Assembly (NCBI GenBank): GCA_943788815.1
Contig: CALSRS010000001.1
Coordinates: 1 to 64,000, forward strand
Length of the DNA stretch: 64,000 nucleotides
Source: an uncultured Gammaproteobacteria bacterium
GTDB lineage: Bacteria; Pseudomonadota; Gammaproteobacteria; Eutrophobiales; Eutrophobiaceae
Reading direction: 5' to 3'
The notes below the pieces were generated by a model, which searched no databases, was not told where the DNA came from, and worked only from the letters and a program-made list of their open reading frames with translations. The position numbers and the translations under genes are program-made. Shown here one piece after another: positions 1 through 64,000 of this stretch (position 1 is its first letter; each line of letters begins with the position of its first letter).

Positions 1-4
1 AAAA

Positions 5-80
5 TGGCTCCCCGGGACGGGCTCGAACCGCCGACCTAGTGATTAACAGTCACCCGCTCTACCGACTGAGCTACCGAGGA
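5..80 (-). tRNA. tRNA-Asn (GTT)
   Basis: On the minus strand this folds as a complete 76-nt tRNA. The acceptor TCCTCGG pairs with CCGGGGA (one G-U type pair), the D arm is normal, the anticodon loop CTGTTAA carries GTT, the T arm has GTTCGAG, and CCA is encoded. A plausible stable-RNA promoter lies just upstream. Confidence 0.97.
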
Positions 81-95
81 ACATGCTGGACGCGT

Positions 96-124
96 ATGGT
101 ACTGGCGCATCATATTAAGGTCAA
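96..124 (-). promoter_or_regulatory. putative sigma70-type promoter of tRNA-Asn
   Basis: Read on the minus strand there is a TTGACC -35 box, a 17-base spacer and a TACCAT -10 box, followed by a GC-rich discriminator (ACGCG). That layout is typical of stringently controlled stable RNA promoters. It ends about 16 bases before the mature tRNA. The boxes are seen in the sequence; their activity is inferred. Confidence 0.5.
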
Positions 125-220
125 CTCATAGAACAAAAAATCCCGCTAAATTATAGAAAATAGGGCATAATTTACTCTCTTTAGAAATAATGAGATCAAC
201 CTGGTTTCTATCATTACCGA

Positions 221-2230
221 ATGTCACGTGAGTTCAACTTAAATACTAGTTTCAAGCCAGCCGGTGACCAGCCAGATGCTATAGATAAACTGGTTAGTGG
301 ACTAAATCATGGATTATTACACCAAACCCTACTTGGAGTTACAGGTTCAGGTAAGACATTTACAGCTGCAAACGTAATCCAAGTGGTTCAACGACCCACA
401 TTAATCCTCGCGCCAAATAAAATACTTGCTGCTCAATTATATGGGGAGATGTCTGATTTTTTTCCAGATAACGCGGTTGAGTATTTTGTATCTTACTATG
501 ACTACTATCAACCTGAAGCCTATGTTGCGTCAACGGATACCTATATAGAGAAAGACTCATCCATAAATGAACATATAGAACAGATGCGTTTATCAGCAAC
601 AAAAGCATTATTGGAAAGGTCAGACACAATTATAGTAGCAACGGTTTCGGCAATTTATGGTCTAGGTGACCCGCAAACTTACCTTAAAATGGTATTGCAT
701 CTGGATAGAGGTGATATCGTCGATCAACGGCAAATATTACGTCGACTTGCAGAGTTGCAGTACTCCAGAAATGAGATTGAATTACACAGAGCTACTTACA
801 GGGTAAGAGGTGATGTTATCGATGTCTATCCTGCAGAATCTGATAGATATGCCATTCGCATCGAATTATTTGATGACCAGATTGAAAGCATTTCTTTATT
901 TGATCCTTTAACAGGAGAAATGAAAAGACAGATCCCCAGAGTAACGATATTCCCTAAAACACATTACGTAACAGATCGTCAGACTTTGCTAGACGCTATC
1001 GAATTGATTAAGGAGGAACTGGTATTACGGTTGGAGGAGTTAAGACATGAAAATAAACTGGTAGAGGCGCAAAGGCTGGAGCAACGAACAAGATTCGATC
1101 TTGAAATGATCATGGAGATCGGATATTGCAATGGTATAGAAAATTATTCCAGGTATTTGTCAGGCAGACAACCTGGAGAACCACCACCAACATTATTTGA
1201 TTATCTGCCTGATAATGCATTGTTATTTGTGGATGAAAGTCATGTAACAATTCCACAACTCGGCGCCATGTATAAAGGAGATCGCTCAAGAAAGGAGAAT
1301 CTGGTTAATTATGGGTTCAGATTGCCAAGTGCTCTTGATAACAGACCATTGCGATTTGAGGAGTTTGAAAAACTGGCACCACAAACAATATTTGTTTCCG
1401 CAACGCCCAGACCTTATGAAAAGGAAAAATCTAGTGAGATTGTTGACCAATTAGTCAGGCCAACGGGACTAATTGACCCTGAAGTGGAAATCAGACCAGT
1501 GATGTCTCAGGTTGATGACCTGGTGTCAGAGATCATATTGCGAACGGATGTTAATGAAAGAGTCCTGGTGACAACCTTGACGAAACGTATGTCTGAAGAT
1601 TTAACAGAATATCTTCTGGATCATAAAATTAATGCCAGATATCTGCATTCCGATATTGATACCGTAGAACGTGTCGAAATAATCCGAGATTTGCGCCTTG
1701 GAACATTTGATGTGCTTGTTGGTATTAACTTGCTTAGAGAAGGCCTGGATATGCCAGAAGTCTCACTGGTCGCAATTTTAGATGCAGATAAGGAAGGGTT
1801 TTTACGTTCAGAAACCACCTTGATTCAAACCATAGGCAGGGCAGCACGAAATTTAAATGGCAAGGCTATTCTTTATGCAGATACAATTACAGGCTCTATT
1901 AGAAGGGCGCTGGATGAAACTGATAGGAGAAGAAATAAACAATTAGAGTATAATGCTGAACATAATATTACGCCGATAGGAATCAGTAAATCGGTAAACG
2001 ATATCCTTGAAGGTGCCATGAGCCATGGCGCTAAAGGAAGGAAAGGCCGGAAAATTAGAGAAGATAAGAGTTTCTATTTAAGACTAGAGCCTGCTGCATT
2101 AGGGAAAAAAGTGAAAGAACTTGAAAAGCTTATGTATGAATGCGCAAGAAATCTTGAGTTTGAGAAAGCTGCCAGTTACAGAGATGAACTTAAAGAATTA
2201 CAGGATGCCGGATTGGAAATAACGAATTAA
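221..2230 (+). CDS. uvrB: UvrABC excinuclease subunit B
   Basis: UvrB is the damage-verification helicase of nucleotide excision repair, working in the cytoplasm with UvrA and then UvrC. At 669 residues it has normal family length. The Walker A motif GVTGSGKT is at residues 39-46, the tyrosine-rich beta-hairpin that clamps DNA ([10 protein letters not shown]) near 92-101, and the DESH box in the middle. The helicase C-terminal half carries the conserved REGLD and QTIGRAARN motifs, and the C-terminus ends in a UVR domain that binds UvrC. The start ATG has no good Shine-Dalgarno, but the N-terminus matches the family. No LexA box was recognised upstream. maeB follows after 14 bases, so the two may be cotranscribed. 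Confidence 0.97.
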
Positions 2231-2244
2231 TTTTGGAAATCTAA

Positions 2245-4548
2245 ATGACCAACGAAACTAAAAAGAATAAGCTCAGAGAGAGTGCGCTCGAATATCACAG
2301 GAACGATCCGCCAGGTAAAATAGGTGTTCATGCTACGAAACCGCTAGCGAACCAGCATGACCTGGCGTTGGCGTATTCACCTGGTGTCGCTGCCGCCTGC
2401 GAAGAAATTGTAAGGTCTGCTGATGAGGCGGCTTATATGACTAGCCGTGGAAACCTGGTGGCTGTGGTAACAAATGGTACTGCTGTATTGGGATTAGGCG
2501 CCATTGGTCCACTAGCTGCAAAACCGGTAATGGAAGGTAAAGCGGTCTTATTTAAAAAGTTCTCCGGAATTGATGTATTTGATATTGAAATTGATGAGCG
2601 AGATCCAGATAAGCTGGTAGACATTATTGCCAGTCTCGAACCTACTTTTGGTGGAATTAATCTTGAGGATATCAAAGCACCTGAATGTTTTGAAGTCGAA
2701 AAAAAGCTTAAAGAAAGGCTAAATATACCTGTTTTTCATGATGATCAGCACGGTACTGCAATAATTGTTGGGGCGGCTGTTTTAAATGGATTGCGAATTG
2801 TTAATAAAGATATTTCTAAAGTAAAACTCGCGGGTTCAGGTGCAGGCGCATCCGCTATTGCCTGTTTGGATCTGTTGGTTAATTTAGGCATGAAACGCGA
2901 GAATATATTTATTAGTGATTCAAAAGGCATAATCTACGAAGGCAGAGATGAAAAACTCGATCCGTCCAAGGCCAGATACGTACAAAAAACAGATGCACGT
3001 GTGCTGGATGATGTTATGCAGGATGCCGATATCTTTTTAGGGTTGTCGGGGCCAGGAGTTGTAAATCAAGAGATGGTGAAAAAAATGGCAGACAAGCCAA
3101 TTATTCTCGCCTTGGCAAATCCCGATCCTGAAATTCTTCCTGAAGATGTATTGGAAGTCAGGCCCGATGCCATCATGGCAACAGGACGTTCTGATTATCC
3201 AAACCAGGTAAATAATGTGTTATGTTTTCCTTATATATTCAGAGGGGCGCTGGATGTAGGAGCAACAACAATTAATGATGAGATGAAGATTGCCTGTGTC
3301 TACGCAATTGCTGATCTTGCCACAGTTGAACCGTCAGATATTGTTTCCAAGGCATATGGAGGCAGTAATTTACAATTTGGTCCTGAATACTTGATACCCA
3401 AACCATTTGATCCCAGGTTAATTGTCAGGATTGCACCCGCAGTAGCAAAAGCTGCCATGGATAGTGGAGTCTCCACCAGAACAATACCTGATCTGAAAGT
3501 CTACAGGCAGAAATTATTACAGTTTATTTTTCAAACCGGGACTTTAATGAATCCGGTGTTTGATCAGGCAAAAGAGGAACCCAAAAAAGTAGTTTTTGCA
3601 GAGGGGGAAGAGAGAAAGGTTCTGCAGGCAGTTCAGCAGGTCGTTGATGAAGGTATCGCTATTCCTATATTGGTTGGCCGCCCCAATGTAATTAACAAAA
3701 GAATTGCTGAATTGGGTTTGCGAATTCAGGAGGGTAAGGATTTTGAAATTGTCAGCCCGCTTTACGATAAGCGTTTTAACCAATATTCGAAAATGTATCA
3801 TGAAATCATGGGAAGAAACGGGGTGTCACCTGCAGAAGCTAAAAATATTGTCAGAACAAAAAACACGGTAATTGCTGCATTAATGGTGAGGCGAAATGAA
3901 GCAGACGCTATGTTATGTGGTTCAGAGGGGGCATATATTACTCACTTGAGATTTATCAGGCAGATTATAGAAAGGGAACCGGATGTGACTTCACTTGCAG
4001 CTGTTACCGCTGTGGTTTCACCCAAGGGCTTGTTTTTCCTCGCTGATACACACGTATCACATAACCCTAGCGCCGATGATATTGTAGAAAAGACATTGCT
4101 AGCAGCCAAAACAGTTCAACGTTTTGGTATTAAACCCCGGATTGCATTACTCTCGCATTCCAATTTTGGTTCAAGAAACAATGCCTCAGCAAGAAAAATG
4201 CGAAAAGCTGCCACGATACTTCGAGAGTTGGATAACAACCTTGTAATAGAAGGTGAAATGCACGCTGATGCGGCGATATCAGATGAAATAAGAAATATTG
4301 CTTATCCAAATTCTCGTCTCAAAGGAAAGGCAAACTTGTTTATAATGCCCAATATAGATGCTGCACATATCACCTATAGCATGCTGAAAATGATTGGAGG
4401 TGGTGTTACCGTCGGGCCGATTCTGGTGGGGAATTCTAAACCGGCTCATATTTTGACAAGCTCAACGACAGTACGAGGGATTATAAATATGACAGCCCTG
4501 TCTGTGGTTGAGGCACAGGACCAAATAGATCAAATGGCACTCTATTAG
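2245..4548 (+). CDS. maeB: NADP-dependent malic enzyme with C-terminal phosphotransacetylase-like domain
   Basis: This enzyme oxidatively decarboxylates malate to pyruvate with NADP, linking the TCA cycle to NADPH and pyruvate supply. The 767-residue length fits the large MaeB type. The malic N-terminal domain contains DDQHGTA at residues 166-172, and the Rossmann domain has GSGAGA at 197-202. From about residue 430 a phosphate acetyl/butyryl transferase-like domain follows (VVFAEGEE, then the [12 protein letters not shown] region). In MaeB proteins that domain is regulatory, binding acetyl-CoA, and is not known to be catalytic. The start ATG is 14 bases after uvrB. A weak hairpin and tRNA-Val lie downstream. 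Confidence 0.95.
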
Positions 4549-4571
4549 TGAGGAGTGCGACACAAGCGGTC

Positions 4572-4603
4572 AGGCAAGGATGTAATTTTTACCATCCATG
4601 CCT
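4572..4603 (+). terminator. weak terminator-like hairpin after maeB
   Basis: AGGCAAGGATG and CATCCATGCCT form an 11-base stem with one mismatch and a short T-rich loop, 23 bases after the maeB stop. No U-run follows, so intrinsic termination is doubtful. The hairpin separates maeB from the tRNA-Val promoter. Confidence 0.3.
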
Positions 4604-4632
4604 AATTACAGACACTTTGTAGTTATAAACAC

Positions 4633-4661
4633 TTGTTTAATGACGCCCAGCTTTGTATCCT
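4633..4661 (+). promoter_or_regulatory. putative promoter of tRNA-Val
   Basis: A TTGTTT box, a 17-base spacer and TATCCT lie about 20 bases before the tRNA, followed by a GC-containing discriminator. The match is moderate, and it is supported mainly by position. Confidence 0.4.
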
Positions 4662-4679
4662 TGTCGCCCTTAGGATTAC

Positions 4680-4756
4680 AGGCGCGTAGCTCAGCTGGTT
4701 AGAGCATCGCCATGACATGGCGAGGGTCGGGGATTCGAATTCCTCCGCGCCTACCA
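4680..4756 (+). tRNA. tRNA-Val (GAC)
   Basis: This is a 77-nt cloverleaf with perfect AGGCGCG/CGCGCCT acceptor pairing, an anticodon stem TCGCC/GGCGA, a loop ATGACAT giving anticodon GAC, a T loop TTCGAAT, and an encoded CCA. It resembles the anticodon arm of enterobacterial tRNA-Val(GAC). Confidence 0.96.
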
Positions 4757-4764
4757 ATCTAGAT

Positions 4765-4810
4765 AAAAGTACAAAGTAGCCATCATTTGGAAACTCTGTA
4801 CTTTTTTCTT
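4765..4810 (+). terminator. intrinsic terminator after tRNA-Val
   Basis: AAAAGTACA pairs with TGTACTTTT across a 23-base loop and is followed by a T-rich tract. It lies 8 bases after the tRNA and before thrS. The stem is AT-rich, so efficiency is uncertain. Confidence 0.5.
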
Positions 4811-4879
4811 TTTAATGTTCCACTTTTATTGACCAAGTGGCCTATTGTGGGGGCCACCACTGAATAAGTAGGTTTTACT

Positions 4880-6796
4880 ATGCCTCAAATTACATTGCCT
4901 GATGGTAATCATCAGAATTATGAAAATCCTGTGTCGGTATACGATGTTGCATCCGCTATTGGGCCTGGGCTAGCAAAAGCAGCCTTGGCTGGGGAAGTAA
5001 ATAACAAGCTGGTGGATACATCTTATGTCATAGAAGCTGATGCCAAGCTTCGAATTATTACTGACAAAGATCCAGAAGGCCTAGAAATAATCAGGCATTC
5101 GTGTGCCCATTTGATGGCCCAGGCGGTTAAACGCTTATATCCTGATGCCCAGGTGACTATAGGTCCTGTGATTGAGGATGGTTTCTTCTACGATTTTGCC
5201 TTTGAGCGGCCATTTACGCCAGAGGATCTTGAAAACATCGAATCAGAAATGGAGAAAATCACACAGGAAAATATCCAGGTGAGCAGAAAGCTAATGGAAA
5301 GAGATGATGCAGTCTCTTTTTTTAGGGATATTAACGAAGAATATAAGGCCGAAATCATTGAATCAATTCCGGAAAATGAACATTTATCACTCTATGAACA
5401 GGGTGGTTTTATTGACTTATGCCGTGGGCCTCACGTTCCAAGAACAGGAAGTATAAAGGCATTTAAACTGACCAAACTTGCAGGGGCATACTGGCGAGGC
5501 GATTCTCGTAATGAGATGTTACAACGTATTTATGGGACTGCCTGGCCTAATAAAAAATCACTCAAGCAATATTTGAACAGACTAAAGGAAGCAGAAAAAA
5601 GGGATCATAGAAAACTCGCCAGAAAACAGAATTTGCTGCATTTTCAGGAAGAGGCACCTGGTATGGTGTTCTGGCACGATAAGGGCTGGACACTTTATAG
5701 AATAGTTGAAAATTACATTCGTGAGCGACTCAACAATACAGGATATCGGGAAATACGTACTCCTCAGGTCATCGACCGTGTTTTATGGGAGAAGTCAGGA
5801 CATATGGCTAAATTCAGTGAAGATATGTTCATGACAAGCTCAGAAAATCGTGAATATGCAATCAAACCCATGAATTGTCCTGCTCATATACAAGTATTTA
5901 ATCAGGGCTTGAAAAGTTACCGAGAATTACCGCTTAGATTGTCAGAATTTGGTTGTTGTCATCGAAATGAACAGTCTGGTGCTTTACACGGATTAATGCG
6001 CGTAAGGGGATTTACACAGGATGATGCTCACATCTTCTGTCGTGAAGATCAGATACAAGCTGAGGTGCTTTCATTTATACAATTATTATATTCGGTATAT
6101 GCCGATTTTGGATTTGATGATGTTATAGTCAAATTATCAACTCGCCCGGAAAATCGGGTAGGGAGTGATGAAATCTGGGATAATGCCGAAGACGCATTGG
6201 AAAAAGCATTAAATGCCAGCGGGCTGGACTGGACTATACAAACTGGTGAGGGAGCATTTTACGGACCAAAAATTGATTTTTCCTTAAAGGATTGTATAGA
6301 CCGCGTATGGCAATGTGGCACGATTCAGGCAGATTTTTCTATGCCAGGGCGGCTAGGGGCTGTGTATGTAGATGAAAATAGCCACAAACAAGTTCCGGTC
6401 ATGTTACACAGAGCTATATTAGGTTCTCTGGAGCGATTTATAGGAATTCTAATCGAAAATTATGAAGGTGCTTTTCCTTTATGGATTTCACCAATACAGG
6501 TCGTAATCGTGTCAATTACTGACCATCAGGCCGATTATGTGAAAGAAATTGAAGAAACCCTGAAAAAACAAGGATTCAGAGTCGAATCGGACTTGAGAAA
6601 TGAAACGATCGGCCTTAAAATCCGCGAGCACGCAATGCAACGTGTGCCCTACCAGATAATTATTGGGGCAAAAGAAGTAGAAACAAAATCAGTGGCCGTG
6701 CGTACGCGAGAAGGCAAAGACCTGGGTTCTATGGAATTGTCCGGTTTAGTTAAATGCCTGGAAGATGAAATCGCGTGCCGCGGTCGTAATATTTAG
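4880..6796 (+). CDS. thrS: threonyl-tRNA synthetase
   Basis: This enzyme charges tRNA-Thr and edits mis-acylated Ser-tRNA(Thr). At 638 residues it is close to the usual length of about 640. In order it has an N-terminal TGS domain (residues 1-60), the editing domain with the HSCAH zinc/editing motif near residue 73, a class II catalytic core with zinc-site Cys in MNCPAH and the motif 2 segment [12 protein letters not shown], and a C-terminal anticodon-binding domain. It heads the classical thrS-infC-rpmI-rplT-pheS-pheT-ihfA cluster. The stop codon TAG (6794-6796) overlaps the Shine-Dalgarno of infC, so the two genes are probably translationally linked. Confidence 0.97.
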
Positions 6797-6812
6797 GAGG
6801 GAGGGAAAACAT

Positions 6813-7328
6813 ATCGTAGTTGAAAAACAGAACCGTTTGAATGAGGAAATTATTGTAGATAATGTCCGATTAATTGGAAAAGATGGAGAACAAATAGGGA
6901 TCGTTGCAACCAATGAAGCATTAAGTTTAGCCGATGAGGCTGGTCTGGATTTGGTTGAAATAGTGCCGAACTCTGAACCACCAGTTTGTAGAATAATGGA
7001 TTTTGGTAAGTTTCAATTTGACCAGAACAAGAAAAAACATGCTGCAAAAAAGAAACAGAAACAAATACAGATAAAGGAAGTCAAATTCAGGCCAGGCACG
7101 GAAGAAGGTGACTATAAAGTCAAGTTAAGGAATATTGTTCGATTCTTGAGTAACGGTGATAAGGTAAAAGTGACGCTGCGATTTCGAGGTAGAGAAATGG
7201 CCCATCAGGAATTAGGATTGAAGATGCTTCAACGTATTGCTGGAGATATTGAAGAATACGGAATTGTGGAGCAGATACCTAAACTAGAAGGTCGGCAAAT
7301 GGTCATGGTTATTGCATCAAAAAGATAG
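6813..7328 (+). CDS. infC: translation initiation factor IF-3 (AUC start)
   Basis: IF-3 binds the 30S subunit, prevents subunit joining and enforces correct start-codon selection. The domain signatures NEEI, the linker rich in Lys, KEVKFRPGT and RGREMAHQ are present. The only in-frame ATG (6765) lies inside thrS and would add 16 unrelated residues. A purine-rich Shine-Dalgarno AGGAGGGAGGG (6795-6805) lies 7 bases before an ATC codon at 6813, giving a 171-residue product that starts [11 protein letters not shown] after the initiator, as in other IF-3s. Rare AUU/AUC/AUA starts are a hallmark of infC and underlie its autoregulation. The exact start is inferred from SD spacing and homology. rpmI follows 24 bases downstream. 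Confidence 0.93.
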
Positions 7329-7352
7329 ATTAAATCTGGAGTTAGTATTTTA

Positions 7353-7550
7353 ATGCCTAAGATTAAAACAAATAGAGGTGCTGCAAAGCGTTTTACTATG
7401 TCAGCATCAGGAAAAATAAGACATAAACAGTCTTTTCGTAGTCATATTCTGACAAAGAAAAGCACAAAACGTAAAAGACACTTGCGTCCCATGAATGAAG
7501 TGCATGATAGTGATTATAAAGCGGTTGTCCGCATGATCCCTTACATGTAA
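7353..7550 (+). CDS. rpmI: 50S ribosomal protein L35
   Basis: This small basic large-subunit ribosomal protein has 65 residues, the usual length. The N-terminus ([14 protein letters not shown]) and the central [11 protein letters not shown] segment are diagnostic of L35. It lies between infC and rplT, as in nearly all bacteria. In E. coli, L20 represses rpmI and rplT translation through structures in this mRNA; whether such a structure exists here was not determined. Confidence 0.97.
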
Positions 7551-7564
7551 AACGGAGAAATAGT

Positions 7565-7924
7565 ATGGCAAGAGTAAAAAGAGGCGTCGTTGCACACGCA
7601 AGACATAAAAAGATTTTATCTCAGGCAAAAGGATATCAGGGGCGGCGTAAAAATGTCTACCGAGTAGCTACCCAGGCAGTAACAAAAGCAGGGCAGTATG
7701 CATACAGGGACAGACGTCAACGCAAACGGCAGTTTCGTGCCCTGTGGATTGCACGTATAAATGCGGCAGCCAGAATGTACGGAATGTCTTATAGTCAAAT
7801 GATAAATGGTTTAACTAAAGCGCAGATAGATGTTGATAGAAAAATGCTTGCAGATCTTGCCGTACACGATAAACAAACTTTTGCCAGCTTAGTTAATGAA
7901 GCCAGGATAACACTGAGCGCGTAG
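7565..7924 (+). CDS. rplT: 50S ribosomal protein L20
   Basis: L20 is an early assembly protein of the 50S subunit and a translational autorepressor in enterobacteria. It has 119 residues, the normal length. The basic N-terminal extension ([15 protein letters not shown]), the [13 protein letters not shown] segment and the [19 protein letters not shown] helix are all present. The start ATG is 14 bases after rpmI and is preceded by the Shine-Dalgarno CGGAGAA. A gap of about 125 bases follows before pheS. Confidence 0.97.
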
Positions 7925-8050
7925 CGCTGAGGTATTATTAGTTTCTGTCTTTTTCTTGGCAATTAATATCGATAATTAAACTATTAGCATTGCCATACAA
8001 AGTATCCTTTGTCTCTGACAGACATGTCTCATGTCTCTGCAATAAAAAAA

Positions 8051-9028
8051 ATGAGTGATATAAAGCAAATACTTGAGCAAGCATTAGAGGCTATCAATAA
8101 TGCTAATGACCTGCATATGGTTGAGCATGCTCGTGTTAACTATCTGGGCAAAAAAGGCATATTGACAGAAAAGCTAAAGCAGCTTGGTAAATTATCGATA
8201 GAAGATCGACCCAGGGCAGGCCAGGAGATTAATCAGGCAAAAACAAAATTACTAGATGCTATTGCCGGCAAGAAACAAAAAATTGAAAAGAAGCAGTTTT
8301 CTGAAAAAATCAGCTCTGAACAAATTGATATTTCATTGCCAGGGAAGGGGCAAACTCCAGGTAATATCCATCCCATAACCCAGACATTATTTGAAATCCA
8401 GGAAATATTTTCCACCAATGGGTTTGAGATTGCTGATGGACCTGAAATAGAAGATAACTATCATAATTTTGAAGCATTAAATATCCCGGAGGACCATCCT
8501 GCGCGGGCTATGCATGATACGTTTTATTTTGATGCGGATAGATTGTTGCGTACTCATACCTCTAATGTACAAATTAGATATATGAAAGAAAATGCCCCGC
8601 CTATTGCAATAATTGCGCCGGGTAAAGTTTTTCGCTGTGACTCAGATATGACACATACCCCCATGTTCCATCAAATTGAGGGTTTTTTAATTGATAAAAA
8701 TGTCACGTTTGCAGATCTCAAAGGTGTGTTAAACAGCTTTTTAAACAAATATTTTAATCGAGAATTGCAAGTGCGGTTCAGGCCATCTTATTTTCCATTT
8801 ACAGAGCCATCAGCAGAGGTGGATATTATGGGAGATGCAGGATGGATGGAAATCCTGGGATGCGGCATGGTGCATCCTAATGTACTAAAGAACGTCGGGA
8901 TAAATAGTGATGAGTATAGCGGGTTTGCGTTTGGTCTAGGTGTGGAGCGAATGGCAATGCTTAAATATGGTATAGATGATATTCGACTTTTCTTTGAAAA
9001 TGATATTCGTTTTCTGAAGCAATTCTAG
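8051..9028 (+). CDS. pheS: phenylalanyl-tRNA synthetase alpha subunit
   Basis: PheS is the catalytic subunit of the (alpha-beta)2 phenylalanyl-tRNA synthetase. The coiled-coil N-terminus, YLGKKG at residues 31-36, the class II motif 2 region (PGKVFRCDSDMTHTPMFHQ) and motif 3 (GFAFGLGVERMAML) are visible. The frame is open upstream, with a TTG at 8009 and another ATG at 8024. The ATG at 8051 places YLGKKG at the same distance from the start as in E. coli PheS and gives 325 residues, so I prefer it, although none of the three has a clear Shine-Dalgarno. pheT follows 52 bases later. Confidence 0.95.
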   Translation: MSDIKQILEQALEAINNANDLHMVEHARVNYLGKKGILTEKLKQLGKLSIEDRPRAGQEINQAKTKLLDAIAGKKQKIEKKQFSEKISSEQIDISLPGKGQTPGNIHPITQTLFEIQEIFSTNGFEIADGPEIEDNYHNFEALNIPEDHPARAMHDTFYFDADRLLRTHTSNVQIRYMKENAPPIAIIAPGKVFRCDSDMTHTPMFHQIEGFLIDKNVTFADLKGVLNSFLNKYFNRELQVRFRPSYFPFTEPSAEVDIMGDAGWMEILGCGMVHPNVLKNVGINSDEYSGFAFGLGVERMAMLKYGIDDIRLFFENDIRFLKQF

Positions 9029-9080
9029 GTTTTTAATTAGTACTAATATATAACGCAATATTGATTATTGGAAATGTTTG

Positions 9081-11459
9081 ATGAGAATCAGTGAGGCATG
9101 GTTAAGAGAATTTGTTGATGCAAATTTGTCAACAGAACAATTATCTGACTATCTGACTTTAGCCGGACTTGAAATTGAAGCTGTTGATAAAATCAGTGTT
9201 GATTTTTCTGATGTAGTAGTAGCAAAAGTCCTGAGTAGCGAGAAGGTATCAGGTGCTGATAAGCTTTTAATCTGTCAGATAGATGATGGCACTAATGAAA
9301 TTAAACAGGCAATCTGTGGGGCTGATAATGTTAGGGATAATCATTTTTATCCTTACGCTAAAGTCGGATCAAGTATTGCTGGTGGTCAAATAATAGAGAA
9401 GAAAACTATTCGCAACATCGCGTCTGAAGGGATGTTGTGTTCTGCAAAGGAACTTGGGCTCTCAGACACCTCTTCTGGACTGTATGAAATAGATAAAAAT
9501 GTAGCACCAGGTCTCGCTCTTCAAGAATGCTTATCTATGGATGATATGGTGTTTGATATTTCGATTACCCCTAATCGTGGAGATTGTTTAAGTGTTATAG
9601 GTCTGGCAAGAGAACTGAGTGTATTGACGCGCTCAAATTTCAAAGAAATTGTTGCCAGCCCTGTTGAAGTCAATATCGATGATATTGTGAAGATCAATAT
9701 TGCTGAGTTTGCTGCCTGTCCACGCTATTGCGGAAGAGTAATAAAAGGCATTGATGCTAATGCAGTTACACCTGTGTGGGTCCAGGAACGTTTACGTCGC
9801 TCTGGCATTCGATCAATCAATATCGTAGTTGATTTTAGCAATTATGTCATGTTAGAAATGGGGCAACCCATGCATGCATTTGACCTCCAGAAATTAAGTG
9901 GAGAAATATCAGTACGTCTGGCAAAAAAACAGGAGAAATTAGATTTACTGGATGGTGAAGAGTATTTATTAAAAGAAAATACATTGGTCATTAGTGATGA
10001 TTCAGGTGCAATTGCCATGGCCGGTATTATGGGAGGGGAGGCTACAGGGGTGACTCAGGATACAAAATCAGTTTTTCTTGAGTCTGCCTACTTTTCTCCT
10101 GCGCATATTATGGGGCGGGCCAGGCAATACGGGCTACATACTGATGCCTCTCACCGTTTTGAACGAGGTGTAGACCCACAACCTGCCGAAATGGCATTAG
10201 AAAGATTGTCGTCATTATTGATTGAATTCTGCGGTGGTAATGCAGGACCGATAGTAAATGTTTCATCAGAAAAAAATCTGCCCGACCGACAATCAATATC
10301 CTTGAGAAAAGTACAGGTTAAGAGACTGTTAGGAATAAAGATTTCTGACTCCAGGATTGGTGAAATATTAGAAAATCTGGGATTTGGACTTACGGTCAAT
10401 GATATTGGTTGGTTAGTGACAGTTCCTTCATACAGATTTGATATTGAATCAGAAGTTGATCTCATTGAAGAAATTGCAAGAATTCATGGATATGATCAAA
10501 TTAATGAATCATTGCCGGCAGTTCGCATGAATCTAGCAAAAAAACATGACCGACAGAGAATTCATTTATCACTGGTTCATGCTATGACAGATATGGGATA
10601 CACAGAAGTCATCAATTATAGTTTTGTTGATAAATCGTTTCAGGCAAAGATAAGTGGAGATGCTGATGAATTGTGTCTCCTTAATCCCATATCCAGTGAA
10701 TTGGCCGTGATGAGAAAATCCTTGTTACCTGGTTTGCTTTCCACTCTGCAATTTAATGTAAAACGACAGCAAAACCGATTGAGAATATTTGAAATCGGAC
10801 GTTGTTTTAATCTTGAAAATGGTCAAATTCAGGAAGACAAGTTGCTCTCTGGATTAGCGTATGGAAATATAGATAAAAAACAATGGGGTACTGATGAAAT
10901 AACAAGTGATTTCTATCATATTAAATCTGATGTGGAATCTATATTAGGTCAGTTTCTTGATGCTAAGGCTTTAAGTTATGAAAATTCAGATATCCAGGCC
11001 CTGCATCCTCATCAAAATGCAAAAATTTTCTATAAAAATCAGAATATTGGCTATATAGGAATGGTAAACCCTCAGATTCAACAATCATTAGAGTTGGTGT
11101 CTCCCACGTTTATATTTGAATTAGATATTGCTGGATTACCTGCTGAAAAGTCACTAAAATACGTGAAAATCAGTAAATATCCGTCAATTAGACGCGATAT
11201 TTCTATCATTGTCGATGAAAAGTTGCCCGCAATAAATGTCATAAATTGCATAGAACAAGAGGTTGCCGGGTTGTTGGATAACCTAGAGTTGTTTGACGTA
11301 TATCAAGGGGAAGGTATTGATCTAGAGAAAAAAAGTCTTGCATTGGGCTTGACCTTTCGAAGATCTTCCAGCACTCTAACGGATGAGGAGGCAGACGTTG
11401 TGATAAGCAACGTCTTAATTTCATTACATAATCAGTTTGGAGCAATTTTGAGAGAGTAG
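9081..11459 (+). CDS. pheT: phenylalanyl-tRNA synthetase beta subunit
   Basis: PheT contributes tRNA recognition and editing of mischarged Tyr-tRNA(Phe). The product has 792 residues, as in E. coli. The N-terminal MRISEAWLREFV segment is followed by an EMAP-like tRNA-binding domain (near residues 40-150), then B3/B4 editing, B5 and catalytic-like domains, and a C-terminal ferredoxin-like anticodon-binding domain (SIRRDISIIVDE onward). A TTG lies directly in front of the ATG but is an unlikely start. ihfA begins 3 bases after the stop, an arrangement conserved in gammaproteobacteria. Confidence 0.96.
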   Translation: MRISEAWLREFVDANLSTEQLSDYLTLAGLEIEAVDKISVDFSDVVVAKVLSSEKVSGADKLLICQIDDGTNEIKQAICGADNVRDNHFYPYAKVGSSIAGGQIIEKKTIRNIASEGMLCSAKELGLSDTSSGLYEIDKNVAPGLALQECLSMDDMVFDISITPNRGDCLSVIGLARELSVLTRSNFKEIVASPVEVNIDDIVKINIAEFAACPRYCGRVIKGIDANAVTPVWVQERLRRSGIRSINIVVDFSNYVMLEMGQPMHAFDLQKLSGEISVRLAKKQEKLDLLDGEEYLLKENTLVISDDSGAIAMAGIMGGEATGVTQDTKSVFLESAYFSPAHIMGRARQYGLHTDASHRFERGVDPQPAEMALERLSSLLIEFCGGNAGPIVNVSSEKNLPDRQSISLRKVQVKRLLGIKISDSRIGEILENLGFGLTVNDIGWLVTVPSYRFDIESEVDLIEEIARIHGYDQINESLPAVRMNLAKKHDRQRIHLSLVHAMTDMGYTEVINYSFVDKSFQAKISGDADELCLLNPISSELAVMRKSLLPGLLSTLQFNVKRQQNRLRIFEIGRCFNLENGQIQEDKLLSGLAYGNIDKKQWGTDEITSDFYHIKSDVESILGQFLDAKALSYENSDIQALHPHQNAKIFYKNQNIGYIGMVNPQIQQSLELVSPTFIFELDIAGLPAEKSLKYVKISKYPSIRRDISIIVDEKLPAINVINCIEQEVAGLLDNLELFDVYQGEGIDLEKKSLALGLTFRRSSSTLTDEEADVVISNVLISLHNQFGAILRE

Positions 11460-11462
11460 ATT

Positions 11463-11765
11463 ATGGGGGCATTGACCAAAGCAGATATGGCAGAAATGCT
11501 TTACCAGGAGCTTGGCTTAAATAAACGTGAAGCCAAGGAACTGGTAGAGATGTTTTTTGAGGAAATTAGGGCGTCACTGGAATCTGGAAATCAGGTTAAA
11601 TTATCTGGGTTTGGTAATTTTGACCTAAGGGACAAGAATCAGCGTCCAGGCCGTAATCCCAAAACGGGAGAAGAAATACCAATCAGCGCCCGACGAGTCG
11701 TCACATTTCGGCCCGGGCAGAAGCTAAAATCGAGAGTTGAATCTTATGTTGGAAGCATCCAATAA
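11463..11765 (+). CDS. ihfA: integration host factor alpha subunit
   Basis: IHF-alpha pairs with IHF-beta to bind specific DNA sites and bend DNA sharply, acting in recombination, replication and transcription. The product has 100 residues. Family marks are the ALTKADMAE start, KLSGFGNF, the DNA-intercalating arm [11 protein letters not shown] with its proline, and [20 protein letters not shown] and its place directly behind pheT favour the alpha subunit over HU. Its last 20 bases overlap the start of the next gene. Confidence 0.96.
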
Positions 11766-12102
11766 CACTGAATTACCCGCAATTCCGGGCAAACGATATT
11801 TTACAATAGGTGAAGTAAGCGATCTTTGTGCCGTAAAACCTCACGTTTTACGCTACTGGGAGCAGGAATTTCCTCAATTAAAACCGCTAAAACGTCGTGG
11901 AAACCGTCGTTATTACCAGCGTCATGATGTGATAATTATTCGTCAAATTCGTAGTTTGTTGTATGAACATGGATTTACTATTGGTGGTGCGCGATTAAAA
12001 CTATCTGGCACTGAAGCTAAGGATGATTCCAACCAGAGCCAACAAATCATCAAGCAATTAAGAAGCGAGCTTGAACAAGTGTTGGACCTGTTAAAGCGAT
12101 AA
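11746..12102 (+). CDS. MerR-family transcriptional regulator of the ihfA-linked type
   Basis: This is a small DNA-binding regulator of 118 residues. It has a MerR helix-turn-helix and wing ([25 protein letters not shown], then [13 protein letters not shown]) and a short coiled-coil tail that would dimerise; no effector domain follows. A MerR-like gene in this position after ihfA is widespread in Pseudomonas-like genomes, but its targets are not known to me. The ATG at 11746 gives the family N-terminus (MLEASNN); a TTG nine bases earlier is open but less likely. It overlaps ihfA by 20 bases and is therefore cotranscribed. Confidence 0.9.
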
Positions 12103-12252
12103 TAAACATACCAATACCCAGCAATAAGTTTTCATTTTAATCCCACGTTATTTTTCCATTAAGATATCGTTATACAACAATCTACAGAACACATGATTGT
12201 TGCTAGAGTTAGCTGTGTATATATGTAATATACGGCTATTAGTAAATTGAAA

Positions 12253-12332
<80 letters not shown>

Positions 12333-12404
12333 GTCAATCTAAAAGTGAATTTGTTTATTGATTTAAACAAGATGAATCAAACTTTTAAAAATAAGGCTTA
12401 ATTG

Positions 12405-14234
12405 ATGTGCGGAATTATAGGCGCAATTGGTCATAATAATATAACGAATGTCTTAACTACTGGTCTTTCTCGCCTTGAATACAGGGGCTATGATTCTGCA
12501 GGTATCGCTGTCATTGATGATTCGGAAAATATCCGAGTTAAAAAGTGTTTGGGAAAAGTTAAAGACCTATTATATCTACTGCAACAAGATTCAATAACAG
12601 GTTCAACGGGAATTGCTCATACTCGATGGGCCACTCATGGCGCACCTTCTACAATAAATGCACATCCTCATGTTTGCATGGATGAAATTGCAATTGTACA
12701 CAACGGTATAATCGAAAATTACAATCCACTACGTCAAGAGTTAATAGAACGTGGATATCAATTCCAGTCTGAGACAGACACAGAAGTGATAGTCAAACAG
12801 GTGCATTTTAGTTTGACTAAGGATGCTGACCCTTTGCTTGCAGTGAAAAATACACTTAAATTATTAGAGGGGTCATACGCTATAGGCCTCATTTTTAAAA
12901 ATCATCCAGAGCGGATAATTGCAGCACGCCATGGAAGTCCATTAATAATAGGCATAGGTGAAAATCAATATTTTATTGCCTCAGATATTTTTGCCTTACT
13001 GCCATTCACAAGAAAATATATTGTTTTGGAAGAAGGTGATATTGCAGATGTCGATTTAAATCATGGATTGCGAATTTTTAATTCAGATCTAAGTATGGTA
13101 GAGCGTCATCAGCAATATACAGAATTGCCACATGAAGAAGTTGCTAAATCTGGATTTCGTCATTATATGTTAAGCGAGATATTTCAACAGCCGGAAGCAA
13201 TTGAAAACACTTTGAAACGCAATATTTCTGGTGACAAGTTTTTAATATCTGAGCAAGACGATCAGGATTTCTTGAAAAAATTAAAGGCTGTGCACATTGT
13301 TGCCTGCGGGACAAGCTATCATGCGGGCTTAGTTGCCAGGCATTGGTTTGAAACCCTTGCAGGTATACCGTGTACAGTAGATATAGCTAGTGAATACCGT
13401 TATTTTGATTCATATATAGCGCCAGATACATTGTTTGTTGTTATTTCACAGTCTGGTGAAACTGCAGATACATTAGCTGCACTCCAAAAAGCAAAGTCCA
13501 GAGAATACCTGGCAACATTAGGAATTTGTAACGTCCCTGAAAGTTCACTGACTCGAGAAACCGATTTAACTATGATGACAGTCGCGGGGATTGAAATTGG
13601 AGTAGCATCAACAAAGGCTTTTACTACACAACTTTTAAATCTTTTGACTCTGAGCTTAGCTATAGCTCATGCAAAACAATCCAGAAATGTTAATAGTAAC
13701 GAATGGTTAAGTCAGTTACATAAGATACCTGAGAATATGCACAAAATTTTAAAGCTCGATGAGCATATTCAAGAAATTGCCGAACGTTTCGTTTCAAAAG
13801 ATCATGCCTTATATCTGGGGAGAGGGATTATGCTCCCCATAGCAATGGAAGGTGCATTAAAACTAAAAGAAGTTTCTTATATACATGCTGAAGCCTACGC
13901 AGCAGGTGAATTAAAACATGGGCCACTTGCGTTGGTTGACGATAATATGCCGGTGATTGCTGTTGCGCCAAACAATGAATTGCTTACTAAATTGGTATCC
14001 AACCTTCAGGAAGTACATGCCAGAGGTGGGGAGCTATTTGTATTTGCCGATACAATGGTAGACCTGGACAGATTTGATAACGCTCATAAACTTAGATTAG
14101 ATGTGGAAAATAATTTTTTAGCGCCAATATATTATTCTATACCGATGCAATTATTGGCTTATCATGTCGCTGTGTTAAAGGGCGCTGATGTGGACCAGCC
14201 CAGAAATCTTGCCAAATCAGTAACAGTGGAGTAG
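12405..14234 (+). CDS. glmS: glutamine--fructose-6-phosphate aminotransferase
   Basis: GlmS makes glucosamine-6-phosphate from fructose-6-phosphate and glutamine, the first step to UDP-GlcNAc for peptidoglycan and lipid A. At 609 residues it has the exact length of E. coli GlmS. The start must be the ATG at 12405, because Cys2 becomes the N-terminal nucleophile of the glutaminase domain (MCGIIGAIG); a TTG three bases earlier is rejected. Two SIS sugar isomerase domains follow (CGTSYHA, SQSGETADT, STKAFTTQ), and the C-terminus ends in the conserved PRNLAKSVTVE. That terminal segment is the DNA read by TnsD in Tn7-bearing bacteria, and accessory DNA follows immediately. Confidence 0.97.
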   Translation: MCGIIGAIGHNNITNVLTTGLSRLEYRGYDSAGIAVIDDSENIRVKKCLGKVKDLLYLLQQDSITGSTGIAHTRWATHGAPSTINAHPHVCMDEIAIVHNGIIENYNPLRQELIERGYQFQSETDTEVIVKQVHFSLTKDADPLLAVKNTLKLLEGSYAIGLIFKNHPERIIAARHGSPLIIGIGENQYFIASDIFALLPFTRKYIVLEEGDIADVDLNHGLRIFNSDLSMVERHQQYTELPHEEVAKSGFRHYMLSEIFQQPEAIENTLKRNISGDKFLISEQDDQDFLKKLKAVHIVACGTSYHAGLVARHWFETLAGIPCTVDIASEYRYFDSYIAPDTLFVVISQSGETADTLAALQKAKSREYLATLGICNVPESSLTRETDLTMMTVAGIEIGVASTKAFTTQLLNLLTLSLAIAHAKQSRNVNSNEWLSQLHKIPENMHKILKLDEHIQEIAERFVSKDHALYLGRGIMLPIAMEGALKLKEVSYIHAEAYAAGELKHGPLALVDDNMPVIAVAPNNELLTKLVSNLQEVHARGGELFVFADTMVDLDRFDNAHKLRLDVENNFLAPIYYSIPMQLLAYHVAVLKGADVDQPRNLAKSVTVE

Positions 14235-14260
14235 CGATAGCAATGTTTTATCCTTATTAA
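14199..14260 (+). other. attTn7-like site: conserved glmS 3' end and insertion zone
   Basis: The last codons of glmS encode PRNLAKSVTVE, the conserved stretch recognised by TnsD. In E. coli, Tn7 inserts about 25 bases past the stop. Core gene content ends here and mobile-type DNA begins within about 25 bases. No Tn7 end sequences or tns genes are visible, so only the hotspot, not a Tn7 insertion, is supported. Confidence 0.4.
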
Positions 14261-14352
14261 CTCCCCTTCTTTTCGCATCAACACCTCATAAAAGAGGTTT
14301 CGTAGAACTCGAAATAACCCTCGAAATTAAACTTTCCTTTATTAGGGGAGTT
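14259..14352. repeat. inverted repeat flanking a hairpin-rich non-coding patch
   Basis: AACTCCCCT (14259-14267) and AGGGGAGTT (14344-14352) are exact inverted copies 76 bases apart. Between them lie a small hairpin ACCTC/GAGGT (14283-14298) and two direct copies of CTCGAAAT. A further ACTCGAAATAA occurs at about 14656 inside the next-but-one ORF. The layout could be an element end or a replication origin of a small element; this is inference. Confidence 0.45.
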
Positions 14353-14370
14353 GATGAGTATTATTGGCAA

Positions 14371-14571
14371 TTGATAAGAGTCATAGAGGAGTTAAGAGGG
14401 AAGTCTTGGATGTATAAAGAGATATCCGACCATCTCAAATCAAGAGGATTCGTGTCTAGGAGAGGTAAACCCCTGTCTCCACAGTTGGTTGAACGGATGT
14501 ATAAGAAGTATTTGAAGAAAATAGAGAACGAGTCCATCAAGAACATATCGATAGAATTAATAAAATCGTAA
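14371..14571 (+). CDS. short recombinase-like helix-turn-helix protein, possibly a remnant
   Basis: The 66-residue frame resembles the small DNA-binding part of serine recombinases or similar HTH proteins. A helix pair is followed by RGFVSRRGKPLSP and a basic YKKYLKK tail, the arrangement seen in segments that read 'new rule, plus this motif, pick a partner helix'. The only start is TTG, or an internal ATG at 14410, and no Shine-Dalgarno is visible. The frame is open upstream past the inverted repeat into the glmS tail without an ATG, so this may be the 3' remnant of a larger gene. No catalytic domain is present. Function is not assigned. Confidence 0.35.
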   Translation: MIRVIEELRGKSWMYKEISDHLKSRGFVSRRGKPLSPQLVERMYKKYLKKIENESIKNISIELIKS

Positions 14572-14645
14572 AAGTGATATATGGGTGTGTGAGGTAGTGT
14601 TTTACGATTTCTGTCTAGATAAATAGATGGTAAAGATGGATAGAA

Positions 14646-14906
14646 ATGATTAAAAATACTCGAAATAATAGGTTAATGGGGTCTATTGATGGACCCTCTG
14701 ATGTCTCTTATAGGTTATTTGTGAGGGATTTTATAGAGGATATAGAGTTCTCACGTCCATTTGCTGTCACTTTGACCATGAACTCTGTCCAATGGAGGAG
14801 TCATAGTCAGAATTTCAGACATTTCATGAATAGGTTAAATCAATCGTTCCTCAAAAATAGTTATAGGAGGTATGGTAAAAGGTTAACTGGTACTTTAATC
14901 GATTAG
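14646..14906 (+). pseudogene. truncated Rep-like protein, N-terminal part only
   Basis: The 86-residue ORF contains RPFAVTLTM followed by NFRHFMNRLNQSFLKNSYRRYGKRL. I recognise this as similar to the start of rolling-circle-like Rep proteins of small marine and enteric elements. In those proteins a segment with a His-hydrophobic-His metal motif follows soon after; here the frame ends at once (KRLTGTLID) with no such motif. The ATG is plausible but has a poor ribosome site. I read it as the decayed head of a Rep gene. The assignment is from memory of the family and is tentative. Confidence 0.4.
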
Positions 14907-14916
14907 TCGATAAATT

Positions 14917-15738
14917 ATGATCAAAAAATCAATATTACTAATTTCGATCGGATTAATTTGTAGTTACTTTTTAGTATCAATCTGCCTGTCCATGCAAACA
15001 ACACGAAACGATATCTCAATAGTCATAACCGATCCAAAGGTCAATCCAGTTGCATTAAAAGTTGCAGTAATAGGAGATCCTCACTTATCAGAACATGCTG
15101 ATTCGCTTTCACAATTCCGTACCTTGATATCAACGGTTAAAGACGCTAATCCCGACCTAATTGTTTTTGTTGGGGACTATATAAAGAATCCACGCGATAT
15201 AGTCGATATGTCAACTCATCGTAAGAATATTATTAACGCAATAAAACTTGTCGACCCCATTCCTAATGCAGTAGTTCTCGGGAACTATGAAAGTTGGTCT
15301 AATCCAAAAGAATGGTATGCATCATTTTCTCGTGCTGGTTTGAATGTAATGGAAAATGAAATAGGTTTGATCGAAACATCAAGTGGACTTGTTTGCATCC
15401 GAGGATTCGGGGACGACTATACAGGGCAGTACCGTTATATTGATTTCCCACAAGCATGTAATGATGTGCCGAAAATATCGATTACTCATGATCCATCAGT
15501 AGCATTCTACGAAGAAGTAAAAGGATTAGTTATCGCTGGTCATACTCACTGTGGTCAAGTTAGAATACCGTTTATAGGTGCTTTATGGGTACCATCGACT
15601 GCTCCGTCAGAGGGACACTGTGGTTTATATATTGATAATGAAAAAACACTTTTTGTAACCTCTGGTATAGGAACAAGTATTTTACCGTTACGTTATGGAG
15701 CGCAATCCCAATGGGATTTATTAAAGATTCAATATTAA
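14917..15738 (+). CDS. membrane-anchored calcineurin-like metallophosphoesterase with altered GNH motif
   Basis: This 273-residue protein has an N-terminal hydrophobic anchor (residues 4-25) and a calcineurin-like phosphoesterase fold. The metal motifs are GDPH (near residue 53), VGDY, a GNYES where the family normally has GN-H-D/E, THD, and GHTHCGQ. The general family is YkuE/YaeI-like, whose members include lipid-phosphate phosphatases of the cell envelope; the substrate here is unknown. The His of the GNH motif, which assists catalysis, is replaced by Tyr, so activity may be altered. It lies in the glmS-proximal accessory patch, right before an IS element, and is likely acquired cargo. The ATG has no good Shine-Dalgarno. 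Confidence 0.85.
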   Translation: MIKKSILLISIGLICSYFLVSICLSMQTTRNDISIVITDPKVNPVALKVAVIGDPHLSEHADSLSQFRTLISTVKDANPDLIVFVGDYIKNPRDIVDMSTHRKNIINAIKLVDPIPNAVVLGNYESWSNPKEWYASFSRAGLNVMENEIGLIETSSGLVCIRGFGDDYTGQYRYIDFPQACNDVPKISITHDPSVAFYEEVKGLVIAGHTHCGQVRIPFIGALWVPSTAPSEGHCGLYIDNEKTLFVTSGIGTSILPLRYGAQSQWDLLKIQY

Positions 15739-15755
15739 ACAAAGCGTAAAATCTG

Positions 15756-15813
15756 TAACTGTATCCCGTCAAAGCATATGAGACAGAATTGAGCTGATTT
15801 CTAAGAGAGACTT
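15756..15813 (+). repeat. left terminal inverted repeat of the IS
   Basis: It aligns to the reverse complement of 17211-17267 with one gap. Identical blocks are TAACTGTA, CGTCAAA and AAGAGAGACTT, with scattered mismatches between them. Confidence 0.8.
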
Positions 15814-15847
15814 CTGATAAGTTAAACTTATAAATAGGAGTCTCATT

Positions 15848-16207
15848 ATGAGCAATAATAGCGAGAAATTAGTTAAAGATATACGTCGTCGTACCCGTAA
15901 GAAGTATTCCTCTGAAGAAAAGATCCGAATTGTACTGGAAGGGATGCGTGGAGAAGAAAGCATTGCCGAGCTGTGTCGCCGTGAAGGATTGAATCAAAAC
16001 GTGTATTACCGCTGGAGTAAGGAGTTCCTGGAAGCGGGTAAACAGCGTCTGGCGGGCGATATAAAACGGGAAGCAAACTCCACTGAAGTGACCGACCTGA
16101 AGAAAGAAAATGACCAGCTCAAACGCCTGGTGGCTGACATCATGCTGAAGAACGAGGTACTTAAAAAAAGTGTGCTTGGCTTGGAGTCGACCTGGGAAGA
16201 CGAATGA
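15848..16207 (+). CDS. IS3-family transposase OrfA
   Basis: This 119-residue protein has an N-terminal helix-turn-helix of the transposase_8 type (RKKYSSEEKIRIVLEGMRGEESIAEL, then RREGLNQNVYYRW) and a C-terminal leucine-rich coiled coil (LKKENDQLKRLVADIMLKNEVLKK), as in IS3 OrfA proteins that bind the IS ends and multimerise. A good Shine-Dalgarno (AGGAG) precedes the ATG. Its stop overlaps the OrfB start in ATGA, so the two are translationally coupled. Confidence 0.93.
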   Translation: MSNNSEKLVKDIRRRTRKKYSSEEKIRIVLEGMRGEESIAELCRREGLNQNVYYRWSKEFLEAGKQRLAGDIKREANSTEVTDLKKENDQLKRLVADIMLKNEVLKKSVLGLESTWEDE

Positions 16208-17190
16208 GTCTTTCAGCAGCTGAAAAGCTGGAAGTGATCCGCTTGGTAGAGGCGTCGGAATTACCCGTGAAACGCACTCTGGCCGAGTTAGGTGTGAGCC
16301 GCAGCAGTTTCTATCGTTGGTATCGGCAATACCTGGATGATGGTCCAGAGGGCCTGGAGCCAGATAATCGGTCCCCGAGACAGTTCTGGAATAAGATACC
16401 TGAGATGGTGAAGGAGCAGTGTCTGGAGCTCGCGTTACAGTACCCTGACAAATCGCCTCGGGAACTTGCCTGGACCATCACCGATGAGCACAACTACTTC
16501 ATCTCGGAATCCAGCGTTTATCGACTGTTAAAGCAGTACGATCTCATTACCAGTCCTGCTTATATCCTGATGCAAGCGGGTGATTCGTTTCAGAATCCAA
16601 CACGACGAGTCAACGAGCTTTGGCAGACTGACTTCACCTACTTTCGTATTGTTGGTTGGGGGTGGTATTACCTGTCCACTGTTCTAGATGATTACTCCCG
16701 CTACATCATTGCCTGGAAGTTAACAACCAGCATGGCAGCTGATGACGTGAAGCAGACGCTGGATGCGGCGATTGAGACCACGGGAGTCAACGAGATAACG
16801 GTCAAACACCGACCTCGCTTACTGAGTGATAACGGGCCTTGTTATATCTCCTCGGAATTGAAGGATTATCTGAGTAAATATCAGATGCAACACACCCGTG
16901 GCGCACCGTACCATCCCATGACACAAGGCAAGATAGAGCGATATCACCGCTCCATGAAGAACGTCGTGAAGCTGGAGCACTATTATTATCCGTGGGAACT
17001 CGAACATGCTATCCGGCAATTTGTACAATACTACAATCATGAACGTTACCATGAGTCACTTGATAATATTACGCCGGCAGATATGTATTTTGGCCGCTAT
17101 CATGAAATTATGGATAGAAGAACCATTATCAAATACGAAACATTACAACAGAGGAGAAAGGAAAATTTAAGAATATATATAAATCAGTGA
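16204..17190 (+). CDS. IS3-family transposase OrfB (DDE integrase)
   Basis: This 328-residue catalytic transposase subunit starts with its own helix-turn-helix (LAELGVSRSSFYRWYRQY), followed by an rve integrase core. The acidic triad is visible as WQTDFTYF, SDNGPCY and KIERYHRS. The ORF is full length and shows no frameshift or internal stop, so the element may still be active. Having an in-frame ATG start overlapping orfA by four bases (ATGA) differs from classical IS3, where OrfAB is made by frameshifting. Confidence 0.93.
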   Translation: MSLSAAEKLEVIRLVEASELPVKRTLAELGVSRSSFYRWYRQYLDDGPEGLEPDNRSPRQFWNKIPEMVKEQCLELALQYPDKSPRELAWTITDEHNYFISESSVYRLLKQYDLITSPAYILMQAGDSFQNPTRRVNELWQTDFTYFRIVGWGWYYLSTVLDDYSRYIIAWKLTTSMAADDVKQTLDAAIETTGVNEITVKHRPRLLSDNGPCYISSELKDYLSKYQMQHTRGAPYHPMTQGKIERYHRSMKNVVKLEHYYYPWELEHAIRQFVQYYNHERYHESLDNITPADMYFGRYHEIMDRRTIIKYETLQQRRKENLRIYINQ

Positions 17191-17210
17191 AACAAGACTA
17201 TAATAGTTAA

Positions 17211-17267
17211 AAGTCTCTCTTAATATTTACGCTATTTTGTCCCAAATCTTTTGACGACTTACAGTTA
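17211..17267 (+). repeat. right terminal inverted repeat of the IS
   Basis: It is the inverted partner of 15756-15813 and ends in TACAGTTA. The last bases overlap the ATG of the adjoining receiver fragment. Confidence 0.75.
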
Positions 17268-17515
17268 TGGAAAATGATTTTGATCTTGTCTTAATGGATG
17301 TACAAATGCCTGTCATGGATGGACGTACTGCAACAAAGAAAATAAGGGAATATGAAAAAGAAAACAATCGCCCTCATTTACCAATTATTGCCTTGACTGC
17401 ACATGCTATAAAAGAAGAAGTTGATTTATGTATAGAAGCAGGCTGTGATAGTCACCTGAGTAAGCCGGTTAAAAAGTCGACCTTGATTTCAACAATACAA
17501 TCATTTTTCAATTGA
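17267..17515 (+). pseudogene. C-terminal two thirds of a receiver (REC) domain, cut by the IS
   Basis: The 82 residues begin ENDFDLVLMDVQMPVMDG, containing the phosphoacceptor Asp, and end with the conserved Thr/Ala turn (LTAHA) and Lys in HLSKPV. A complete receiver has about 120 residues; the first beta strand with its acidic pair is missing, and the right IS end sits where it should be. The sequence style is that of the receiver at the C-terminus of a hybrid histidine kinase. The missing head is not present on the other side of the IS, so a larger deletion accompanied the rearrangement. The fragment could not fold as a working receiver. Confidence 0.85.
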
Positions 17516-17526
17516 TATATTTATTG

Positions 17527-18888
17527 TTATTCGAGCCAAATTGTAATTTTTTCTATGTCATCAGATGTTAGAATACCTGCAGCTTGTTTTAAAATCAGCG
17601 TATTAATGATGTAGTCGTATCTTTCTCTTGCCAGGTCACGTCTTGCCTGGAATGTAGAACGTTCAGCCTGAACGACATCTACAGCAGTTCGTGTACCTAC
17701 CTCGAATCCAGCCTGAGTTGCTGCAAGTGCAGCTTCACTGGAAATTACAGCCTGTTGCAGGGCTTTAATTTGACTAATGCCAGACATAACCCCAAGGAAG
17801 GACTCTCGTGTTTGCCTGTAAGCTAGACGCCTAACTTGCTCCAGGCGCTCAAGTTGCTGGTTGAGTCTTTCTTGAGATGCGCGTACACGAGATGATACCG
17901 CCCCGCCAGAGTAAATTGGTACGTTCAGTTGTAGTGAAATCGTATTATTTGTAGTTTCACTGTCTCCGCTGGTATCACTTTCGTTATATGAACGCCTGGC
18001 ATTGAAATCCACGGTGGGGTAATGTCCAGAACGTTGTATTTTAATTTCGTCCCTGGCGATATCAACTGAATGGATGGCAGCAATAACATTTAGATTCTCT
18101 GACAATGCCATTTCTGACCAGGTATCTATATTGTCAGGCTCGGGGTTTAGCAATGGCATTGAGTCTGACAATCCTGCGAGTTCGTAAATATAATTACCTG
18201 TAATTTCCCGTAGTGCTTCTCTTGCATTATCTATGTCATTTTCTGCGCGAATTTTCTCTGCAATTGCACGGTCATATCCAGCCTGAGCTTCCTGGACATC
18301 AGTCACTGCTGTCAAACCAACTTCAAAGCGCTGTTTAGCCTGTTCTAACTGACGACTCAGAGATCTTAATTCCGCTTCTGCAAAATTCAGGTTGTCCATG
18401 GCAGATAGAACATTGAAGTAGGTTGTTGAAACACGAATTGCAAGATCCAGTTCAGATGCTGCTAGTTCTGCATCTGCCTGCTTTATCGTCTTGTCAGACT
18501 GTTGAATTCGAAAATATCGGTCAGCTCTGATAATTGGTTGTGTCAGGTTGAGTGAATATCCCAGCGAATCTGAATTTGTCTTTTCTGTTTGAATTGCTTC
18601 GCCCTGATTATTAAAGATGATGCGACTGGTACCAGATCGTGTGCTGCTGGTACCTGCAATATCGGCGGAAACACCAACAGAGGGAAGATAAGTCGCCATT
18701 GCTTGAGGCCGTTCTTCAAGAATTGCTCGCTTATTTGCCGCTACCTGTCTAAATACAGGGTCATTTGCCATCGCTTGTTGGTAAACATCATGTAAATCTA
18801 TTGCATAAAGTAAATTATTGGAAATAGGGAGATTACATATAAATATAAAAATACATATAACCGCATTTTTTTGCATTGTAGTTTTCAT
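17527..18888 (-). CDS. tolC: TolC-family outer membrane efflux channel
   Basis: This outer-membrane trimeric channel protein serves type I secretion and RND/MFS efflux. It has 453 residues with an N-terminal signal peptide (residues 1-30, ending near LLYA), then DLHDVYQQAMANDP, the two OEP repeats with long coiled helices, and the LNLTQPI and LNVPIYSGG strands typical of TolC. On the minus strand a CACAGG sequence precedes the ATG. It lies downstream of the methyltransferase and rhodanese genes, an order shared by Pseudomonas-like genomes near thiC. Confidence 0.93.
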   Translation of the reverse strand: MKTTMQKNAVICIFIFICNLPISNNLLYAIDLHDVYQQAMANDPVFRQVAANKRAILEERPQAMATYLPSVGVSADIAGTSSTRSGTSRIIFNNQGEAIQTEKTNSDSLGYSLNLTQPIIRADRYFRIQQSDKTIKQADAELAASELDLAIRVSTTYFNVLSAMDNLNFAEAELRSLSRQLEQAKQRFEVGLTAVTDVQEAQAGYDRAIAEKIRAENDIDNAREALREITGNYIYELAGLSDSMPLLNPEPDNIDTWSEMALSENLNVIAAIHSVDIARDEIKIQRSGHYPTVDFNARRSYNESDTSGDSETTNNTISLQLNVPIYSGGAVSSRVRASQERLNQQLERLEQVRRLAYRQTRESFLGVMSGISQIKALQQAVISSEAALAATQAGFEVGTRTAVDVVQAERSTFQARRDLARERYDYIINTLILKQAAGILTSDDIEKITIWLE

Positions 18889-18959
18889 CCTGTGGGTAAC
18901 TGGCTTACTTTGATCAATAAAATCTTAAATCAATTAATATGTTTTATATACATGGATGC

Positions 18960-19280
18960 CTAATATCTAGGCACAGTGTTATCAATTTGTTCAGACCAGG
19001 CGTCAATTCCTCCTTCCAAATTATAGAATTGACATTGAACACCTGCATTTTTCAGGAACATGCCTGCATTTAAACTTCTCGCGCCATGATGGCAAATAAG
19101 TACAACAGACTGTTTATCATCGATATCAGTTATCTTTTGATGAATTTCAGATAAAGGGATGTTCACACTTCCTGGAATTTTGCAGTGTTCAAATTCCCAA
19201 CTTTCTCTCACATCTAAAAGGAATACGGATTTTTCACTATCAAGCCATTCTTTAAGTGAATTAACATTAATATGTTCCAT
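18960..19280 (-). CDS. rhodanese-domain sulfurtransferase
   Basis: This is a single-domain rhodanese of 106 residues, cytoplasmic, with no signal peptide. The LLDVRE motif is near residue 23, and the catalytic loop CHHGARS contains the persulfide-forming Cys near residue 63. A single rhodanese between a protein methyltransferase and tolC is a recurrent arrangement. Its physiological sulfur donor and acceptor are unknown. The neighbour thiC and the sulfur transporters around 57-59 kb may be relevant, but nothing links them directly. It ends 71 bases before tolC on the same strand. Confidence 0.92.
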   Translation of the reverse strand: MEHINVNSLKEWLDSEKSVFLLDVRESWEFEHCKIPGSVNIPLSEIHQKITDIDDKQSVVLICHHGARSLNAGMFLKNAGVQCQFYNLEGGIDAWSEQIDNTVPRY

Positions 19281-19288
19281 TTATATAT

Positions 19289-19942
19289 TTAAAATAAAAA
19301 TTTATTTGTTTCAAATGAACCAATTAATGCAGGAATATCGGTTTCAAATATCACCTCTTTTGTCCATTGATTTTCATCTATACGGGTAATAAGCGTGGCA
19401 TCCATAACAGGAGATTCGCCTATTACGGCAAACAACCTGCCGCCTATGGTTAATTGTTCCTGAAATTCTTTATCTAATACAGGCTGTGATCCGGTTAAAA
19501 CAATAACGTTATATGGTGCTTTGGTTTTCCATCCATGAATTCCATCTGCAGTAATTAATTCGACATTCTGTATATTATTTTGTGTCAGTTTTGAAGTAGC
19601 CGATTGAGTGAATTCGGGAAAGATGTCAAGACTGATAACACTTTTACCAAATGTAGCCAAAACGGCCGTCATATAAGCACAGCCTGTACCAATTTCAAGA
19701 ATATGGTCATTCTGTGCTATGTCTAATGACTGGATAATTCTAGCTTCGACCTTAGGCTGCATCGTCATTTGATCGTATGCAAGCGGGATGTTGCAGTCTG
19801 TGAAGGCAAGTTTTTTGTATTCCTCAGGGAGGAATTCTTCTCGTTTGATATTGCATAAAGTGTCAAGTACCCTTTGGTCTAGTACTTCCCAGGTCCTGAT
19901 TTGTTGTTCTATCATATTTGAACGCGCTTGCTCAAAATCCAT
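19289..19942 (-). CDS. protein-L-isoaspartate O-methyltransferase-like protein
   Basis: This SAM-dependent methyltransferase of the PCMT family repairs isoaspartyl residues in typical members. It has 217 residues. The N-terminal segment MIEQQIRTWEVLDQRVLD and PLAYDQMTMQP precede the SAM-binding LEIGTGCAYMTAVLA. The usual family pair GTGSG is altered to GTGCA, as in the pcm-like gene next to tolC in other genomes. The ATG at 19942 has AAAGGG eight bases upstream and is preferred over an upstream GTG at 19951. It leads a minus-strand set with the rhodanese (8 bases away) and tolC, and its promoter region is shared with the thiC riboswitch side. Confidence 0.88.
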   Translation of the reverse strand: MDFEQARSNMIEQQIRTWEVLDQRVLDTLCNIKREEFLPEEYKKLAFTDCNIPLAYDQMTMQPKVEARIIQSLDIAQNDHILEIGTGCAYMTAVLATFGKSVISLDIFPEFTQSATSKLTQNNIQNVELITADGIHGWKTKAPYNVIVLTGSQPVLDKEFQEQLTIGGRLFAVIGESPVMDATLITRIDENQWTKEVIFETDIPALIGSFETNKFLF

Positions 19943-20010
19943 GTTTATCACCCTTTATTTTCCTCTAATAATATTTTTTCAATCCTGATATTATATATAA
20001 ACGAGTGTAT

Positions 20011-20095
20011 CTAGGGGCGCCTTTTTTTATTGGCTGAGATGACCCTCTGAACCTGATCCGGTTAGTCCCGGCGTAGGAAAGTCAGCACGTCGCTT
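20011..20095 (+). ncRNA. TPP riboswitch (THI element) aptamer upstream of thiC
   Basis: The conserved THI-box blocks are present in order: AGGGGCGCC, GGCTGAGAT, ACCCTCTGAACCTGATCCGGTTAG and CCGGCGTAGGAAAG. The aptamer is followed by about 45 bases of expression platform before thiC. GCGCCTT in the 5' aptamer strand (20017-20023) is exactly complementary to AAGGCGC at 20109-20115, and the Shine-Dalgarno GAGGAG is at 20129-20134. This suggests a ligand-dependent alternative fold controlling translation or transcription of thiC. The switch mechanism is inferred. Confidence 0.95.
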
Positions 20096-20110
20096 ATTAT
20101 TGCCCTATAA

Positions 20111-22018
<1,908 letters not shown>

Positions 22019-22068
22019 ATAATCCGCGCTATTTTTAAATCCTGATACACGAGGTGCTATTCAGGAAT

Positions 22069-23367
22069 ATGTCAGATTTGAATAAATATATAAAAAGTGC
22101 AGCAGATCCTGTGTCTGCTGCACTTCGAATTGAAAATTTATTAAATATTCCTGAGTTTGAAAAATCAACAAAAAATCTTTCTGCGTCTGATTTAAAATCA
22201 TTGGTCGACCTGATAAGTCTATCTGGATTTCTATATCGATATCTACGTCGACACCCTTATTCTGCAGAAGTTGGTAGCGAATCATTCAGCCCTCAGCAAT
22301 TAAAGCAAGAACCTCTGAGTAGCATGGAAGAATTGAGAACCATGAAGTATAAACAATTGTTGAATATTACATGGATGGATTTTTCAAATAATTATGGATA
22401 TGAGAAGATTTTGTTTGCTTTATCTCATCTCGCAGAATTTATATTTAATAAAGTTATAGATATCGGGCTCCCGGATACTCATTCTCAGTTGATTACCCAA
22501 CATATGGCTACATTTGGCCTGGGGAAACTGGGAGCATCTGAATTAAATTTTAGTTCAGATATTGATTTAATATTTGTTTGCTCAAATACAAGCGACGTTG
22601 ATTTAGAGATACATCACTACCAAAAAATATTGCAGGACAGCATTCGATTGCTTTCAAGTCATCTTGAAAAAATGACATCTGAGGGATTTTTGTATCGAGT
22701 AGATCTGAAATTGCGTCCATGGGGTCGCAGCGGTCCATTAGTAATGACAATTAATGAAACAGAAAATTATTATGAAGCAAGTTCGGAAATCTGGGAAAGA
22801 TTTGCATGGCTCAGGGCGCGGCAGATAATGGGTTCAGAAAAACTTGCTTGTGATTTAAAAGCAAGATTGAAATCTTTTGTGTATAGACGATCACTTTCAG
22901 AGGATGACCTGGACAGGTTCCTTGAGATTAAAAATGAAATGTGTAATGCAAGAAGAAAAAAAAGGCACTGGAACGTGAAAGTAGGTGAGGGAGGAATAAG
23001 AGATATAGAATTTTTTATACAAATGCTGCAGATAGTTAATGCTTATCGGATTCCAGAACTTCAAGAAACAGGAACAATTTCGATATTAAATACCTTGAAA
23101 AATCATGGGCTTGTTGAAGAAGAAGAAGCAGCAGAAGTCTTGCATAGTTACCTTTTTCTCAGGAAACTTGAAAACAGATTGCAAATGATTGAAGAGCAGC
23201 AAACACATGAGTTGCCAGATGAACATGATAAAAGAATCATAATTGCAAGATCAATGGGGATCGCGGGTAAATCCAATGATGAAATACTAGATATATTTGA
23301 AACTGAATTATTTGCAAATCAAATGATAGCGAAAAGCTATTTTGATCGAATACTTCCGGGAAAGTAG
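22069..23367 (+). CDS. glnE: GlnE-like adenylyltransferase, N-terminal half (separate ORF)
   Basis: This is the N-terminal (deadenylylating) half of glutamine synthetase adenylyltransferase, which adjusts glutamine synthetase activity. It has 432 residues from the ATG at 22069; a GTG at 22054 is open but unlikely. The nucleotidyltransferase signature GLGKLGASELNFSSDIDLIFV is followed by YRVDLKLRPWGRSGP and the EGGIRDIEFFIQ segment. The usual protein of about 950 residues is cut here: TAG at 23365 ends this half, while the other half starts 7 bases later in another frame. Whether two active polypeptides are made or the gene is broken cannot be told from sequence alone. Confidence 0.8.
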   Translation: MSDLNKYIKSAADPVSAALRIENLLNIPEFEKSTKNLSASDLKSLVDLISLSGFLYRYLRRHPYSAEVGSESFSPQQLKQEPLSSMEELRTMKYKQLLNITWMDFSNNYGYEKILFALSHLAEFIFNKVIDIGLPDTHSQLITQHMATFGLGKLGASELNFSSDIDLIFVCSNTSDVDLEIHHYQKILQDSIRLLSSHLEKMTSEGFLYRVDLKLRPWGRSGPLVMTINETENYYEASSEIWERFAWLRARQIMGSEKLACDLKARLKSFVYRRSLSEDDLDRFLEIKNEMCNARRKKRHWNVKVGEGGIRDIEFFIQMLQIVNAYRIPELQETGTISILNTLKNHGLVEEEEAAEVLHSYLFLRKLENRLQMIEEQQTHELPDEHDKRIIIARSMGIAGKSNDEILDIFETELFANQMIAKSYFDRILPGK

Positions 23368-23374
23368 TTCATAT

Positions 23375-24682
23375 ATGAAAGCTGAAGATTATTATCAATT
23401 TCTAGATCATGCCTGGCATCAGGAAACTGCGCGTAATAGCCTGGATCGTTGGGTTGACATTTGCAATCAGGAAAAATGGGAATATTCCAATGAAAATATG
23501 GAGATTCTGGTTCGTGTCTTTGGCGCCAGTTGGTATTTCACCCGATTTATATTTGTTTATGGAAATAAAATAGACGCGTTGTTAGAAGTCGAATTCAAAC
23601 TTGAAGATGAGTTTAAAATAGCAGGTATACAATTTGAAGATATATTAAAATTTGATGAAATAGAACAAGCTATTAATCAACTCAGACTATTTAAAAATGC
23701 CATTATGTTTAAGATATTAATTGCATATCTTATGGGCACCTTGAACCTGGAATCGATAGAGTTAGCATTAACACGCTTATCGGAAAAAATATTAACCGCG
23801 TTAATACAGGTGTTAGAAAAAAAGACGTCGAATCTGAATGTTCCAATTAGTATCCTTGGCATGGGTAGAATGGCGGGTAATGAAATGACGTTTGGTTCAG
23901 ATTTAGACTTGATCTTCTTGTATGAAAAAAATGACCATATATTGAATCCAGATTTGAGCTCAATAATCAGATTGCTATTAAGGTTAGTGGCTCAGCCATC
24001 ATCTAATGGTCAGCTGTATGAGGTCGACATGAGATTAAGGCCTCATGGTAATTCGGGGCCACTGGTAAGCACATATCAGACATTTCTGAAGTATCACGCG
24101 GCAGATAGAGAAATATGGGAAAGGCAGATGATGACTCGATGCAGGCCTGTTCTGGTGCAGAGTAGTAATATTGATATGCTCATGAGTGAGCTGAATGATT
24201 ATATATATGCTGAATATGCTGATGGTGTTCTTGAAGAGCAAATTGTAACAATGAGGCGGCGAGTCGAAAATGTATTGGGTAGTGTAAGAAATAAACACGA
24301 AATTAAAAGAGGTGCGGGCGGATTGATGGACATTGATTTCATTACGCATTTTTTTCAGTTGCGATATGGAATAAAAGAAAAGGTTCTGCAAACTGCAAGT
24401 ACTCGAGATGCCATTCGTCAACTGGAAAACTCTAGATATATTAATAACAATGACAAAAAGACATTGCTAGATTCTTATGAATTCTTAAAGCAGGCGGAAA
24501 CGGCATTAAGGCTATTTGACTTGAAATCTGTTGACTCATTTCCATCTGATGTTAACAGTAATGTATCCTTAGCCAAGGCAATGGGGTTTGGCAATAATGT
24601 CGATGGTTTTATGGATAAGTACCTTGAAATTACTGCTGAGGTAAGACAGCTTTTTATAAAATTAGTAGGTGACCTTGATTAG
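23375..24682 (+). CDS. glnE: GlnE-like adenylyltransferase, C-terminal half (separate ORF)
   Basis: The C-terminal (adenylylating) half has 435 residues. It contains a second nucleotidyltransferase signature (LGMGRMAGNEMTFGSDLDLIFLY), YEVDMRLRPHGNSGP and RGAGGLMDIDFITHFFQLRYG. It is shorter before the signature than E. coli GlnE: the linker and regulatory segment has about 45 residues before LVRVFGAS, against more than 100. The frame extends back to 23342 in the neighbouring ORF, and a single base removed from the CCGGGAAAG run would fuse the two. The ATG at 23375 has weak GGAAA as a ribosome site. Confidence 0.8.
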   Translation: MKAEDYYQFLDHAWHQETARNSLDRWVDICNQEKWEYSNENMEILVRVFGASWYFTRFIFVYGNKIDALLEVEFKLEDEFKIAGIQFEDILKFDEIEQAINQLRLFKNAIMFKILIAYLMGTLNLESIELALTRLSEKILTALIQVLEKKTSNLNVPISILGMGRMAGNEMTFGSDLDLIFLYEKNDHILNPDLSSIIRLLLRLVAQPSSNGQLYEVDMRLRPHGNSGPLVSTYQTFLKYHAADREIWERQMMTRCRPVLVQSSNIDMLMSELNDYIYAEYADGVLEEQIVTMRRRVENVLGSVRNKHEIKRGAGGLMDIDFITHFFQLRYGIKEKVLQTASTRDAIRQLENSRYINNNDKKTLLDSYEFLKQAETALRLFDLKSVDSFPSDVNSNVSLAKAMGFGNNVDGFMDKYLEITAEVRQLFIKLVGDLD

Positions 24683-24684
24683 TT

Positions 24685-25998
24685 TTATGCTAATTGCTTA
24701 TTGATGTCTTCCTCGTTACTAATCAATTCAACTTGTGATACTGCAATCTGATTTCGTCCCTGTTGTTTTGCTTTATACAATGCCTTGTCAGCACGAGACA
24801 GCAAAGTTTTTGACTGCTGTTCTTTTTGTGGTATTAGAGTAGCAACACCGAAACTAGCGGTAACTATATTGTCAACGTCTGAAAATCGATGAATTATATT
24901 TAAATCTCTGACAGCAATTAACATTTGATCGGCCAAGTCTTTCGCATTTTCAAGGTTGGTTATTGGCAATATTATGCCAAACTCTTCTCCACCATATCTT
25001 GCGGCCAGGTCATTATCTCGGCGTGCATGACTTTGCAAAGTGGTTGCAACCTGGATAAGACAAGTATCACCTTTTTGATGGCCATAATTATCGTTGTAAG
25101 ACTTAAAGTTATCAATATCACACATTATCAGTGATATTGGTGTGCCGGACCGACTTGCTCGATTCCACTCATTAGCCAGGGTAGAGTCAAAATTCCTTCT
25201 GTTAGGTATTCCGGTCAAACCATCCAGATTGGATATTGCCATTAGTGTTTTGGCAAGCTCTTCTGCGCGTTCTTTTTCATCTTTTAATTGTTCTTCCGCC
25301 TTTTTTCTTTGTGCGAGATCAAATTCAAGACTGCTGTACAACTGAGTGACCCTGTTTTTCTCTTGTTTGAGATCATCAAGCAACTGTAAATTGTCAAACT
25401 GATAGGAAAGTGACTCAGAGATAATTTTGTGTAGTCTATGGGCAATTAATGATATGAATGAAACAAATAATAAAATAATGAAGCCAGATAGTTTAAGTTG
25501 CTCTGTAGGCTGCAATAGCAAAAATAGTATCACTGGTAGTGTTGCGGGTATGAAAAATGAAAAATATACGGATAACAAAATTATATTTGTTGCCACCGCC
25601 CCAGAGACAAGGCCGCCCAAAAGCATTAAGAAATATATGTTTTCAAAGTAATTCAAAGATCCCAGTATATAAATGCCTGCGCCAGACCAGAGTAAGCCAA
25701 TAACTACTAATGAGCTATTATAAAACCAAAAGATAAACTTTGGGTCTTGCAGACCTTGCGAAGTGTTGATGTAGTTTTTGATTACAACATAACGAACCAG
25801 GTAGAATATAAAATATACTGCAATCCATAATGTGATTTCATATTGAATAGCGCTGTTGTAGTAGATTAAAAAAAGAAATGCAGCTGCAATCGCACCCATA
25901 GTGATTGCAGTTGGTGATTGATTTATTAACACATTGATTTGGTGTTTTTTGAAGTCTGAATATTTGTGATTTGTCATGTGTTTATTAGGGGATTGCAT
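24685..25998 (-). CDS. membrane diguanylate cyclase (GGDEF)
   Basis: This 437-residue protein has about six transmembrane helices in the first 190 residues, a coiled coil (about 200-255) that likely transmits a signal, and a GGDEF domain. The active-site motif GGEEF is at residues 336-340, with the inhibitory I-site RDND at 327-330. It therefore probably makes cyclic di-GMP with product inhibition. The N-terminal sensor does not match a domain I can name. It stands convergent with glnE (3 bases apart) and faces the SPL-like operon behind it. Confidence 0.92.
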   Translation of the reverse strand: MQSPNKHMTNHKYSDFKKHQINVLINQSPTAITMGAIAAAFLFLIYYNSAIQYEITLWIAVYFIFYLVRYVVIKNYINTSQGLQDPKFIFWFYNSSLVVIGLLWSGAGIYILGSLNYFENIYFLMLLGGLVSGAVATNIILLSVYFSFFIPATLPVILFLLLQPTEQLKLSGFIILLFVSFISLIAHRLHKIISESLSYQFDNLQLLDDLKQEKNRVTQLYSSLEFDLAQRKKAEEQLKDEKERAEELAKTLMAISNLDGLTGIPNRRNFDSTLANEWNRASRSGTPISLIMCDIDNFKSYNDNYGHQKGDTCLIQVATTLQSHARRDNDLAARYGGEEFGIILPITNLENAKDLADQMLIAVRDLNIIHRFSDVDNIVTASFGVATLIPQKEQQSKTLLSRADKALYKAKQQGRNQIAVSQVELISNEEDINKQLA

Positions 25999-26067
25999 TT
26001 AATAGGTATATTAGATATGAATAATAAATCTGGTGCTCTGATAAGTCTAGTATGGCAGGTTTTGGGC

Positions 26068-27075
26068 TTATATATACTGTTCGAGAGCTTCGCATGGAAA
26101 TATTTTCTCAAGGGGGTAATAAGAACAAACTTCCTGGTAACAATAGGACAATAATCTTTTTTTTACATCATTTTTATAACTAACTGATTTACCTGAATGT
26201 TCAAAGGGTGATGTGATTAATTTATCTTCAGGGTAATAGGAAGAAAGTTTATTGAAATAATGAGCTGGAAGTCTAAATGAACCGATACTTACAGAATGTA
26301 TTTTCTCGATATCTAATTTATTGGCAACATCTGCAAAAAATGTTTGATATGTTTTTTCAAGATCGGTGTCATATATCAATGGGTCAAATCGTAAGCCAAT
26401 ATTCCAACCTTGATCTTGTAATTTTCTGGCCGAGGCTAATCTACTACTAATGTCTGGTGCTTTGTGATCCAGTGCTTTTGCTAATCTATCTGGTAATAAA
26501 CTATAGGCAATAACACAATTATTAATGGGTTCAATATCCAGCAATGAACGAATTTGAGTGCTTTTTGTCCTTAATTCCAGTAATAGATTGGGTATGTCTG
26601 ATATTTTTGGCAAAAGGTATTGCATAAAACCCGTTACTGGTTCCATAGCAAGGCTATCGCAGTCGTATCCGGAAAAAAAATGGCAAGATTTATCAGCATG
26701 TGAATTGCAAATTAATTTAATCTGCTGATAGAACTCCTCGTAATTTACAAATAAAACATAATTGGCAGATCGGTACATACCTTGCAAGAAACAGTAACGA
26801 CAATCATAAATACAATTTAACATATGTGAGAAATAGTAATTTAAATCCCCACCGATGCTGTACTCAGAGGGGGCTGGCATTACTAAATTTTTATGTTTAT
26901 GGGCTAAAATTAAACCAGGTGATTTTTTTTGTAATCTAAAATTTTGCGCCTTCCTGTTAAATACTTCTGAATAATGATCACAATCAATCACTGACGCATT
27001 ACTAAACTTATTGCAAATCTGAAGAGTTTTATGGTGTGACGCAACCTCTTTTTCTATGTATATACGATTTATCAT
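26068..27075 (-). CDS. spore photoproduct lyase-like radical SAM protein
   Basis: This 335-residue member of the SPL-family radical SAM enzymes contains the cluster motif C88-x3-C92-x2-C95 (NCIYDCRYC). A Cys (C139, in FSGYDCDSL) follows 44 residues after the last cluster Cys, close to the spacing of the catalytic H-donor Cys of Bacillus SPL as I remember it. The motif KTLQICNKF and PCEALEQYI at the end complete the family pattern. In Bacillus the enzyme repairs spore photoproduct; this Gram-negative organism does not sporulate, so another thymine lesion or a different substrate is implied. It is the last gene of a minus-strand operon with a nucleosidase and a GT2 enzyme. Confidence 0.85.
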   Translation of the reverse strand: MINRIYIEKEVASHHKTLQICNKFSNASVIDCDHYSEVFNRKAQNFRLQKKSPGLILAHKHKNLVMPAPSEYSIGGDLNYYFSHMLNCIYDCRYCFLQGMYRSANYVLFVNYEEFYQQIKLICNSHADKSCHFFSGYDCDSLAMEPVTGFMQYLLPKISDIPNLLLELRTKSTQIRSLLDIEPINNCVIAYSLLPDRLAKALDHKAPDISSRLASARKLQDQGWNIGLRFDPLIYDTDLEKTYQTFFADVANKLDIEKIHSVSIGSFRLPAHYFNKLSSYYPEDKLITSPFEHSGKSVSYKNDVKKRLLSYCYQEVCSYYPLEKIFPCEALEQYI

Positions 27076-27090
27076 GGATATTACTTGGTC

Positions 27091-27909
27091 TTAGTAAGAT
27101 ACAGGTGTCTTATCTAATGTGAACATTAGATAGTCTAGGATTTCCTGGGCATTTTTAAATTTATGTATGCGATTCATATCTGGTACTGTCGTGGGGAATA
27201 AAATTTCCCATTTTTTTAATATTTTTTTTAGTTGAATTTTGTGTGAGTGCGTGAAGTGCTGAATCGAAGTAAGCTTATTATAAAGATTTTCATCACATGT
27301 AATTTCTTTGATTTCAAGTGACAGTGTTTTAAGGCTGTCTATCAGGCGTGTTATTTCTTCAATATTATTTTCAATTAACGACTGGATAATACTTTCATTC
27401 AGTTGTTGATAATGAGTATGTTCATTGTCAGATATGATTTTTAGGCAATGCACTAATTCACATGTGGTAACTTTGCATGCTGAGTAATAAAATCCAGATG
27501 ACTCCATATCTAACATAAAACCATCTGGATATTGATCTGTTGCTGTGTCAATAGTCATGATTGGCAAATTCAGTAAACGTGACTTGAAAACTATTTGTGG
27601 AAACCAGGACTGCTTACTGCCAGTATCGATTATTTTGTTGGCGATAACGGGTGTGCCAAGGTCTAATGATTTGTGGCCAGCTATTCCAATATTTAACCAG
27701 CTTCGCATCTTTGATGATTGAAAAATGTTCATGGTGTGAATTACAGCGGCAGCTGAGGCTAGTTTTCCAATTCCACTGATAGTTAGTGTGATTGTTTGTG
27801 TGTTGTTCGCATAGGCTTCAAATATGTTCGAATTCTCAAGTTTTCTTAAATTGAAATGGCGAATTATGGGCTTGGCCTCCGCATGTAATGCAGTGATGAT
27901 GTGAGTCAT
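27091..27909 (-). CDS. nucleoside phosphorylase / MTA-SAH nucleosidase-like protein
   Basis: This 272-residue protein has an N-terminal phosphorylase fold: the TALHAEAKPI start, SGIGKLASAAAV, WLNIGIAGH, and the catalytic-region DMESSGFYYSA and ISDNEH. These match the nucleoside phosphorylase/MTA nucleosidase superfamily, with the DMES Glu and the following Asp in position. The C-terminal third (about residues 160-272) is a divergent helical extension. It begins in a 4-base ATGA overlap with the upstream GT2 gene and ends 15 bases before the SPL-like gene. A role in clearing 5'-deoxyadenosine from the SPL reaction is an inference from position alone. Confidence 0.82.
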   Translation of the reverse strand: MTHIITALHAEAKPIIRHFNLRKLENSNIFEAYANNTQTITLTISGIGKLASAAAVIHTMNIFQSSKMRSWLNIGIAGHKSLDLGTPVIANKIIDTGSKQSWFPQIVFKSRLLNLPIMTIDTATDQYPDGFMLDMESSGFYYSACKVTTCELVHCLKIISDNEHTHYQQLNESIIQSLIENNIEEITRLIDSLKTLSLEIKEITCDENLYNKLTSIQHFTHSHKIQLKKILKKWEILFPTTVPDMNRIHKFKNAQEILDYLMFTLDKTPVSY

Positions 27910-28736
27910 GGTTGGCTATCAGAATAAAGTTTTGCAAGCATTTTGAAATCTTCTGCGGCCACTTCATTATTGTGTTTTTGTGCCCCATTAATGTATATAT
28001 TGAGTTTATATTTTAATGTATCTATAGCGTTTTTTCTTTGTGTGTCCGAGAGTATGCCTGAATCAAGTAAGTTTGCTAATGATTTGATCCTGAATCGATC
28101 CATACCCCAGTATTTTGTAGATAATTGATCTGGATGGCCGCCGTATTTCTCAACAAGTTTCTCTTCGGCATAAAGCAAAGGGTATTTTGAACATATCCTT
28201 AACCACAGATCATAGTCCTCGCAAGCGGGCAGTGATTCATCAAAAGTTCCGATGCTGTTAAAAATATCTCTATGTATAATTACGGATGATGGCGAGATTA
28301 CACATAATGGGAGGCATTTTTTGAATATATATCCTCCATTTTTCTGATGCTTTTTTTTCTGATTTATTTGCTTGCCATTTTTAAACCATATTTCATTGCA
28401 ATGGCATATTTTGTATTCTGGGTTAATAGTTAATAGTTTAGTTTGTGTTTTTAGCTTGTTTTTATTCCACTTGTCATCACTATCCAGGAATGCAATCCAG
28501 TGATTTACAGAGTTTAAAATCCCATTATTTCTGGCAGAGCTGACACCAGAGTGGGGCTGGTGAATGTATCTGATACGAGGGTATTTATTCGCGATCATCT
28601 TATCTGTGTTATCTGATGAGCCATCATCTATGACTATGATTTCATTTGGCATATATGATTGGCTCAGCACGGAATCTAGTGCCTTGCAAAGTGATTCTCT
28701 CCTGTTGTAGGTAGGTATAATTACACTTATTTTCAT
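27906..28736 (-). CDS. family 2 glycosyltransferase
   Basis: This 276-residue GT-A fold enzyme begins with SVIIPTYNRRESL, then VIDDGSSDNT (near residues 36-44) and the DXD-like metal site FLDSDDKW (near residue 84). A later ACEDYDLWLRI segment supplies the conserved acid pair. No membrane segment is present, so it is likely cytoplasmic. The sugar donor and acceptor are unknown. It is the first gene of the operon with the nucleosidase and SPL-like enzyme and is divergent from the metallopeptidase 70 bases away. No glycan biosynthesis cluster surrounds it. Confidence 0.9.
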   Translation of the reverse strand: MKISVIIPTYNRRESLCKALDSVLSQSYMPNEIIVIDDGSSDNTDKMIANKYPRIRYIHQPHSGVSSARNNGILNSVNHWIAFLDSDDKWNKNKLKTQTKLLTINPEYKICHCNEIWFKNGKQINQKKKHQKNGGYIFKKCLPLCVISPSSVIIHRDIFNSIGTFDESLPACEDYDLWLRICSKYPLLYAEEKLVEKYGGHPDQLSTKYWGMDRFRIKSLANLLDSGILSDTQRKNAIDTLKYKLNIYINGAQKHNNEVAAEDFKMLAKLYSDSQP

Positions 28737-28806
28737 CGGATTAATATTATATATGAAGACACAATACGTACTGGTAATTAAATATGGAGCAATTTAAACT
28801 TGACGT

Positions 28807-29841
28807 ATGCCATCTGTAAGAAGAAAAAAACCATATTGGAGTGGGTATAGTTATGACGAATTACTGGAACTTCGTTTTATTGATCTAAATATTAAAATAT
28901 CTGATACTTCGCTAATGTCGCATATATATCAATTATATGAAGAATTGGAATATCGTGGCATTAAATTCAAACCTCATTGCTGGTTATCTGATGAATGGTT
29001 TTCTCCCGATAAAATACCCGGCATTGCAATTCCATTCTATTTGGCACATCCAAAATTAGTAAAGCTTGAAGCTCAGCAGGTTTATGAGGTCGAAGGTGGA
29101 ACTGAAAGAAGTTGTATGAAATTACTTCGTCACGAGGCCGGGCATGCGATATCTACTGCATATCAATTAAGTAGAAGGAAAAAAATTAAGCGTGTATTTG
29201 GTGATTTTAATAAAAAATATCCTGATTATTATCGCCCAAATCCAAAAAGCAAGAATTATGTCATGCACCTGGACTGGTGGTATGCGCAAAGTCATCCTGC
29301 AGAAGATTTTGCGGAAACTTTTGCTGTATGGTTGAAACCAAGATCTCGTTGGCGGACAGAATACAAAGATTGGGCGGTGTTAAAAAAACTTAATTATATG
29401 GATGAGTTAATGGAAACTTTAGTTGATCGAAAACCACTTAATTCTAAAAGAAATTTTGTGGATCCCATTTCCAGGATGAAAAATACACTCAGACACCACT
29501 ATAACCGAAAACGAAGCCATTATGGTGTTAATGTTACTGAGGTTTATGATAATGAATTAATTCGTCTGTTCAGAAGAGATAATAGCATTGGAAAATATCA
29601 ACGATCAGCAGCAACATTTTTGAAAAATTATCACAATGAGTTATGTGATATCTGTGCCAGGGGGACCGGTATGTATCCCTATGATATTGCACAAATCCTG
29701 CAAAACATGATGGTCAGATGCAAAGAAATGAAATTAAAAATATCAAGATTTGATGAAGATTTAAAGACGGATGTGGCAATTTTTATTGTTTTGCAGAGTT
29801 TAAATTACAGGCAAAGAATAAATCATAGAATAGCAATATGA
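28807..29841 (+). CDS. putative zinc-binding metallopeptidase
   Basis: This 344-residue protein has an HEAGH zinc-binding motif at 109-113 and a further conserved acidic stretch SHPAEDFAETFAVWL at about 162-176, as in the uncharacterised 'putative zinc-binding metallopeptidase' family; HExxH and the downstream Glu would bind zinc. No signal peptide or anchor is visible, so it is probably cytoplasmic. The C-terminal half is basic and helical. The substrate is unknown. The stop overlaps the next gene's ATG by four bases (ATGA), so the peptidase and the ATP-grasp enzyme are made together. Confidence 0.85.
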   Translation: MPSVRRKKPYWSGYSYDELLELRFIDLNIKISDTSLMSHIYQLYEELEYRGIKFKPHCWLSDEWFSPDKIPGIAIPFYLAHPKLVKLEAQQVYEVEGGTERSCMKLLRHEAGHAISTAYQLSRRKKIKRVFGDFNKKYPDYYRPNPKSKNYVMHLDWWYAQSHPAEDFAETFAVWLKPRSRWRTEYKDWAVLKKLNYMDELMETLVDRKPLNSKRNFVDPISRMKNTLRHHYNRKRSHYGVNVTEVYDNELIRLFRRDNSIGKYQRSAATFLKNYHNELCDICARGTGMYPYDIAQILQNMMVRCKEMKLKISRFDEDLKTDVAIFIVLQSLNYRQRINHRIAI

Positions 29842-30866
29842 ATATGTTGAAGATACTCGTGTTAATGCATGAAGATCTGGTTCCACCAGATTCCATGAAA
29901 GGATTTGCTGACAAAGAAATTGTTGAATGGAAGACAGAGTATGATGTTGTATCAAGTTTAAAGGCGATGGGGCATGAAGTTCAACCAGTAGGTGTCTTTG
30001 ATGACCTGGGCGCAATCAGGCGTGCCATACAAGAATTTGAACCGGATATTGCGTTTAATATTCTTGAAGAATTTCACGGAAATTCACTGTATGACTATCA
30101 TGTGGCAAGTTATCTTGAGCTTTTGAAATTACCTTACACAGGATGTAATCCACGTGGCTTAATGATTGCACATGACAAGGCATTAAGTAAGAAGTTGTTT
30201 ACATTTCATAGAATAAGCACACCAAAATTTATTGTTTTTCCTATGGGTGAAAAAATTAAAATACCAAAGTCCATACGATATCCGCTCATTATAAAATCAT
30301 TAGTTGAAGAAGGCTCGTATGGATTGTCACAGGCGTCCGTTGTAAATACGCAAGATAAAATGATTGAGCGAATTGAATATTTACACTCAAAATTAAATAC
30401 ACATGTTCTTGCTGAAGAATATATCGAGGGAAGGGAAATTTATATTTCTATTATTGGGAATTCCAGGCTGCAAACTTTTCCGTTGATAGAGCTGGAGTTT
30501 GGTGAGATGCCAGATGATGCTCACAAAATTGCAACATCAAAAGTGAAATGGGACTGGCGATATCAAAAACAACATAAAATCAACCTTGTTGCTGCCAGTA
30601 ACCTTGATGCCAAGCTGATTAAAAAACTGTATTCAGTTGGTAAGCGTATCTACAAAATACTGGGGCTTAGTGGGTACGCCAGAATAGATTTGAGATTAAC
30701 CGAAGACAACGCGATATATGTGCTCGAAGCAAATGCGAATCCAGATATCGGCTATGGTGAGGAAACGTCAACAGCTGCAGATCTTTCAGGACTCAATTAT
30801 GAACAATTGTTACAAAAAATAATCAATCTTGGCTTAAGTTATAAACCGGAGACAGCTCGAATTTAG
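29838..30866 (+). CDS. ATP-grasp ligase related to D-Ala-D-Ala ligase
   Basis: This 342-residue protein has a D-ala ligase-like N-domain and an ATP-grasp core. KPLIIKSLVEEGSYGLSQ is the glycine-rich ATP loop, AEEYIEGREIYISIIG follows, and the metal site is ARIDLRLTEDNAIYVLEANANPDIG, with Asp, Glu and Asn in the standard order. True Ddl proteins carry a specific set of motifs that I did not match fully, and cell-wall genes are absent around it. The substrate, an amino acid or peptide, is therefore not assigned. It is translationally coupled to the metallopeptidase and its 3' end overlaps the converging gene by four bases. Confidence 0.88.
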   Translation: MNMLKILVLMHEDLVPPDSMKGFADKEIVEWKTEYDVVSSLKAMGHEVQPVGVFDDLGAIRRAIQEFEPDIAFNILEEFHGNSLYDYHVASYLELLKLPYTGCNPRGLMIAHDKALSKKLFTFHRISTPKFIVFPMGEKIKIPKSIRYPLIIKSLVEEGSYGLSQASVVNTQDKMIERIEYLHSKLNTHVLAEEYIEGREIYISIIGNSRLQTFPLIELEFGEMPDDAHKIATSKVKWDWRYQKQHKINLVAASNLDAKLIKKLYSVGKRIYKILGLSGYARIDLRLTEDNAIYVLEANANPDIGYGEETSTAADLSGLNYEQLLQKIINLGLSYKPETARI

Positions 30867-32551
30867 ATAGTATTCTCAAGCCTGTTAGCAAAGCCGAGTA
30901 TACCTGCTTTAAGTTTTTCATGTTGATTGAGCAAGTTCGCATATTTTAATTCATCATGCCCACCCCCAGCAGTAATGATATCTGCAACTTTCCTTCTCTC
31001 ACTTGTTGGCCAGTATCTTATACCAGATATATTGTTAATTAATGGGGACCAACGTACCCAACTGGCTTTTTGCAATGGTGGTAATTTTTTCTTGGAGTTG
31101 CACTTAGTCAACTGCAATGCTTGCTGTATACACAAGTCTATCTCTTTTTCTTTTTCAGCACTAAAGGCTTTAGATAGTCTACGATTTAAACCCAGTGGGA
31201 TAAATCCAATATCGCCTGTGTTGTTATGATTTTGATAATTATCATTGATGTCAAAATACATATTTACAGACGCTAGTGTATTTAAGGTCGAAAGGCTGGT
31301 GCGGTAGTCCGGATTAGATGAGATTTTTTTAATTTCTTTTTTGACTAGGTTGTGCATTTTTTTATCTCTGGGTCGAAATCCTAATTTGTAATAAAACCAC
31401 CAAACACCAGACAACAAGCCTTCCTTGTTTTCGTGTCCAAGCTGGTAGGGGTCAAGAATAAACGTATCCACATTGAATAGCTGATGAGCGACGGCAAGGT
31501 TTCGAATAAAATATTTCGATGTTTCACCACCTCGAAATGGCGAGAATAGGTTAAATGCTATCTCCGCATTGTGATATAGATTGATGATTTGAAAATAACC
31601 TACCGGCATGCCATTCCTGGTATTTAAGAAACCGTATGTGGAATGGAGTAAATAGCGTCTGTCAGGCACCATGCTATTGCAATTTAACTGATGTCCATCG
31701 TCGAATGAAATTAATCTGACATCAGCTGGGTTTCCATATGAAAATGCATCAAGGTCTCTTTCATGAGTCAACATGGTTTTGCGCGCCAGATCGATAAACT
31801 TTATGCCATCTGATGCATTAATTTTTTTATGTGTAAATTTGATAGTCGTAAGTGATGTAGGTAATTGAGGTCGTTGCCTGTCAAATGCTTTTTTCTGGTA
31901 ATGGACTTTTTTGCCTGTAATTTTGGTATTGGCAATATTTGGAGTATTGTGCGCGGCTTTTAATTGATATGTCATATTGATGTCATCATGAATGACTTCG
32001 CGTTCACGGTCATTTTTGAATGCTTTTTGCAGGCGATTGACAATGTAAGCGGCATCAGTCTCTCTTGAGTTTTTTAGCAACTCAACCCATTCTTGTGGTG
32101 ATAAATCAAGTTCATCCATAGCTCCAATTTCCGGTATTGTCAGTAAAAGAGGAAGTATAGTGGTGAGTTTTTCAGGCTCTTCTAGTTCATCCCAAATGAT
32201 GGACAGGGAATTTGGGCATTGATCAGCCAACCAGCAGGCCATAGGCCAAAAGAATTGAAAATGAATGTTTGTGCCAGCTATGCCGGTATTGGTAAGATCA
32301 TTTTTAAATTTCTGCAAGTCAGTTCGTTTTGAAAATGATGCAAGCATATGTGAAGTCTGCCTAAATATTTCGTAGTTATCTGGAAATGCATATAGAAAAT
32401 TTAAGACATCATGAAACCGTTGAACTTGCTGTGGGGTGCTGAAGTTTTGAGTTTTTAATGCGTTTAATAATTCAATCTTTTGCAGGGTAATATTTTGATT
32501 GAAGTTGGCCTTGATTTTTTCCAGGCGTTTTAAAAGGTGAATTGATTTCAT
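30863..32551 (-). CDS. uncharacterised protein with GNAT-like C-terminal part, coupled to asnS
   Basis: I do not recognise this 562-residue protein with certainty. The first 200 residues are helical and basic. The middle (from about residue 255) resembles an acyltransferase-like fold: YLLHSTYGFLN, GMPVGYFQIINLYHNAEIAFNLFSPFRGGETSKYFIRNLAVAHQLF and an FDINDNY segment. The C-terminal part is charged, and no transmembrane segment is obvious. The start ATG directly follows the asnS stop (TAAATG), so translation is coupled to asnS. It converges with the ATP-grasp gene, and together these three look like one module. Function is not assigned. Confidence 0.6.
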   Translation of the reverse strand: MKSIHLLKRLEKIKANFNQNITLQKIELLNALKTQNFSTPQQVQRFHDVLNFLYAFPDNYEIFRQTSHMLASFSKRTDLQKFKNDLTNTGIAGTNIHFQFFWPMACWLADQCPNSLSIIWDELEEPEKLTTILPLLLTIPEIGAMDELDLSPQEWVELLKNSRETDAAYIVNRLQKAFKNDREREVIHDDINMTYQLKAAHNTPNIANTKITGKKVHYQKKAFDRQRPQLPTSLTTIKFTHKKINASDGIKFIDLARKTMLTHERDLDAFSYGNPADVRLISFDDGHQLNCNSMVPDRRYLLHSTYGFLNTRNGMPVGYFQIINLYHNAEIAFNLFSPFRGGETSKYFIRNLAVAHQLFNVDTFILDPYQLGHENKEGLLSGVWWFYYKLGFRPRDKKMHNLVKKEIKKISSNPDYRTSLSTLNTLASVNMYFDINDNYQNHNNTGDIGFIPLGLNRRLSKAFSAEKEKEIDLCIQQALQLTKCNSKKKLPPLQKASWVRWSPLINNISGIRYWPTSERRKVADIITAGGGHDELKYANLLNQHEKLKAGILGFANRLENTI

Positions 32552-33937
32552 TTAAAACTCAAGATGCTTAGGCGTCCTTGGAAATGGGATGACATCACGT
32601 ATGTTACTTGTCCCTGTTGCCAACATGAGAAACCGCTCCAGCCCAAGGCCAAAACCAGAATGAGGCGCAGTGCCGAATTTTCGTGTATCGATGTACCACC
32701 AATAATCCTCCTGATTTAAGCCGCTTGAGTGTAATCTTTCAAGCAAAATATCATGCCGTTCTTCTCGCTGGCTCCCACCTATAATTTCACCAATCTTGGG
32801 GACAAGTATATCCATGGCAGCAACTGTTTTATTATCGTCATTAACACGCATGTAAAATGCCTTGATATCTTTGGGGTAGTCATAAACTATTACAGGTTGC
32901 TTATAGTAAACTTCAGTTAGAAAACGTTCATGTTCAGACTGCAGCTCTTTCCCCCATTCAGGTTTGAATTCAAAGTCCTGTTTTGCTGATTGTAATATTT
33001 TAATAGCATCAGTATAGGATAAACGGGTGAACGTGTTAGCCAGTATATTGGCGAGTCTATCTAGAAGATCTTTGTCTACATATTGTCCAAAAAGCTCAAT
33101 ATCTTCACTGCAGTGGTCCAATACGTATTGCGTCAGGTGTTTTATCAACTTCTCACCTAGTTGCATATTATCTTCAAGATCCGCAAATGCCACTTCAGGT
33201 TCAACCATCCAGAATTCCGCAATATGGCGGCTGGTATTGGAGTTTTCAGATCGAAAAGTTGGGCCAAAAGAATAAACCATTCCCAGGCTTAAACAGTATG
33301 TTTCAAGTGGCAATTGACCCGATACAGTTAAATGGGCCTGTTTACCAAAAAAATCTTCTGAAAAATCTACTTTATTATCGTTTTTTGGGACTGACGCCAT
33401 ATCAAGATTAGTTACACAGAACATTTCTCCTGCACCTTCACAATCAGAACCAGTAATGATTGGAGTATGAACCCAGTTAAATCCCTGGTCTTGAAAAAAA
33501 TTATGAATCGCATGTGAAACTTTTGAACGAATACGAAACATAGCTCCGTATTTATTTGTCCTCGGTCTTAAATGCGCAATAGATCTAAGAAATTCATCTG
33601 AATGGCGTTTTTTTTGTAGAGGATATTCTTCAGGTGCGCTATCGATGATTGAAATCGACGCGGCACTGATTTCCCATTTTTGACCTTTCCCAGGTGACTG
33701 GGACAATTGGCCTGTGACACTAATAGAACTTCCCGTGGTGATAGACTGAATCTTGTCGTAGCCAGCGGTGTTTATGTCTGCGATAATCTGTATATTCGAC
33801 AGGCAGGAACCATCATTCATTTCGATAAACGAAAATTCTTTTGAGTCCCGCCGTGTACGGACCCATCCGCTGACAGCAATATCACATAATGGCTGAGTTG
33901 CATTTAGCAGGTTATGGATTCGTAATTTTTCTTTCAT
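32552..33937 (-). CDS. asnS: asparaginyl-tRNA synthetase
   Basis: This class II synthetase charges tRNA-Asn. It has 461 residues, close to the standard 466. The N-terminal OB-fold anticodon-binding domain (VSGWVRTRRDSKEFSFIEMNDG) is followed by the catalytic core with the motif 2 region FRSENSNTSRHIAEFWMVEPE and the motif 3 segment GFGLGLERFLML. It is divergent from gcvT across a 72-base gap. The stop codon TAA runs directly into the ATG of the uncharacterised downstream gene, so that gene is coexpressed with asnS. Confidence 0.96.
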   Translation of the reverse strand: MKEKLRIHNLLNATQPLCDIAVSGWVRTRRDSKEFSFIEMNDGSCLSNIQIIADINTAGYDKIQSITTGSSISVTGQLSQSPGKGQKWEISAASISIIDSAPEEYPLQKKRHSDEFLRSIAHLRPRTNKYGAMFRIRSKVSHAIHNFFQDQGFNWVHTPIITGSDCEGAGEMFCVTNLDMASVPKNDNKVDFSEDFFGKQAHLTVSGQLPLETYCLSLGMVYSFGPTFRSENSNTSRHIAEFWMVEPEVAFADLEDNMQLGEKLIKHLTQYVLDHCSEDIELFGQYVDKDLLDRLANILANTFTRLSYTDAIKILQSAKQDFEFKPEWGKELQSEHERFLTEVYYKQPVIVYDYPKDIKAFYMRVNDDNKTVAAMDILVPKIGEIIGGSQREERHDILLERLHSSGLNQEDYWWYIDTRKFGTAPHSGFGLGLERFLMLATGTSNIRDVIPFPRTPKHLEF

Positions 33938-34009
33938 CTAAGCTAACCTGATGTTTGTAATTAATATTTTTAAAAAATAAGCTGACATATTATAAATAAC
34001 TATAAACCG

Positions 34010-35128
34010 ATGAATAATACCAAATCTCAAATATTGCTTAAAACACCACTTCATTCATTACATCTTGAATTAGGAGCGAGGTTAGTACCCTTTGCCGGTT
34101 ATGAAATGCCTGTTCAATATTCTGCTGGTATCAGAAAAGAGCATGAGCATACTAGAAAATCCGCTAGTTTATTCGATATATCTCATATGGGGCAGATCAA
34201 ACTATACGGGAATGATATTGAATCTGTACTTGAGCAATTAGTCCCCGGCGAAATCAAAGATCTTCAAGAATATAGGCAAAGGTATACGGTTTTTACCAAT
34301 GAGTCAGGCGGTATTCTAGATGATTTGATGGTGACTAAATTGCCAGATTGTTTTTTTCTGGTTGTAAATGCCGCCTGCAAACAGGCAGATTTTGATTATT
34401 TGCGTGAAAAATTTTCCAGTAAATATGATATTAACTGGATAAATGCCGCTCTTATAGCTGTGCAAGGACCCTTAGCACCACAAGTCATGGCAAAACTGCA
34501 GCCAGAATTAGCCCAAATGCCATTTTTAAGTGCCATACAAACCAGTATTGAAGGGATTTCTTGTCTAATACATCGCTGTGGATATACAGGTGAAGACGGG
34601 TATGAAATCTCAGTATCAAACGAAGAGGCGCAAACTCTGACAAAAATATTATTGCGTGATGAAAGCTTAGAACCAGCAGGACTGGGTGCCAGAGATTCAC
34701 TACGTTTGGAAGCTGGTCTTTGTCTATATGGGCACGATCTGGATCATACGACTACTCCCGTAGAAGCTGATTTAAACTGGATTATAGCAAGAAAATATCG
34801 TCTTAAACCTCAGATTGAGGCCAGTTTTCCCGGGGCAAAAACCATCATGTCTCAACTTGATTCTGGGCCAAACAGGATAAGACGTGGTTTTCTACCTGAA
34901 AGCAGAATCCCGGTGAGGGAAGAGACCTTGATTATCAATTCTGAAGGACGAAAAATCGGTATAATTACAAGTGGAGGATATGGGCAGTCTATCGGCAAAC
35001 CAGTGTGTATGGGTTATATCGATACGAAATATGACGATAGTGACGATTATAATGTTGAAATCCGTAATCAGAAGATATCGCTAACTAAAGTCGCATTGCC
35101 TTTTGTTAATCACAGGTATTACAAATAA
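34010..35128 (+). CDS. gcvT: glycine cleavage system T protein (aminomethyltransferase)
   Basis: GcvT releases ammonia and transfers the methylene group of glycine to tetrahydrofolate. It has 372 residues. The N-terminal KTPLHSLHLELGARLVPFAGYEMPVQY start, DISHMGQI, GGILDDLMV and GYTGEDGYEI are diagnostic. It begins the gcvT-gcvH-gcvP operon. No glycine riboswitch could be fitted into the 72-base gap to asnS. Confidence 0.97.
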   Translation: MNNTKSQILLKTPLHSLHLELGARLVPFAGYEMPVQYSAGIRKEHEHTRKSASLFDISHMGQIKLYGNDIESVLEQLVPGEIKDLQEYRQRYTVFTNESGGILDDLMVTKLPDCFFLVVNAACKQADFDYLREKFSSKYDINWINAALIAVQGPLAPQVMAKLQPELAQMPFLSAIQTSIEGISCLIHRCGYTGEDGYEISVSNEEAQTLTKILLRDESLEPAGLGARDSLRLEAGLCLYGHDLDHTTTPVEADLNWIIARKYRLKPQIEASFPGAKTIMSQLDSGPNRIRRGFLPESRIPVREETLIINSEGRKIGIITSGGYGQSIGKPVCMGYIDTKYDDSDDYNVEIRNQKISLTKVALPFVNHRYYK

Positions 35129-35152
35129 CTAAAAATAATAGAGATTAAAAGT

Positions 35153-35530
35153 ATGAGTAATGAAAAATACACTGAAGATCATGAGTGGCTGAGAGAAAAT
35201 GAGGATGGAACTGTCAGCATTGGCATAACAGATTATGCCCAGGAACAACTCGGTGACATTGTCTATGTAGAATTGCCAAATACTGGTGCAAGTTTTGATG
35301 CTAATAGTGAAATGGCAGTTGTTGAGTCTGTTAAAGCTGCTGGTGATGTGAAAGTTCCAGTTTCTTGCGAAGTGATAGAGGTCAATTCTCGCCTTGTAGA
35401 TGAACCTGAACTTGTCAACAGCGACCCTCTCGGAGAAGGTTGGTTTATCAAAATCTCGGTCAGTAATATGAGTGATTTAGATGAACTAATGGATAACTCT
35501 CAATATAGTGAATATGTCGGTAATTTATAA
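35153..35530 (+). CDS. gcvH: glycine cleavage system H protein
   Basis: GcvH is the lipoyl-bearing shuttle protein of glycine cleavage. It has 125 residues, the normal length. The lipoylated Lys lies in VVESVKAAGDV, and the surrounding EHEWL and YVELPNTG segments match the family. It is 24 bases after gcvT and 55 before gcvP. Confidence 0.97.
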   Translation: MSNEKYTEDHEWLRENEDGTVSIGITDYAQEQLGDIVYVELPNTGASFDANSEMAVVESVKAAGDVKVPVSCEVIEVNSRLVDEPELVNSDPLGEGWFIKISVSNMSDLDELMDNSQYSEYVGNL

Positions 35531-35585
35531 TCAAAATAGTATTTGATTTACTTTTTCTATCTTAATTAATAAGGAAGCTTTTAGC

Positions 35586-38483
35586 ATGGCAGCAGATGAC
35601 GTGTCATTGGAACAACTCGAACTCAAGGGGGATTTCATTCGGCGGCATATCGGATCTAATGAAGAACAAATTAGTGAAATTTGCAAATACCTCGACCTAT
35701 CTAATGTAGATGACATAATCAAGTCTGCTGTACCCGATTCTATTCTTTCCAAGATCCCTTTGTCTTTAACTGAGGCCATTAGTGAACGAGACGTAATCAC
35801 AAATCTACGTGGTATTCGTGAACGTAATAAAGTGTATAAATCTATGATAGGAATGGGGTATCACGGAACGCTAATGCCTGCAGTCATTAAGAGGAATGTA
35901 CTGGAGAATCCAGCATGGTATACCGCATACACCCCTTATCAGGCAGAAATTAGTCAGGGTAGACTTGAGGCCTTGCTTAATTTTCAGCAAATGGTGACAG
36001 ATCTCACTGGCATGGAGTTGGCCAATGCTTCACTACTAGACGAAGCAACTGCTGCTGCAGAAGCAATGGCAATGTGTAAACGAATTAGCAAATCAAAAAC
36101 CAATAGGTTTTTTGTGGACGAGGAATGTCATCCTCAGACTATAGCTGTTGTAAAAACGCGGGCCAGATATTTTGATATTGATATCATTATTGGCGATGCA
36201 AGTGTGGAGATGGATTATTCTGATTTATTTGGCGCCTTATTACAGTATCCAGGCACATCAGGAAAAATCATGAATATTGAGCCAGTAATAGCAAAATTAC
36301 ATGAGCAAGATGCCCTGGTTTGCGTAGCATCAGATTTATTAAGTTTATTGTTATTGAAACCACCTGGGGAAATGGGGGCGGATGTTGTTCTTGGTAACTC
36401 TCAGCGGTTTGGTGTCCCTATGGGTTATGGTGGGCCTCATGCAGCATTTTTCGCGACAAGAGATGAATTTATACGGCAGGTGCCGGGTAGAATTATTGGC
36501 GTTTCCAAAGATAAAGATGGAAATAAAGCATTGCGAATGGTTTTGCAGACACGCGAACAACATATTCGCAGGGAAAAAGCCACGAGTAATATCTGCACAT
36601 CTCAGGTTTTACTTGCGGTAATTGCTGGTTTTTATGCTGTTTATCATGGGCCTGAATCATTAAAACTTATCGCAGGCAGGGTCCATCGTTTTTTACAGAT
36701 TTTTGCAGAAGGTCTTAAGCATCTTGGCTATGAATTAATACATGAGCAATATTTCGATACGATAACGATAAAAACACCAAATAGATCAAACCGCCTTGCT
36801 GCACTTGCCAGGGAACATGAAATAAATCTACGAATTGTAGATGCAGATCATATTGGCATTACCTTTGACGAAACAGTTACGCGAGATGAAATTCATGTCT
36901 TGTGGAAAGTATTTGCATCCAAGGATGTGGATTTTCTGAATATAGAAGAAATTAACAGCCAACTAACTGAAAATATTCCTGCAGATTTATTGCGAGATTC
37001 AGAGTACTTAACACATGAGGTTTTCCACATCTATCATAGCGAAACTGAAATGATGAGGTACATGCGAGGATTGGCACGACGGGATATTGCATTAGACCGA
37101 GCAATGATTCCATTGGGCTCATGCACCATGAAATTAAATGCTTCAACTGAATTGCAGGCTTTGTCCTATCGTGAATTTAGTGCAATCCACCCCTTTGTCC
37201 CTTTGGATCAGGCTAGCGGTTATCATCAGTTAATAGATGAGCTAGACGATATGCTATGTGATTTAAGTGGGTTTAGCGCGTTTTCCATGCAGCCAAATGC
37301 AGGTTCCCAAGGTGAGTATGCTGGTCTATTAGTTATCAGAAAATATCAAGAGACTATAGGGGAATCAAGTAGAGATATTTGCTTAATACCAGCTTCAGCT
37401 CATGGTACCAATCCAGCAAGCGCATCCATGGCTGGTCTTCAAGTAGTTGTAGTTAAGTGTGATTCTGAAGGTAATGTGGATATTGCTGATCTGAAATCGA
37501 AAGCTGAGAAATATTCAAAGAATCTTTCGGTGTTAATGATTACGTATCCGTCAACACACGGTGTCTTTGAAAGTGAGGTGAAAGACATATGCCAAGTCAT
37601 TCACGATCATGGCGGTCAGGTCTACCTGGATGGAGCAAATATGAATGCCCTTGTAGGTATATGCAAACCTGCTGAACTGGGTGCTGATGTCATGCATATT
37701 AATCTGCATAAAACTTTCAGTATTCCACATGGAGGTGGAGGGCCCGGTATGGGGCCTATTGGTGTCAAGCCACACCTGGCGCCATATCTACCAGATCATC
37801 CTGTGGTAGAAGGGGTCAATCCTGCAGCAGGGGCACATGGTACAACAGGAGCAATATCTGCAGCCCCATGGGGATCCGCCAGTATCCTGACCATATCCTG
37901 GGCCTATATCGCAATGATGGGTGCGGCTGGGCTACGTAAAGCAACCATGGTTGCAATATTAAATGCCAACTATATTGCAAAGCGACTTGCCCCTTATTAT
38001 CCAGTTTTGTATACAGGAAAGAATAATATGGTAGCACATGAATGTATTATTGATTTGAGGGCTATTAAGGCATCTACAGAAGTAACAGTAGATGATATTG
38101 CAAAAAGATTAATTGATTATGGTTTCCACGCACCTACGGTCTCATTTCCAGTAGCAGATACACTTATGATTGAGCCCACAGAAAGTGAAAATAAAAGAGA
38201 ATTGGACCGGTTTTGTGAGGCAATGATAAGCATTCGTGGGGAAATTGAATTAATAGAAAAAGGTGAGGCGGACAAGAAAAATAATTTATTAAAAAATGCA
38301 CCCCACACTTATGAGATATTACTGAACGAGAAGTGGGAGCTCCCTTATTCTAAAAAAGATGCATATTACCCATTGAAAACAGATAAGAACGATAAATACT
38401 GGCCGCCGGTTTCCCGGATTGATAATTTATTTGGAGATAAGAACTTATTTTGCAGTTGCATCCCCCTGGAGGAATATACGTAA
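35586..38483 (+). CDS. gcvP: glycine dehydrogenase (decarboxylating), single-chain P protein
   Basis: GcvP decarboxylates glycine with PLP and passes the aminomethyl group to H protein. The 965-residue length shows the single-chain (fused P1-P2) type of proteobacteria. Marks are RRHIG near the N-terminus, the PLP-binding HINLHKTFSIPHGGGGPG (Lys in the HKT motif), CMKLNASTE, and a C-terminal half repeating the fold. The ATG is preceded by AAGGAAG. It converges with tsaB, the stops lying 1 base apart. Confidence 0.96.
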   Translation: MAADDVSLEQLELKGDFIRRHIGSNEEQISEICKYLDLSNVDDIIKSAVPDSILSKIPLSLTEAISERDVITNLRGIRERNKVYKSMIGMGYHGTLMPAVIKRNVLENPAWYTAYTPYQAEISQGRLEALLNFQQMVTDLTGMELANASLLDEATAAAEAMAMCKRISKSKTNRFFVDEECHPQTIAVVKTRARYFDIDIIIGDASVEMDYSDLFGALLQYPGTSGKIMNIEPVIAKLHEQDALVCVASDLLSLLLLKPPGEMGADVVLGNSQRFGVPMGYGGPHAAFFATRDEFIRQVPGRIIGVSKDKDGNKALRMVLQTREQHIRREKATSNICTSQVLLAVIAGFYAVYHGPESLKLIAGRVHRFLQIFAEGLKHLGYELIHEQYFDTITIKTPNRSNRLAALAREHEINLRIVDADHIGITFDETVTRDEIHVLWKVFASKDVDFLNIEEINSQLTENIPADLLRDSEYLTHEVFHIYHSETEMMRYMRGLARRDIALDRAMIPLGSCTMKLNASTELQALSYREFSAIHPFVPLDQASGYHQLIDELDDMLCDLSGFSAFSMQPNAGSQGEYAGLLVIRKYQETIGESSRDICLIPASAHGTNPASASMAGLQVVVVKCDSEGNVDIADLKSKAEKYSKNLSVLMITYPSTHGVFESEVKDICQVIHDHGGQVYLDGANMNALVGICKPAELGADVMHINLHKTFSIPHGGGGPGMGPIGVKPHLAPYLPDHPVVEGVNPAAGAHGTTGAISAAPWGSASILTISWAYIAMMGAAGLRKATMVAILNANYIAKRLAPYYPVLYTGKNNMVAHECIIDLRAIKASTEVTVDDIAKRLIDYGFHAPTVSFPVADTLMIEPTESENKRELDRFCEAMISIRGEIELIEKGEADKKNNLLKNAPHTYEILLNEKWELPYSKKDAYYPLKTDKNDKYWPPVSRIDNLFGDKNLFCSCIPLEEYT

Positions 38484-38484
38484 T

Positions 38485-39162
38485 TTAGCCAGCCACCTTG
38501 TTTCTTAAATAAACAGGTATTGCTTTATCTGCTTCTACAGATTTACCCTGTTCAAAATCTCGTTTTGCAAGTGTCAGTATATCCTTAGACTGTGGCAGAG
38601 CTTCAGGGTCAAATCCTTCAAGCTTATGGTTTAGTGTTTTCGATAAGACATCAGCGTATGTTTTCCATCCTGAGCCGACACCAAAATATTTTATTGAATC
38701 AGATGATGTGACGATTGCCTTGTCAGGGGATGATACTGCCTCATCACAGGCTGGAGTGACTGTGCCATCATCAAGAGTGTTATATTCGCACCAGTAAATT
38801 TCTTGCATTCTAGCGTCGATAGCGCTAAATATATTTGCATGTTTACCTTTCTCGGCGGCAGATTGCGCTAAAGCTGCAAGATTAGAGATCGGTACTACCG
38901 GAATGTTTGCTGCATAGGCTATGCCTTGTGTAATTCCTGCGGCAATTCGTATCCCAGTAAAAGAACCTGGTCCGCGTCCAAATGCCAGCGCATCCAGCTG
39001 TGCCAGTGAAATTCCAGCATCACTAATCAGCTCGTCCACCATACTCAAAATCAGTTCTGCATGTTTTCTAGGTGCTATGACCAACTTTTGTCTGATTTCA
39101 GAATCTACAAGAATTGCTGCAGAACATGCTTCAGTAGCTGTATCAATGGCTAGTAACTTCAT
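38485..39162 (-). CDS. tsaB: tRNA threonylcarbamoyladenosine biosynthesis protein TsaB
   Basis: TsaB is a non-catalytic partner of TsaD and TsaE in making t6A37 in tRNA. The 225 residues fit the family. The ASKHA-fold N-terminus (LAIDTATEACSAAIL), the HAELIL helix and FGRGPGSFTGIRIAAGIT are diagnostic. The gene is divergent from the lol genes, sharing a 97-base promoter region. Confidence 0.95.
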   Translation of the reverse strand: MKLLAIDTATEACSAAILVDSEIRQKLVIAPRKHAELILSMVDELISDAGISLAQLDALAFGRGPGSFTGIRIAAGITQGIAYAANIPVVPISNLAALAQSAAEKGKHANIFSAIDARMQEIYWCEYNTLDDGTVTPACDEAVSSPDKAIVTSSDSIKYFGVGSGWKTYADVLSKTLNHKLEGFDPEALPQSKDILTLAKRDFEQGKSVEADKAIPVYLRNKVAG

Positions 39163-39247
39163 GAGGTCATGCTCGGGACGATTTTTTTGTTTTTAATATA
39201 TATCATCATTTGTGCAAGTAGTTGTTTATGGTCATATCTGACTAGCT

Positions 39248-39253
39248 TATAAT
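39248..39253 (+). promoter_or_regulatory. -10 box immediately before the lolF-like gene (possible leaderless mRNA)
   Basis: A perfect TATAAT ends 6 bases before the ATG at 39260, so transcription would start at or beside the start codon. The -35 region (TTATGG, 17 bases upstream) is poor. The ATG itself agrees with the family N-terminus. A leaderless or near-leaderless message is inferred. Confidence 0.35.
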
Positions 39254-39259
39254 TACACA

Positions 39260-40504
39260 ATGTACAATCCTTTTGAAATATTTATTGGCTTAAGATATGT
39301 AAGAGCAAAACGTCGTAATCATTTCATCTCTTTCATCTCTCTAATATCAATGTTAGGCATTGCTCTGGGGGTAATGGCTTTAATTACAGTCTTGTCTGTT
39401 ATGAATGGTTTTGAGAAAGAACTAACAAGCAGAATTTTAGGCATGGTCTCACATGCTACAGTTGTCGATTATGATAGTAATTTTGCAGACTGGGAAACTG
39501 TCAGTTTGAAAATAAAAGAGCATCCTGAAATTATTGGGGTAGCACCGTATATTGAAGCTGAAGGTATGGTAGTGTTTAACAAAAAAGTAAAGGGCACTGC
39601 AATACAGGGGATTCTGCCAGAAAGAGAATACGAAGTTTCTGTAGTATCAGAAAAATTAATATCCGGCGATTTTGATGATCTCGTGCCACGGGAATTTGGG
39701 GTAATTATTGGCTCAGAATTGGCAAGGTTTCTTGGTGTATTTGTGGGCGATAAATTAACAGTTGTTGCACCAAATGCGAATGCTACGCCTGCGGGCATCC
39801 TGCCGCGATTAAAACAATTCCAGGTAAAAGGTATTTTTGAAATTGGAATGCATGAGTACGACAGTGCACTCGTACTTATGCATATTGATGATGCTGGGCG
39901 TTTGTTTAGAAAAAATGGCCCAGATGCATTGAGAATTAAAACGGTTGATTTAATAAGGGCGCCTGTAATTAGCAGGGAAGTGGTGAAACAGATCCCGGGA
40001 ACTTATGGGGTCATAGACTGGACGCAGCAACATGCAAACTTTTTCAGAGCATTGAAAACTGAAAAAACTGTCATGTTTGTGATTCTGACATTAATAGTAG
40101 CAGTAGCCGCGTTTAATATAATCTCAACACTAGTGATGATGGTCACGGACAAACAGGCAGACATTGCGGTATTACGGACAATTGGTTCCAGTCCATTTAG
40201 TATTATGACAATTTTCATGATTCAAGGAACTATCATTGGCATAGTAGGAATAATTCTTGGTGTTATTTCTGGTGTCTGGTTGGCAACAAATGTGGAGACT
40301 CTTGTTCCATCAATTGAAAGCATACTCGGCATCAAATTTTTGTCGCCGGATGTATATTATATTAGTGACCTTCCATCAGACTTGCACTGGAGTGATGTCC
40401 TTGTAATTAGTGGTGTTTCATTTTTATTTAGTCTCATCGCTACAATATTTCCTGCATGGCGTGCTGCACATATACAACCCGCAGAGGCATTAAGGTATGA
40501 ATGA
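39260..40504 (+). CDS. lolF: lipoprotein-releasing ABC transporter permease (single LolC/E-type, LolF-like)
   Basis: This inner-membrane permease extracts lipoproteins for transfer to LolA. The 414 residues form the MacB/FtsX fold: an N-terminal transmembrane helix (about 22-48), a large periplasmic domain and three C-terminal helices. The family signature FISFISLISMLGIALGVMALI is present, and AFNIISTLVMMVTDKQADIAVLRTIG precedes the last helices. Only one LolC/E-type gene is present next to lolD. Where a LolC-LolE pair is missing, the single protein (LolF) forms a homodimer with LolD, so I use that name. It overlaps lolD by 8 bases. Confidence 0.9.
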   Translation: MYNPFEIFIGLRYVRAKRRNHFISFISLISMLGIALGVMALITVLSVMNGFEKELTSRILGMVSHATVVDYDSNFADWETVSLKIKEHPEIIGVAPYIEAEGMVVFNKKVKGTAIQGILPEREYEVSVVSEKLISGDFDDLVPREFGVIIGSELARFLGVFVGDKLTVVAPNANATPAGILPRLKQFQVKGIFEIGMHEYDSALVLMHIDDAGRLFRKNGPDALRIKTVDLIRAPVISREVVKQIPGTYGVIDWTQQHANFFRALKTEKTVMFVILTLIVAVAAFNIISTLVMMVTDKQADIAVLRTIGSSPFSIMTIFMIQGTIIGIVGIILGVISGVWLATNVETLVPSIESILGIKFLSPDVYYISDLPSDLHWSDVLVISGVSFLFSLIATIFPAWRAAHIQPAEALRYE

Positions 40505-41192
40505 GCACGTAATCTGTTGCCAAAATTTATCTAAATCTTTTGTCCAGGGGGAACTGAACGTAACTGTTTTAAAAGACGTTAACCTTAACTTACGTAAATC
40601 AGAATGTATCGCCATCGTTGGTGCTTCAGGCACTGGAAAGAGTACGTTGTTACACTTATTAGGAGGTCTGGAGACTCCAGATACTGGTGTGGTGCATGTG
40701 AATGGTCAGAATCTTGCGCAAGTGACAGAAGCAGGTCTAGGACGTATTCGGAATAAATCTCTGGGCTTTGTTTATCAGTTTCATCATTTACTTTCCGAAT
40801 TTACTGCAATAGAAAATGTGGCAATGCCATTATTGATCAGAAAAATTCCTGCACAAATCGCAAAAGAAAAATCAATTGAGATGCTGACAAGAGTTGGACT
40901 AGAGCACAGGTTACAGCATAAGCCTGGTGAATTATCCGGCGGCGAAAGGCAAAGGGCCGCGATTGCCAGGGCAATCGTTACCGAACCTGACTGTATTTTG
41001 GCCGATGAGCCAACAGGAAATCTTGATGAAAAAACAGCAAACCAGGTTTTTAATGTATTGCTGGAATTAAATCAGGCTATGAATATCAGTATGATCATGG
41101 TGTCGCACAATACTGGACTTCTTAAGTCTTTTGACAAAATATTAACATTACATAGTGGAACATTAAATGAAAGTGACAGACAATCTGCCTAG
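40497..41192 (+). CDS. lolD: lipoprotein-releasing ABC transporter ATPase
   Basis: This 231-residue ABC ATPase powers lipoprotein release from the inner membrane. Walker A GASGTGKST is near residue 41, the signature LSGGERQRAAIAR is followed by Walker B ILADEPTGNLD, and the H-loop SHN follows. LolD-specific features are the SFVQGELNVTVLKDV start and VYQFHHLLSEFTA (Q-loop). Its start overlaps the permease stop. The gene converges with the DUF2062 gene with a 4-base overlap. Confidence 0.96.
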   Translation: MNEHVICCQNLSKSFVQGELNVTVLKDVNLNLRKSECIAIVGASGTGKSTLLHLLGGLETPDTGVVHVNGQNLAQVTEAGLGRIRNKSLGFVYQFHHLLSEFTAIENVAMPLLIRKIPAQIAKEKSIEMLTRVGLEHRLQHKPGELSGGERQRAAIARAIVTEPDCILADEPTGNLDEKTANQVFNVLLELNQAMNISMIMVSHNTGLLKSFDKILTLHSGTLNESDRQSA

Positions 41193-41710
41193 GACTTTCT
41201 GCTTAATTTTCGGTTATTCCATCGGCTCACCACAGAATGGCGCCATAGGACGCGAATTAGTATATAACTGCTTATAGAAGACACTATTGATAATAGTAGA
41301 CAACCTGTCAATAACGGCGCCCAGATTTCTGAAAAAACACTTGTAAACCAGGACTGGTTAAATTGAAAATTAACAGGCTGAATAGAGACGCCAAGTAATA
41401 CTGCTCCAATTTTATATGCGATATAAAATATAGGTGCCATAGTAAATGGATTTGTGGTCCAGGAAAATAACAGCGTAAGAGGCAGGTTAATTCTCAGAAG
41501 TACAGAAAATAGAATTGCCAGTATTGTATGGCCAGGTATTGGCAAAAAGGCAATAAAAAAACCAGTTGCGATACCCCCTGAAGCTGATCGGCGTGTAAGG
41601 TGGAAAATATCTGGATCCTGCAAGATTGCCTTTAAAAAACCAATATTTTTAGTTGATTTTATCGATTCATGATCAGGCATGATACGGATGAAAAAATTTT
41701 TTAATTTCAT
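41189..41710 (-). CDS. DUF2062 membrane protein
   Basis: This 173-residue protein of the DUF2062 family has an amphipathic N-terminus, the family motif SASGGIATGFFIAFLPIPGHT, a second hydrophobic helix (ILAILFSVLLRINLPLTLLF), the NPFT motif and a third helix near the C-terminus. It is an inner-membrane protein with unknown function. It is convergent with lolD and divergent from the comEC pseudogene. Confidence 0.88.
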   Translation of the reverse strand: MKLKNFFIRIMPDHESIKSTKNIGFLKAILQDPDIFHLTRRSASGGIATGFFIAFLPIPGHTILAILFSVLLRINLPLTLLFSWTTNPFTMAPIFYIAYKIGAVLLGVSIQPVNFQFNQSWFTSVFSEIWAPLLTGCLLLSIVSSISSYILIRVLWRHSVVSRWNNRKLSRKS

Positions 41711-41765
41711 TTAATTCAGGTTAATCTTCAGTTCTTAATAAAATTCTAATAAATGGACTTTGCAC

Positions 41766-42866
41766 ATGCGCATGGAAAGCGTTCTGTATTTAGTTGGTGT
41801 TGTTATTATATTGCAGTTTCGTGTGTTGCCCTCAATGTATTATTTTCTTCCTTTTTTCATTATTTCATTATTTTTCCATAGTTATAGCATTGCAAAATAT
41901 TCATTGTGGCTGCTGATCGGCATTATTTGGACGGTCATTTTTTCAACGGGCTTACTTGAGAGAAGACTTGAGGCGAGCTATGAAACTAAAGATATCTATG
42001 TTACAGGTTATATATCTTCATTGCCTGAGTATAAAAATAATGTTGTGCGCTTTAATTTCGAAGTGATACAGGCAAATGGTCTGCAAAGTGCGCATATATT
42101 ATCATTGGGGAAAATCAGGTTAAGTTGGTATTCGCCTTCGCAAACACTCGAGCCGGGAGATAGACTAGAGTTAAAAGTCAGGCTTAAACGTCCACATGGG
42201 TATTTTAATCCTGGTGGCTTTGATTATGAGGCATGGTTGTTCAAAGAAAAAATTACTGCAACGGGTTATATCTCTGAATTATATTCACATTCACCTTCAG
42301 GTAGAAATTCCTCCCTATTTAATAAATATCGTTTAAATGTAAGAAATAATCTAGAGCGATATCAACATTCCTATCGAAACGCAACGGCACTAAGCAGCGC
42401 TTTGCTGATAGGTGATCGTAGTATGTTATCTAAACGTCAAAGGGAAGTCCTTTATAACTCAGGAACAACTCATTTAATTGCCATATCAGGGCTGCATATT
42501 GGTTTGGTTGGTGCAATTGGATTTTTTATAGCAAGGTGGGTTTGGTCTGTAAATTACAAAGGACTGAATTTCCTTCCTGCAAAGACTGTTGCTTCTGTCT
42601 TTTCATTTCTAGGGGCTTTTATATATTCAGGGCTGGCTGGTTTTAGTGTGCCTACGCAAAGAGCCTTAATTATGCTTGCCATGGCCTTGCTGCATATCAA
42701 TCTTAAGAATCAATCATCAAAATCTTCTTTATTAGCAATAGCAATGATCGTGATCATTACTATTAATCCAGTATCTGCATTATCTGCCGGATTCTGGCTT
42801 TCGTTTTTGGCAGTATCAACAATCTTGCTTGCAATTAATTCAAACATTGGAAATTTCTCGAATTGA
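41766..42866 (+). pseudogene. comEC: comEC, N-terminal part (pseudogene fragment 1)
   Basis: The fragment has 366 residues. It carries the N-terminal membrane helices, an OB-fold-like segment (GYISSLPEYK onward) and the start of the Competence domain, including GDRSMLSKRQREVLYNSGTTHLIAISGLHIGLVG. ComEC is the inner-membrane channel for imported single-stranded DNA. The frame stops at TGA soon after WLSFLAVSTILLAI. The middle of the Competence domain is missing and the remaining part continues in another frame, so the gene is not functional as a channel. The start lies in MHMRMES; the exact ATG is uncertain. Confidence 0.85.
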
Positions 42867-43804
42867 TTTCAGACATCCCCCATGGTCATATAAATACACT
42901 ACAAGCAGATATCTTTAAATTATTTGTAGCATCATTCGGTGCGGCAATTCTATTAATTTCCAAAAGATTAAGTTTGAAAATGGCGTCATTATTATTATTT
43001 TCACCCTTGTTTAGCAATATATCAGGGGAGCTAAAAAATGGTGATTTTTTAATATCGATTCTAGACGTTGGTCAGGGGACGGCTGTGTTTGTTCAAACAG
43101 AAAAGCATGTATTGCTATATGATAGTGGGCCTGCGTTTTACTCAGGGACAAATGCCGGCAATTTAATAATTCTTCCCTTTTTTAGAAGTTTGGGAATTAA
43201 TAAATTGGATGCAATGATAATCAGTCATGGCGATAATGACCACATTGGAGGTGCAAAAAATATCTTGAGGGAAATGCAAGTCACTAAGAAAATTGGAAAT
43301 GGACTATTCAATATAGATGAATTTCAATTTGAACCTTGTATTTCAGGGCAATCCTGGGTTTGGGATGGTGTGAAATTCGAATTTCTACATCCTGATATAC
43401 ATAATAATTTCATGGGCAATAATGCCTCATGTGTATTAAAAATAGGTAGTGAGGAGCAGTCAGTACTATTGGCCGGCGATATAGAAAATAAAGCGGAAGA
43501 TATAATTTTGGATAAAATAGGCACAAAGATAAGGTCAGAAATACTTTTAGCGCCACATCATGGTAGTAAAACCTCCTCAAGTTCAAGATTTATTCGGGCA
43601 ATAACACCCGGAAATGTTATCTTTTCCACCGGGTATCTAAATCGCTTCAATTTGCCAAATCAGGATATAATTGAGCGCTATACAATGAATGGTGCAAGCA
43701 TATGGAATACTGCTACCGATGGTGCAATCCATATTAAATATCAGGGCAATAAGTTTGCTCTTACAACAGAAAGACAGAAACGTTCAAAATACTGGAATAA
43801 ATAA
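42863..43804 (+). pseudogene. comEC: comEC, C-terminal part (pseudogene fragment 2)
   Basis: The fragment has a hydrophobic stretch followed by the metallo-beta-lactamase-fold domain that follows the ComEC channel: LDVGQGTAVFVQT, ISHGDNDHIGGAKNI, AGDIENKAE and LAPHHGSKTSSS. Its N-terminal start (TTG) has no meaning on its own. About 66 residues precede LDVGQG, whereas intact relatives have some 200 residues between the point where fragment 1 stops and this motif. A deletion of about 150 codons with a frame change explains it. Confidence 0.85.
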
Positions 43805-43846
43805 TGCCAGCCGAGTTATATTTTTAGAGAATTTTTGGAGGACATA

Positions 43847-44473
43847 GTGCTTGAATTGATTAAAGCGGGTGGAATATTAATATGGCCAATTTTACTTTGC
43901 TCCGTTATTTCTTTGGCTATTATAACTGAACGTTTCTGGTCACTTCGGAAAAATAAAATATGTCCAAAAAACCTAGTGTCTCATGTATGGGAAATGAATA
44001 AAAAAGGCCAGTTAGATAAAAAAGAAATTCAAAAAATTAAAAGACAATCTCAATTGGGAAGAGTGTTAGCAGCAGGTCTTCTTAACCGACATCATGAACG
44101 TCAAATAATGAAAGAAAGCGTAGAGGAAGTAGGAAGACATGTAGTACATGAACTTGGAAGGTTTTTGACAACTCTTGGAACTATAGCTTCAATTACTCCT
44201 TTGCTTGGATTACTAGGGACTGTGATTGGGATGATTCAAGTCTTCACCGTGATCACAACCATGGGCTTGGGTGATCCTGGAATACTTGCGGAAGGGATTT
44301 CTGTTGCACTGATAACAACAGCAGCTGGATTGACAGTTGCGATACCATCTTTGATGTTTTATCGATACTTTCAGGGGAAAATTGATGAGCTTGTTATTAC
44401 TATGGAGCAAGAAGCACTTAAGATGGTCGAGGTAATGCATGGGCAAAGAGAACAAGAATCTTCTAATGAGTGA
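43847..44473 (+). CDS. exbB: ExbB/TolQ-family proton channel subunit
   Basis: This 208-residue inner-membrane protein has three transmembrane helices: residues 5-25, about 105-125 and about 145-165. The MotA/TolQ/ExbB core is LATIASITPLLGLLGTVIGMIQVF, with PLLGLLGTV the family mark. With ExbD it uses proton motive force for TonB-type or similar transport. GTG at 43847 has a GGAGG Shine-Dalgarno five bases upstream and gives the family N-terminus; the frame is open to a TTG twelve bases earlier. It starts the exbB-exbD-lpxK-trm112-kdsB series, 43 bases after the comEC remnant. Confidence 0.93.
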   Translation: MLELIKAGGILIWPILLCSVISLAIITERFWSLRKNKICPKNLVSHVWEMNKKGQLDKKEIQKIKRQSQLGRVLAAGLLNRHHERQIMKESVEEVGRHVVHELGRFLTTLGTIASITPLLGLLGTVIGMIQVFTVITTMGLGDPGILAEGISVALITTAAGLTVAIPSLMFYRYFQGKIDELVITMEQEALKMVEVMHGQREQESSNE

Positions 44474-44482
44474 TATTTAAGT

Positions 44483-44902
44483 ATGAATTTCAAACCTGAT
44501 CGCAAGGATGATCTGGAAATAAACATTACGCCTTTAGTTGATGTTGTATTTCTTTTACTAATCTTTTTCATGGTATCGACTACTTTTGAAAGAAAATCTG
44601 AAATCAATATATCACTGCCCCGCGCATCGAAAGCTATGAGAGAAGTAAATACGGATATTGTTAATATTTCCGTAGATAATAAAGGTGAGATATTTATTGA
44701 CGACGTCCCACTTGTCAACTCTCAATTAGCGACTGTAAGGGAAGCCTTGGCAAGGAAAATTGAAGGTATACATGAGCCAGCCATAATAATTAATGCAGAT
44801 CAAAATACAACACATCAAACAGTTGTGAAGATACTTGATGCAGCCAGACAATTGGCATTGTCTAAAATTACATTTGCAACACTGGTGATTGATGAGGAGT
44901 AA
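44483..44902 (+). CDS. exbD: ExbD/TolR-family protein
   Basis: This 139-residue partner of ExbB has one transmembrane helix near residues 18-38, with the conserved Asp of the helix in PLVDVVFLLLIFFMV (Asp near residue 20) and a periplasmic domain. The Asp carries protons in the ExbB-ExbD motor. It starts 9 bases after exbB and lpxK follows 22 bases later. In many gammaproteobacteria msbA lies between exbD and lpxK; here it is absent. Confidence 0.94.
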   Translation: MNFKPDRKDDLEINITPLVDVVFLLLIFFMVSTTFERKSEINISLPRASKAMREVNTDIVNISVDNKGEIFIDDVPLVNSQLATVREALARKIEGIHEPAIIINADQNTTHQTVVKILDAARQLALSKITFATLVIDEE

Positions 44903-44924
44903 GCATTAAATATTTTAATCAACA

Positions 44925-45929
44925 ATGATTTTTAGAAAACTGTTTGATCGCATTTGGTATGAAAATCATCCTGTTTCATATCTTCTATTACCATTAAGCT
45001 GGCTTTATGGGCTAGTTGTTAAGCTTCGGAAAATTCTATATGTCTCGGGCTTTTTTGAAACTAATTATGTTTCTGTCCCAGTTATTGTTGTGGGTAATAT
45101 TACAGCGGGTGGTACTGGGAAAACACCATTTGTAATCTGGTTGTCAGAATATCTTACAAATAAAGGTTACACGCCAGGTGTGATTAGTAGAGGATATGGC
45201 AGGAAGTCTAACTCCCATGTTCAACAGGTTAGACATGATAGCAATCCTGAAACTGTAGGAGATGAACCAGTACTAATTGCAAAACGGTCTGGCGTTCCTG
45301 TTGCAGTTGCATTTGATAAGTATGAAGCAGCGAATCAATTGATTGACAATGCTAATTGTGACGTATTAATTTGTGATGATGGTCTTCAGCATTATGCAAT
45401 AGGACGAAATCTTGAGATTGCAATAATTGACGGTGATAGAGAATTTGGTAACAATTACTTGCTTCCAGCAGGGCCATTGCGTGAGCCAGGAAGTAGATTG
45501 ACGTCTGTAGATATGCTGATTTCAAAATCTAAAAAGTATAGAAATTCTTTTTTAATGGAATATGAATTTGGAGATTTGGTGCAATTAAATGACCAGGAAA
45601 AATTAATTTCTATTCATAATTTCAAGGGTCAACAAATTCATTTGGTGTCGGGCATTGCAAATCCTGAAAGATTTCATTCTATTTTCAAAGAACATCAAAT
45701 CAATGTAATTAAACATGTTTTTCCGGATCACTATAATTACAGCTTGCAAGATATTAATTTCAATGATGACTATCCAATAGTGATGACAGAAAAAGATGCC
45801 GTAAAATGTGCAAAATTTGCAAAAGACAATATGTGGTACCTTCCAGTGGACGTGAAATTTAATGATGTTTTTTATCACAGAATAGAAACTTTAATCGCGG
45901 AGAACATAGATGGACAAAAAATTACTTGA
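44925..45929 (+). CDS. lpxK: tetraacyldisaccharide 4'-kinase
   Basis: LpxK phosphorylates the 4' position of the tetraacyldisaccharide-1-phosphate to give lipid IVA. It has 334 residues, with an N-terminal membrane-associated helix followed by [13 protein letters not shown] (Walker A) and [23 protein letters not shown] and LPAGPLREP are the other family blocks. The 3' end overlaps the Trm112-like gene by 20 bases. Confidence 0.95.
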
Positions 45930-46104
45930 AATACTTGTGTGCCCAGTAACCAAGTCACCCCTAATCTATGACAAAGAAAAGAAGGAGCTGATATCTGTTG
46001 CAGCTAAACTTGCATACCCGATTAAAGATGATATCCCTGTGATGCTGGAATCAGAAGCCAGGGAGCTAGATTTTGATGAATACGAAAAATATAAAAAGAA
46101 ATAA
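45910..46104 (+). CDS. Trm112-family small protein
   Basis: This 64-residue protein resembles E. coli YcaR ([18 protein letters not shown], then [20 protein letters not shown]). The family often has zinc-binding Cys pairs (CPxC and a later Cys); here only the first remains (CPVTKSP), so zinc binding is doubtful. It lies between lpxK and kdsB, overlapping lpxK by 20 bases and kdsB by one. Its role in LPS synthesis is unproven. Confidence 0.88.
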
Positions 46105-46868
46105 TGTCTGCTGATTATATCGTGATTATTCCCGCTCGGTTTTCCTCAAAACGATTACCGGGAAAGCCTTTGTTGAAAATAGGTAGTAAAACTCTAATTC
46201 AACATGTTTATGAAGCGGCGCAAAAAAGCAGAGCAAATAATGTCTATGTTGCTACAGATGATGAGAGGATAGTCAAAGTGGTTACGGGCTTTAATGGGAA
46301 TGCACTATTAACAAGTCCTGGTTTAGTGTCTGGTACTGATAGAATACATGAGGCGGCAACATTACTAAAATTATCAAACAAGCAGCTTATAGTAAATGTG
46401 CAGGGGGATGAATACGGTTTAGATCCAAGCTATATTGATGATGTAGCCGAATCATTGGCAGCAAATCATGAGTCTAGCATGGCGACTTTGTGCCAAAATA
46501 TCTATTCAGTAGATGAGCTAGAGAATCAAAACATAGTTAAAGTTGTCACAGACCATAGTGGAAATGCATTATATTTCAGTCGTTCTGTTATCCCCTGGGG
46601 CAATACTGATAATATTAATATACTCACGAATGATGAGGTGCTTGGGTATAAACATATTGGAGTTTATGCTTACAGGACTAGTTTTCTTGAAATCTTCACT
46701 CGCCTTAATATTCCAAAAATTGAACGTAAAGAATCACTGGAGCAGCTTAGAGCATTATATTATGGGCATAAAATCTTTGTGAAACTGGTAGATAAAAACA
46801 ATGGGATTGAAATTAACACTAAATCTGATCTGAAAAATGCAAGAAAGTTATATGAAAAACTAACTTAA
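46104..46868 (+). CDS. kdsB: 3-deoxy-manno-octulosonate cytidylyltransferase
   Basis: KdsB makes CMP-Kdo for the inner core of LPS. It has 254 residues. IIPARFSSKRLPGKPL is the nucleotide-binding loop, with VYVATDDERI, NVQGDEYGLDP and HIGVYAYRTSFLE following. The ATG shares its A with the trm112 stop. An AT-rich hairpin lies at the stop and is shared with the converging infA. Confidence 0.96.
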   Translation: MSADYIVIIPARFSSKRLPGKPLLKIGSKTLIQHVYEAAQKSRANNVYVATDDERIVKVVTGFNGNALLTSPGLVSGTDRIHEAATLLKLSNKQLIVNVQGDEYGLDPSYIDDVAESLAANHESSMATLCQNIYSVDELENQNIVKVVTDHSGNALYFSRSVIPWGNTDNINILTNDEVLGYKHIGVYAYRTSFLEIFTRLNIPKIERKESLEQLRALYYGHKIFVKLVDKNNGIEINTKSDLKNARKLYEKLT

Positions 46869-46895
46869 ATTATTTATCTCTCTCGATAAATAATT
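46868..46895. terminator. AT-rich hairpin between kdsB and infA
   Basis: AATTATTTATC and GATAAATAATT form a perfect 11-base stem with the six-base loop TCTCTC. It contains the infA stop codon. Position between convergent genes suggests bidirectional termination, but the stem is weak in G-C and lacks a clear U-run. Confidence 0.4.
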
Positions 46896-47092
46896 CTTCC
46901 TTTAGTCAGGTCATATGGTGTCATTTCAATTGTGACCTTATCGCCAGTTAAAATTCTAATGTAATTTTTACGCATTTTGCCAGAAATGTGGGCCGTAATG
47001 ACATGTCCATTGTCCAGTTCTACTCTGAACATGGTGTTAGGAAGTGTCTCAACAATTGTTCCTTCCATTTCAATCTGATCTTCTTTAGCCAT
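46874..47092 (-). CDS. infA: translation initiation factor IF-1
   Basis: IF-1 binds the ribosomal A site during initiation. It has 72 residues, the exact usual length. The start ([19 protein letters not shown]), FRVELDNGH and [23 protein letters not shown] are the S1-like OB fold of IF-1. A strong AAGGAG Shine-Dalgarno precedes the ATG on the minus strand. Confidence 0.97.
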
Positions 47093-47129
47093 GAATCTCC
47101 TTTATTGCTCATTTAATGGTAAACGGAAA

Positions 47130-47135
47130 ATTATA
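47130..47135 (-). promoter_or_regulatory. -10 box of the infA promoter
   Basis: On the minus strand a perfect TATAAT lies about 38 bases before the infA ATG. No convincing -35 hexamer could be placed at the standard spacing. Confidence 0.35.
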
Positions 47136-47172
47136 CAACAGAAATATAAAGTTAAATATATTTAATGTTCTT

Positions 47173-47880
47173 TTAAGGCCTGTAATGCCAAGCGCCGTCA
47201 AAAAACAATTCCTGAGGTTTGAATTCTGACTTGTATTGCATTTTTCTACAATTATCTATCCAGTAGCCAAGATATAACCATTTACGCTCTAAAATTTGAG
47301 CTTGGAGTATCTGGAATAATATAGAAAATTTCCCCAGGCTTCTGTTTGCAAAGTTTGGGTCATAAAATGTATACACAGCAGATAATGAATCGTCCAGCAC
47401 GTCAGTAACAGCAATGGCAAGAATTTGTTGATTATGTGTTAGCTCAAAAAAAATAGTCTCACTCCACTTGGCAGTCAAGAATTCCATATATGCTTCTGGC
47501 GAAGGATTATCCATTCCACCTCCTGGATGTCTAGATGCCAGATACCTCTTATAGAGTTCGTAATGGCGTTGGTTAAATTCAGCTGGTTTTTCAGTAAGGC
47601 CAAGGTCTGAATTTTTATTCAGTATTCTTTTTTGGATTCTTGAAGGAGTGAAATCATTAACTGGTATTCTAATAGAAATGCAGGCACTACAGTTCTCGCA
47701 TTTAGGAATATACAAGTGAGCGCCGCTGCGTCGAAAACCATAGTTCATGAGAGCTGAGTAAAGTCGCATGTTTTTGGGAAAGTCAGGATCGGCAAATAGT
47801 GTTATCGCTTCATTCTCTGAAAGATAACTGCATTGATGAGGTGGTGTTGCATAAAAACCTAATTTTTCTGCTGAGGTCAT
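47173..47880 (-). CDS. bpt: aspartate/glutamate leucyltransferase (Bpt/Ate)
   Basis: Bpt adds Leu from Leu-tRNA to N-terminal Asp or Glu, creating N-degrons. The product has 235 residues. The N-terminal PPHQCSYL, GFRRSGAHLYIPKCENCSACISIRIPV and SRHPGGGMDNP are diagnostic, the Cys-rich loop being a metal or structural site. The frame is open to a TTG at 47916, but the ATG at 47880 matches the usual N-terminus. It lies just after aat, so both N-end-rule transferases are coexpressed. Confidence 0.92.
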   Translation of the reverse strand: MTSAEKLGFYATPPHQCSYLSENEAITLFADPDFPKNMRLYSALMNYGFRRSGAHLYIPKCENCSACISIRIPVNDFTPSRIQKRILNKNSDLGLTEKPAEFNQRHYELYKRYLASRHPGGGMDNPSPEAYMEFLTAKWSETIFFELTHNQQILAIAVTDVLDDSLSAVYTFYDPNFANRSLGKFSILFQILQAQILERKWLYLGYWIDNCRKMQYKSEFKPQELFFDGAWHYRP

Positions 47881-47909
47881 AGTTGCTTTATCAAAATAAT
47901 GTCCTAAAG

Positions 47910-48602
47910 CTAACAAAGCTGTTTTAGCATGTCGCTAAATAATTTTCTTGGCACTGTCTTTGCTCCGAGACTCTGCAGATGCTTTGAAAATATCTGGCAG
48001 TCAATCAACTTATAGCCCTTATCTATTAATCTTGAAGATAACTTTACCAGGGCAATTTTTGATGCATCATTCATGTTGCTAAACATGGATTCTCCAAAAA
48101 ATACTTTGCCGATGGATACGCCGTATAAACCACCGACAATCTCGCGTTTATGCCACGTTTCTACTGAAATAATTTTTCCCATTAGTTCAAGCTTACTATA
48201 GGCCTCAATAATCTCTTCTGTGATCCATGTGTCTGGATTACCATTTCTTGGCTGAGCGCATTTGTTAATTATAGTTTGAAAAGATTGGTTAAATGTAACT
48301 TCAAACACTCCCTTTTTTAGAGTTCTATTCAGACTTTTCGATATTTGAATTTCATCAGGAATTAATATACACCGTGGGTCAGGAGACCACCAAAGTACAG
48401 GTTGTCCTTTACTGTACCAGGGAAAAATGCCTGTGCTATATGCATTAATTAAACGGTCAGGTGTTAAATCCCCTCCAATTGCAAGCAAACCATCAGGATC
48501 ACTTAATGCAGTTTCTATTGGTGGAAAATAATCAGCAATTATATTACTTGAAACCCAATACAATTTATTATGGCTTGTTTGATTGTTAGTGATCTGCGTC
48601 AT
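47910..48602 (-). CDS. aat: leucyl/phenylalanyl-tRNA--protein transferase
   Basis: Aat adds Leu or Phe to proteins with N-terminal Lys or Arg, targeting them to ClpAP. It has 230 residues. The N-terminus carries FPPIETALSDPDGLLAIGGDLTPDRLINAY and GIFPWYSKGQPVLWWSPDPR, followed by the NTWI-type segment and GVSIGKVFFGESMFS. Its ATG overlaps the upstream GNAT-like gene by four bases, and bpt follows. Confidence 0.95.
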   Translation of the reverse strand: MTQITNNQTSHNKLYWVSSNIIADYFPPIETALSDPDGLLAIGGDLTPDRLINAYSTGIFPWYSKGQPVLWWSPDPRCILIPDEIQISKSLNRTLKKGVFEVTFNQSFQTIINKCAQPRNGNPDTWITEEIIEAYSKLELMGKIISVETWHKREIVGGLYGVSIGKVFFGESMFSNMNDASKIALVKLSSRLIDKGYKLIDCQIFSKHLQSLGAKTVPRKLFSDMLKQLC

Positions 48603-49759
48603 TTGATCTCAATCTTTGCTTCGTTTTTATACGGCAAATGCAAGCTTAATTCATTAACATATACATTAATCTCTCTTTTTTCATGAACTAAGAATTCTTC
48701 AATGGCAGTTCGAAAGTTAATATCTTCTATCCAGTGAAAAGAGTTTGTTATTACCGGGTCGAAACCACGAGCGAGTTTATGTTCACCCTGTACGCCAGCA
48801 TCGAAAAATTTAATGCCTTTTTCTATGCAATATTGTATGGGCTGATAATAACATAACTCAAAATGCAGATAAGGCAATTGCTCAACACAACCCCAATGTC
48901 TACCATAAAGTGTATTCTTTCCTTTCATCAAAAAAGAACCGGCAATATAGTTTTCGCCTGCTTTTGCAAGAATTATTAATGTCTCAGATGGCATGCTATT
49001 ACTGAGTGAGTAGAAAAAATCTTTTGTTAGCCTTGGGTTCCCCCAGCGTTTATGAAAAGTTGAGCAATAAAATTCGTAATATACGTCCCACAGATACTCA
49101 TTCATCTGACCTCCGGTGTAACATTCAATATCAACCATGCTTTCTATTATTTTTTTTCTTTCACGACGAATTTGTTTGCGTTTTTTAGAGTTCATGGAGC
49201 CAAGAAAATCATTGAAATCAATGTATCCCTGGTTGCGCCAATGATATTGAACTGTATGTCTTTGTAATAAATTCTTCTCAAGAAAAATATTTTCAGACTG
49301 AGATGGGAAAAGGCAGTGATATGATGACAGGTGATTAGACTTTATGATTTGTAATACTTTTTCTATAAGTTGTTGCTTGACAATATCAACCTGCGGATGC
49401 TTTGGATTTACCAGTAATCTTGGGCCTGACACCGGTGCAAAAGGAATTGCAGATACAAGTTTTGGGTAGTATTTGCCCCCAGCACGTTCATACGCATCAG
49501 CCCAGGACCAATCAAATACAAATTCACCATATGAATTCGTGCGTATATAAAGCGGAAGTGCACCTGTTAAGGATGAGCCAGAATAAAGTACAAGGTGGCA
49601 GGGTACCCAGCCATGGGATTTAAGACAATCAAAACGCTCTAGTCCGTAAAGATATTCATATCGAACAAATGGGTTATCTGTATCAATCAATGAATTCCAG
49701 CTTTCACAAGGAATTTCATCTAAACTGGATAACTGCTTTATTATAAAATCATTTGACAA
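48599..49759 (-). CDS. FemAB/GNAT-like acyltransferase (DUF482 type)
   Basis: This 386-residue protein is of the DUF482 type, with a GNAT-like fold. SWNSLIDTDNPFVRYEYLYGLE and GYIDFNDFLGSMNSKKRKQIRRERKKI are family marks, and FHKRWGNPRLTKDFFYSLS and KFFDAGVQGEHKLARGF follow. Related proteins transfer amino acids or acyl groups onto peptidoglycan precursors or other amines, sometimes using aminoacyl-tRNA, but the substrate here is unknown. It is first in an operon with aat and bpt. Another aminoacyl-transfer step is a reasonable guess. Confidence 0.82.
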   Translation of the reverse strand: MSNDFIIKQLSSLDEIPCESWNSLIDTDNPFVRYEYLYGLERFDCLKSHGWVPCHLVLYSGSSLTGALPLYIRTNSYGEFVFDWSWADAYERAGGKYYPKLVSAIPFAPVSGPRLLVNPKHPQVDIVKQQLIEKVLQIIKSNHLSSYHCLFPSQSENIFLEKNLLQRHTVQYHWRNQGYIDFNDFLGSMNSKKRKQIRRERKKIIESMVDIECYTGGQMNEYLWDVYYEFYCSTFHKRWGNPRLTKDFFYSLSNSMPSETLIILAKAGENYIAGSFLMKGKNTLYGRHWGCVEQLPYLHFELCYYQPIQYCIEKGIKFFDAGVQGEHKLARGFDPVITNSFHWIEDINFRTAIEEFLVHEKREINVYVNELSLHLPYKNEAKIEIK

Positions 49760-49803
49760 GCAGGCATGCCTGGAAGGATTGAGGTTAATATTATTATATG
49801 GAT

Positions 49804-50316
49804 CTATGTCTCACTGACAGATACCTGTTCCCCAATGACAGCAGTTAGAGACCTTTTGGAGCCTGCCAAAGAAAAACTTGTCTCCCTGTAATCGCCATTT
49901 TTCAGTTTAAAGCGAAAACTAAGGGTGATGCCTTCCATCAATGCAACTAATACAGAAGACTTTACCTGATTGTTGACCACTTTTCCTATTATGTATTCAG
50001 CGCTACCGGAGTCAAATCTGCATGGTGAATTATCTATGGAATTATTTCTAGCTGTGCCACTATCAATTTGATAAGTCGGGCATAGATTAGCACTTAGTCC
50101 TAATAGTCCTTTTTTTAAGATAAACCGGCTTTTTATTAAATTCTCGGAATCTTTAAAGATTTCCAATCGATAGTCACCTGTGTTTTCTGAATAAGCAATG
50201 GGGCCAGAAGAGAGCATTTCAGCATCTGTTGGTGTGATTGTTGCCCATTGAGCAATAGCAGTGCAGGGCGCCAATAACAGGATTATTTGCAGAAAATAAA
50301 AGCGTTTATTTCTCAT
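49804..50316 (-). CDS. secreted hypothetical protein
   Basis: The ATG at 50316 begins a signal peptide (RNKRFYFLQIILLLAPCTAIA, cut after A-I-A), giving 170 residues; an ATG at 50358 would add a non-secretory lead. Two Cys (NLCPTYQ and NSPCRFD) could pair in the periplasm. The beta-rich pattern ends ALMEGITLSFRFKLKNGDYRETSFSLAGS. I do not recognise the family. It lies 18 bases before the DUF1820 gene's end on the same strand. Confidence 0.7.
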   Translation of the reverse strand: MRNKRFYFLQIILLLAPCTAIAQWATITPTDAEMLSSGPIAYSENTGDYRLEIFKDSENLIKSRFILKKGLLGLSANLCPTYQIDSGTARNNSIDNSPCRFDSGSAEYIIGKVVNNQVKSSVLVALMEGITLSFRFKLKNGDYRETSFSLAGSKRSLTAVIGEQVSVSET

Positions 50317-50376
50317 GCCGTAGAATTTTGAACCTGGTTTAAGCCGGAACAGTAACATTTTTTATAGCAAAAATTG

Positions 50377-50715
50377 TTACTGTGGGTCCTCATTTTTCCC
50401 CTGGGAATATACAGGGAAGTTCATTACATTGTTATCTTTATCCGTAACTTCAGTCACCTTTGAAGTGCCCGTCTTATTAACTTCATCAATCCGTATGATT
50501 GAATGCAATGGAATATATGTCCTGGAAACATTTTCAAATTCAGCTTTTAAGTTTTCTTCTGCCGGATCGACGACAACGGTACTTTTTTCACCAAAGACCA
50601 GCTTTTCCACTTCAATAAAACTGAACATCTCACCCTGATGTACATTCCGGGCGTAGATTTCATAAACCTTTGACTGGTTGTAAAACATAATCTTATAAAG
50701 TGGTCTTTTTGACAT
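50377..50715 (-). CDS. DUF1820 family protein
   Basis: This 112-residue cytoplasmic protein begins SKRPLYKIMFYNQSKVYEIYARNV and carries FIEVEKLVFGEKSTVVVDPAEENLKAEF and YIPLHSIIRIDEV, which match the uncharacterised DUF1820 family of gammaproteobacteria. No catalytic residues are obvious. The gene is divergent from ftsK, with a 259-base AT-rich gap holding a hairpin. Confidence 0.9.
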   Translation of the reverse strand: MSKRPLYKIMFYNQSKVYEIYARNVHQGEMFSFIEVEKLVFGEKSTVVVDPAEENLKAEFENVSRTYIPLHSIIRIDEVNKTGTSKVTEVTDKDNNVMNFPVYSQGKNEDPQ

Positions 50716-50726
50716 ATTTAGTACTC

Positions 50727-50747
50727 AGAATCAATTAGAATGATTCT
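50727..50747. repeat. small inverted repeat upstream of DUF1820 and ftsK
   Basis: AGAATCA and TGATTCT form a perfect 7-base stem around ATTAGAA. It lies 12 bases upstream of the DUF1820 ATG. It could be an operator or a stem in a 5' leader; no regulator is assigned. Nothing else stands out in the gap up to ftsK. Confidence 0.3.
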
Positions 50748-50974
50748 AACATATACTGTGATATATAAATTTAACTAATCATGTTTCTGAATGTTGTTTT
50801 ATGCCGAAAAATGATAGTAATTACTACGCAAAAATGATTGAATTTACTGAGTACATACGGTCTAAATTAAACAGAAAATTTTTGTAAAAGTTGTAAGGGT
50901 AGAGTTAATAAATGATATGATTCTTCTTTAAATTACAATATGATATGAGATATTTTAACTAATTAAGATTAACT

Positions 50975-53278
50975 ATGGGTCAAGCATATAAGAAAAAATC
51001 CACTCCTGTTTCAAACCCAGGTTTCATTATAAAAAACTTGAAAGAGATTAGTTTTATACTGCTGGCCGTTATTGCCATTTATTTGACAATTGCGCTTTTC
51101 ACATTTCATCAGGGAGATTCAGGTTGGTCGCAGGCAGTCAGTACAGGAACAATTAGTAATAGTGGAGGTGTGCTAGGGGCATGGATTGCAGATTTTCTTT
51201 TGTCCATATTCGGATATCTGGGATATTTTTTCCCATTTCTATGTGTTTTTGATAGCTGGCGGATTTTTCAATCTCGCCAACGTAAAGAACCAATTAATTA
51301 TTATCGGATTAGTGCCCGAATATCCGGATTTGTAATATTTTTTATTGGTGGATGTGGTTTATTACGGATTCATTTTTTGGTGTCAGATAGTCTCCCTAGT
51401 CAGATTCCAGGCGCTGGCGGGATTTTTGGTGACGGCGTGAGCGCTATATTTCTTACAACTTTTGGACCTATAGGCAGCACTTTAGTTTTACTTGGTTTTT
51501 TTCTTATTGGTCTTACTCTGTATTCTAATATTTCATGGTTATGGATAATGGACATGACAGGTAAGGTAGTGCTGCAAGCCAGCGAAAAACTATTAGACAC
51601 CTGGTATGAATTCAGAGAAAAAACTGCAGGAAAAAAATTAAAGAAGGAACGTGAGACGCTAATAAAGGAAGAAATTGAAAAGGTTGAAAGTCGACCTCCA
51701 CCGATAATTGAACCTGTCATATCTGATATCCCAAAAGGTGAAAGGGCTGACAGGGAAAGACAAGAGAACCTGTTTGTTACACCGGCAGATTCATTTTTGC
51801 CGGCTCTGAATTTACTGGACGGGCCGCAGCCAGCAAAAGGGCGGTTTTCAAGGGAAGCCCTGGAAGCAATCTCCAGGCAGGTAGAATTAAAATTAAAAGA
51901 TTTTGGAGTTACTGTTGAAGTAGTAGCCGTAAACCCAGGCCCGGTGGTCACTCGATTTGAACTTGAACCAGCGCCTGGTGTGAAGGTTAGTCAAATAAGT
52001 AACTTATCCAAAGACCTGGCCAGGTCTTTATCTGTGGTTAGTGTTCGTGTGGTAGATATCATCCCGGGTAAATCGGTGATCGGTCTTGAAATTCCAAATG
52101 AATACCGAGAGCTAGTGACGCTGGGTGAAATCCTGAATTCCAGAGAATATGATATTTCTGATTCGCCATTGACTTTAGCACTAGGCAAAGACATTAGTGG
52201 GCATCCCATAGTAACCGAGTTAAATAAAATGCCCCATCTCCTTGTGGCTGGTACGACCGGTTCAGGTAAATCTGTCGCATTGAATGCGATGATACTCAGC
52301 CTGCTGTATAAGGCTACGGCCAGTGAAGTAAGACTAATAATGATTGACCCAAAAATGCTCGAACTATCTGTCTATGAAGGCATCCCCCATTTATTGACGC
52401 CTGTAGTTACCGATATGAAAGAGGCAGCAAATGCCTTAAGGTGGTGTGTTGCCGAAATGGAGCGGCGTTATAAATTGATGGCGGCATTAGGTGTGAGAAA
52501 TATCGGCGGATATAACAAGAAAATTAAGGAAGCGATCGCCAAAAAGAAACCGATAACTGATCCTTTTTATACACCTATCAGTGAAGAAGATAGTGCGCCA
52601 GATCTCGAAGAAGCTCCTTATATTGTCGTTATTATCGATGAATTGGCTGACATGATGATGACTGTAGGAAAAAAAGTAGAAGAGCTGATTGCAAGGCTGG
52701 CACAAAAAGCCAGGGCTTCGGGAATACATTTGATTGTTGCAACTCAAAGGCCATCTGTAGATGTCATCACAGGATTGATAAAAGCTAATATTCCTTGTCG
52801 AATTGCATTTCAAGTTTCATCCAAGGTTGACTCCCGAACAATTCTTGACCAGATGGGGGCTGAAAATCTCCTGGGACATGGTGACATGTTGTTTTTACCT
52901 GGGGGCACCAGTTTACCAGAAAGAGTCCACGGTGCTTTTGTTGATGATCATGAAGTCCACCAGGTAGTGGAAAATATCAAGTCACGCGGAGAGCCAAATT
53001 ATATGGAAGAAATTGTACGCGGACCTAATGATGGTGGAGCAGATGCCATACCAGGCCTGGAGACATCAAATGATGATGCCGACCCCTTATATGATGAAGC
53101 AGTCAAAATTGTTACCGAGACTCGTAAAGCATCAATATCGTATATTCAAAGGAGATTGAAAATTGGATATAACCGTGCCGCCAGGATGGTTGAAGAAATG
53201 GAAAGCAGCGGACTTGTTGGGCCCTTAGAATCCAATGGAAGTCGGGAAGTCCTGGCTGGACCACTTCCTGAAGTTTGA
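50975..53278 (+). CDS. ftsK: DNA translocase FtsK/SpoIIIE
   Basis: FtsK couples chromosome dimer resolution to division at the septum and pumps DNA. It has 767 residues, with an N-terminal membrane domain of four helices (first 200 residues) and a short charged linker. The motor has [15 protein letters not shown] (Walker A) and [11 protein letters not shown] (Walker B). The C-terminal gamma winged helix carries the [21 protein letters not shown] segment that reads KOPS. The linker is short compared with the 1300-residue enterobacterial form. Confidence 0.96.
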
Positions 53279-53312
53279 AACATTAGTTATAACAAATGTT
53301 AAATAATACAAT

Positions 53313-53975
53313 ATGAAATCTCAACTGAAAAAAGTACATATTTTTGTTACTGGTTACACGCTCCTTATGAGCACCTTATTGCATGCGGCAGAATTGGCTG
53401 CACCTGTTGAAGATTTGAATAAATACATCAGCTCTCTAAGTTCATATCAGGCAGAATTTACGCAAACGATTTTTGGGCAATCAGGGCAGGAGATAGACCT
53501 GGTGTCTGGAATAGTTAAGCTTCAAAAACCTGGGAAATTTTATTGGTCATATCAATCACCTTATAAACAGGCGCTTATCAGTGATGGTGAAACATTATGG
53601 GTTCATGACATTGATTTGAAGCAGGTGACCATCAATGATGTCGATCTAATAAATGATAATTCACCGGCGTCTATCCTATCTGGCAACGTAGATATTAATA
53701 GTCATTACACCGTTAGTGATCTGGGAATATTTGATGACTACCGTTGGATTGAATTATTACCAATAGATACGGAGCGAGATTTTAGTGCGGTTAAACTAGG
53801 ATTTCATGACGATCAGCTCGCTGGGATGGTATTGTTTGACAATATTGGTCAGACGACAGTCATACAGTTTGAACATATAAATCAAAACTTAACAATTAGC
53901 CCTTTGACTTTCAAGTTTGAACTACCCTTTGGTGTTGATGTAATTGATATGAGACATATCCAGGATAGCGAATAA
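53313..53975 (+). CDS. lolA: outer-membrane lipoprotein carrier protein LolA
   Basis: LolA ferries lipoproteins through the periplasm from the Lol ABC transporter to the outer membrane. It has 220 residues with an N-terminal signal peptide (residues 1-24, LLHAAELAAP). The half-barrel carries YQAEFTQTIFGQSGQEIDLVSGIVKLQKPGKFYWSY, typical of LolA. It follows ftsK by 34 bases in the conserved ftsK-lolA-rarA order. Its partner transporter is the lolF-lolD pair near 39-41 kb. Confidence 0.95.
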   Translation: MKSQLKKVHIFVTGYTLLMSTLLHAAELAAPVEDLNKYISSLSSYQAEFTQTIFGQSGQEIDLVSGIVKLQKPGKFYWSYQSPYKQALISDGETLWVHDIDLKQVTINDVDLINDNSPASILSGNVDINSHYTVSDLGIFDDYRWIELLPIDTERDFSAVKLGFHDDQLAGMVLFDNIGQTTVIQFEHINQNLTISPLTFKFELPFGVDVIDMRHIQDSE

Positions 53976-53986
53976 AATATAAAAAT

Positions 53987-55288
53987 ATGTCCGATAGTGA
54001 AAGATACCGTCCTCTTGCTGACCGGATGAGACCTGAAAATATTGATGATTTTTTTGGTCAGGGGCATTTGCTGGGAAATGATAATAATTTAAGAAAAGCA
54101 ATTAGTTCAGGCATCCTGCATTCCATGGTGTTCTGGGGACCGCCTGGTTCTGGCAAAACCACACTCGCGCAGATTATTGCGACTACATCCAAAGCCAACT
54201 TAATCAGATTATCTGCCGTATTAAGTGGAGTAAAAGATATACGTAAGGCCATAGAACAAGCCAGCAGGAATAAACAGGATTTCAAGCAGGATACAGTTTT
54301 ATTTGTCGATGAGGTACATCGTTTTAACAAAGCTCAACAGGATGCTTTTTTGCCTCATATTGAGAATGGAACGATCTATTTTATTGGTGCTACCACGGAA
54401 AACCCCTCGTTTGAATTGAACAATGCCTTGCTCTCACGCTTAAGAATTTATGTATTAAAATCTCTGGATATAAAAAATATAAAATCAATATTGAATCTGG
54501 CGTTAAAAGATAGTGAAAATGGCATTGGAAGATTAAATTTATCCATATCAGAAGATGCATTAGATGTTCTTGCTGATTTATCTGATGGTGATGCCAGAAG
54601 GGCTCTAAACTTGCTGGAAATTATTTCTGATTTCAGGCAACAAGGGCAACTTGAGAAACAGGATGTAATTAACGTATTTTCATCTAACGAAAGTAAGCGC
54701 TTTGATAAAAATGGGGACATTTTTTATGATCAGATATCTGCATTACATAAATCGGTACGAGGCTCTTCACCAGATGCAGCATTATACTGGTTTGTTAGAA
54801 TGCTAGATGGAGGATGTGACCCAGTTTATATCGCAAGAAGAGTTGTGAGAATGGCGACGGAAGATATTGGGAACGCTGATCCGCGCGCTTTGCGTATTGC
54901 CCTGGACGCATGGGAAACACAGGATAGACTTGGTAGCCCCGAGGGAGAACTAGCCATTGCTCAGGCAATTATATACCTGGCTTGCGCGGCTAAAAGTAAC
55001 GCTGTATACAGAGCATTTAATGAGGCGAAGCGGGATGTGAATCATCAGACCTCTCTGGAAGTCCCCATACATTTGCGTAACGCGCCAACTGGATTAATGA
55101 AAGAACTTGGGCATGGTGACAATTATCGATATGCACACGATGAACCAGAAGGATACGTTGCGGGCGAGAACTACTTCCCTGACAATATGGAGCATGCGCA
55201 ATATTATCGACCTGTTAATCGTGGGCTTGAACAATCTATTTCAGAAAAGCTTGCCAGGCTGAGAGAATTGGATAATGCAGAAAAATAA
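53987..55288 (+). CDS. rarA: replication-associated recombination protein A (RarA/MgsA)
   Basis: RarA is an AAA+ clamp-loader-like ATPase acting at stalled replication forks. It has 433 residues. [22 protein letters not shown], Walker A [12 protein letters not shown] and Walker B [15 protein letters not shown] are present. The C-terminal part contains [30 protein letters not shown]-like residues ([15 protein letters not shown]). It starts 11 bases after lolA. Confidence 0.95.
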   Translation: [433 protein letters not shown]

Positions 55289-55322
55289 TGCCATCCTTTC
55301 ATATTAAATCAGATAATTCACA

Positions 55323-55697
55323 ATGTTGAATGTATTATATATTGCTGCAGGAGGGGCGTTGGGTGCTTTGTTGCGATATTTCATGTCCAGCGGTCTACAT
55401 AACACCCTTGGTCAGGGATTTCCATTTGGTACATTAAGCGTAAATGTTATTGGCTCGGTTATTATTGGTTTATTTTACGTATTAACCCAAAATAAATTTC
55501 AGCTAAGCCTGGAACTAAAAGCGGGTATAATGATCGGACTATTGGGTGCATTCACTACATTTTCAACATTCTCTCTTGAAACAATAACCTTGCTGGAGTC
55601 TGGGCAGTTATTTAAGGCGGCGCTAAATGTATTGCTTAGCGTAATGTTCTGTATCGGTGGTTGTTGGTCTGGGATGTTGATAGGTCGTTACTTATAA
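55323..55697 (+). CDS. crcB: fluoride ion channel CrcB/Fluc
   Basis: CrcB is a small dual-topology membrane protein that exports fluoride. It has 124 residues and four transmembrane helices. GGALGALLRYF, GTLSVNVIGSVIIGLFY and the GLLGAFTTFSTFSLE stretch, lining the pore, are diagnostic. No fluoride riboswitch was recognised in the 34 bases upstream. It sits between rarA and serS. Confidence 0.95.
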   Translation: MLNVLYIAAGGALGALLRYFMSSGLHNTLGQGFPFGTLSVNVIGSVIIGLFYVLTQNKFQLSLELKAGIMIGLLGAFTTFSTFSLETITLLESGQLFKAALNVLLSVMFCIGGCWSGMLIGRYL

Positions 55698-55729
55698 ATG
55701 TAAAACATATTTCATTAGAATGATACAAA

Positions 55730-57076
55730 ATGCTTGATCCACAAAAAATAAGAAAGAATATAGAAGACATTAAACTCTTGCTGTCAAAACGAGGGTTTGA
55801 ATTTAATCTCGAAGAGTTTGCAGACCTTGAAGCGCAGCGAAAAGATATTCAGGTAAAGACTCAAGAGTTACAGTCTACGCGCAATAGGTTGTCGAAAGAG
55901 ATTGGGATTCTTAAAAAACAGGGAGAAAGCACTGACGAGATATTAAAAGAAGTCTCAAGCATCGGTGATACATTAAAGAACAGTGAGTTAAAGCTGAATA
56001 CTATTCAGGATAAACTCGATACCATATTACAAGGCATTCCAAACATTCCGCATGAATCAGTACCAGACGGCAGAACGGAAGCAGATAATGTGGAAAAGAA
56101 AAAATGGGGCAATATAAGAGATTTTAATTTCACACCCAAAGATCATATAGAGCTCGGTGAACTAAGTGGACTCCTCGATTTTGAGGCCGCAACAAAAATT
56201 ACAGGCTCGCGCTTTGTCGTCATTAAAGGTCAACTAGCACAATTGCACCGTGCCTTAATTCAATTCATGTTAAATACCCATGTGAATGAACACGGATATA
56301 CTGAAGTAAATGTGCCGTATATTGTAAATAGTGCAAGCCTTTATGGAACTGGTCAATTACCTAAATTTGAAGAAGACCTGTTCAAGATTCCCAGGCAAAA
56401 TGCTGAGCCATATGAAATTCCTCTAGAAACAGATGTTGCCTCAAATCAGTCTGCAAATAATAAACTCGAAGAAAATTATTATTTGCTTCCTACTGCAGAA
56501 GTACCAGTGACTAACCTTGCAAGGGATCTTGTTATTTCAAAATCTGAATTGCCATTAAAATATGTATGTCATTCCCCATGCTTTCGCAGTGAGGCAGGTT
56601 CCTATGGTAAAGATACCCGCGGCATGATTCGGCAACATCAATTTGAGAAAGTTGAACTTGTACATATGGTTCATCCGGATTGCTCATATGATTCCCTGGA
56701 AGAATTAACAGGGCATGCTGAGACAATTTTACAAAAACTAGAATTACCTTATCGCGTTATTACACTTTGTGCAGGTGACATGGGGTTTTCAGCAGCGAAG
56801 ACCTACGACCTTGAAGTCTGGTTGCCAGGACAGGACTGCTATAGGGAGATTTCTTCCTGCAGTAACTGTGAGGACTTTCAGGCGCGGCGCATGATGGCCA
56901 GATGGCGAAATCCTGATACCAATAAACCCGAATTATTACATACTTTAAATGGCTCAGGATTGGCGGTTGGACGGACATTGATTGCAATAATGGAAAACTA
57001 CCAGACTAGTGATGGAAAAATACATATCCCTGATGTATTACGTGTTTATATGGGTGGTGTAACGGAGATTGGATGA
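55730..57076 (+). CDS. serS: seryl-tRNA synthetase
   Basis: SerS charges tRNA-Ser and tRNA-Sec. It has 448 residues, some 18 longer than common bacterial SerS. The N-terminal long coiled-coil arm (about residues 30-100) binds the tRNA. The class II core has [39 protein letters not shown] and [17 protein letters not shown]. Extra residues lie between [10 protein letters not shown] and YYLLPTAE. It converges with the PGPGW-family gene. Confidence 0.95.
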
Positions 57077-57086
57077 TCTGAACAGT

Positions 57087-57497
57087 TCAGATTATCTTAA
57101 GTGGTGGTTTCTTCATGCGTAGTCTAAACCAGTTCATTGTATTGAGCACTCGGGGTCGACTTACCATCCAACGTTCCAGCTGATATTTATTTGGAAAATC
57201 CACAAAAATTATTCCTGCAATAATTGTGAGGATTCCCTGGCCAGGTAAAATAAGCATCGCTATCCCCAGTATGATCAGTGTTATACCAGCAAGATTTTTA
57301 AGTAGCTTGAAAATTATTCTTAAAATGGGGTGCTTTATAGTAAACGATGTTCCTTCACGCTTTTCATGAAGAAAATAATCATCTGGTATAATAGCAATCA
57401 GGTAGGGTATTGTTATTAAGCTGCCTAAGAATATAAATAGTGAAAAAAACACTGCCCATGTCAGAAATTCTGGGTTCAACTGCATGGAATCGAGCAT
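57087..57497 (-). CDS. PGPGW-family transmembrane protein
   Basis: This 136-residue inner-membrane protein has hydrophobic helices at about residues 12-36 and 66-100 and the short motif LPGQGILTII, a variant of the PGPGW signature. The C-terminus is basic. Its function is unknown. It ends next to serS and follows the DUF6691 gene on the same strand by 5 bases, so it may belong to the transporter operon. Confidence 0.82.
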   Translation of the reverse strand: MLDSMQLNPEFLTWAVFFSLFIFLGSLITIPYLIAIIPDDYFLHEKREGTSFTIKHPILRIIFKLLKNLAGITLIILGIAMLILPGQGILTIIAGIIFVDFPNKYQLERWMVSRPRVLNTMNWFRLRMKKPPLKII

Positions 57498-57502
57498 GGT
57501 TA

Positions 57503-57919
57503 TTAATTCTTTGCCTCAAACATTTTCGCCAAATGCTGTCCAACAAGCATAGCAAGCACAAATACTATTGGTTCAGCAGTCAGTGATACTAGTGAGGCGA
57601 TAGCAGGACCAGGACAGTAACCCGCAAGACCCCAACCTGCTCCAAATAACGTGGCGCCCAATATTAATGGTATATCCAGATCTTTTTTTGAAGGCAAGTA
57701 AAACTTTGTTGAAAATAATGGAGCCTCTCGACGTTGCACAAGATAAAAGCCAGGCAAACTTATACAAACTGCCCCGCCCATTACAAATAATAAGGTTGGA
57801 TCCCAGTTCCCAGTTACATCAAGAAAATCGGTTACTTTTTGTGGGTTAATCATTCCGGAAATGGCAAGTCCAATACCAAATAATATGCCAGAAATTAGTA
57901 CGCTAAGATAATATTTCAT
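57503..57919 (-). CDS. YeeE/YedE-type half transporter (DUF6691)
   Basis: This 138-residue membrane protein is one half of a two-protein YeeE/YedE-like sulfur transporter (PmpB-like). GISGMINPQKV-type helix (AISGMINPQKVTDFLDVTGNWDP) and AGYCPGPAIASL are family marks, the latter with a conserved Cys. The ATG at 57919 gives the family start (MKYYLSVLISG); upstream frame is not coding. It overlaps its partner by four bases (ATGA). Confidence 0.88.
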   Translation of the reverse strand: MKYYLSVLISGILFGIGLAISGMINPQKVTDFLDVTGNWDPTLLFVMGGAVCISLPGFYLVQRREAPLFSTKFYLPSKKDLDIPLILGATLFGAGWGLAGYCPGPAIASLVSLTAEPIVFVLAMLVGQHLAKMFEAKN

Positions 57920-58341
57920 GAAATGAGATGCCTTATGACATAAACAACAATAATGGCTATTGCCATGAATATCAGGGTCGCAACAAATGAACGTTTTGAT
58001 CTTCTGCCTAGACCACATACCCCATGTCCTGAAGTACAACCACTTCCTAAGCGAGTTCCAAACCCCACCAGTAATCCTGCTATCACAAGATATATGCCGC
58101 TTGTCTGCTGGGTGATAACTAATCCATTATTTATCACCGCAACTATTCCTGAACCGGCAATTAATCCTAACATGAAAATTATCCGCCAATAACGTTCAAC
58201 ATCATTCCATTTTCCGTATAGTCCGCCGAGTATCCCTGATATACCGGCAATGCGTCCACTGCTTGCAAGTAGAATGACTGAAGACAGTCCAATCAGCGCG
58301 CCACCCGACAGTCCCATAATAATCATATTTGTCGTAACCAT
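57916..58341 (-). CDS. YeeE/YedE-family membrane protein, partner half
   Basis: This 141-residue partner begins MGLSGGALIGLSSVILLASSGRIAGISGILGG and contains GSGCTSGHGVCGLGRRS with two Cys likely in the permeation path. Related full-length YeeE proteins import thiosulfate, with thiol chemistry on such Cys. It has about four helices. It lies between the TauE-like gene and the DUF6691 partner, all reading on the minus strand. Confidence 0.9.
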   Translation of the reverse strand: MVTTNMIIMGLSGGALIGLSSVILLASSGRIAGISGILGGLYGKWNDVERYWRIIFMLGLIAGSGIVAVINNGLVITQQTSGIYLVIAGLLVGFGTRLGSGCTSGHGVCGLGRRSKRSFVATLIFMAIAIIVVYVIRHLIS

Positions 58342-58350
58342 ATTTCTATA

Positions 58351-59181
58351 TTACCCCATCATAGTAGCAAAAATCATTGTGACACCAGTTAACAAGATTG
58401 CACTGGCAAATACTCTTTGTAATACAGGTCCCGCTATATTAGATGCGATACGCCTTCCAAACAGCATTCCAGAAAAACTGCCAATAATAAATGGGACCAT
58501 AATATACAAATCAAATTCCATTTTAATAATAGTGCTAATCGAACCAGATAAGCCAATTAATGTAATGATCATTAATGATGCGCCTACTGCCCGGTGTATC
58601 CCAAGATTTATGACCATCATAAGAATTGGGACTATCAGAAATCCACCACCAACACCAAATAGTCCTGATAGAATACCGGTCAGCAATCCTGATATCATCA
58701 GAATTATTGCACATGGAGTGGTGAAACTTAATTTTCCGTCAGGAGATAACTTACAAATGGGTTCTTTATCATCTCTGGCAGGCATTGCCCTGATTACGCT
58801 TGATTCAGAAGGCTTAGTAATGCTCTTGCGCCACATAATCAGACCCACGGATACAGCAAGAACAGCAAAACCAGCCAATAGTGTTTGCTGTGAAAAATAT
58901 CGTGAGAAATACAGACCTATAGGGGCACCGATTACTCCACCTGATGCGAACATACTTATGGGTTGCCAGAGTAACAGTCCTGCTCGCCATGAAAAATAGG
59001 AGCCAATTGCTGCCGTCATGGCTACAGCAATTAATGAAACTGGTACAGCTTGTACCATATCCAGGTGTAGCCCATAGATTAAAAGGGGGATAGCAAAAAT
59101 TGAACCGCCACCACCGGTTAAACCCAGTGAAATGCCCACAATAAAACCATAGGCAATCGTTATTAAAATATCAGGAGACAT
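58351..59181 (-). CDS. TauE/SafE-family membrane transporter
   Basis: This 276-residue protein has about eight transmembrane helices. The twin repeats are GISLGLTGGGGSIFAIPLLIY and GILSGLFGVGGGFLIVPILM. TauE/SafE proteins export sulfite or other sulfonates, or move other small anions. In this operon, in front of a YeeE/YedE pair, sulfur traffic is likely. The substrate is an inference. It sits 56 bases downstream of pntB, beyond a strong hairpin. Confidence 0.9.
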   Translation of the reverse strand: MSPDILITIAYGFIVGISLGLTGGGGSIFAIPLLIYGLHLDMVQAVPVSLIAVAMTAAIGSYFSWRAGLLLWQPISMFASGGVIGAPIGLYFSRYFSQQTLLAGFAVLAVSVGLIMWRKSITKPSESSVIRAMPARDDKEPICKLSPDGKLSFTTPCAIILMISGLLTGILSGLFGVGGGFLIVPILMMVINLGIHRAVGASLMIITLIGLSGSISTIIKMEFDLYIMVPFIIGSFSGMLFGRRIASNIAGPVLQRVFASAILLTGVTMIFATMMG

Positions 59182-59201
59182 TGAAAAATTATAGATTGTT
59201 A

Positions 59202-59232
59202 TTCAGCCAGTGATAGAAAATCACTGGCTGAA
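59202..59232 (-). terminator. strong hairpin between pntB and the sulfur-transport genes
   Basis: A perfect 13-base inverted repeat, TTCAGCCAGTGAT with ATCACTGGCTGAA, surrounds a 5-base loop, starting five bases after the pntB stop. The following sequence on the minus strand is only moderately U-rich. It is a terminator-like or mRNA-stabilising hairpin. Confidence 0.6.
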
Positions 59233-59237
59233 ATGCA

Positions 59238-60638
59238 TCAGGAAGTTATCGCTTTTAAGACTGCATCCAGACTTTGCTTGGCATCACCAAACAGCATGCG
59301 GGTGTTTTCTTTGTAAAAGAGAGGGTTGTCCACACCAGCATAACCCGATGCCATACTGCGTTTCAATACGATAGTAGTTTTACCTTTCCAGACTTCGAGC
59401 ACTGGCATGCCGGCTATCGGGCTATTGGGTTCATCCTGTGCAGATGGATTAACAATATCGTTAGCTCCAATAACGATAGATACATCAATGTTTGGGAAAT
59501 CTTCATTTATTTCGTCCATCTCAAACACTATGTCATAAGGAACTTTCGCTTCCGCAAGCAGGACATTCATATGACCAGGCATTCGACCTGCAACTGGGTG
59601 GATGCCAAATCGGACATTGATATTTTTATCTTTTAAGGTCTTGGTTATTTCGTTTACAGTGTGTTGTGCCTGGGCTACTGCCATGCCGTATCCAGGGATG
59701 ATCATGATTTCCTTGGATTCCAGTAATAGGGCGGCTGTTTCTTCAGCTTCAATAGCTATCACTTCACCAACCTGTTCACTTCCACCAGATACAACACTCC
59801 CTTCGCTAGTGCCAAACCCACCAGCAATTACAGAAAGGAACTTACGATTCATTGCCCTGCACATGATATAACTTAGGATAGCTCCGCTGCTGCCTACCAG
59901 TGCGCCTACTACTATCAACAGATCATTGTTCAGCATGAAACCAGTTGCTGCTGCCGCCCAGCCCGAATAACTATTGAGCATGGATACGACGACGGGCATA
60001 TCAGCACCACCGATAGCCATCACCATATGAATACCGAATAATAATGCTATAACTGTCATCCATACCAAGGGGGAAAGACCTTCACCCATGGCGGACTGTT
60101 CAACAAAACTAAAACATAGCCAAAGGGACAAGATGAGTAACGTTAGATTCATCCAGTGCCTGCCCGGCAATAGCAAGGGTTTTCCCCCGATTTTGCCACT
60201 GAGTTTTCCAAATGCAATGATTGAGCCTGAAAAAGTGACAGCACCAATCAATATCCCCAGGTAGGTTTCAACATCATGTATCGTTTTATCTATACCAGTG
60301 ATTGATGCATCGTGTCCCAAAAAGTTGGCATATCCAACGAGAACGGCGGCTAATCCAACCAAACTGTGCAATATAGCGACAAGTTCTGGCATTTGCGTCA
60401 TTTCGACTTTTCGCGCCAAGATTAATCCTATAGTGCCGCCGATTGCCATACCGCCAAGTAAAATCACATAATTGGCAGACACAACCCCGAAGATCGCAGC
60501 CAACAGGGCGATGAGCATTCCAAGCATCCCATAAAGATTTCCTCTTCGTGCTGTTTCCTGGTTGCTTAATCCTCCCAGGGCAAGGATAAAAAGAATGGAA
60601 GCGCCGATATAGGAAACAGTAACAATACCTAGTGTCAT
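59238..60638 (-). CDS. pntB: NAD(P) transhydrogenase subunit beta
   Basis: PntB is the membrane and NADP-binding subunit of the proton-translocating transhydrogenase, which makes NADPH using proton motive force. It has 466 residues, with about nine transmembrane helices in the first 280 and an NADP-binding domain at the end ([63 protein letters not shown]). It follows pntA by 11 bases. Confidence 0.96.
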
Positions 60639-60649
60639 TTTAACGTCTC

Positions 60650-62206
60650 CTATTTTCTGAACATCTGTAACATCCGCTGGGTAACTGCAAACCCACCAAC
60701 GATGTTAATGCTGGTTATAAATATGGCGAACCCTGCTATGTACATTATTTCTTTGTTAGTTGAGGACACCTGGATTATTGCCCCAATGACAATAATACTG
60801 CTTATGGCATTCGTGACACTCATCAGGGGTGTATGCAGAGAAGGGCTAACGTTCCAGATAACCATATAGCCAACAAAACACGCTAGCACAAATACTGTAA
60901 AGTGAGACATGAACTCAGGCGGCGCAACTGATCCTAGCCCCAGCAGTACAATTCCCCCTACAATAAATGTTGTGAGTAGAGCCATAGCACCTGATTTTTT
61001 TTCTGGGGGTACTTCTACTTTTTGAGATTCGGGTTTCGGTGCCTGTTTAGGCATTGCTGATAATTTAGGTGCAGGGGGCGGCCATGTAATTTCCCCCTTA
61101 TTTATAACAGTAGCACCTCTGACAGCTTCATCCTCCATATCAACAATAATGTTGCCGTCTTTTTCAGGACACATATCATTTAGAAGATGTCTTAAGTTCG
61201 TTCCATAAAGCTGACTCGATTGGGCGGCAAGACGGCTGGGAAGATCGGTATAGCCGATAATTGTCACCCCATGCTTAACTACAACTTTGTCTTTTTCAGT
61301 TAGTTTGCAGTTTCCACCTTGTTCAGCGGCAAGATCGACCAAAACACTTCCGTCTTTCATGCTTTCTATCATTCCTTCAGTTATCAACTCAGGTGCAGGT
61401 TTGCCTGGAATTAATGCTGTAGTAATAATGATGTCTACTTCCATTGCTTGTCTGGCAAACAGGTCCATTTCAGCTTTGATGAACTCTTCGCTCATGACTT
61501 TTGCATAGCCACCATCACCAGTCCCATCTTCCTCAAAATTAAGCATCAGGAATTCTGCATCCATACTTTCCACCTGTTCTTTTACTTCCGGCCGGGTATC
61601 AAACGCACGCACTATAGCGCCCATACTTTTTGCAGCACCTATGGCTGATAGGCCGGCAACACCTGCACCAATAATGAGTACTTTTGCAGGTGGAATTTTT
61701 CCAGCTGCTGTAATTTGACCAGTAAAAAAACGTCCGAAATGTTGAGCGGCCTCAACCACGGCACGGTAACCGGCAATATTTGCCATGGAACTCAAACCGT
61801 CCATCTTCTGGGCACGTGATATACGAGGAACACTATCCACTGCCAGCACGGTAGCCCCAGTGCTAGCTAGCTTGTCCATCAGTTCTTTATTTTGTGCTGG
61901 CCAGATAAAACTTATCAGGGTGTGCTTGTTTTGTATTAATGCCGTTTCATCTATATTTTGATCCAGATAAGCAGCGGGTGCTCTGACTTTGAGAATAATG
62001 TCAGAATCAGCCCATAGCTGAGCTCTATCAGTCATGATTTCAACTCCGGCTTCGCGGTAAGCCTCATCCGAGTAATTAGCCAACTTGCCTGCCCCCGCTT
62101 CCATCGCGACGCTAAATCCAAGTTTATGTAATTGTTCAGAAACCTCAGGCGTTGTAGCTACACGTTTTTCACCCGCGTATAATTCTTTGGGCACACCAAT
62201 GCGCAT
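60650..62206 (-). CDS. pntA: NAD(P) transhydrogenase subunit alpha
   Basis: PntA binds NAD and carries part of the proton path. It has 518 residues in the single-chain form: an AlaDH-like NAD-binding domain ([76 protein letters not shown]), then a linker and four C-terminal transmembrane helices. The ATG at 62206 has AAGGGG eight bases before; the frame is open 13 codons further to 62245 but the extra residues are not in the family. Confidence 0.95.
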
Positions 62207-62372
62207 TATTTGTTCCCCTTCTTGTCGTTTATCAAGGATTTTCAATTTGCTTCAGACTGCAAGTGCAGGAGGGCAAAAAGCATTGGAATGCTACCATAAA
62301 ACACGATTTAAGTTCAAAGTTATCATGTAGTTATCAATGGGGATCCAAGCAACACAGTTATCATTGTCGATA

Positions 62373-62403
62373 CAAAAAAAAAGCCCCGGTAAAAACCGGG
62401 GCT
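62373..62403 (-). terminator. intrinsic terminator of the Bax1-inhibitor gene
   Basis: AGCCCCGGT and ACCGGGGCT form a 9-base GC-rich stem with an AAAA loop. On the minus strand a run of nine U follows. It lies 21 bases beyond the Bax1-inhibitor-like stop, and terminates that gene before pntA. Confidence 0.92.
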
Positions 62404-62424
62404 CTTAGCTGATTTACTGCCTGA

Positions 62425-63096
62425 TCAATTTTCCCCTGACAAGGCACCTAATAGATGTAGCAAACTGGTAAATAAATTATATATGGAGATATATAGGGAG
62501 ACTGTCGCCATGATGTAGTTAGTTTCATGACCATGTACCATTTCGCTGGTTTGATACAGTATAAATCCTGACATAAGTAAGATAAACATGGCCGAAACTG
62601 CTAAAGACAGGGCCGGAATGCTGAATATTAATGCCCCGATTCCCGCCAAAAATGCGACCAGCACACCAACCATGATAAATCCACCCATAAAGCTAAAATC
62701 CTTACGCGTAGTCAAGGCGTAGCCAGAAAGTCCCAGGAAAATTGTTCCTGTGCCACCCATGGCAAGCATCACCAGTTGTCCACCATTAGAAAAAGTCTGC
62801 AAATAGGCATTTATCATGGGTCCTAGTGTCAACCCCATGAAGCCCGTTAATGCAAATACTGAAACCAATCCCCATGCGCTGTTTCGTAATTTCGTGGTAA
62901 CAAACAACAAGCCAAAATAACCACCTAATGTTATGAGGGGACTCATAAACGGAAAATTAAACATCATGGATATCCCGGCTGTAACAGCACTGAATATCAA
63001 TGTCAGCGAAAGTAATGTATAGGTATTACGGATCAGTTTGTTCGTGGCAAGAACTGATTCCGGTCTACTTGTTATTACATTGGACTGTTGGTTCAT
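62425..63096 (-). CDS. Bax inhibitor-1 / YccA-like membrane protein
   Basis: This 223-residue protein has about seven transmembrane helices and the BI-1 family signature LGPMINAY and GFILYQTSEMVHGHETNYI. In E. coli, YccA interacts with the FtsH protease. It has its own terminator and stands alone. Between it and the tRNA-Ser (63097-63368) only the tRNA promoter was seen. Confidence 0.92.
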   Translation of the reverse strand: MNQQSNVITSRPESVLATNKLIRNTYTLLSLTLIFSAVTAGISMMFNFPFMSPLITLGGYFGLLFVTTKLRNSAWGLVSVFALTGFMGLTLGPMINAYLQTFSNGGQLVMLAMGGTGTIFLGLSGYALTTRKDFSFMGGFIMVGVLVAFLAGIGALIFSIPALSLAVSAMFILLMSGFILYQTSEMVHGHETNYIMATVSLYISIYNLFTSLLHLLGALSGEN

Positions 63097-63301
63097 TATT
63101 TAAACATCCTCCATAAGTTAAGTTACTGAGTTATATATTGGTGTTTTTAAAGTGCCATTTCAAGCGACAATAATATAACATAATGAAATCTGATTTATTC
63201 CGATTTATCATCTAGTTGTGCTTGGCATTCCTTATTTATTGGACAGGTAATGAACAGAAAGTTCCTTCGCAGGCAGCTTATTGATTAAATTTGAACAGTT
63301 A

Positions 63302-63331
63302 TTACAGAAAATTATAAATTTAACTTATAAT
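63302..63331 (+). promoter_or_regulatory. putative promoter of tRNA-Ser
   Basis: A perfect TATAAT (63326-63331) is preceded 18 bases upstream by TTACAG and followed by a GC-rich discriminator (GCTCCGC). Start of transcription near 63338 would give a 5' leader of about 30 bases. Confidence 0.5.
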
Positions 63332-63368
63332 GCTCCGCTTGTATTTATAGGAGCTGTAAAAATTATCA

Positions 63369-63458
63369 GGAGGGATGGCAGAGTGGTTGAATGCACTGGT
63401 CTTGAAAACCAGCAACGAGGCGACTCGTTCGAGAGTTCGAATCTCTCTCCCTCCGCCA
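63369..63458 (+). tRNA. tRNA-Ser (TGA)
   Basis: This is a 90-nt class II tRNA with acceptor GGAGGGA/TCCCTCC, discriminator G and encoded CCA. The anticodon stem ACTGGT/ACCAGC closes a loop containing TGA. The long variable arm (GCAACGAGGCGACTCGTTCGA) is typical of tRNA-Ser. Confidence 0.96.
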
Positions 63459-63469
63459 TTAATTATAAT

Positions 63470-63494
63470 AAAAGGCCATTGTCCGGCCTTTTTT
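63470..63494 (+). terminator. intrinsic terminator after tRNA-Ser
   Basis: AAAAGGCC pairs with GGCCTTTT around ATTGTCC, followed by more T. It lies 11 bases after the tRNA. Confidence 0.85.
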
Positions 63495-63676
63495 ATTTTA
63501 GTCTGATCGTAACTATCTACATAGGCTCATGGTTTTTTACGGATGAGATGTAGAGGAAGTATAGAAATAGAAAAAAGCTCAGATTAGGAATATTTAAACA
63601 TATAAAATCTATCCGCAGAATTTGCACCTTGCTTATTTGTTAAGAAAAACCTAATAAAGAACAGGGGGTTGAGCAG

Positions 63677-64000
63677 CTATATTTGTTTAATATTAGCAAG
63701 TATAGATGTGGTTTGTTTAAAACGGTCAATGACTGTATCGACAAATACTTTTAGAAATCGCAATTGTGTAGTTTCATCGGCACGATCCAAGGTTGACTTA
63801 TTTACACGTATGAGTGAAACATCTGTTTTTGCCGTGATAGTAGCTGTTCTCTCTGTGCTGGAAAGGAAGCCCATCTCTCCAAAACAATCACCTTCTTTTA
63901 ATGTATCTAAGGACTGACCATTTTTTTCTATACCAACCTGCCCAGCCAATATAATATAGAATGAATTGTCGCTTTCTCCTTCTTTGATTATCGTTTTGCC
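63677..64000 (-). CDS. cyclic nucleotide-binding domain protein (partial at window end)
   Basis: The frame is open to the window edge and reads GKTIIKEGESDNSFYIILAGQVGIEK at its start, with DTLKEGDCFGEMGFLSSTERTATITAKTDVSLIRVNKSTLDR following. That is the cNMP-binding beta-barrel including the phosphate-binding cassette FGEMGFLSSTERTATI, in which Arg/Thr bind cyclic nucleotide. Only 107 codons are in view and the N-terminal part lies beyond base 64000, so the full architecture is unknown. The TTG at 63949 is not the true start. Confidence 0.85.
   Translation of the reverse strand, partial: GKTIIKEGESDNSFYIILAGQVGIEKNGQSLDTLKEGDCFGEMGFLSSTERTATITAKTDVSLIRVNKSTLDRADETTQLRFLKVFVDTVIDRFKQTTSILANIKQI

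Follow-up and report, generated by a model that had tools for sequence, protein, structure and literature searches.

A Peptidase_Mx-type zinc peptidase and a Ddl-like ATP-grasp ligase form a two-gene unit

Genes for a zinc metallopeptidase, an ATP-grasp ligase and a 562-residue protein adjoin one another in the window (the whole 64,000-nucleotide stretch of DNA that was analysed, from an uncultured gammaproteobacterium), and the question that this locus raises is which of these genes work together and on what. The first-pass annotation had taken all three as a peptide-making or peptide-modifying system, perhaps drawing on the asparaginyl-tRNA pool. The layout on which this proposal was built is confirmed: the genes of the HEAGH zinc peptidase and the ATP-grasp protein overlap by ATGA, the 562-residue gene converges on them with a 4-base overlap (30863-30866), and on the minus strand the asnS stop and the ATG of the 562-residue gene run together as TAAATG (bases 32554-32549).

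Table 1. Features of the peptidase-ligase locus and its neighbours, in window coordinates
Feature	Position	Strand	Evidence
Peptidase_Mx-type zinc metallopeptidase, 344 aa, predicted cytosolic	28807-29841	+	ORF, PF15887, hydropathy, structure model
HEAGH zinc motif, residues 109-113	29131-29145	+	alignment of 24 homologues
SHPAEDFAE, residues 162-170	29290-29316	+	alignment of 24 homologues
ATGA, ligase start overlapping peptidase stop	29838-29841	+	sequence
Ddl-like ATP-grasp ligase, 342 aa, not the housekeeping Ddl	29838-30866	+	ORF, family matches
Acidic pair E308-E309 of the ligase	30759-30764	+	Ser-Leu in the genome's own Ddl
562-aa protein, no family match, judged outside the pair	30863-32551	-	ORF, genome survey
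asnS, housekeeping asparaginyl-tRNA synthetase, 461 aa, outside the pair	32552-33937	-	ORF, family match

The peptidase and the ligase are a tight two-gene unit

That the peptidase and the ATP-grasp protein belong together, as the first-pass annotation held, is strongly supported by their linkage and co-occurrence, and the two genes make up a tight unit. Of 50 related contigs, 43 have the two genes linked; the other seven break off inside the peptidase gene or no more than 308 bases beyond it. In five of these seven cases, the genome has a strong ligase match whose upstream side is 96-945 bases away from the end of a contig, the pattern to be expected if the assembly broke there. For L037, the search of its genome (G700) revealed no ligase. 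The 50 loci represent 49 genomes, with L051 and L020 coming from one genome; the L051 peptidase fragment is 96% identical to the L020 peptidase, and the ligase of that genome is already counted in L020. The simple ORF caller missed the peptidase in L019, L020, L024, L040, L044, L045 and L051, and the counts were therefore taken from tblastn; the apparent peptidase-ligase fusions in L040 and L044 are artefacts of the ORF list, which reads upstream in the ligase frame.

The linked loci come mostly from Planctomycetota but also from Gemmatimonadota, a Nitrospira and Gammaproteobacteria, that is, from at least four phyla by the taxa given in the record titles. The peptidase gene is first in every linked locus, and the 4-base overlap, by inferred starts, recurs in 24 of the 43; in L043, a distance of 3.3 kb separates the two genes. 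Among 116 relatives, 14 encode a near-full-length peptidase and 13 of these 14 a full ligase; in the 14th (G036), the ligase is cut mid-gene, with 83 residues at the contig end. No member of this ligase clade was found in the remaining genomes of the 116, the next score being 168 bits compared with at least 483 bits. Five further genomes of another class carry the two genes side by side. The peptidase and ligase distances are correlated (r = 0.91, 41 loci, none of 2000 permutations as high), which mostly reflects shared descent.

Families and active sites of the two proteins

The peptidase belongs to the Peptidase_Mx family (PF15887, 38.8 bits against a gathering cut-off of 27) and has the HExxH and SHPxEDxAE motifs of that family. 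H109, E110 and H113 of the first motif and H163, P164, E166, D167 and E170 of the second are unchanged in all 24 aligned homologues, so that a complete HExxH with downstream acidic residues (H109/E110/H113/E166/E170) is present in each; E166 is likely to be the third zinc ligand, a role that we assume from zincin relatives. Peptidase_Mx includes zinc-ribbon forms, which we take to be those named COG4307, whereas the window protein has no matched zinc ribbon and a long C-terminal part of its own, and its clade stands apart from the other matches (at least 412 bits compared with at most 34.1). In the structure model (pLDDT 85, with the C-terminal third less sure), VIA-align yields Z 9.3 to the catalytic core of lethal factor, Z 7.7 to a Pro-Pro endopeptidase (aligned over approximately residues 27-208) and Z 5.9 to a 'putative zinc-binding metallo-peptidase' of solved structure, where values of Z < 8 occur commonly, and the Foldseek matches are weak (E >= 0.31). 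From the model, the predicted core is taken as a zincin of that general shape. The likeness to lethal factor is taken to say nothing about toxicity: the protein has 344 residues, lacks an export signal by hydropathy and matches no delivery domain.

The ligase matches Dala_Dala_lig_C (PF07478, 87.9 bits against a cut-off of 24); PF08443, the RimK-type family, also matches, with 25 bits (cut-off 21) over residues 111-199. The best 25 of 42 NCBIfam matches are all Ddl- or Van-type or related and all far under their cut-offs (top score 134.2 compared with 243; TIGR01205, 108.6 compared with 245.65). The ATP-grasp catalytic residues K114, K153, E200, R282, D284, E297 and N299 do not vary among the 24 family members and are common to the genome's own Ddl, whereas the substrate-binding positions differ: Ddl of this genome has Ser287-Leu288, presumably the binding site for the carboxylate of the second D-Ala, where the ligase has E308-E309, and Glu or Asp occupies both columns in all 24 members. 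The Tyr position of Ddl is likewise changed in the family. The genome's own Ddl is encoded on another contig, among murC-, murB-, ftsQ- and ftsA-like genes. Hydropathy detects no hydrophobic signal or membrane segment in the ligase or the peptidase, the N-terminus of the latter included.

Neighbours of the pair

No third gene family that is both specific to the pair and common across lineages, and no pathway gene linked to it across lineages, was found among the related loci. The 700 bp on either side of 50 pairs contain 817 ORFs of 20-120 aa but no short precursor ORF common across lineages, each of the 12 largest groups being confined to at most nine loci, all close relatives; this search covered these flanks alone. 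None of the peptidase, the ligase and the 562-residue protein has a PADLOC match that would indicate a defence role at E 0.01. Several neighbours were each seen in a single lineage and did not recur, namely, Fic in L004, gloB-like and (by eye) FmdB-like genes in L115-L117, and M14 and M42 peptidase genes in L119. The pair in G033 is flanked by an M14-type and an M42-type peptidase gene, with fatty-acid and biotin genes alongside, an arrangement seen in a single lineage. Related ATP-grasps adjoin lysine 2,3-aminomutase, acetyltransferase and histone-deacetylase-type genes (L156, L158).

What the pair might do

The best reading, with about an even chance of being right, is that the pair is an operon in which a ligase and a zinc peptidase, both cytosolic, act on the same peptide bond or peptide end, one making and the other unmaking it. 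The peptide-making or -modifying role of the first-pass annotation survives in this form, as making or trimming, for the peptidase and the ligase, whereas the 562-residue gene drops out. The ligase would activate a carboxylate as an acyl phosphate and join it to an amine, probably a positively charged one; the peptidase, made in step with the ligase by translational coupling, would cut the product of the ligase or a precursor of that product, and making and unmaking together would set the product level. We infer the common substrate, the direction of each step, the coupling and the cationic partner; co-occurrence is neutral as to whether the peptidase precedes or follows the ligase in the reaction order. 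No published assay of either enzyme of this clade was found.

A more specific version, possible but somewhat unlikely, is reversible tagging or capping, in which the Ddl-like ligase would attach either a cationic amine or a basic amino acid to a peptide or the end of a protein, and the Peptidase_Mx enzyme would take it off again. Such a system would be a zinc-peptidase counterpart of RimK-RimB, of separate origin.

Under a different, rather improbable scheme, nothing would be undone: the peptidase would first cut a protein or peptide, and the ligase would add a residue to the new end. The constant position of the peptidase gene ahead of the ligase fits this order of events, as do branches 7 and 8 of the graspetide-like ATP-grasps, which are reported to have peptidase partners but no precursor that could be detected (PMC8939145); however, the order of genes says little by itself about the order of reactions, and the flanks of the pair contain no common precursor ORF. 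The chances are similarly low that the ligase makes a dipeptide-like solute or a cofactor that the peptidase recycles. The lack of signal or membrane segments in both proteins, the aminomutase, acetyltransferase and deacetylase-type neighbours of related ATP-grasps and the arrangement in G033 would all suit such a pathway, but no pathway gene accompanies the pair across lineages and G033 represents one lineage only, beside fatty-acid and biotin genes. It is very improbable that the pair is a van-like system working on the cell wall, with a peptidase and a ligase of D-Ala-D-Ala or D-Ala-D-Lac type, although the best sequence matches of the ligase are Ddl proteins: against it stand the sub-cut-off scores, the altered Ser-Leu and Tyr positions, the separate Ddl of the genome and the absence of an export signal by hydropathy in the peptidase.

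Relation to known systems

No published account of this pair was found in the literature searched. Its closest analogue appears to be RimK-RimB: the two are encoded together as a cytosolic ATP-grasp ligase and a peptidase, and RimB removes the glutamates that RimK adds (PMC11957791; PMC12239564). Pairs of this sort may have the ribosome as their target, as in RimK-RimB, or influence cell shape and stress tolerance, as with the rlo genes, for which the defect caused by loss of the peptidase is reported to be rescued when the ligase is deleted as well (PMC12239564). The families differ, RimB being retropepsin-like and the window peptidase a Peptidase_Mx zincin, with a ligase that appears closer to Ddl than to RimK. 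The pair is best read as an equivalent, a cytosolic ligase and its cognate peptidase, built from other families. A second pair of this kind, with a peptidase of unrelated stock and present across distant phyla, would suggest that the pairing of amide making and unmaking is general; it also offers a way, through a common function, into two families of which little has been described.

In L158, a gene of the same peptidase family has another amidoligase set as its neighbour (CP_ATPgrasp, Alpha-E, DUF2126). The presence of a Peptidase_Mx gene beside ATP-grasp amidoligase genes is shared with the window, but L158 has circularly permuted ligases, accompanied by Alpha-E and DUF2126, whereas the window has no match to the four L158 proteins, Alpha-E, the circularly permuted ATP-grasp and DUF2126 among them, at E 1e-5. 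Of 29 distant peptidase loci, only four have Alpha-E beside the peptidase.

The 562-residue gene

The 562-residue gene is independent of the pair. The protein, which may have the acyltransferase-like middle that the first-pass annotation saw, has no Pfam match above cut-off, its 8-row profile and the consensus of that profile have no sequence match in the PDB, a 2-row profile retrieves only three PDB matches (E 0.078 or worse), and the structure model is poor (mean pLDDT 34.9). The gene was found in one family only, where 8 of 53 genomes have it, and it is next to the pair in just two, the present one and a close relative (G370/L003); the proposed three-gene module fails on this survey. The pair occurs in 10 of the 53 family genomes, and both occur in four (p = 0.033, uncorrected), an association driven by one genus, outside which one genome shares them (p = 0.48). 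It is highly unlikely that the protein serves the pair as an acyltransferase partner: the adjacency in the two genomes and the joint presence in four speak for such a role, but four genomes encode the 562-residue protein and not the pair, six of the ten family genomes with the pair are without the gene, G369 and G388 have the two on different contigs, and a profile search found it absent from 4 of 4 pair-bearing genomes searched outside the family. The suggested use of the asparaginyl-tRNA pool is unsupported, the gene following asnS in 4 of its 8 genomes, all of the genus to which the present genome belongs, and asnS occurring among the 50 peptidase contigs only on L003.

Two apparent connections were rejected. 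A 532-residue convergent gene in L004 is ankyrin-like by eye and has no match to the 562-residue profile. The seeming common chromosomal region of the 562-residue gene (L109, L112) and the pair (L115-L117) is accounted for by paralogy of the flanking genes, whose metallo-beta-lactamase-fold products are about 27-33% alike between the two sets of loci.

Gene identities at the locus

The coordinates and overlaps reported in the first-pass annotation for the peptidase, ligase and 562-residue genes proved correct on re-check. The upstream protein of the pair matches Peptidase_Mx, a family of zinc metallopeptidases, with 38.8 bits versus a Pfam cut-off of 27, the second protein is an ATP-grasp enzyme whose best Pfam match is the C-terminal domain of D-alanine--D-alanine ligase (Ddl; 87.9 bits), and the 562-residue protein matches no Pfam family above the cut-off; the gene beyond it is asnS. 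The order of a nearby close-packed gene trio is kept in L003, a locus of genome G370, where the identities are 63% for the radical SAM protein, which contains a CxxxCxxC motif (read by eye), 47% for the nucleosidase-like protein, whose Pfam score is barely over the cut-off, and 64% for the glycosyltransferase.

Features of the window and of other loci (L, contigs or loci from database scans; G, genomes surveyed)
Location	Coordinates	Strand	Feature
Window	26068-28736	-	Spore-photoproduct-lyase-like radical SAM, nucleosidase-like and family 2 glycosyltransferase genes
Window	28807-29841	+	Peptidase
Window	29838-30866	+	ATP-grasp ligase (ATGA overlap)
Window	30863-32551	-	562-residue protein
Window	32552-33937	-	asnS
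L112 (G390)	8313-9980		Homologue of the 562-residue protein
L119 (G033)	6610-11399		Pair flanked by M14 carboxypeptidase-like and M42 aminopeptidase-like genes
L156	3799-9557		Lysine 2,3-aminomutase-like gene, two tandem Ddl-like ligases, histone-deacetylase-type and GNAT protein, in series
L158	4174-7966		Methyltransferase-Ddl-like ligase fusion, divergent from histone-deacetylase-type gene
L158	8921-14100		Zinc-ribbon Peptidase_Mx in CP_ATPgrasp/Alpha-E/DUF2126 cluster

Linkage of the peptidase and the ligase

With the peptidase as the query against one genome per species, 50 loci were found in 49 genomes, L020 and L051 coming from the same one; going by the record titles, the majority belong to Planctomycetota, along with four from Gemmatimonadota, one from Nitrospira and several from Gammaproteobacteria. 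An ATP-grasp gene lies downstream of the peptidase, on the same strand, in 43 of the 50 loci, including two (L014 and L018) where the contig holds just 63 ligase residues. Judging by inferred starts, the two genes overlap by 4 bases in 24 of these 43 loci and are 2 to 231 bases apart in 18; in L043, they are separated by 3,283 bases. The seven contigs without a linked ligase end either inside the peptidase gene (four) or 166 to 308 bases past it (three). A ligase search in the genomes of these cut loci and of L043 gave a strong match in seven of the eight, and in five of the cut-locus genomes, the ligase is encoded on a different contig, the end of which lies 96 to 945 bases from the upstream side of the gene, consistent with an assembly break between the genes of the pair. 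The match in the L051 genome is the one already counted for L020, and the search of G700, the genome of L037, found no ligase. The peptidase-gene stretches of L020 and L051 overlap and are 96% identical, suggesting that the gene has a second copy or that the assembly is mixed.

The two genes also co-occur among 116 relatives, 20 of which have peptidase matches of any kind, near full length in 14 (at least 412 bits) and short and distant in the other six (at most 34.1 bits). The ligase profile scores at least 483 bits in 13 genomes, the next score being 168, and all 13 are among the 14 with a near-full-length peptidase (p = 2.5e-16, uncorrected for kinship); in the 14th, G036, a contig end holds the first 83 residues of the ligase. 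Sampling of 299 genomes from the phylum gave peptidase matches of any kind in 37 and near-full-length ones in six, namely, the window's genome and five of another class, in which the ligase adjoins the peptidase.

The 562-residue protein

The first-pass annotation combined the pair and the 562-residue protein, considered to have an acyltransferase-like middle, in a single peptide-making or peptide-modifying module. When a single sequence was searched against 369 genomes of the class, this protein was detected in the window's genome only; a two-row profile detected it in 8 of the 116 relatives, and the 53 genomes of the order, searched with an eight-row profile, gave these eight again, all from one family. 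Partnership with the pair is not borne out: the pair is present in 10 of the 53 genomes, together with the 562-residue gene in four, and the two are adjacent in the window's genome and G370 and on separate contigs in G369 and G388, while G372, G378, G390 and G398 carry the 562-residue gene without the pair. The gene follows asnS in the window's genome, G370, G369 and G372, all of the window's own genus, has pdxJ and a metallo-beta-lactamase-fold gene as neighbors in G398, with similar ones in G390, and adjoins a thiolase gene in G388; in G378, the locus is cut. Given that it is found beside the pair in two genomes only and has varied neighbors elsewhere, its position is best explained by local gene order. 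Sequence searches for an acyltransferase or other relationship yielded no match, and the structure model built from two rows is poor; the stretch SGVWWFYYKLGFRP may resemble the C-terminal end of GNAT proteins. The G390 homologue contains an in-frame TGA about two dozen codons short of the homologous end.

Sequence features of the ligase and the peptidase

Residues that the ligase has in common with the genome's own Ddl, which is encoded on another contig amid murC-, murB-, ftsQ- and ftsA-like genes (named by eye), include K114, K118, K153, S160, E200, K237, R282, D284, E297 and N299; each of these is invariant in all 24 aligned family members. In Ddl, a Ser-Leu pair (Ser287-Leu288 in the genome's own enzyme) binds the carboxylate of the second D-Ala; Glu or Asp occupies both positions in all 24 ligase family members, and the position of Tyr222 of the genome's own Ddl is taken by Trp (19), Phe (2) or His (3). 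These replacements speak against D-Ala ligase activity and suggest a second substrate that, from the alignment, would be positively charged near the acidic site. The acidic pair is absent from two other compared ligases, one from L156 and one from L158.

In the peptidase alignment (24 homologues of 51 available sequences), the HEAGH zinc motif and H163, P164, E166, D167 and E170 are invariant. The structure model has a mean pLDDT of 85, lower in the C-terminal third, and the predicted core (approximately residues 27-208) is a weak match to the zincin fold seen in the lethal-factor/Pro-Pro-endopeptidase group. The N-terminus has no hydrophobic stretch, so that the peptidase is likely cytosolic.

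Proposed role of the pair

By analogy with RimK-RimB, whose target RpsF is a ribosomal protein, the pair most likely represents a ligase and the cognate peptidase of one pathway. In RimK-RimB, the RimB protease takes off the glutamates that the ATP-grasp ligase puts on RpsF and, in addition, stimulates the ligase to synthesize poly-glutamate (PMC11957791, PMC12239564). The gene overlap points to balanced synthesis of the two proteins. The peptidase might, alternatively, prepare the substrate of the ligase, and sequence cannot tell these possibilities apart; we favor the peptidase undoing the ligase product because a matched ligase-peptidase pair working that way is known. Among the papers listed for the peptidase family, for the pair in Planctomycetes and for the Alpha-E set with the peptidase, none describes the pair; an earlier mention is possible.

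Genomic neighborhoods and related clusters

No third partner of the pair emerged from its neighborhoods. Clustering of the neighboring ORFs indicates that conserved flanks are restricted to close relatives, except for broad families, ABC-transporter ATPases and response regulators among them (named by eye). When 10 pair neighbors from six lineages were scanned against Pfam, the ten results all differed, and among 817 short ORFs at most 700 bases from 50 pairs, the 12 largest groups listed unite close relatives only. The flanking by carboxypeptidase-like and aminopeptidase-like genes in L119 was seen in this lineage only.

The Peptidase_Mx gene of L158 comes after the CP_ATPgrasp and Alpha-E genes and faces the DUF2126 ('putative amidoligase') gene; this cluster is a second tie of the peptidase family to amide-bond makers. 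With ∼1.5 kb of flank covered at 29 distant peptidase loci, an Alpha-E match was detected at four, namely, L075 (whose genome is also that of L158), L076, L077 and L086, and within this flank at none of the other 25. The gene row in L156 possibly encodes a beta-lysine peptide pathway.
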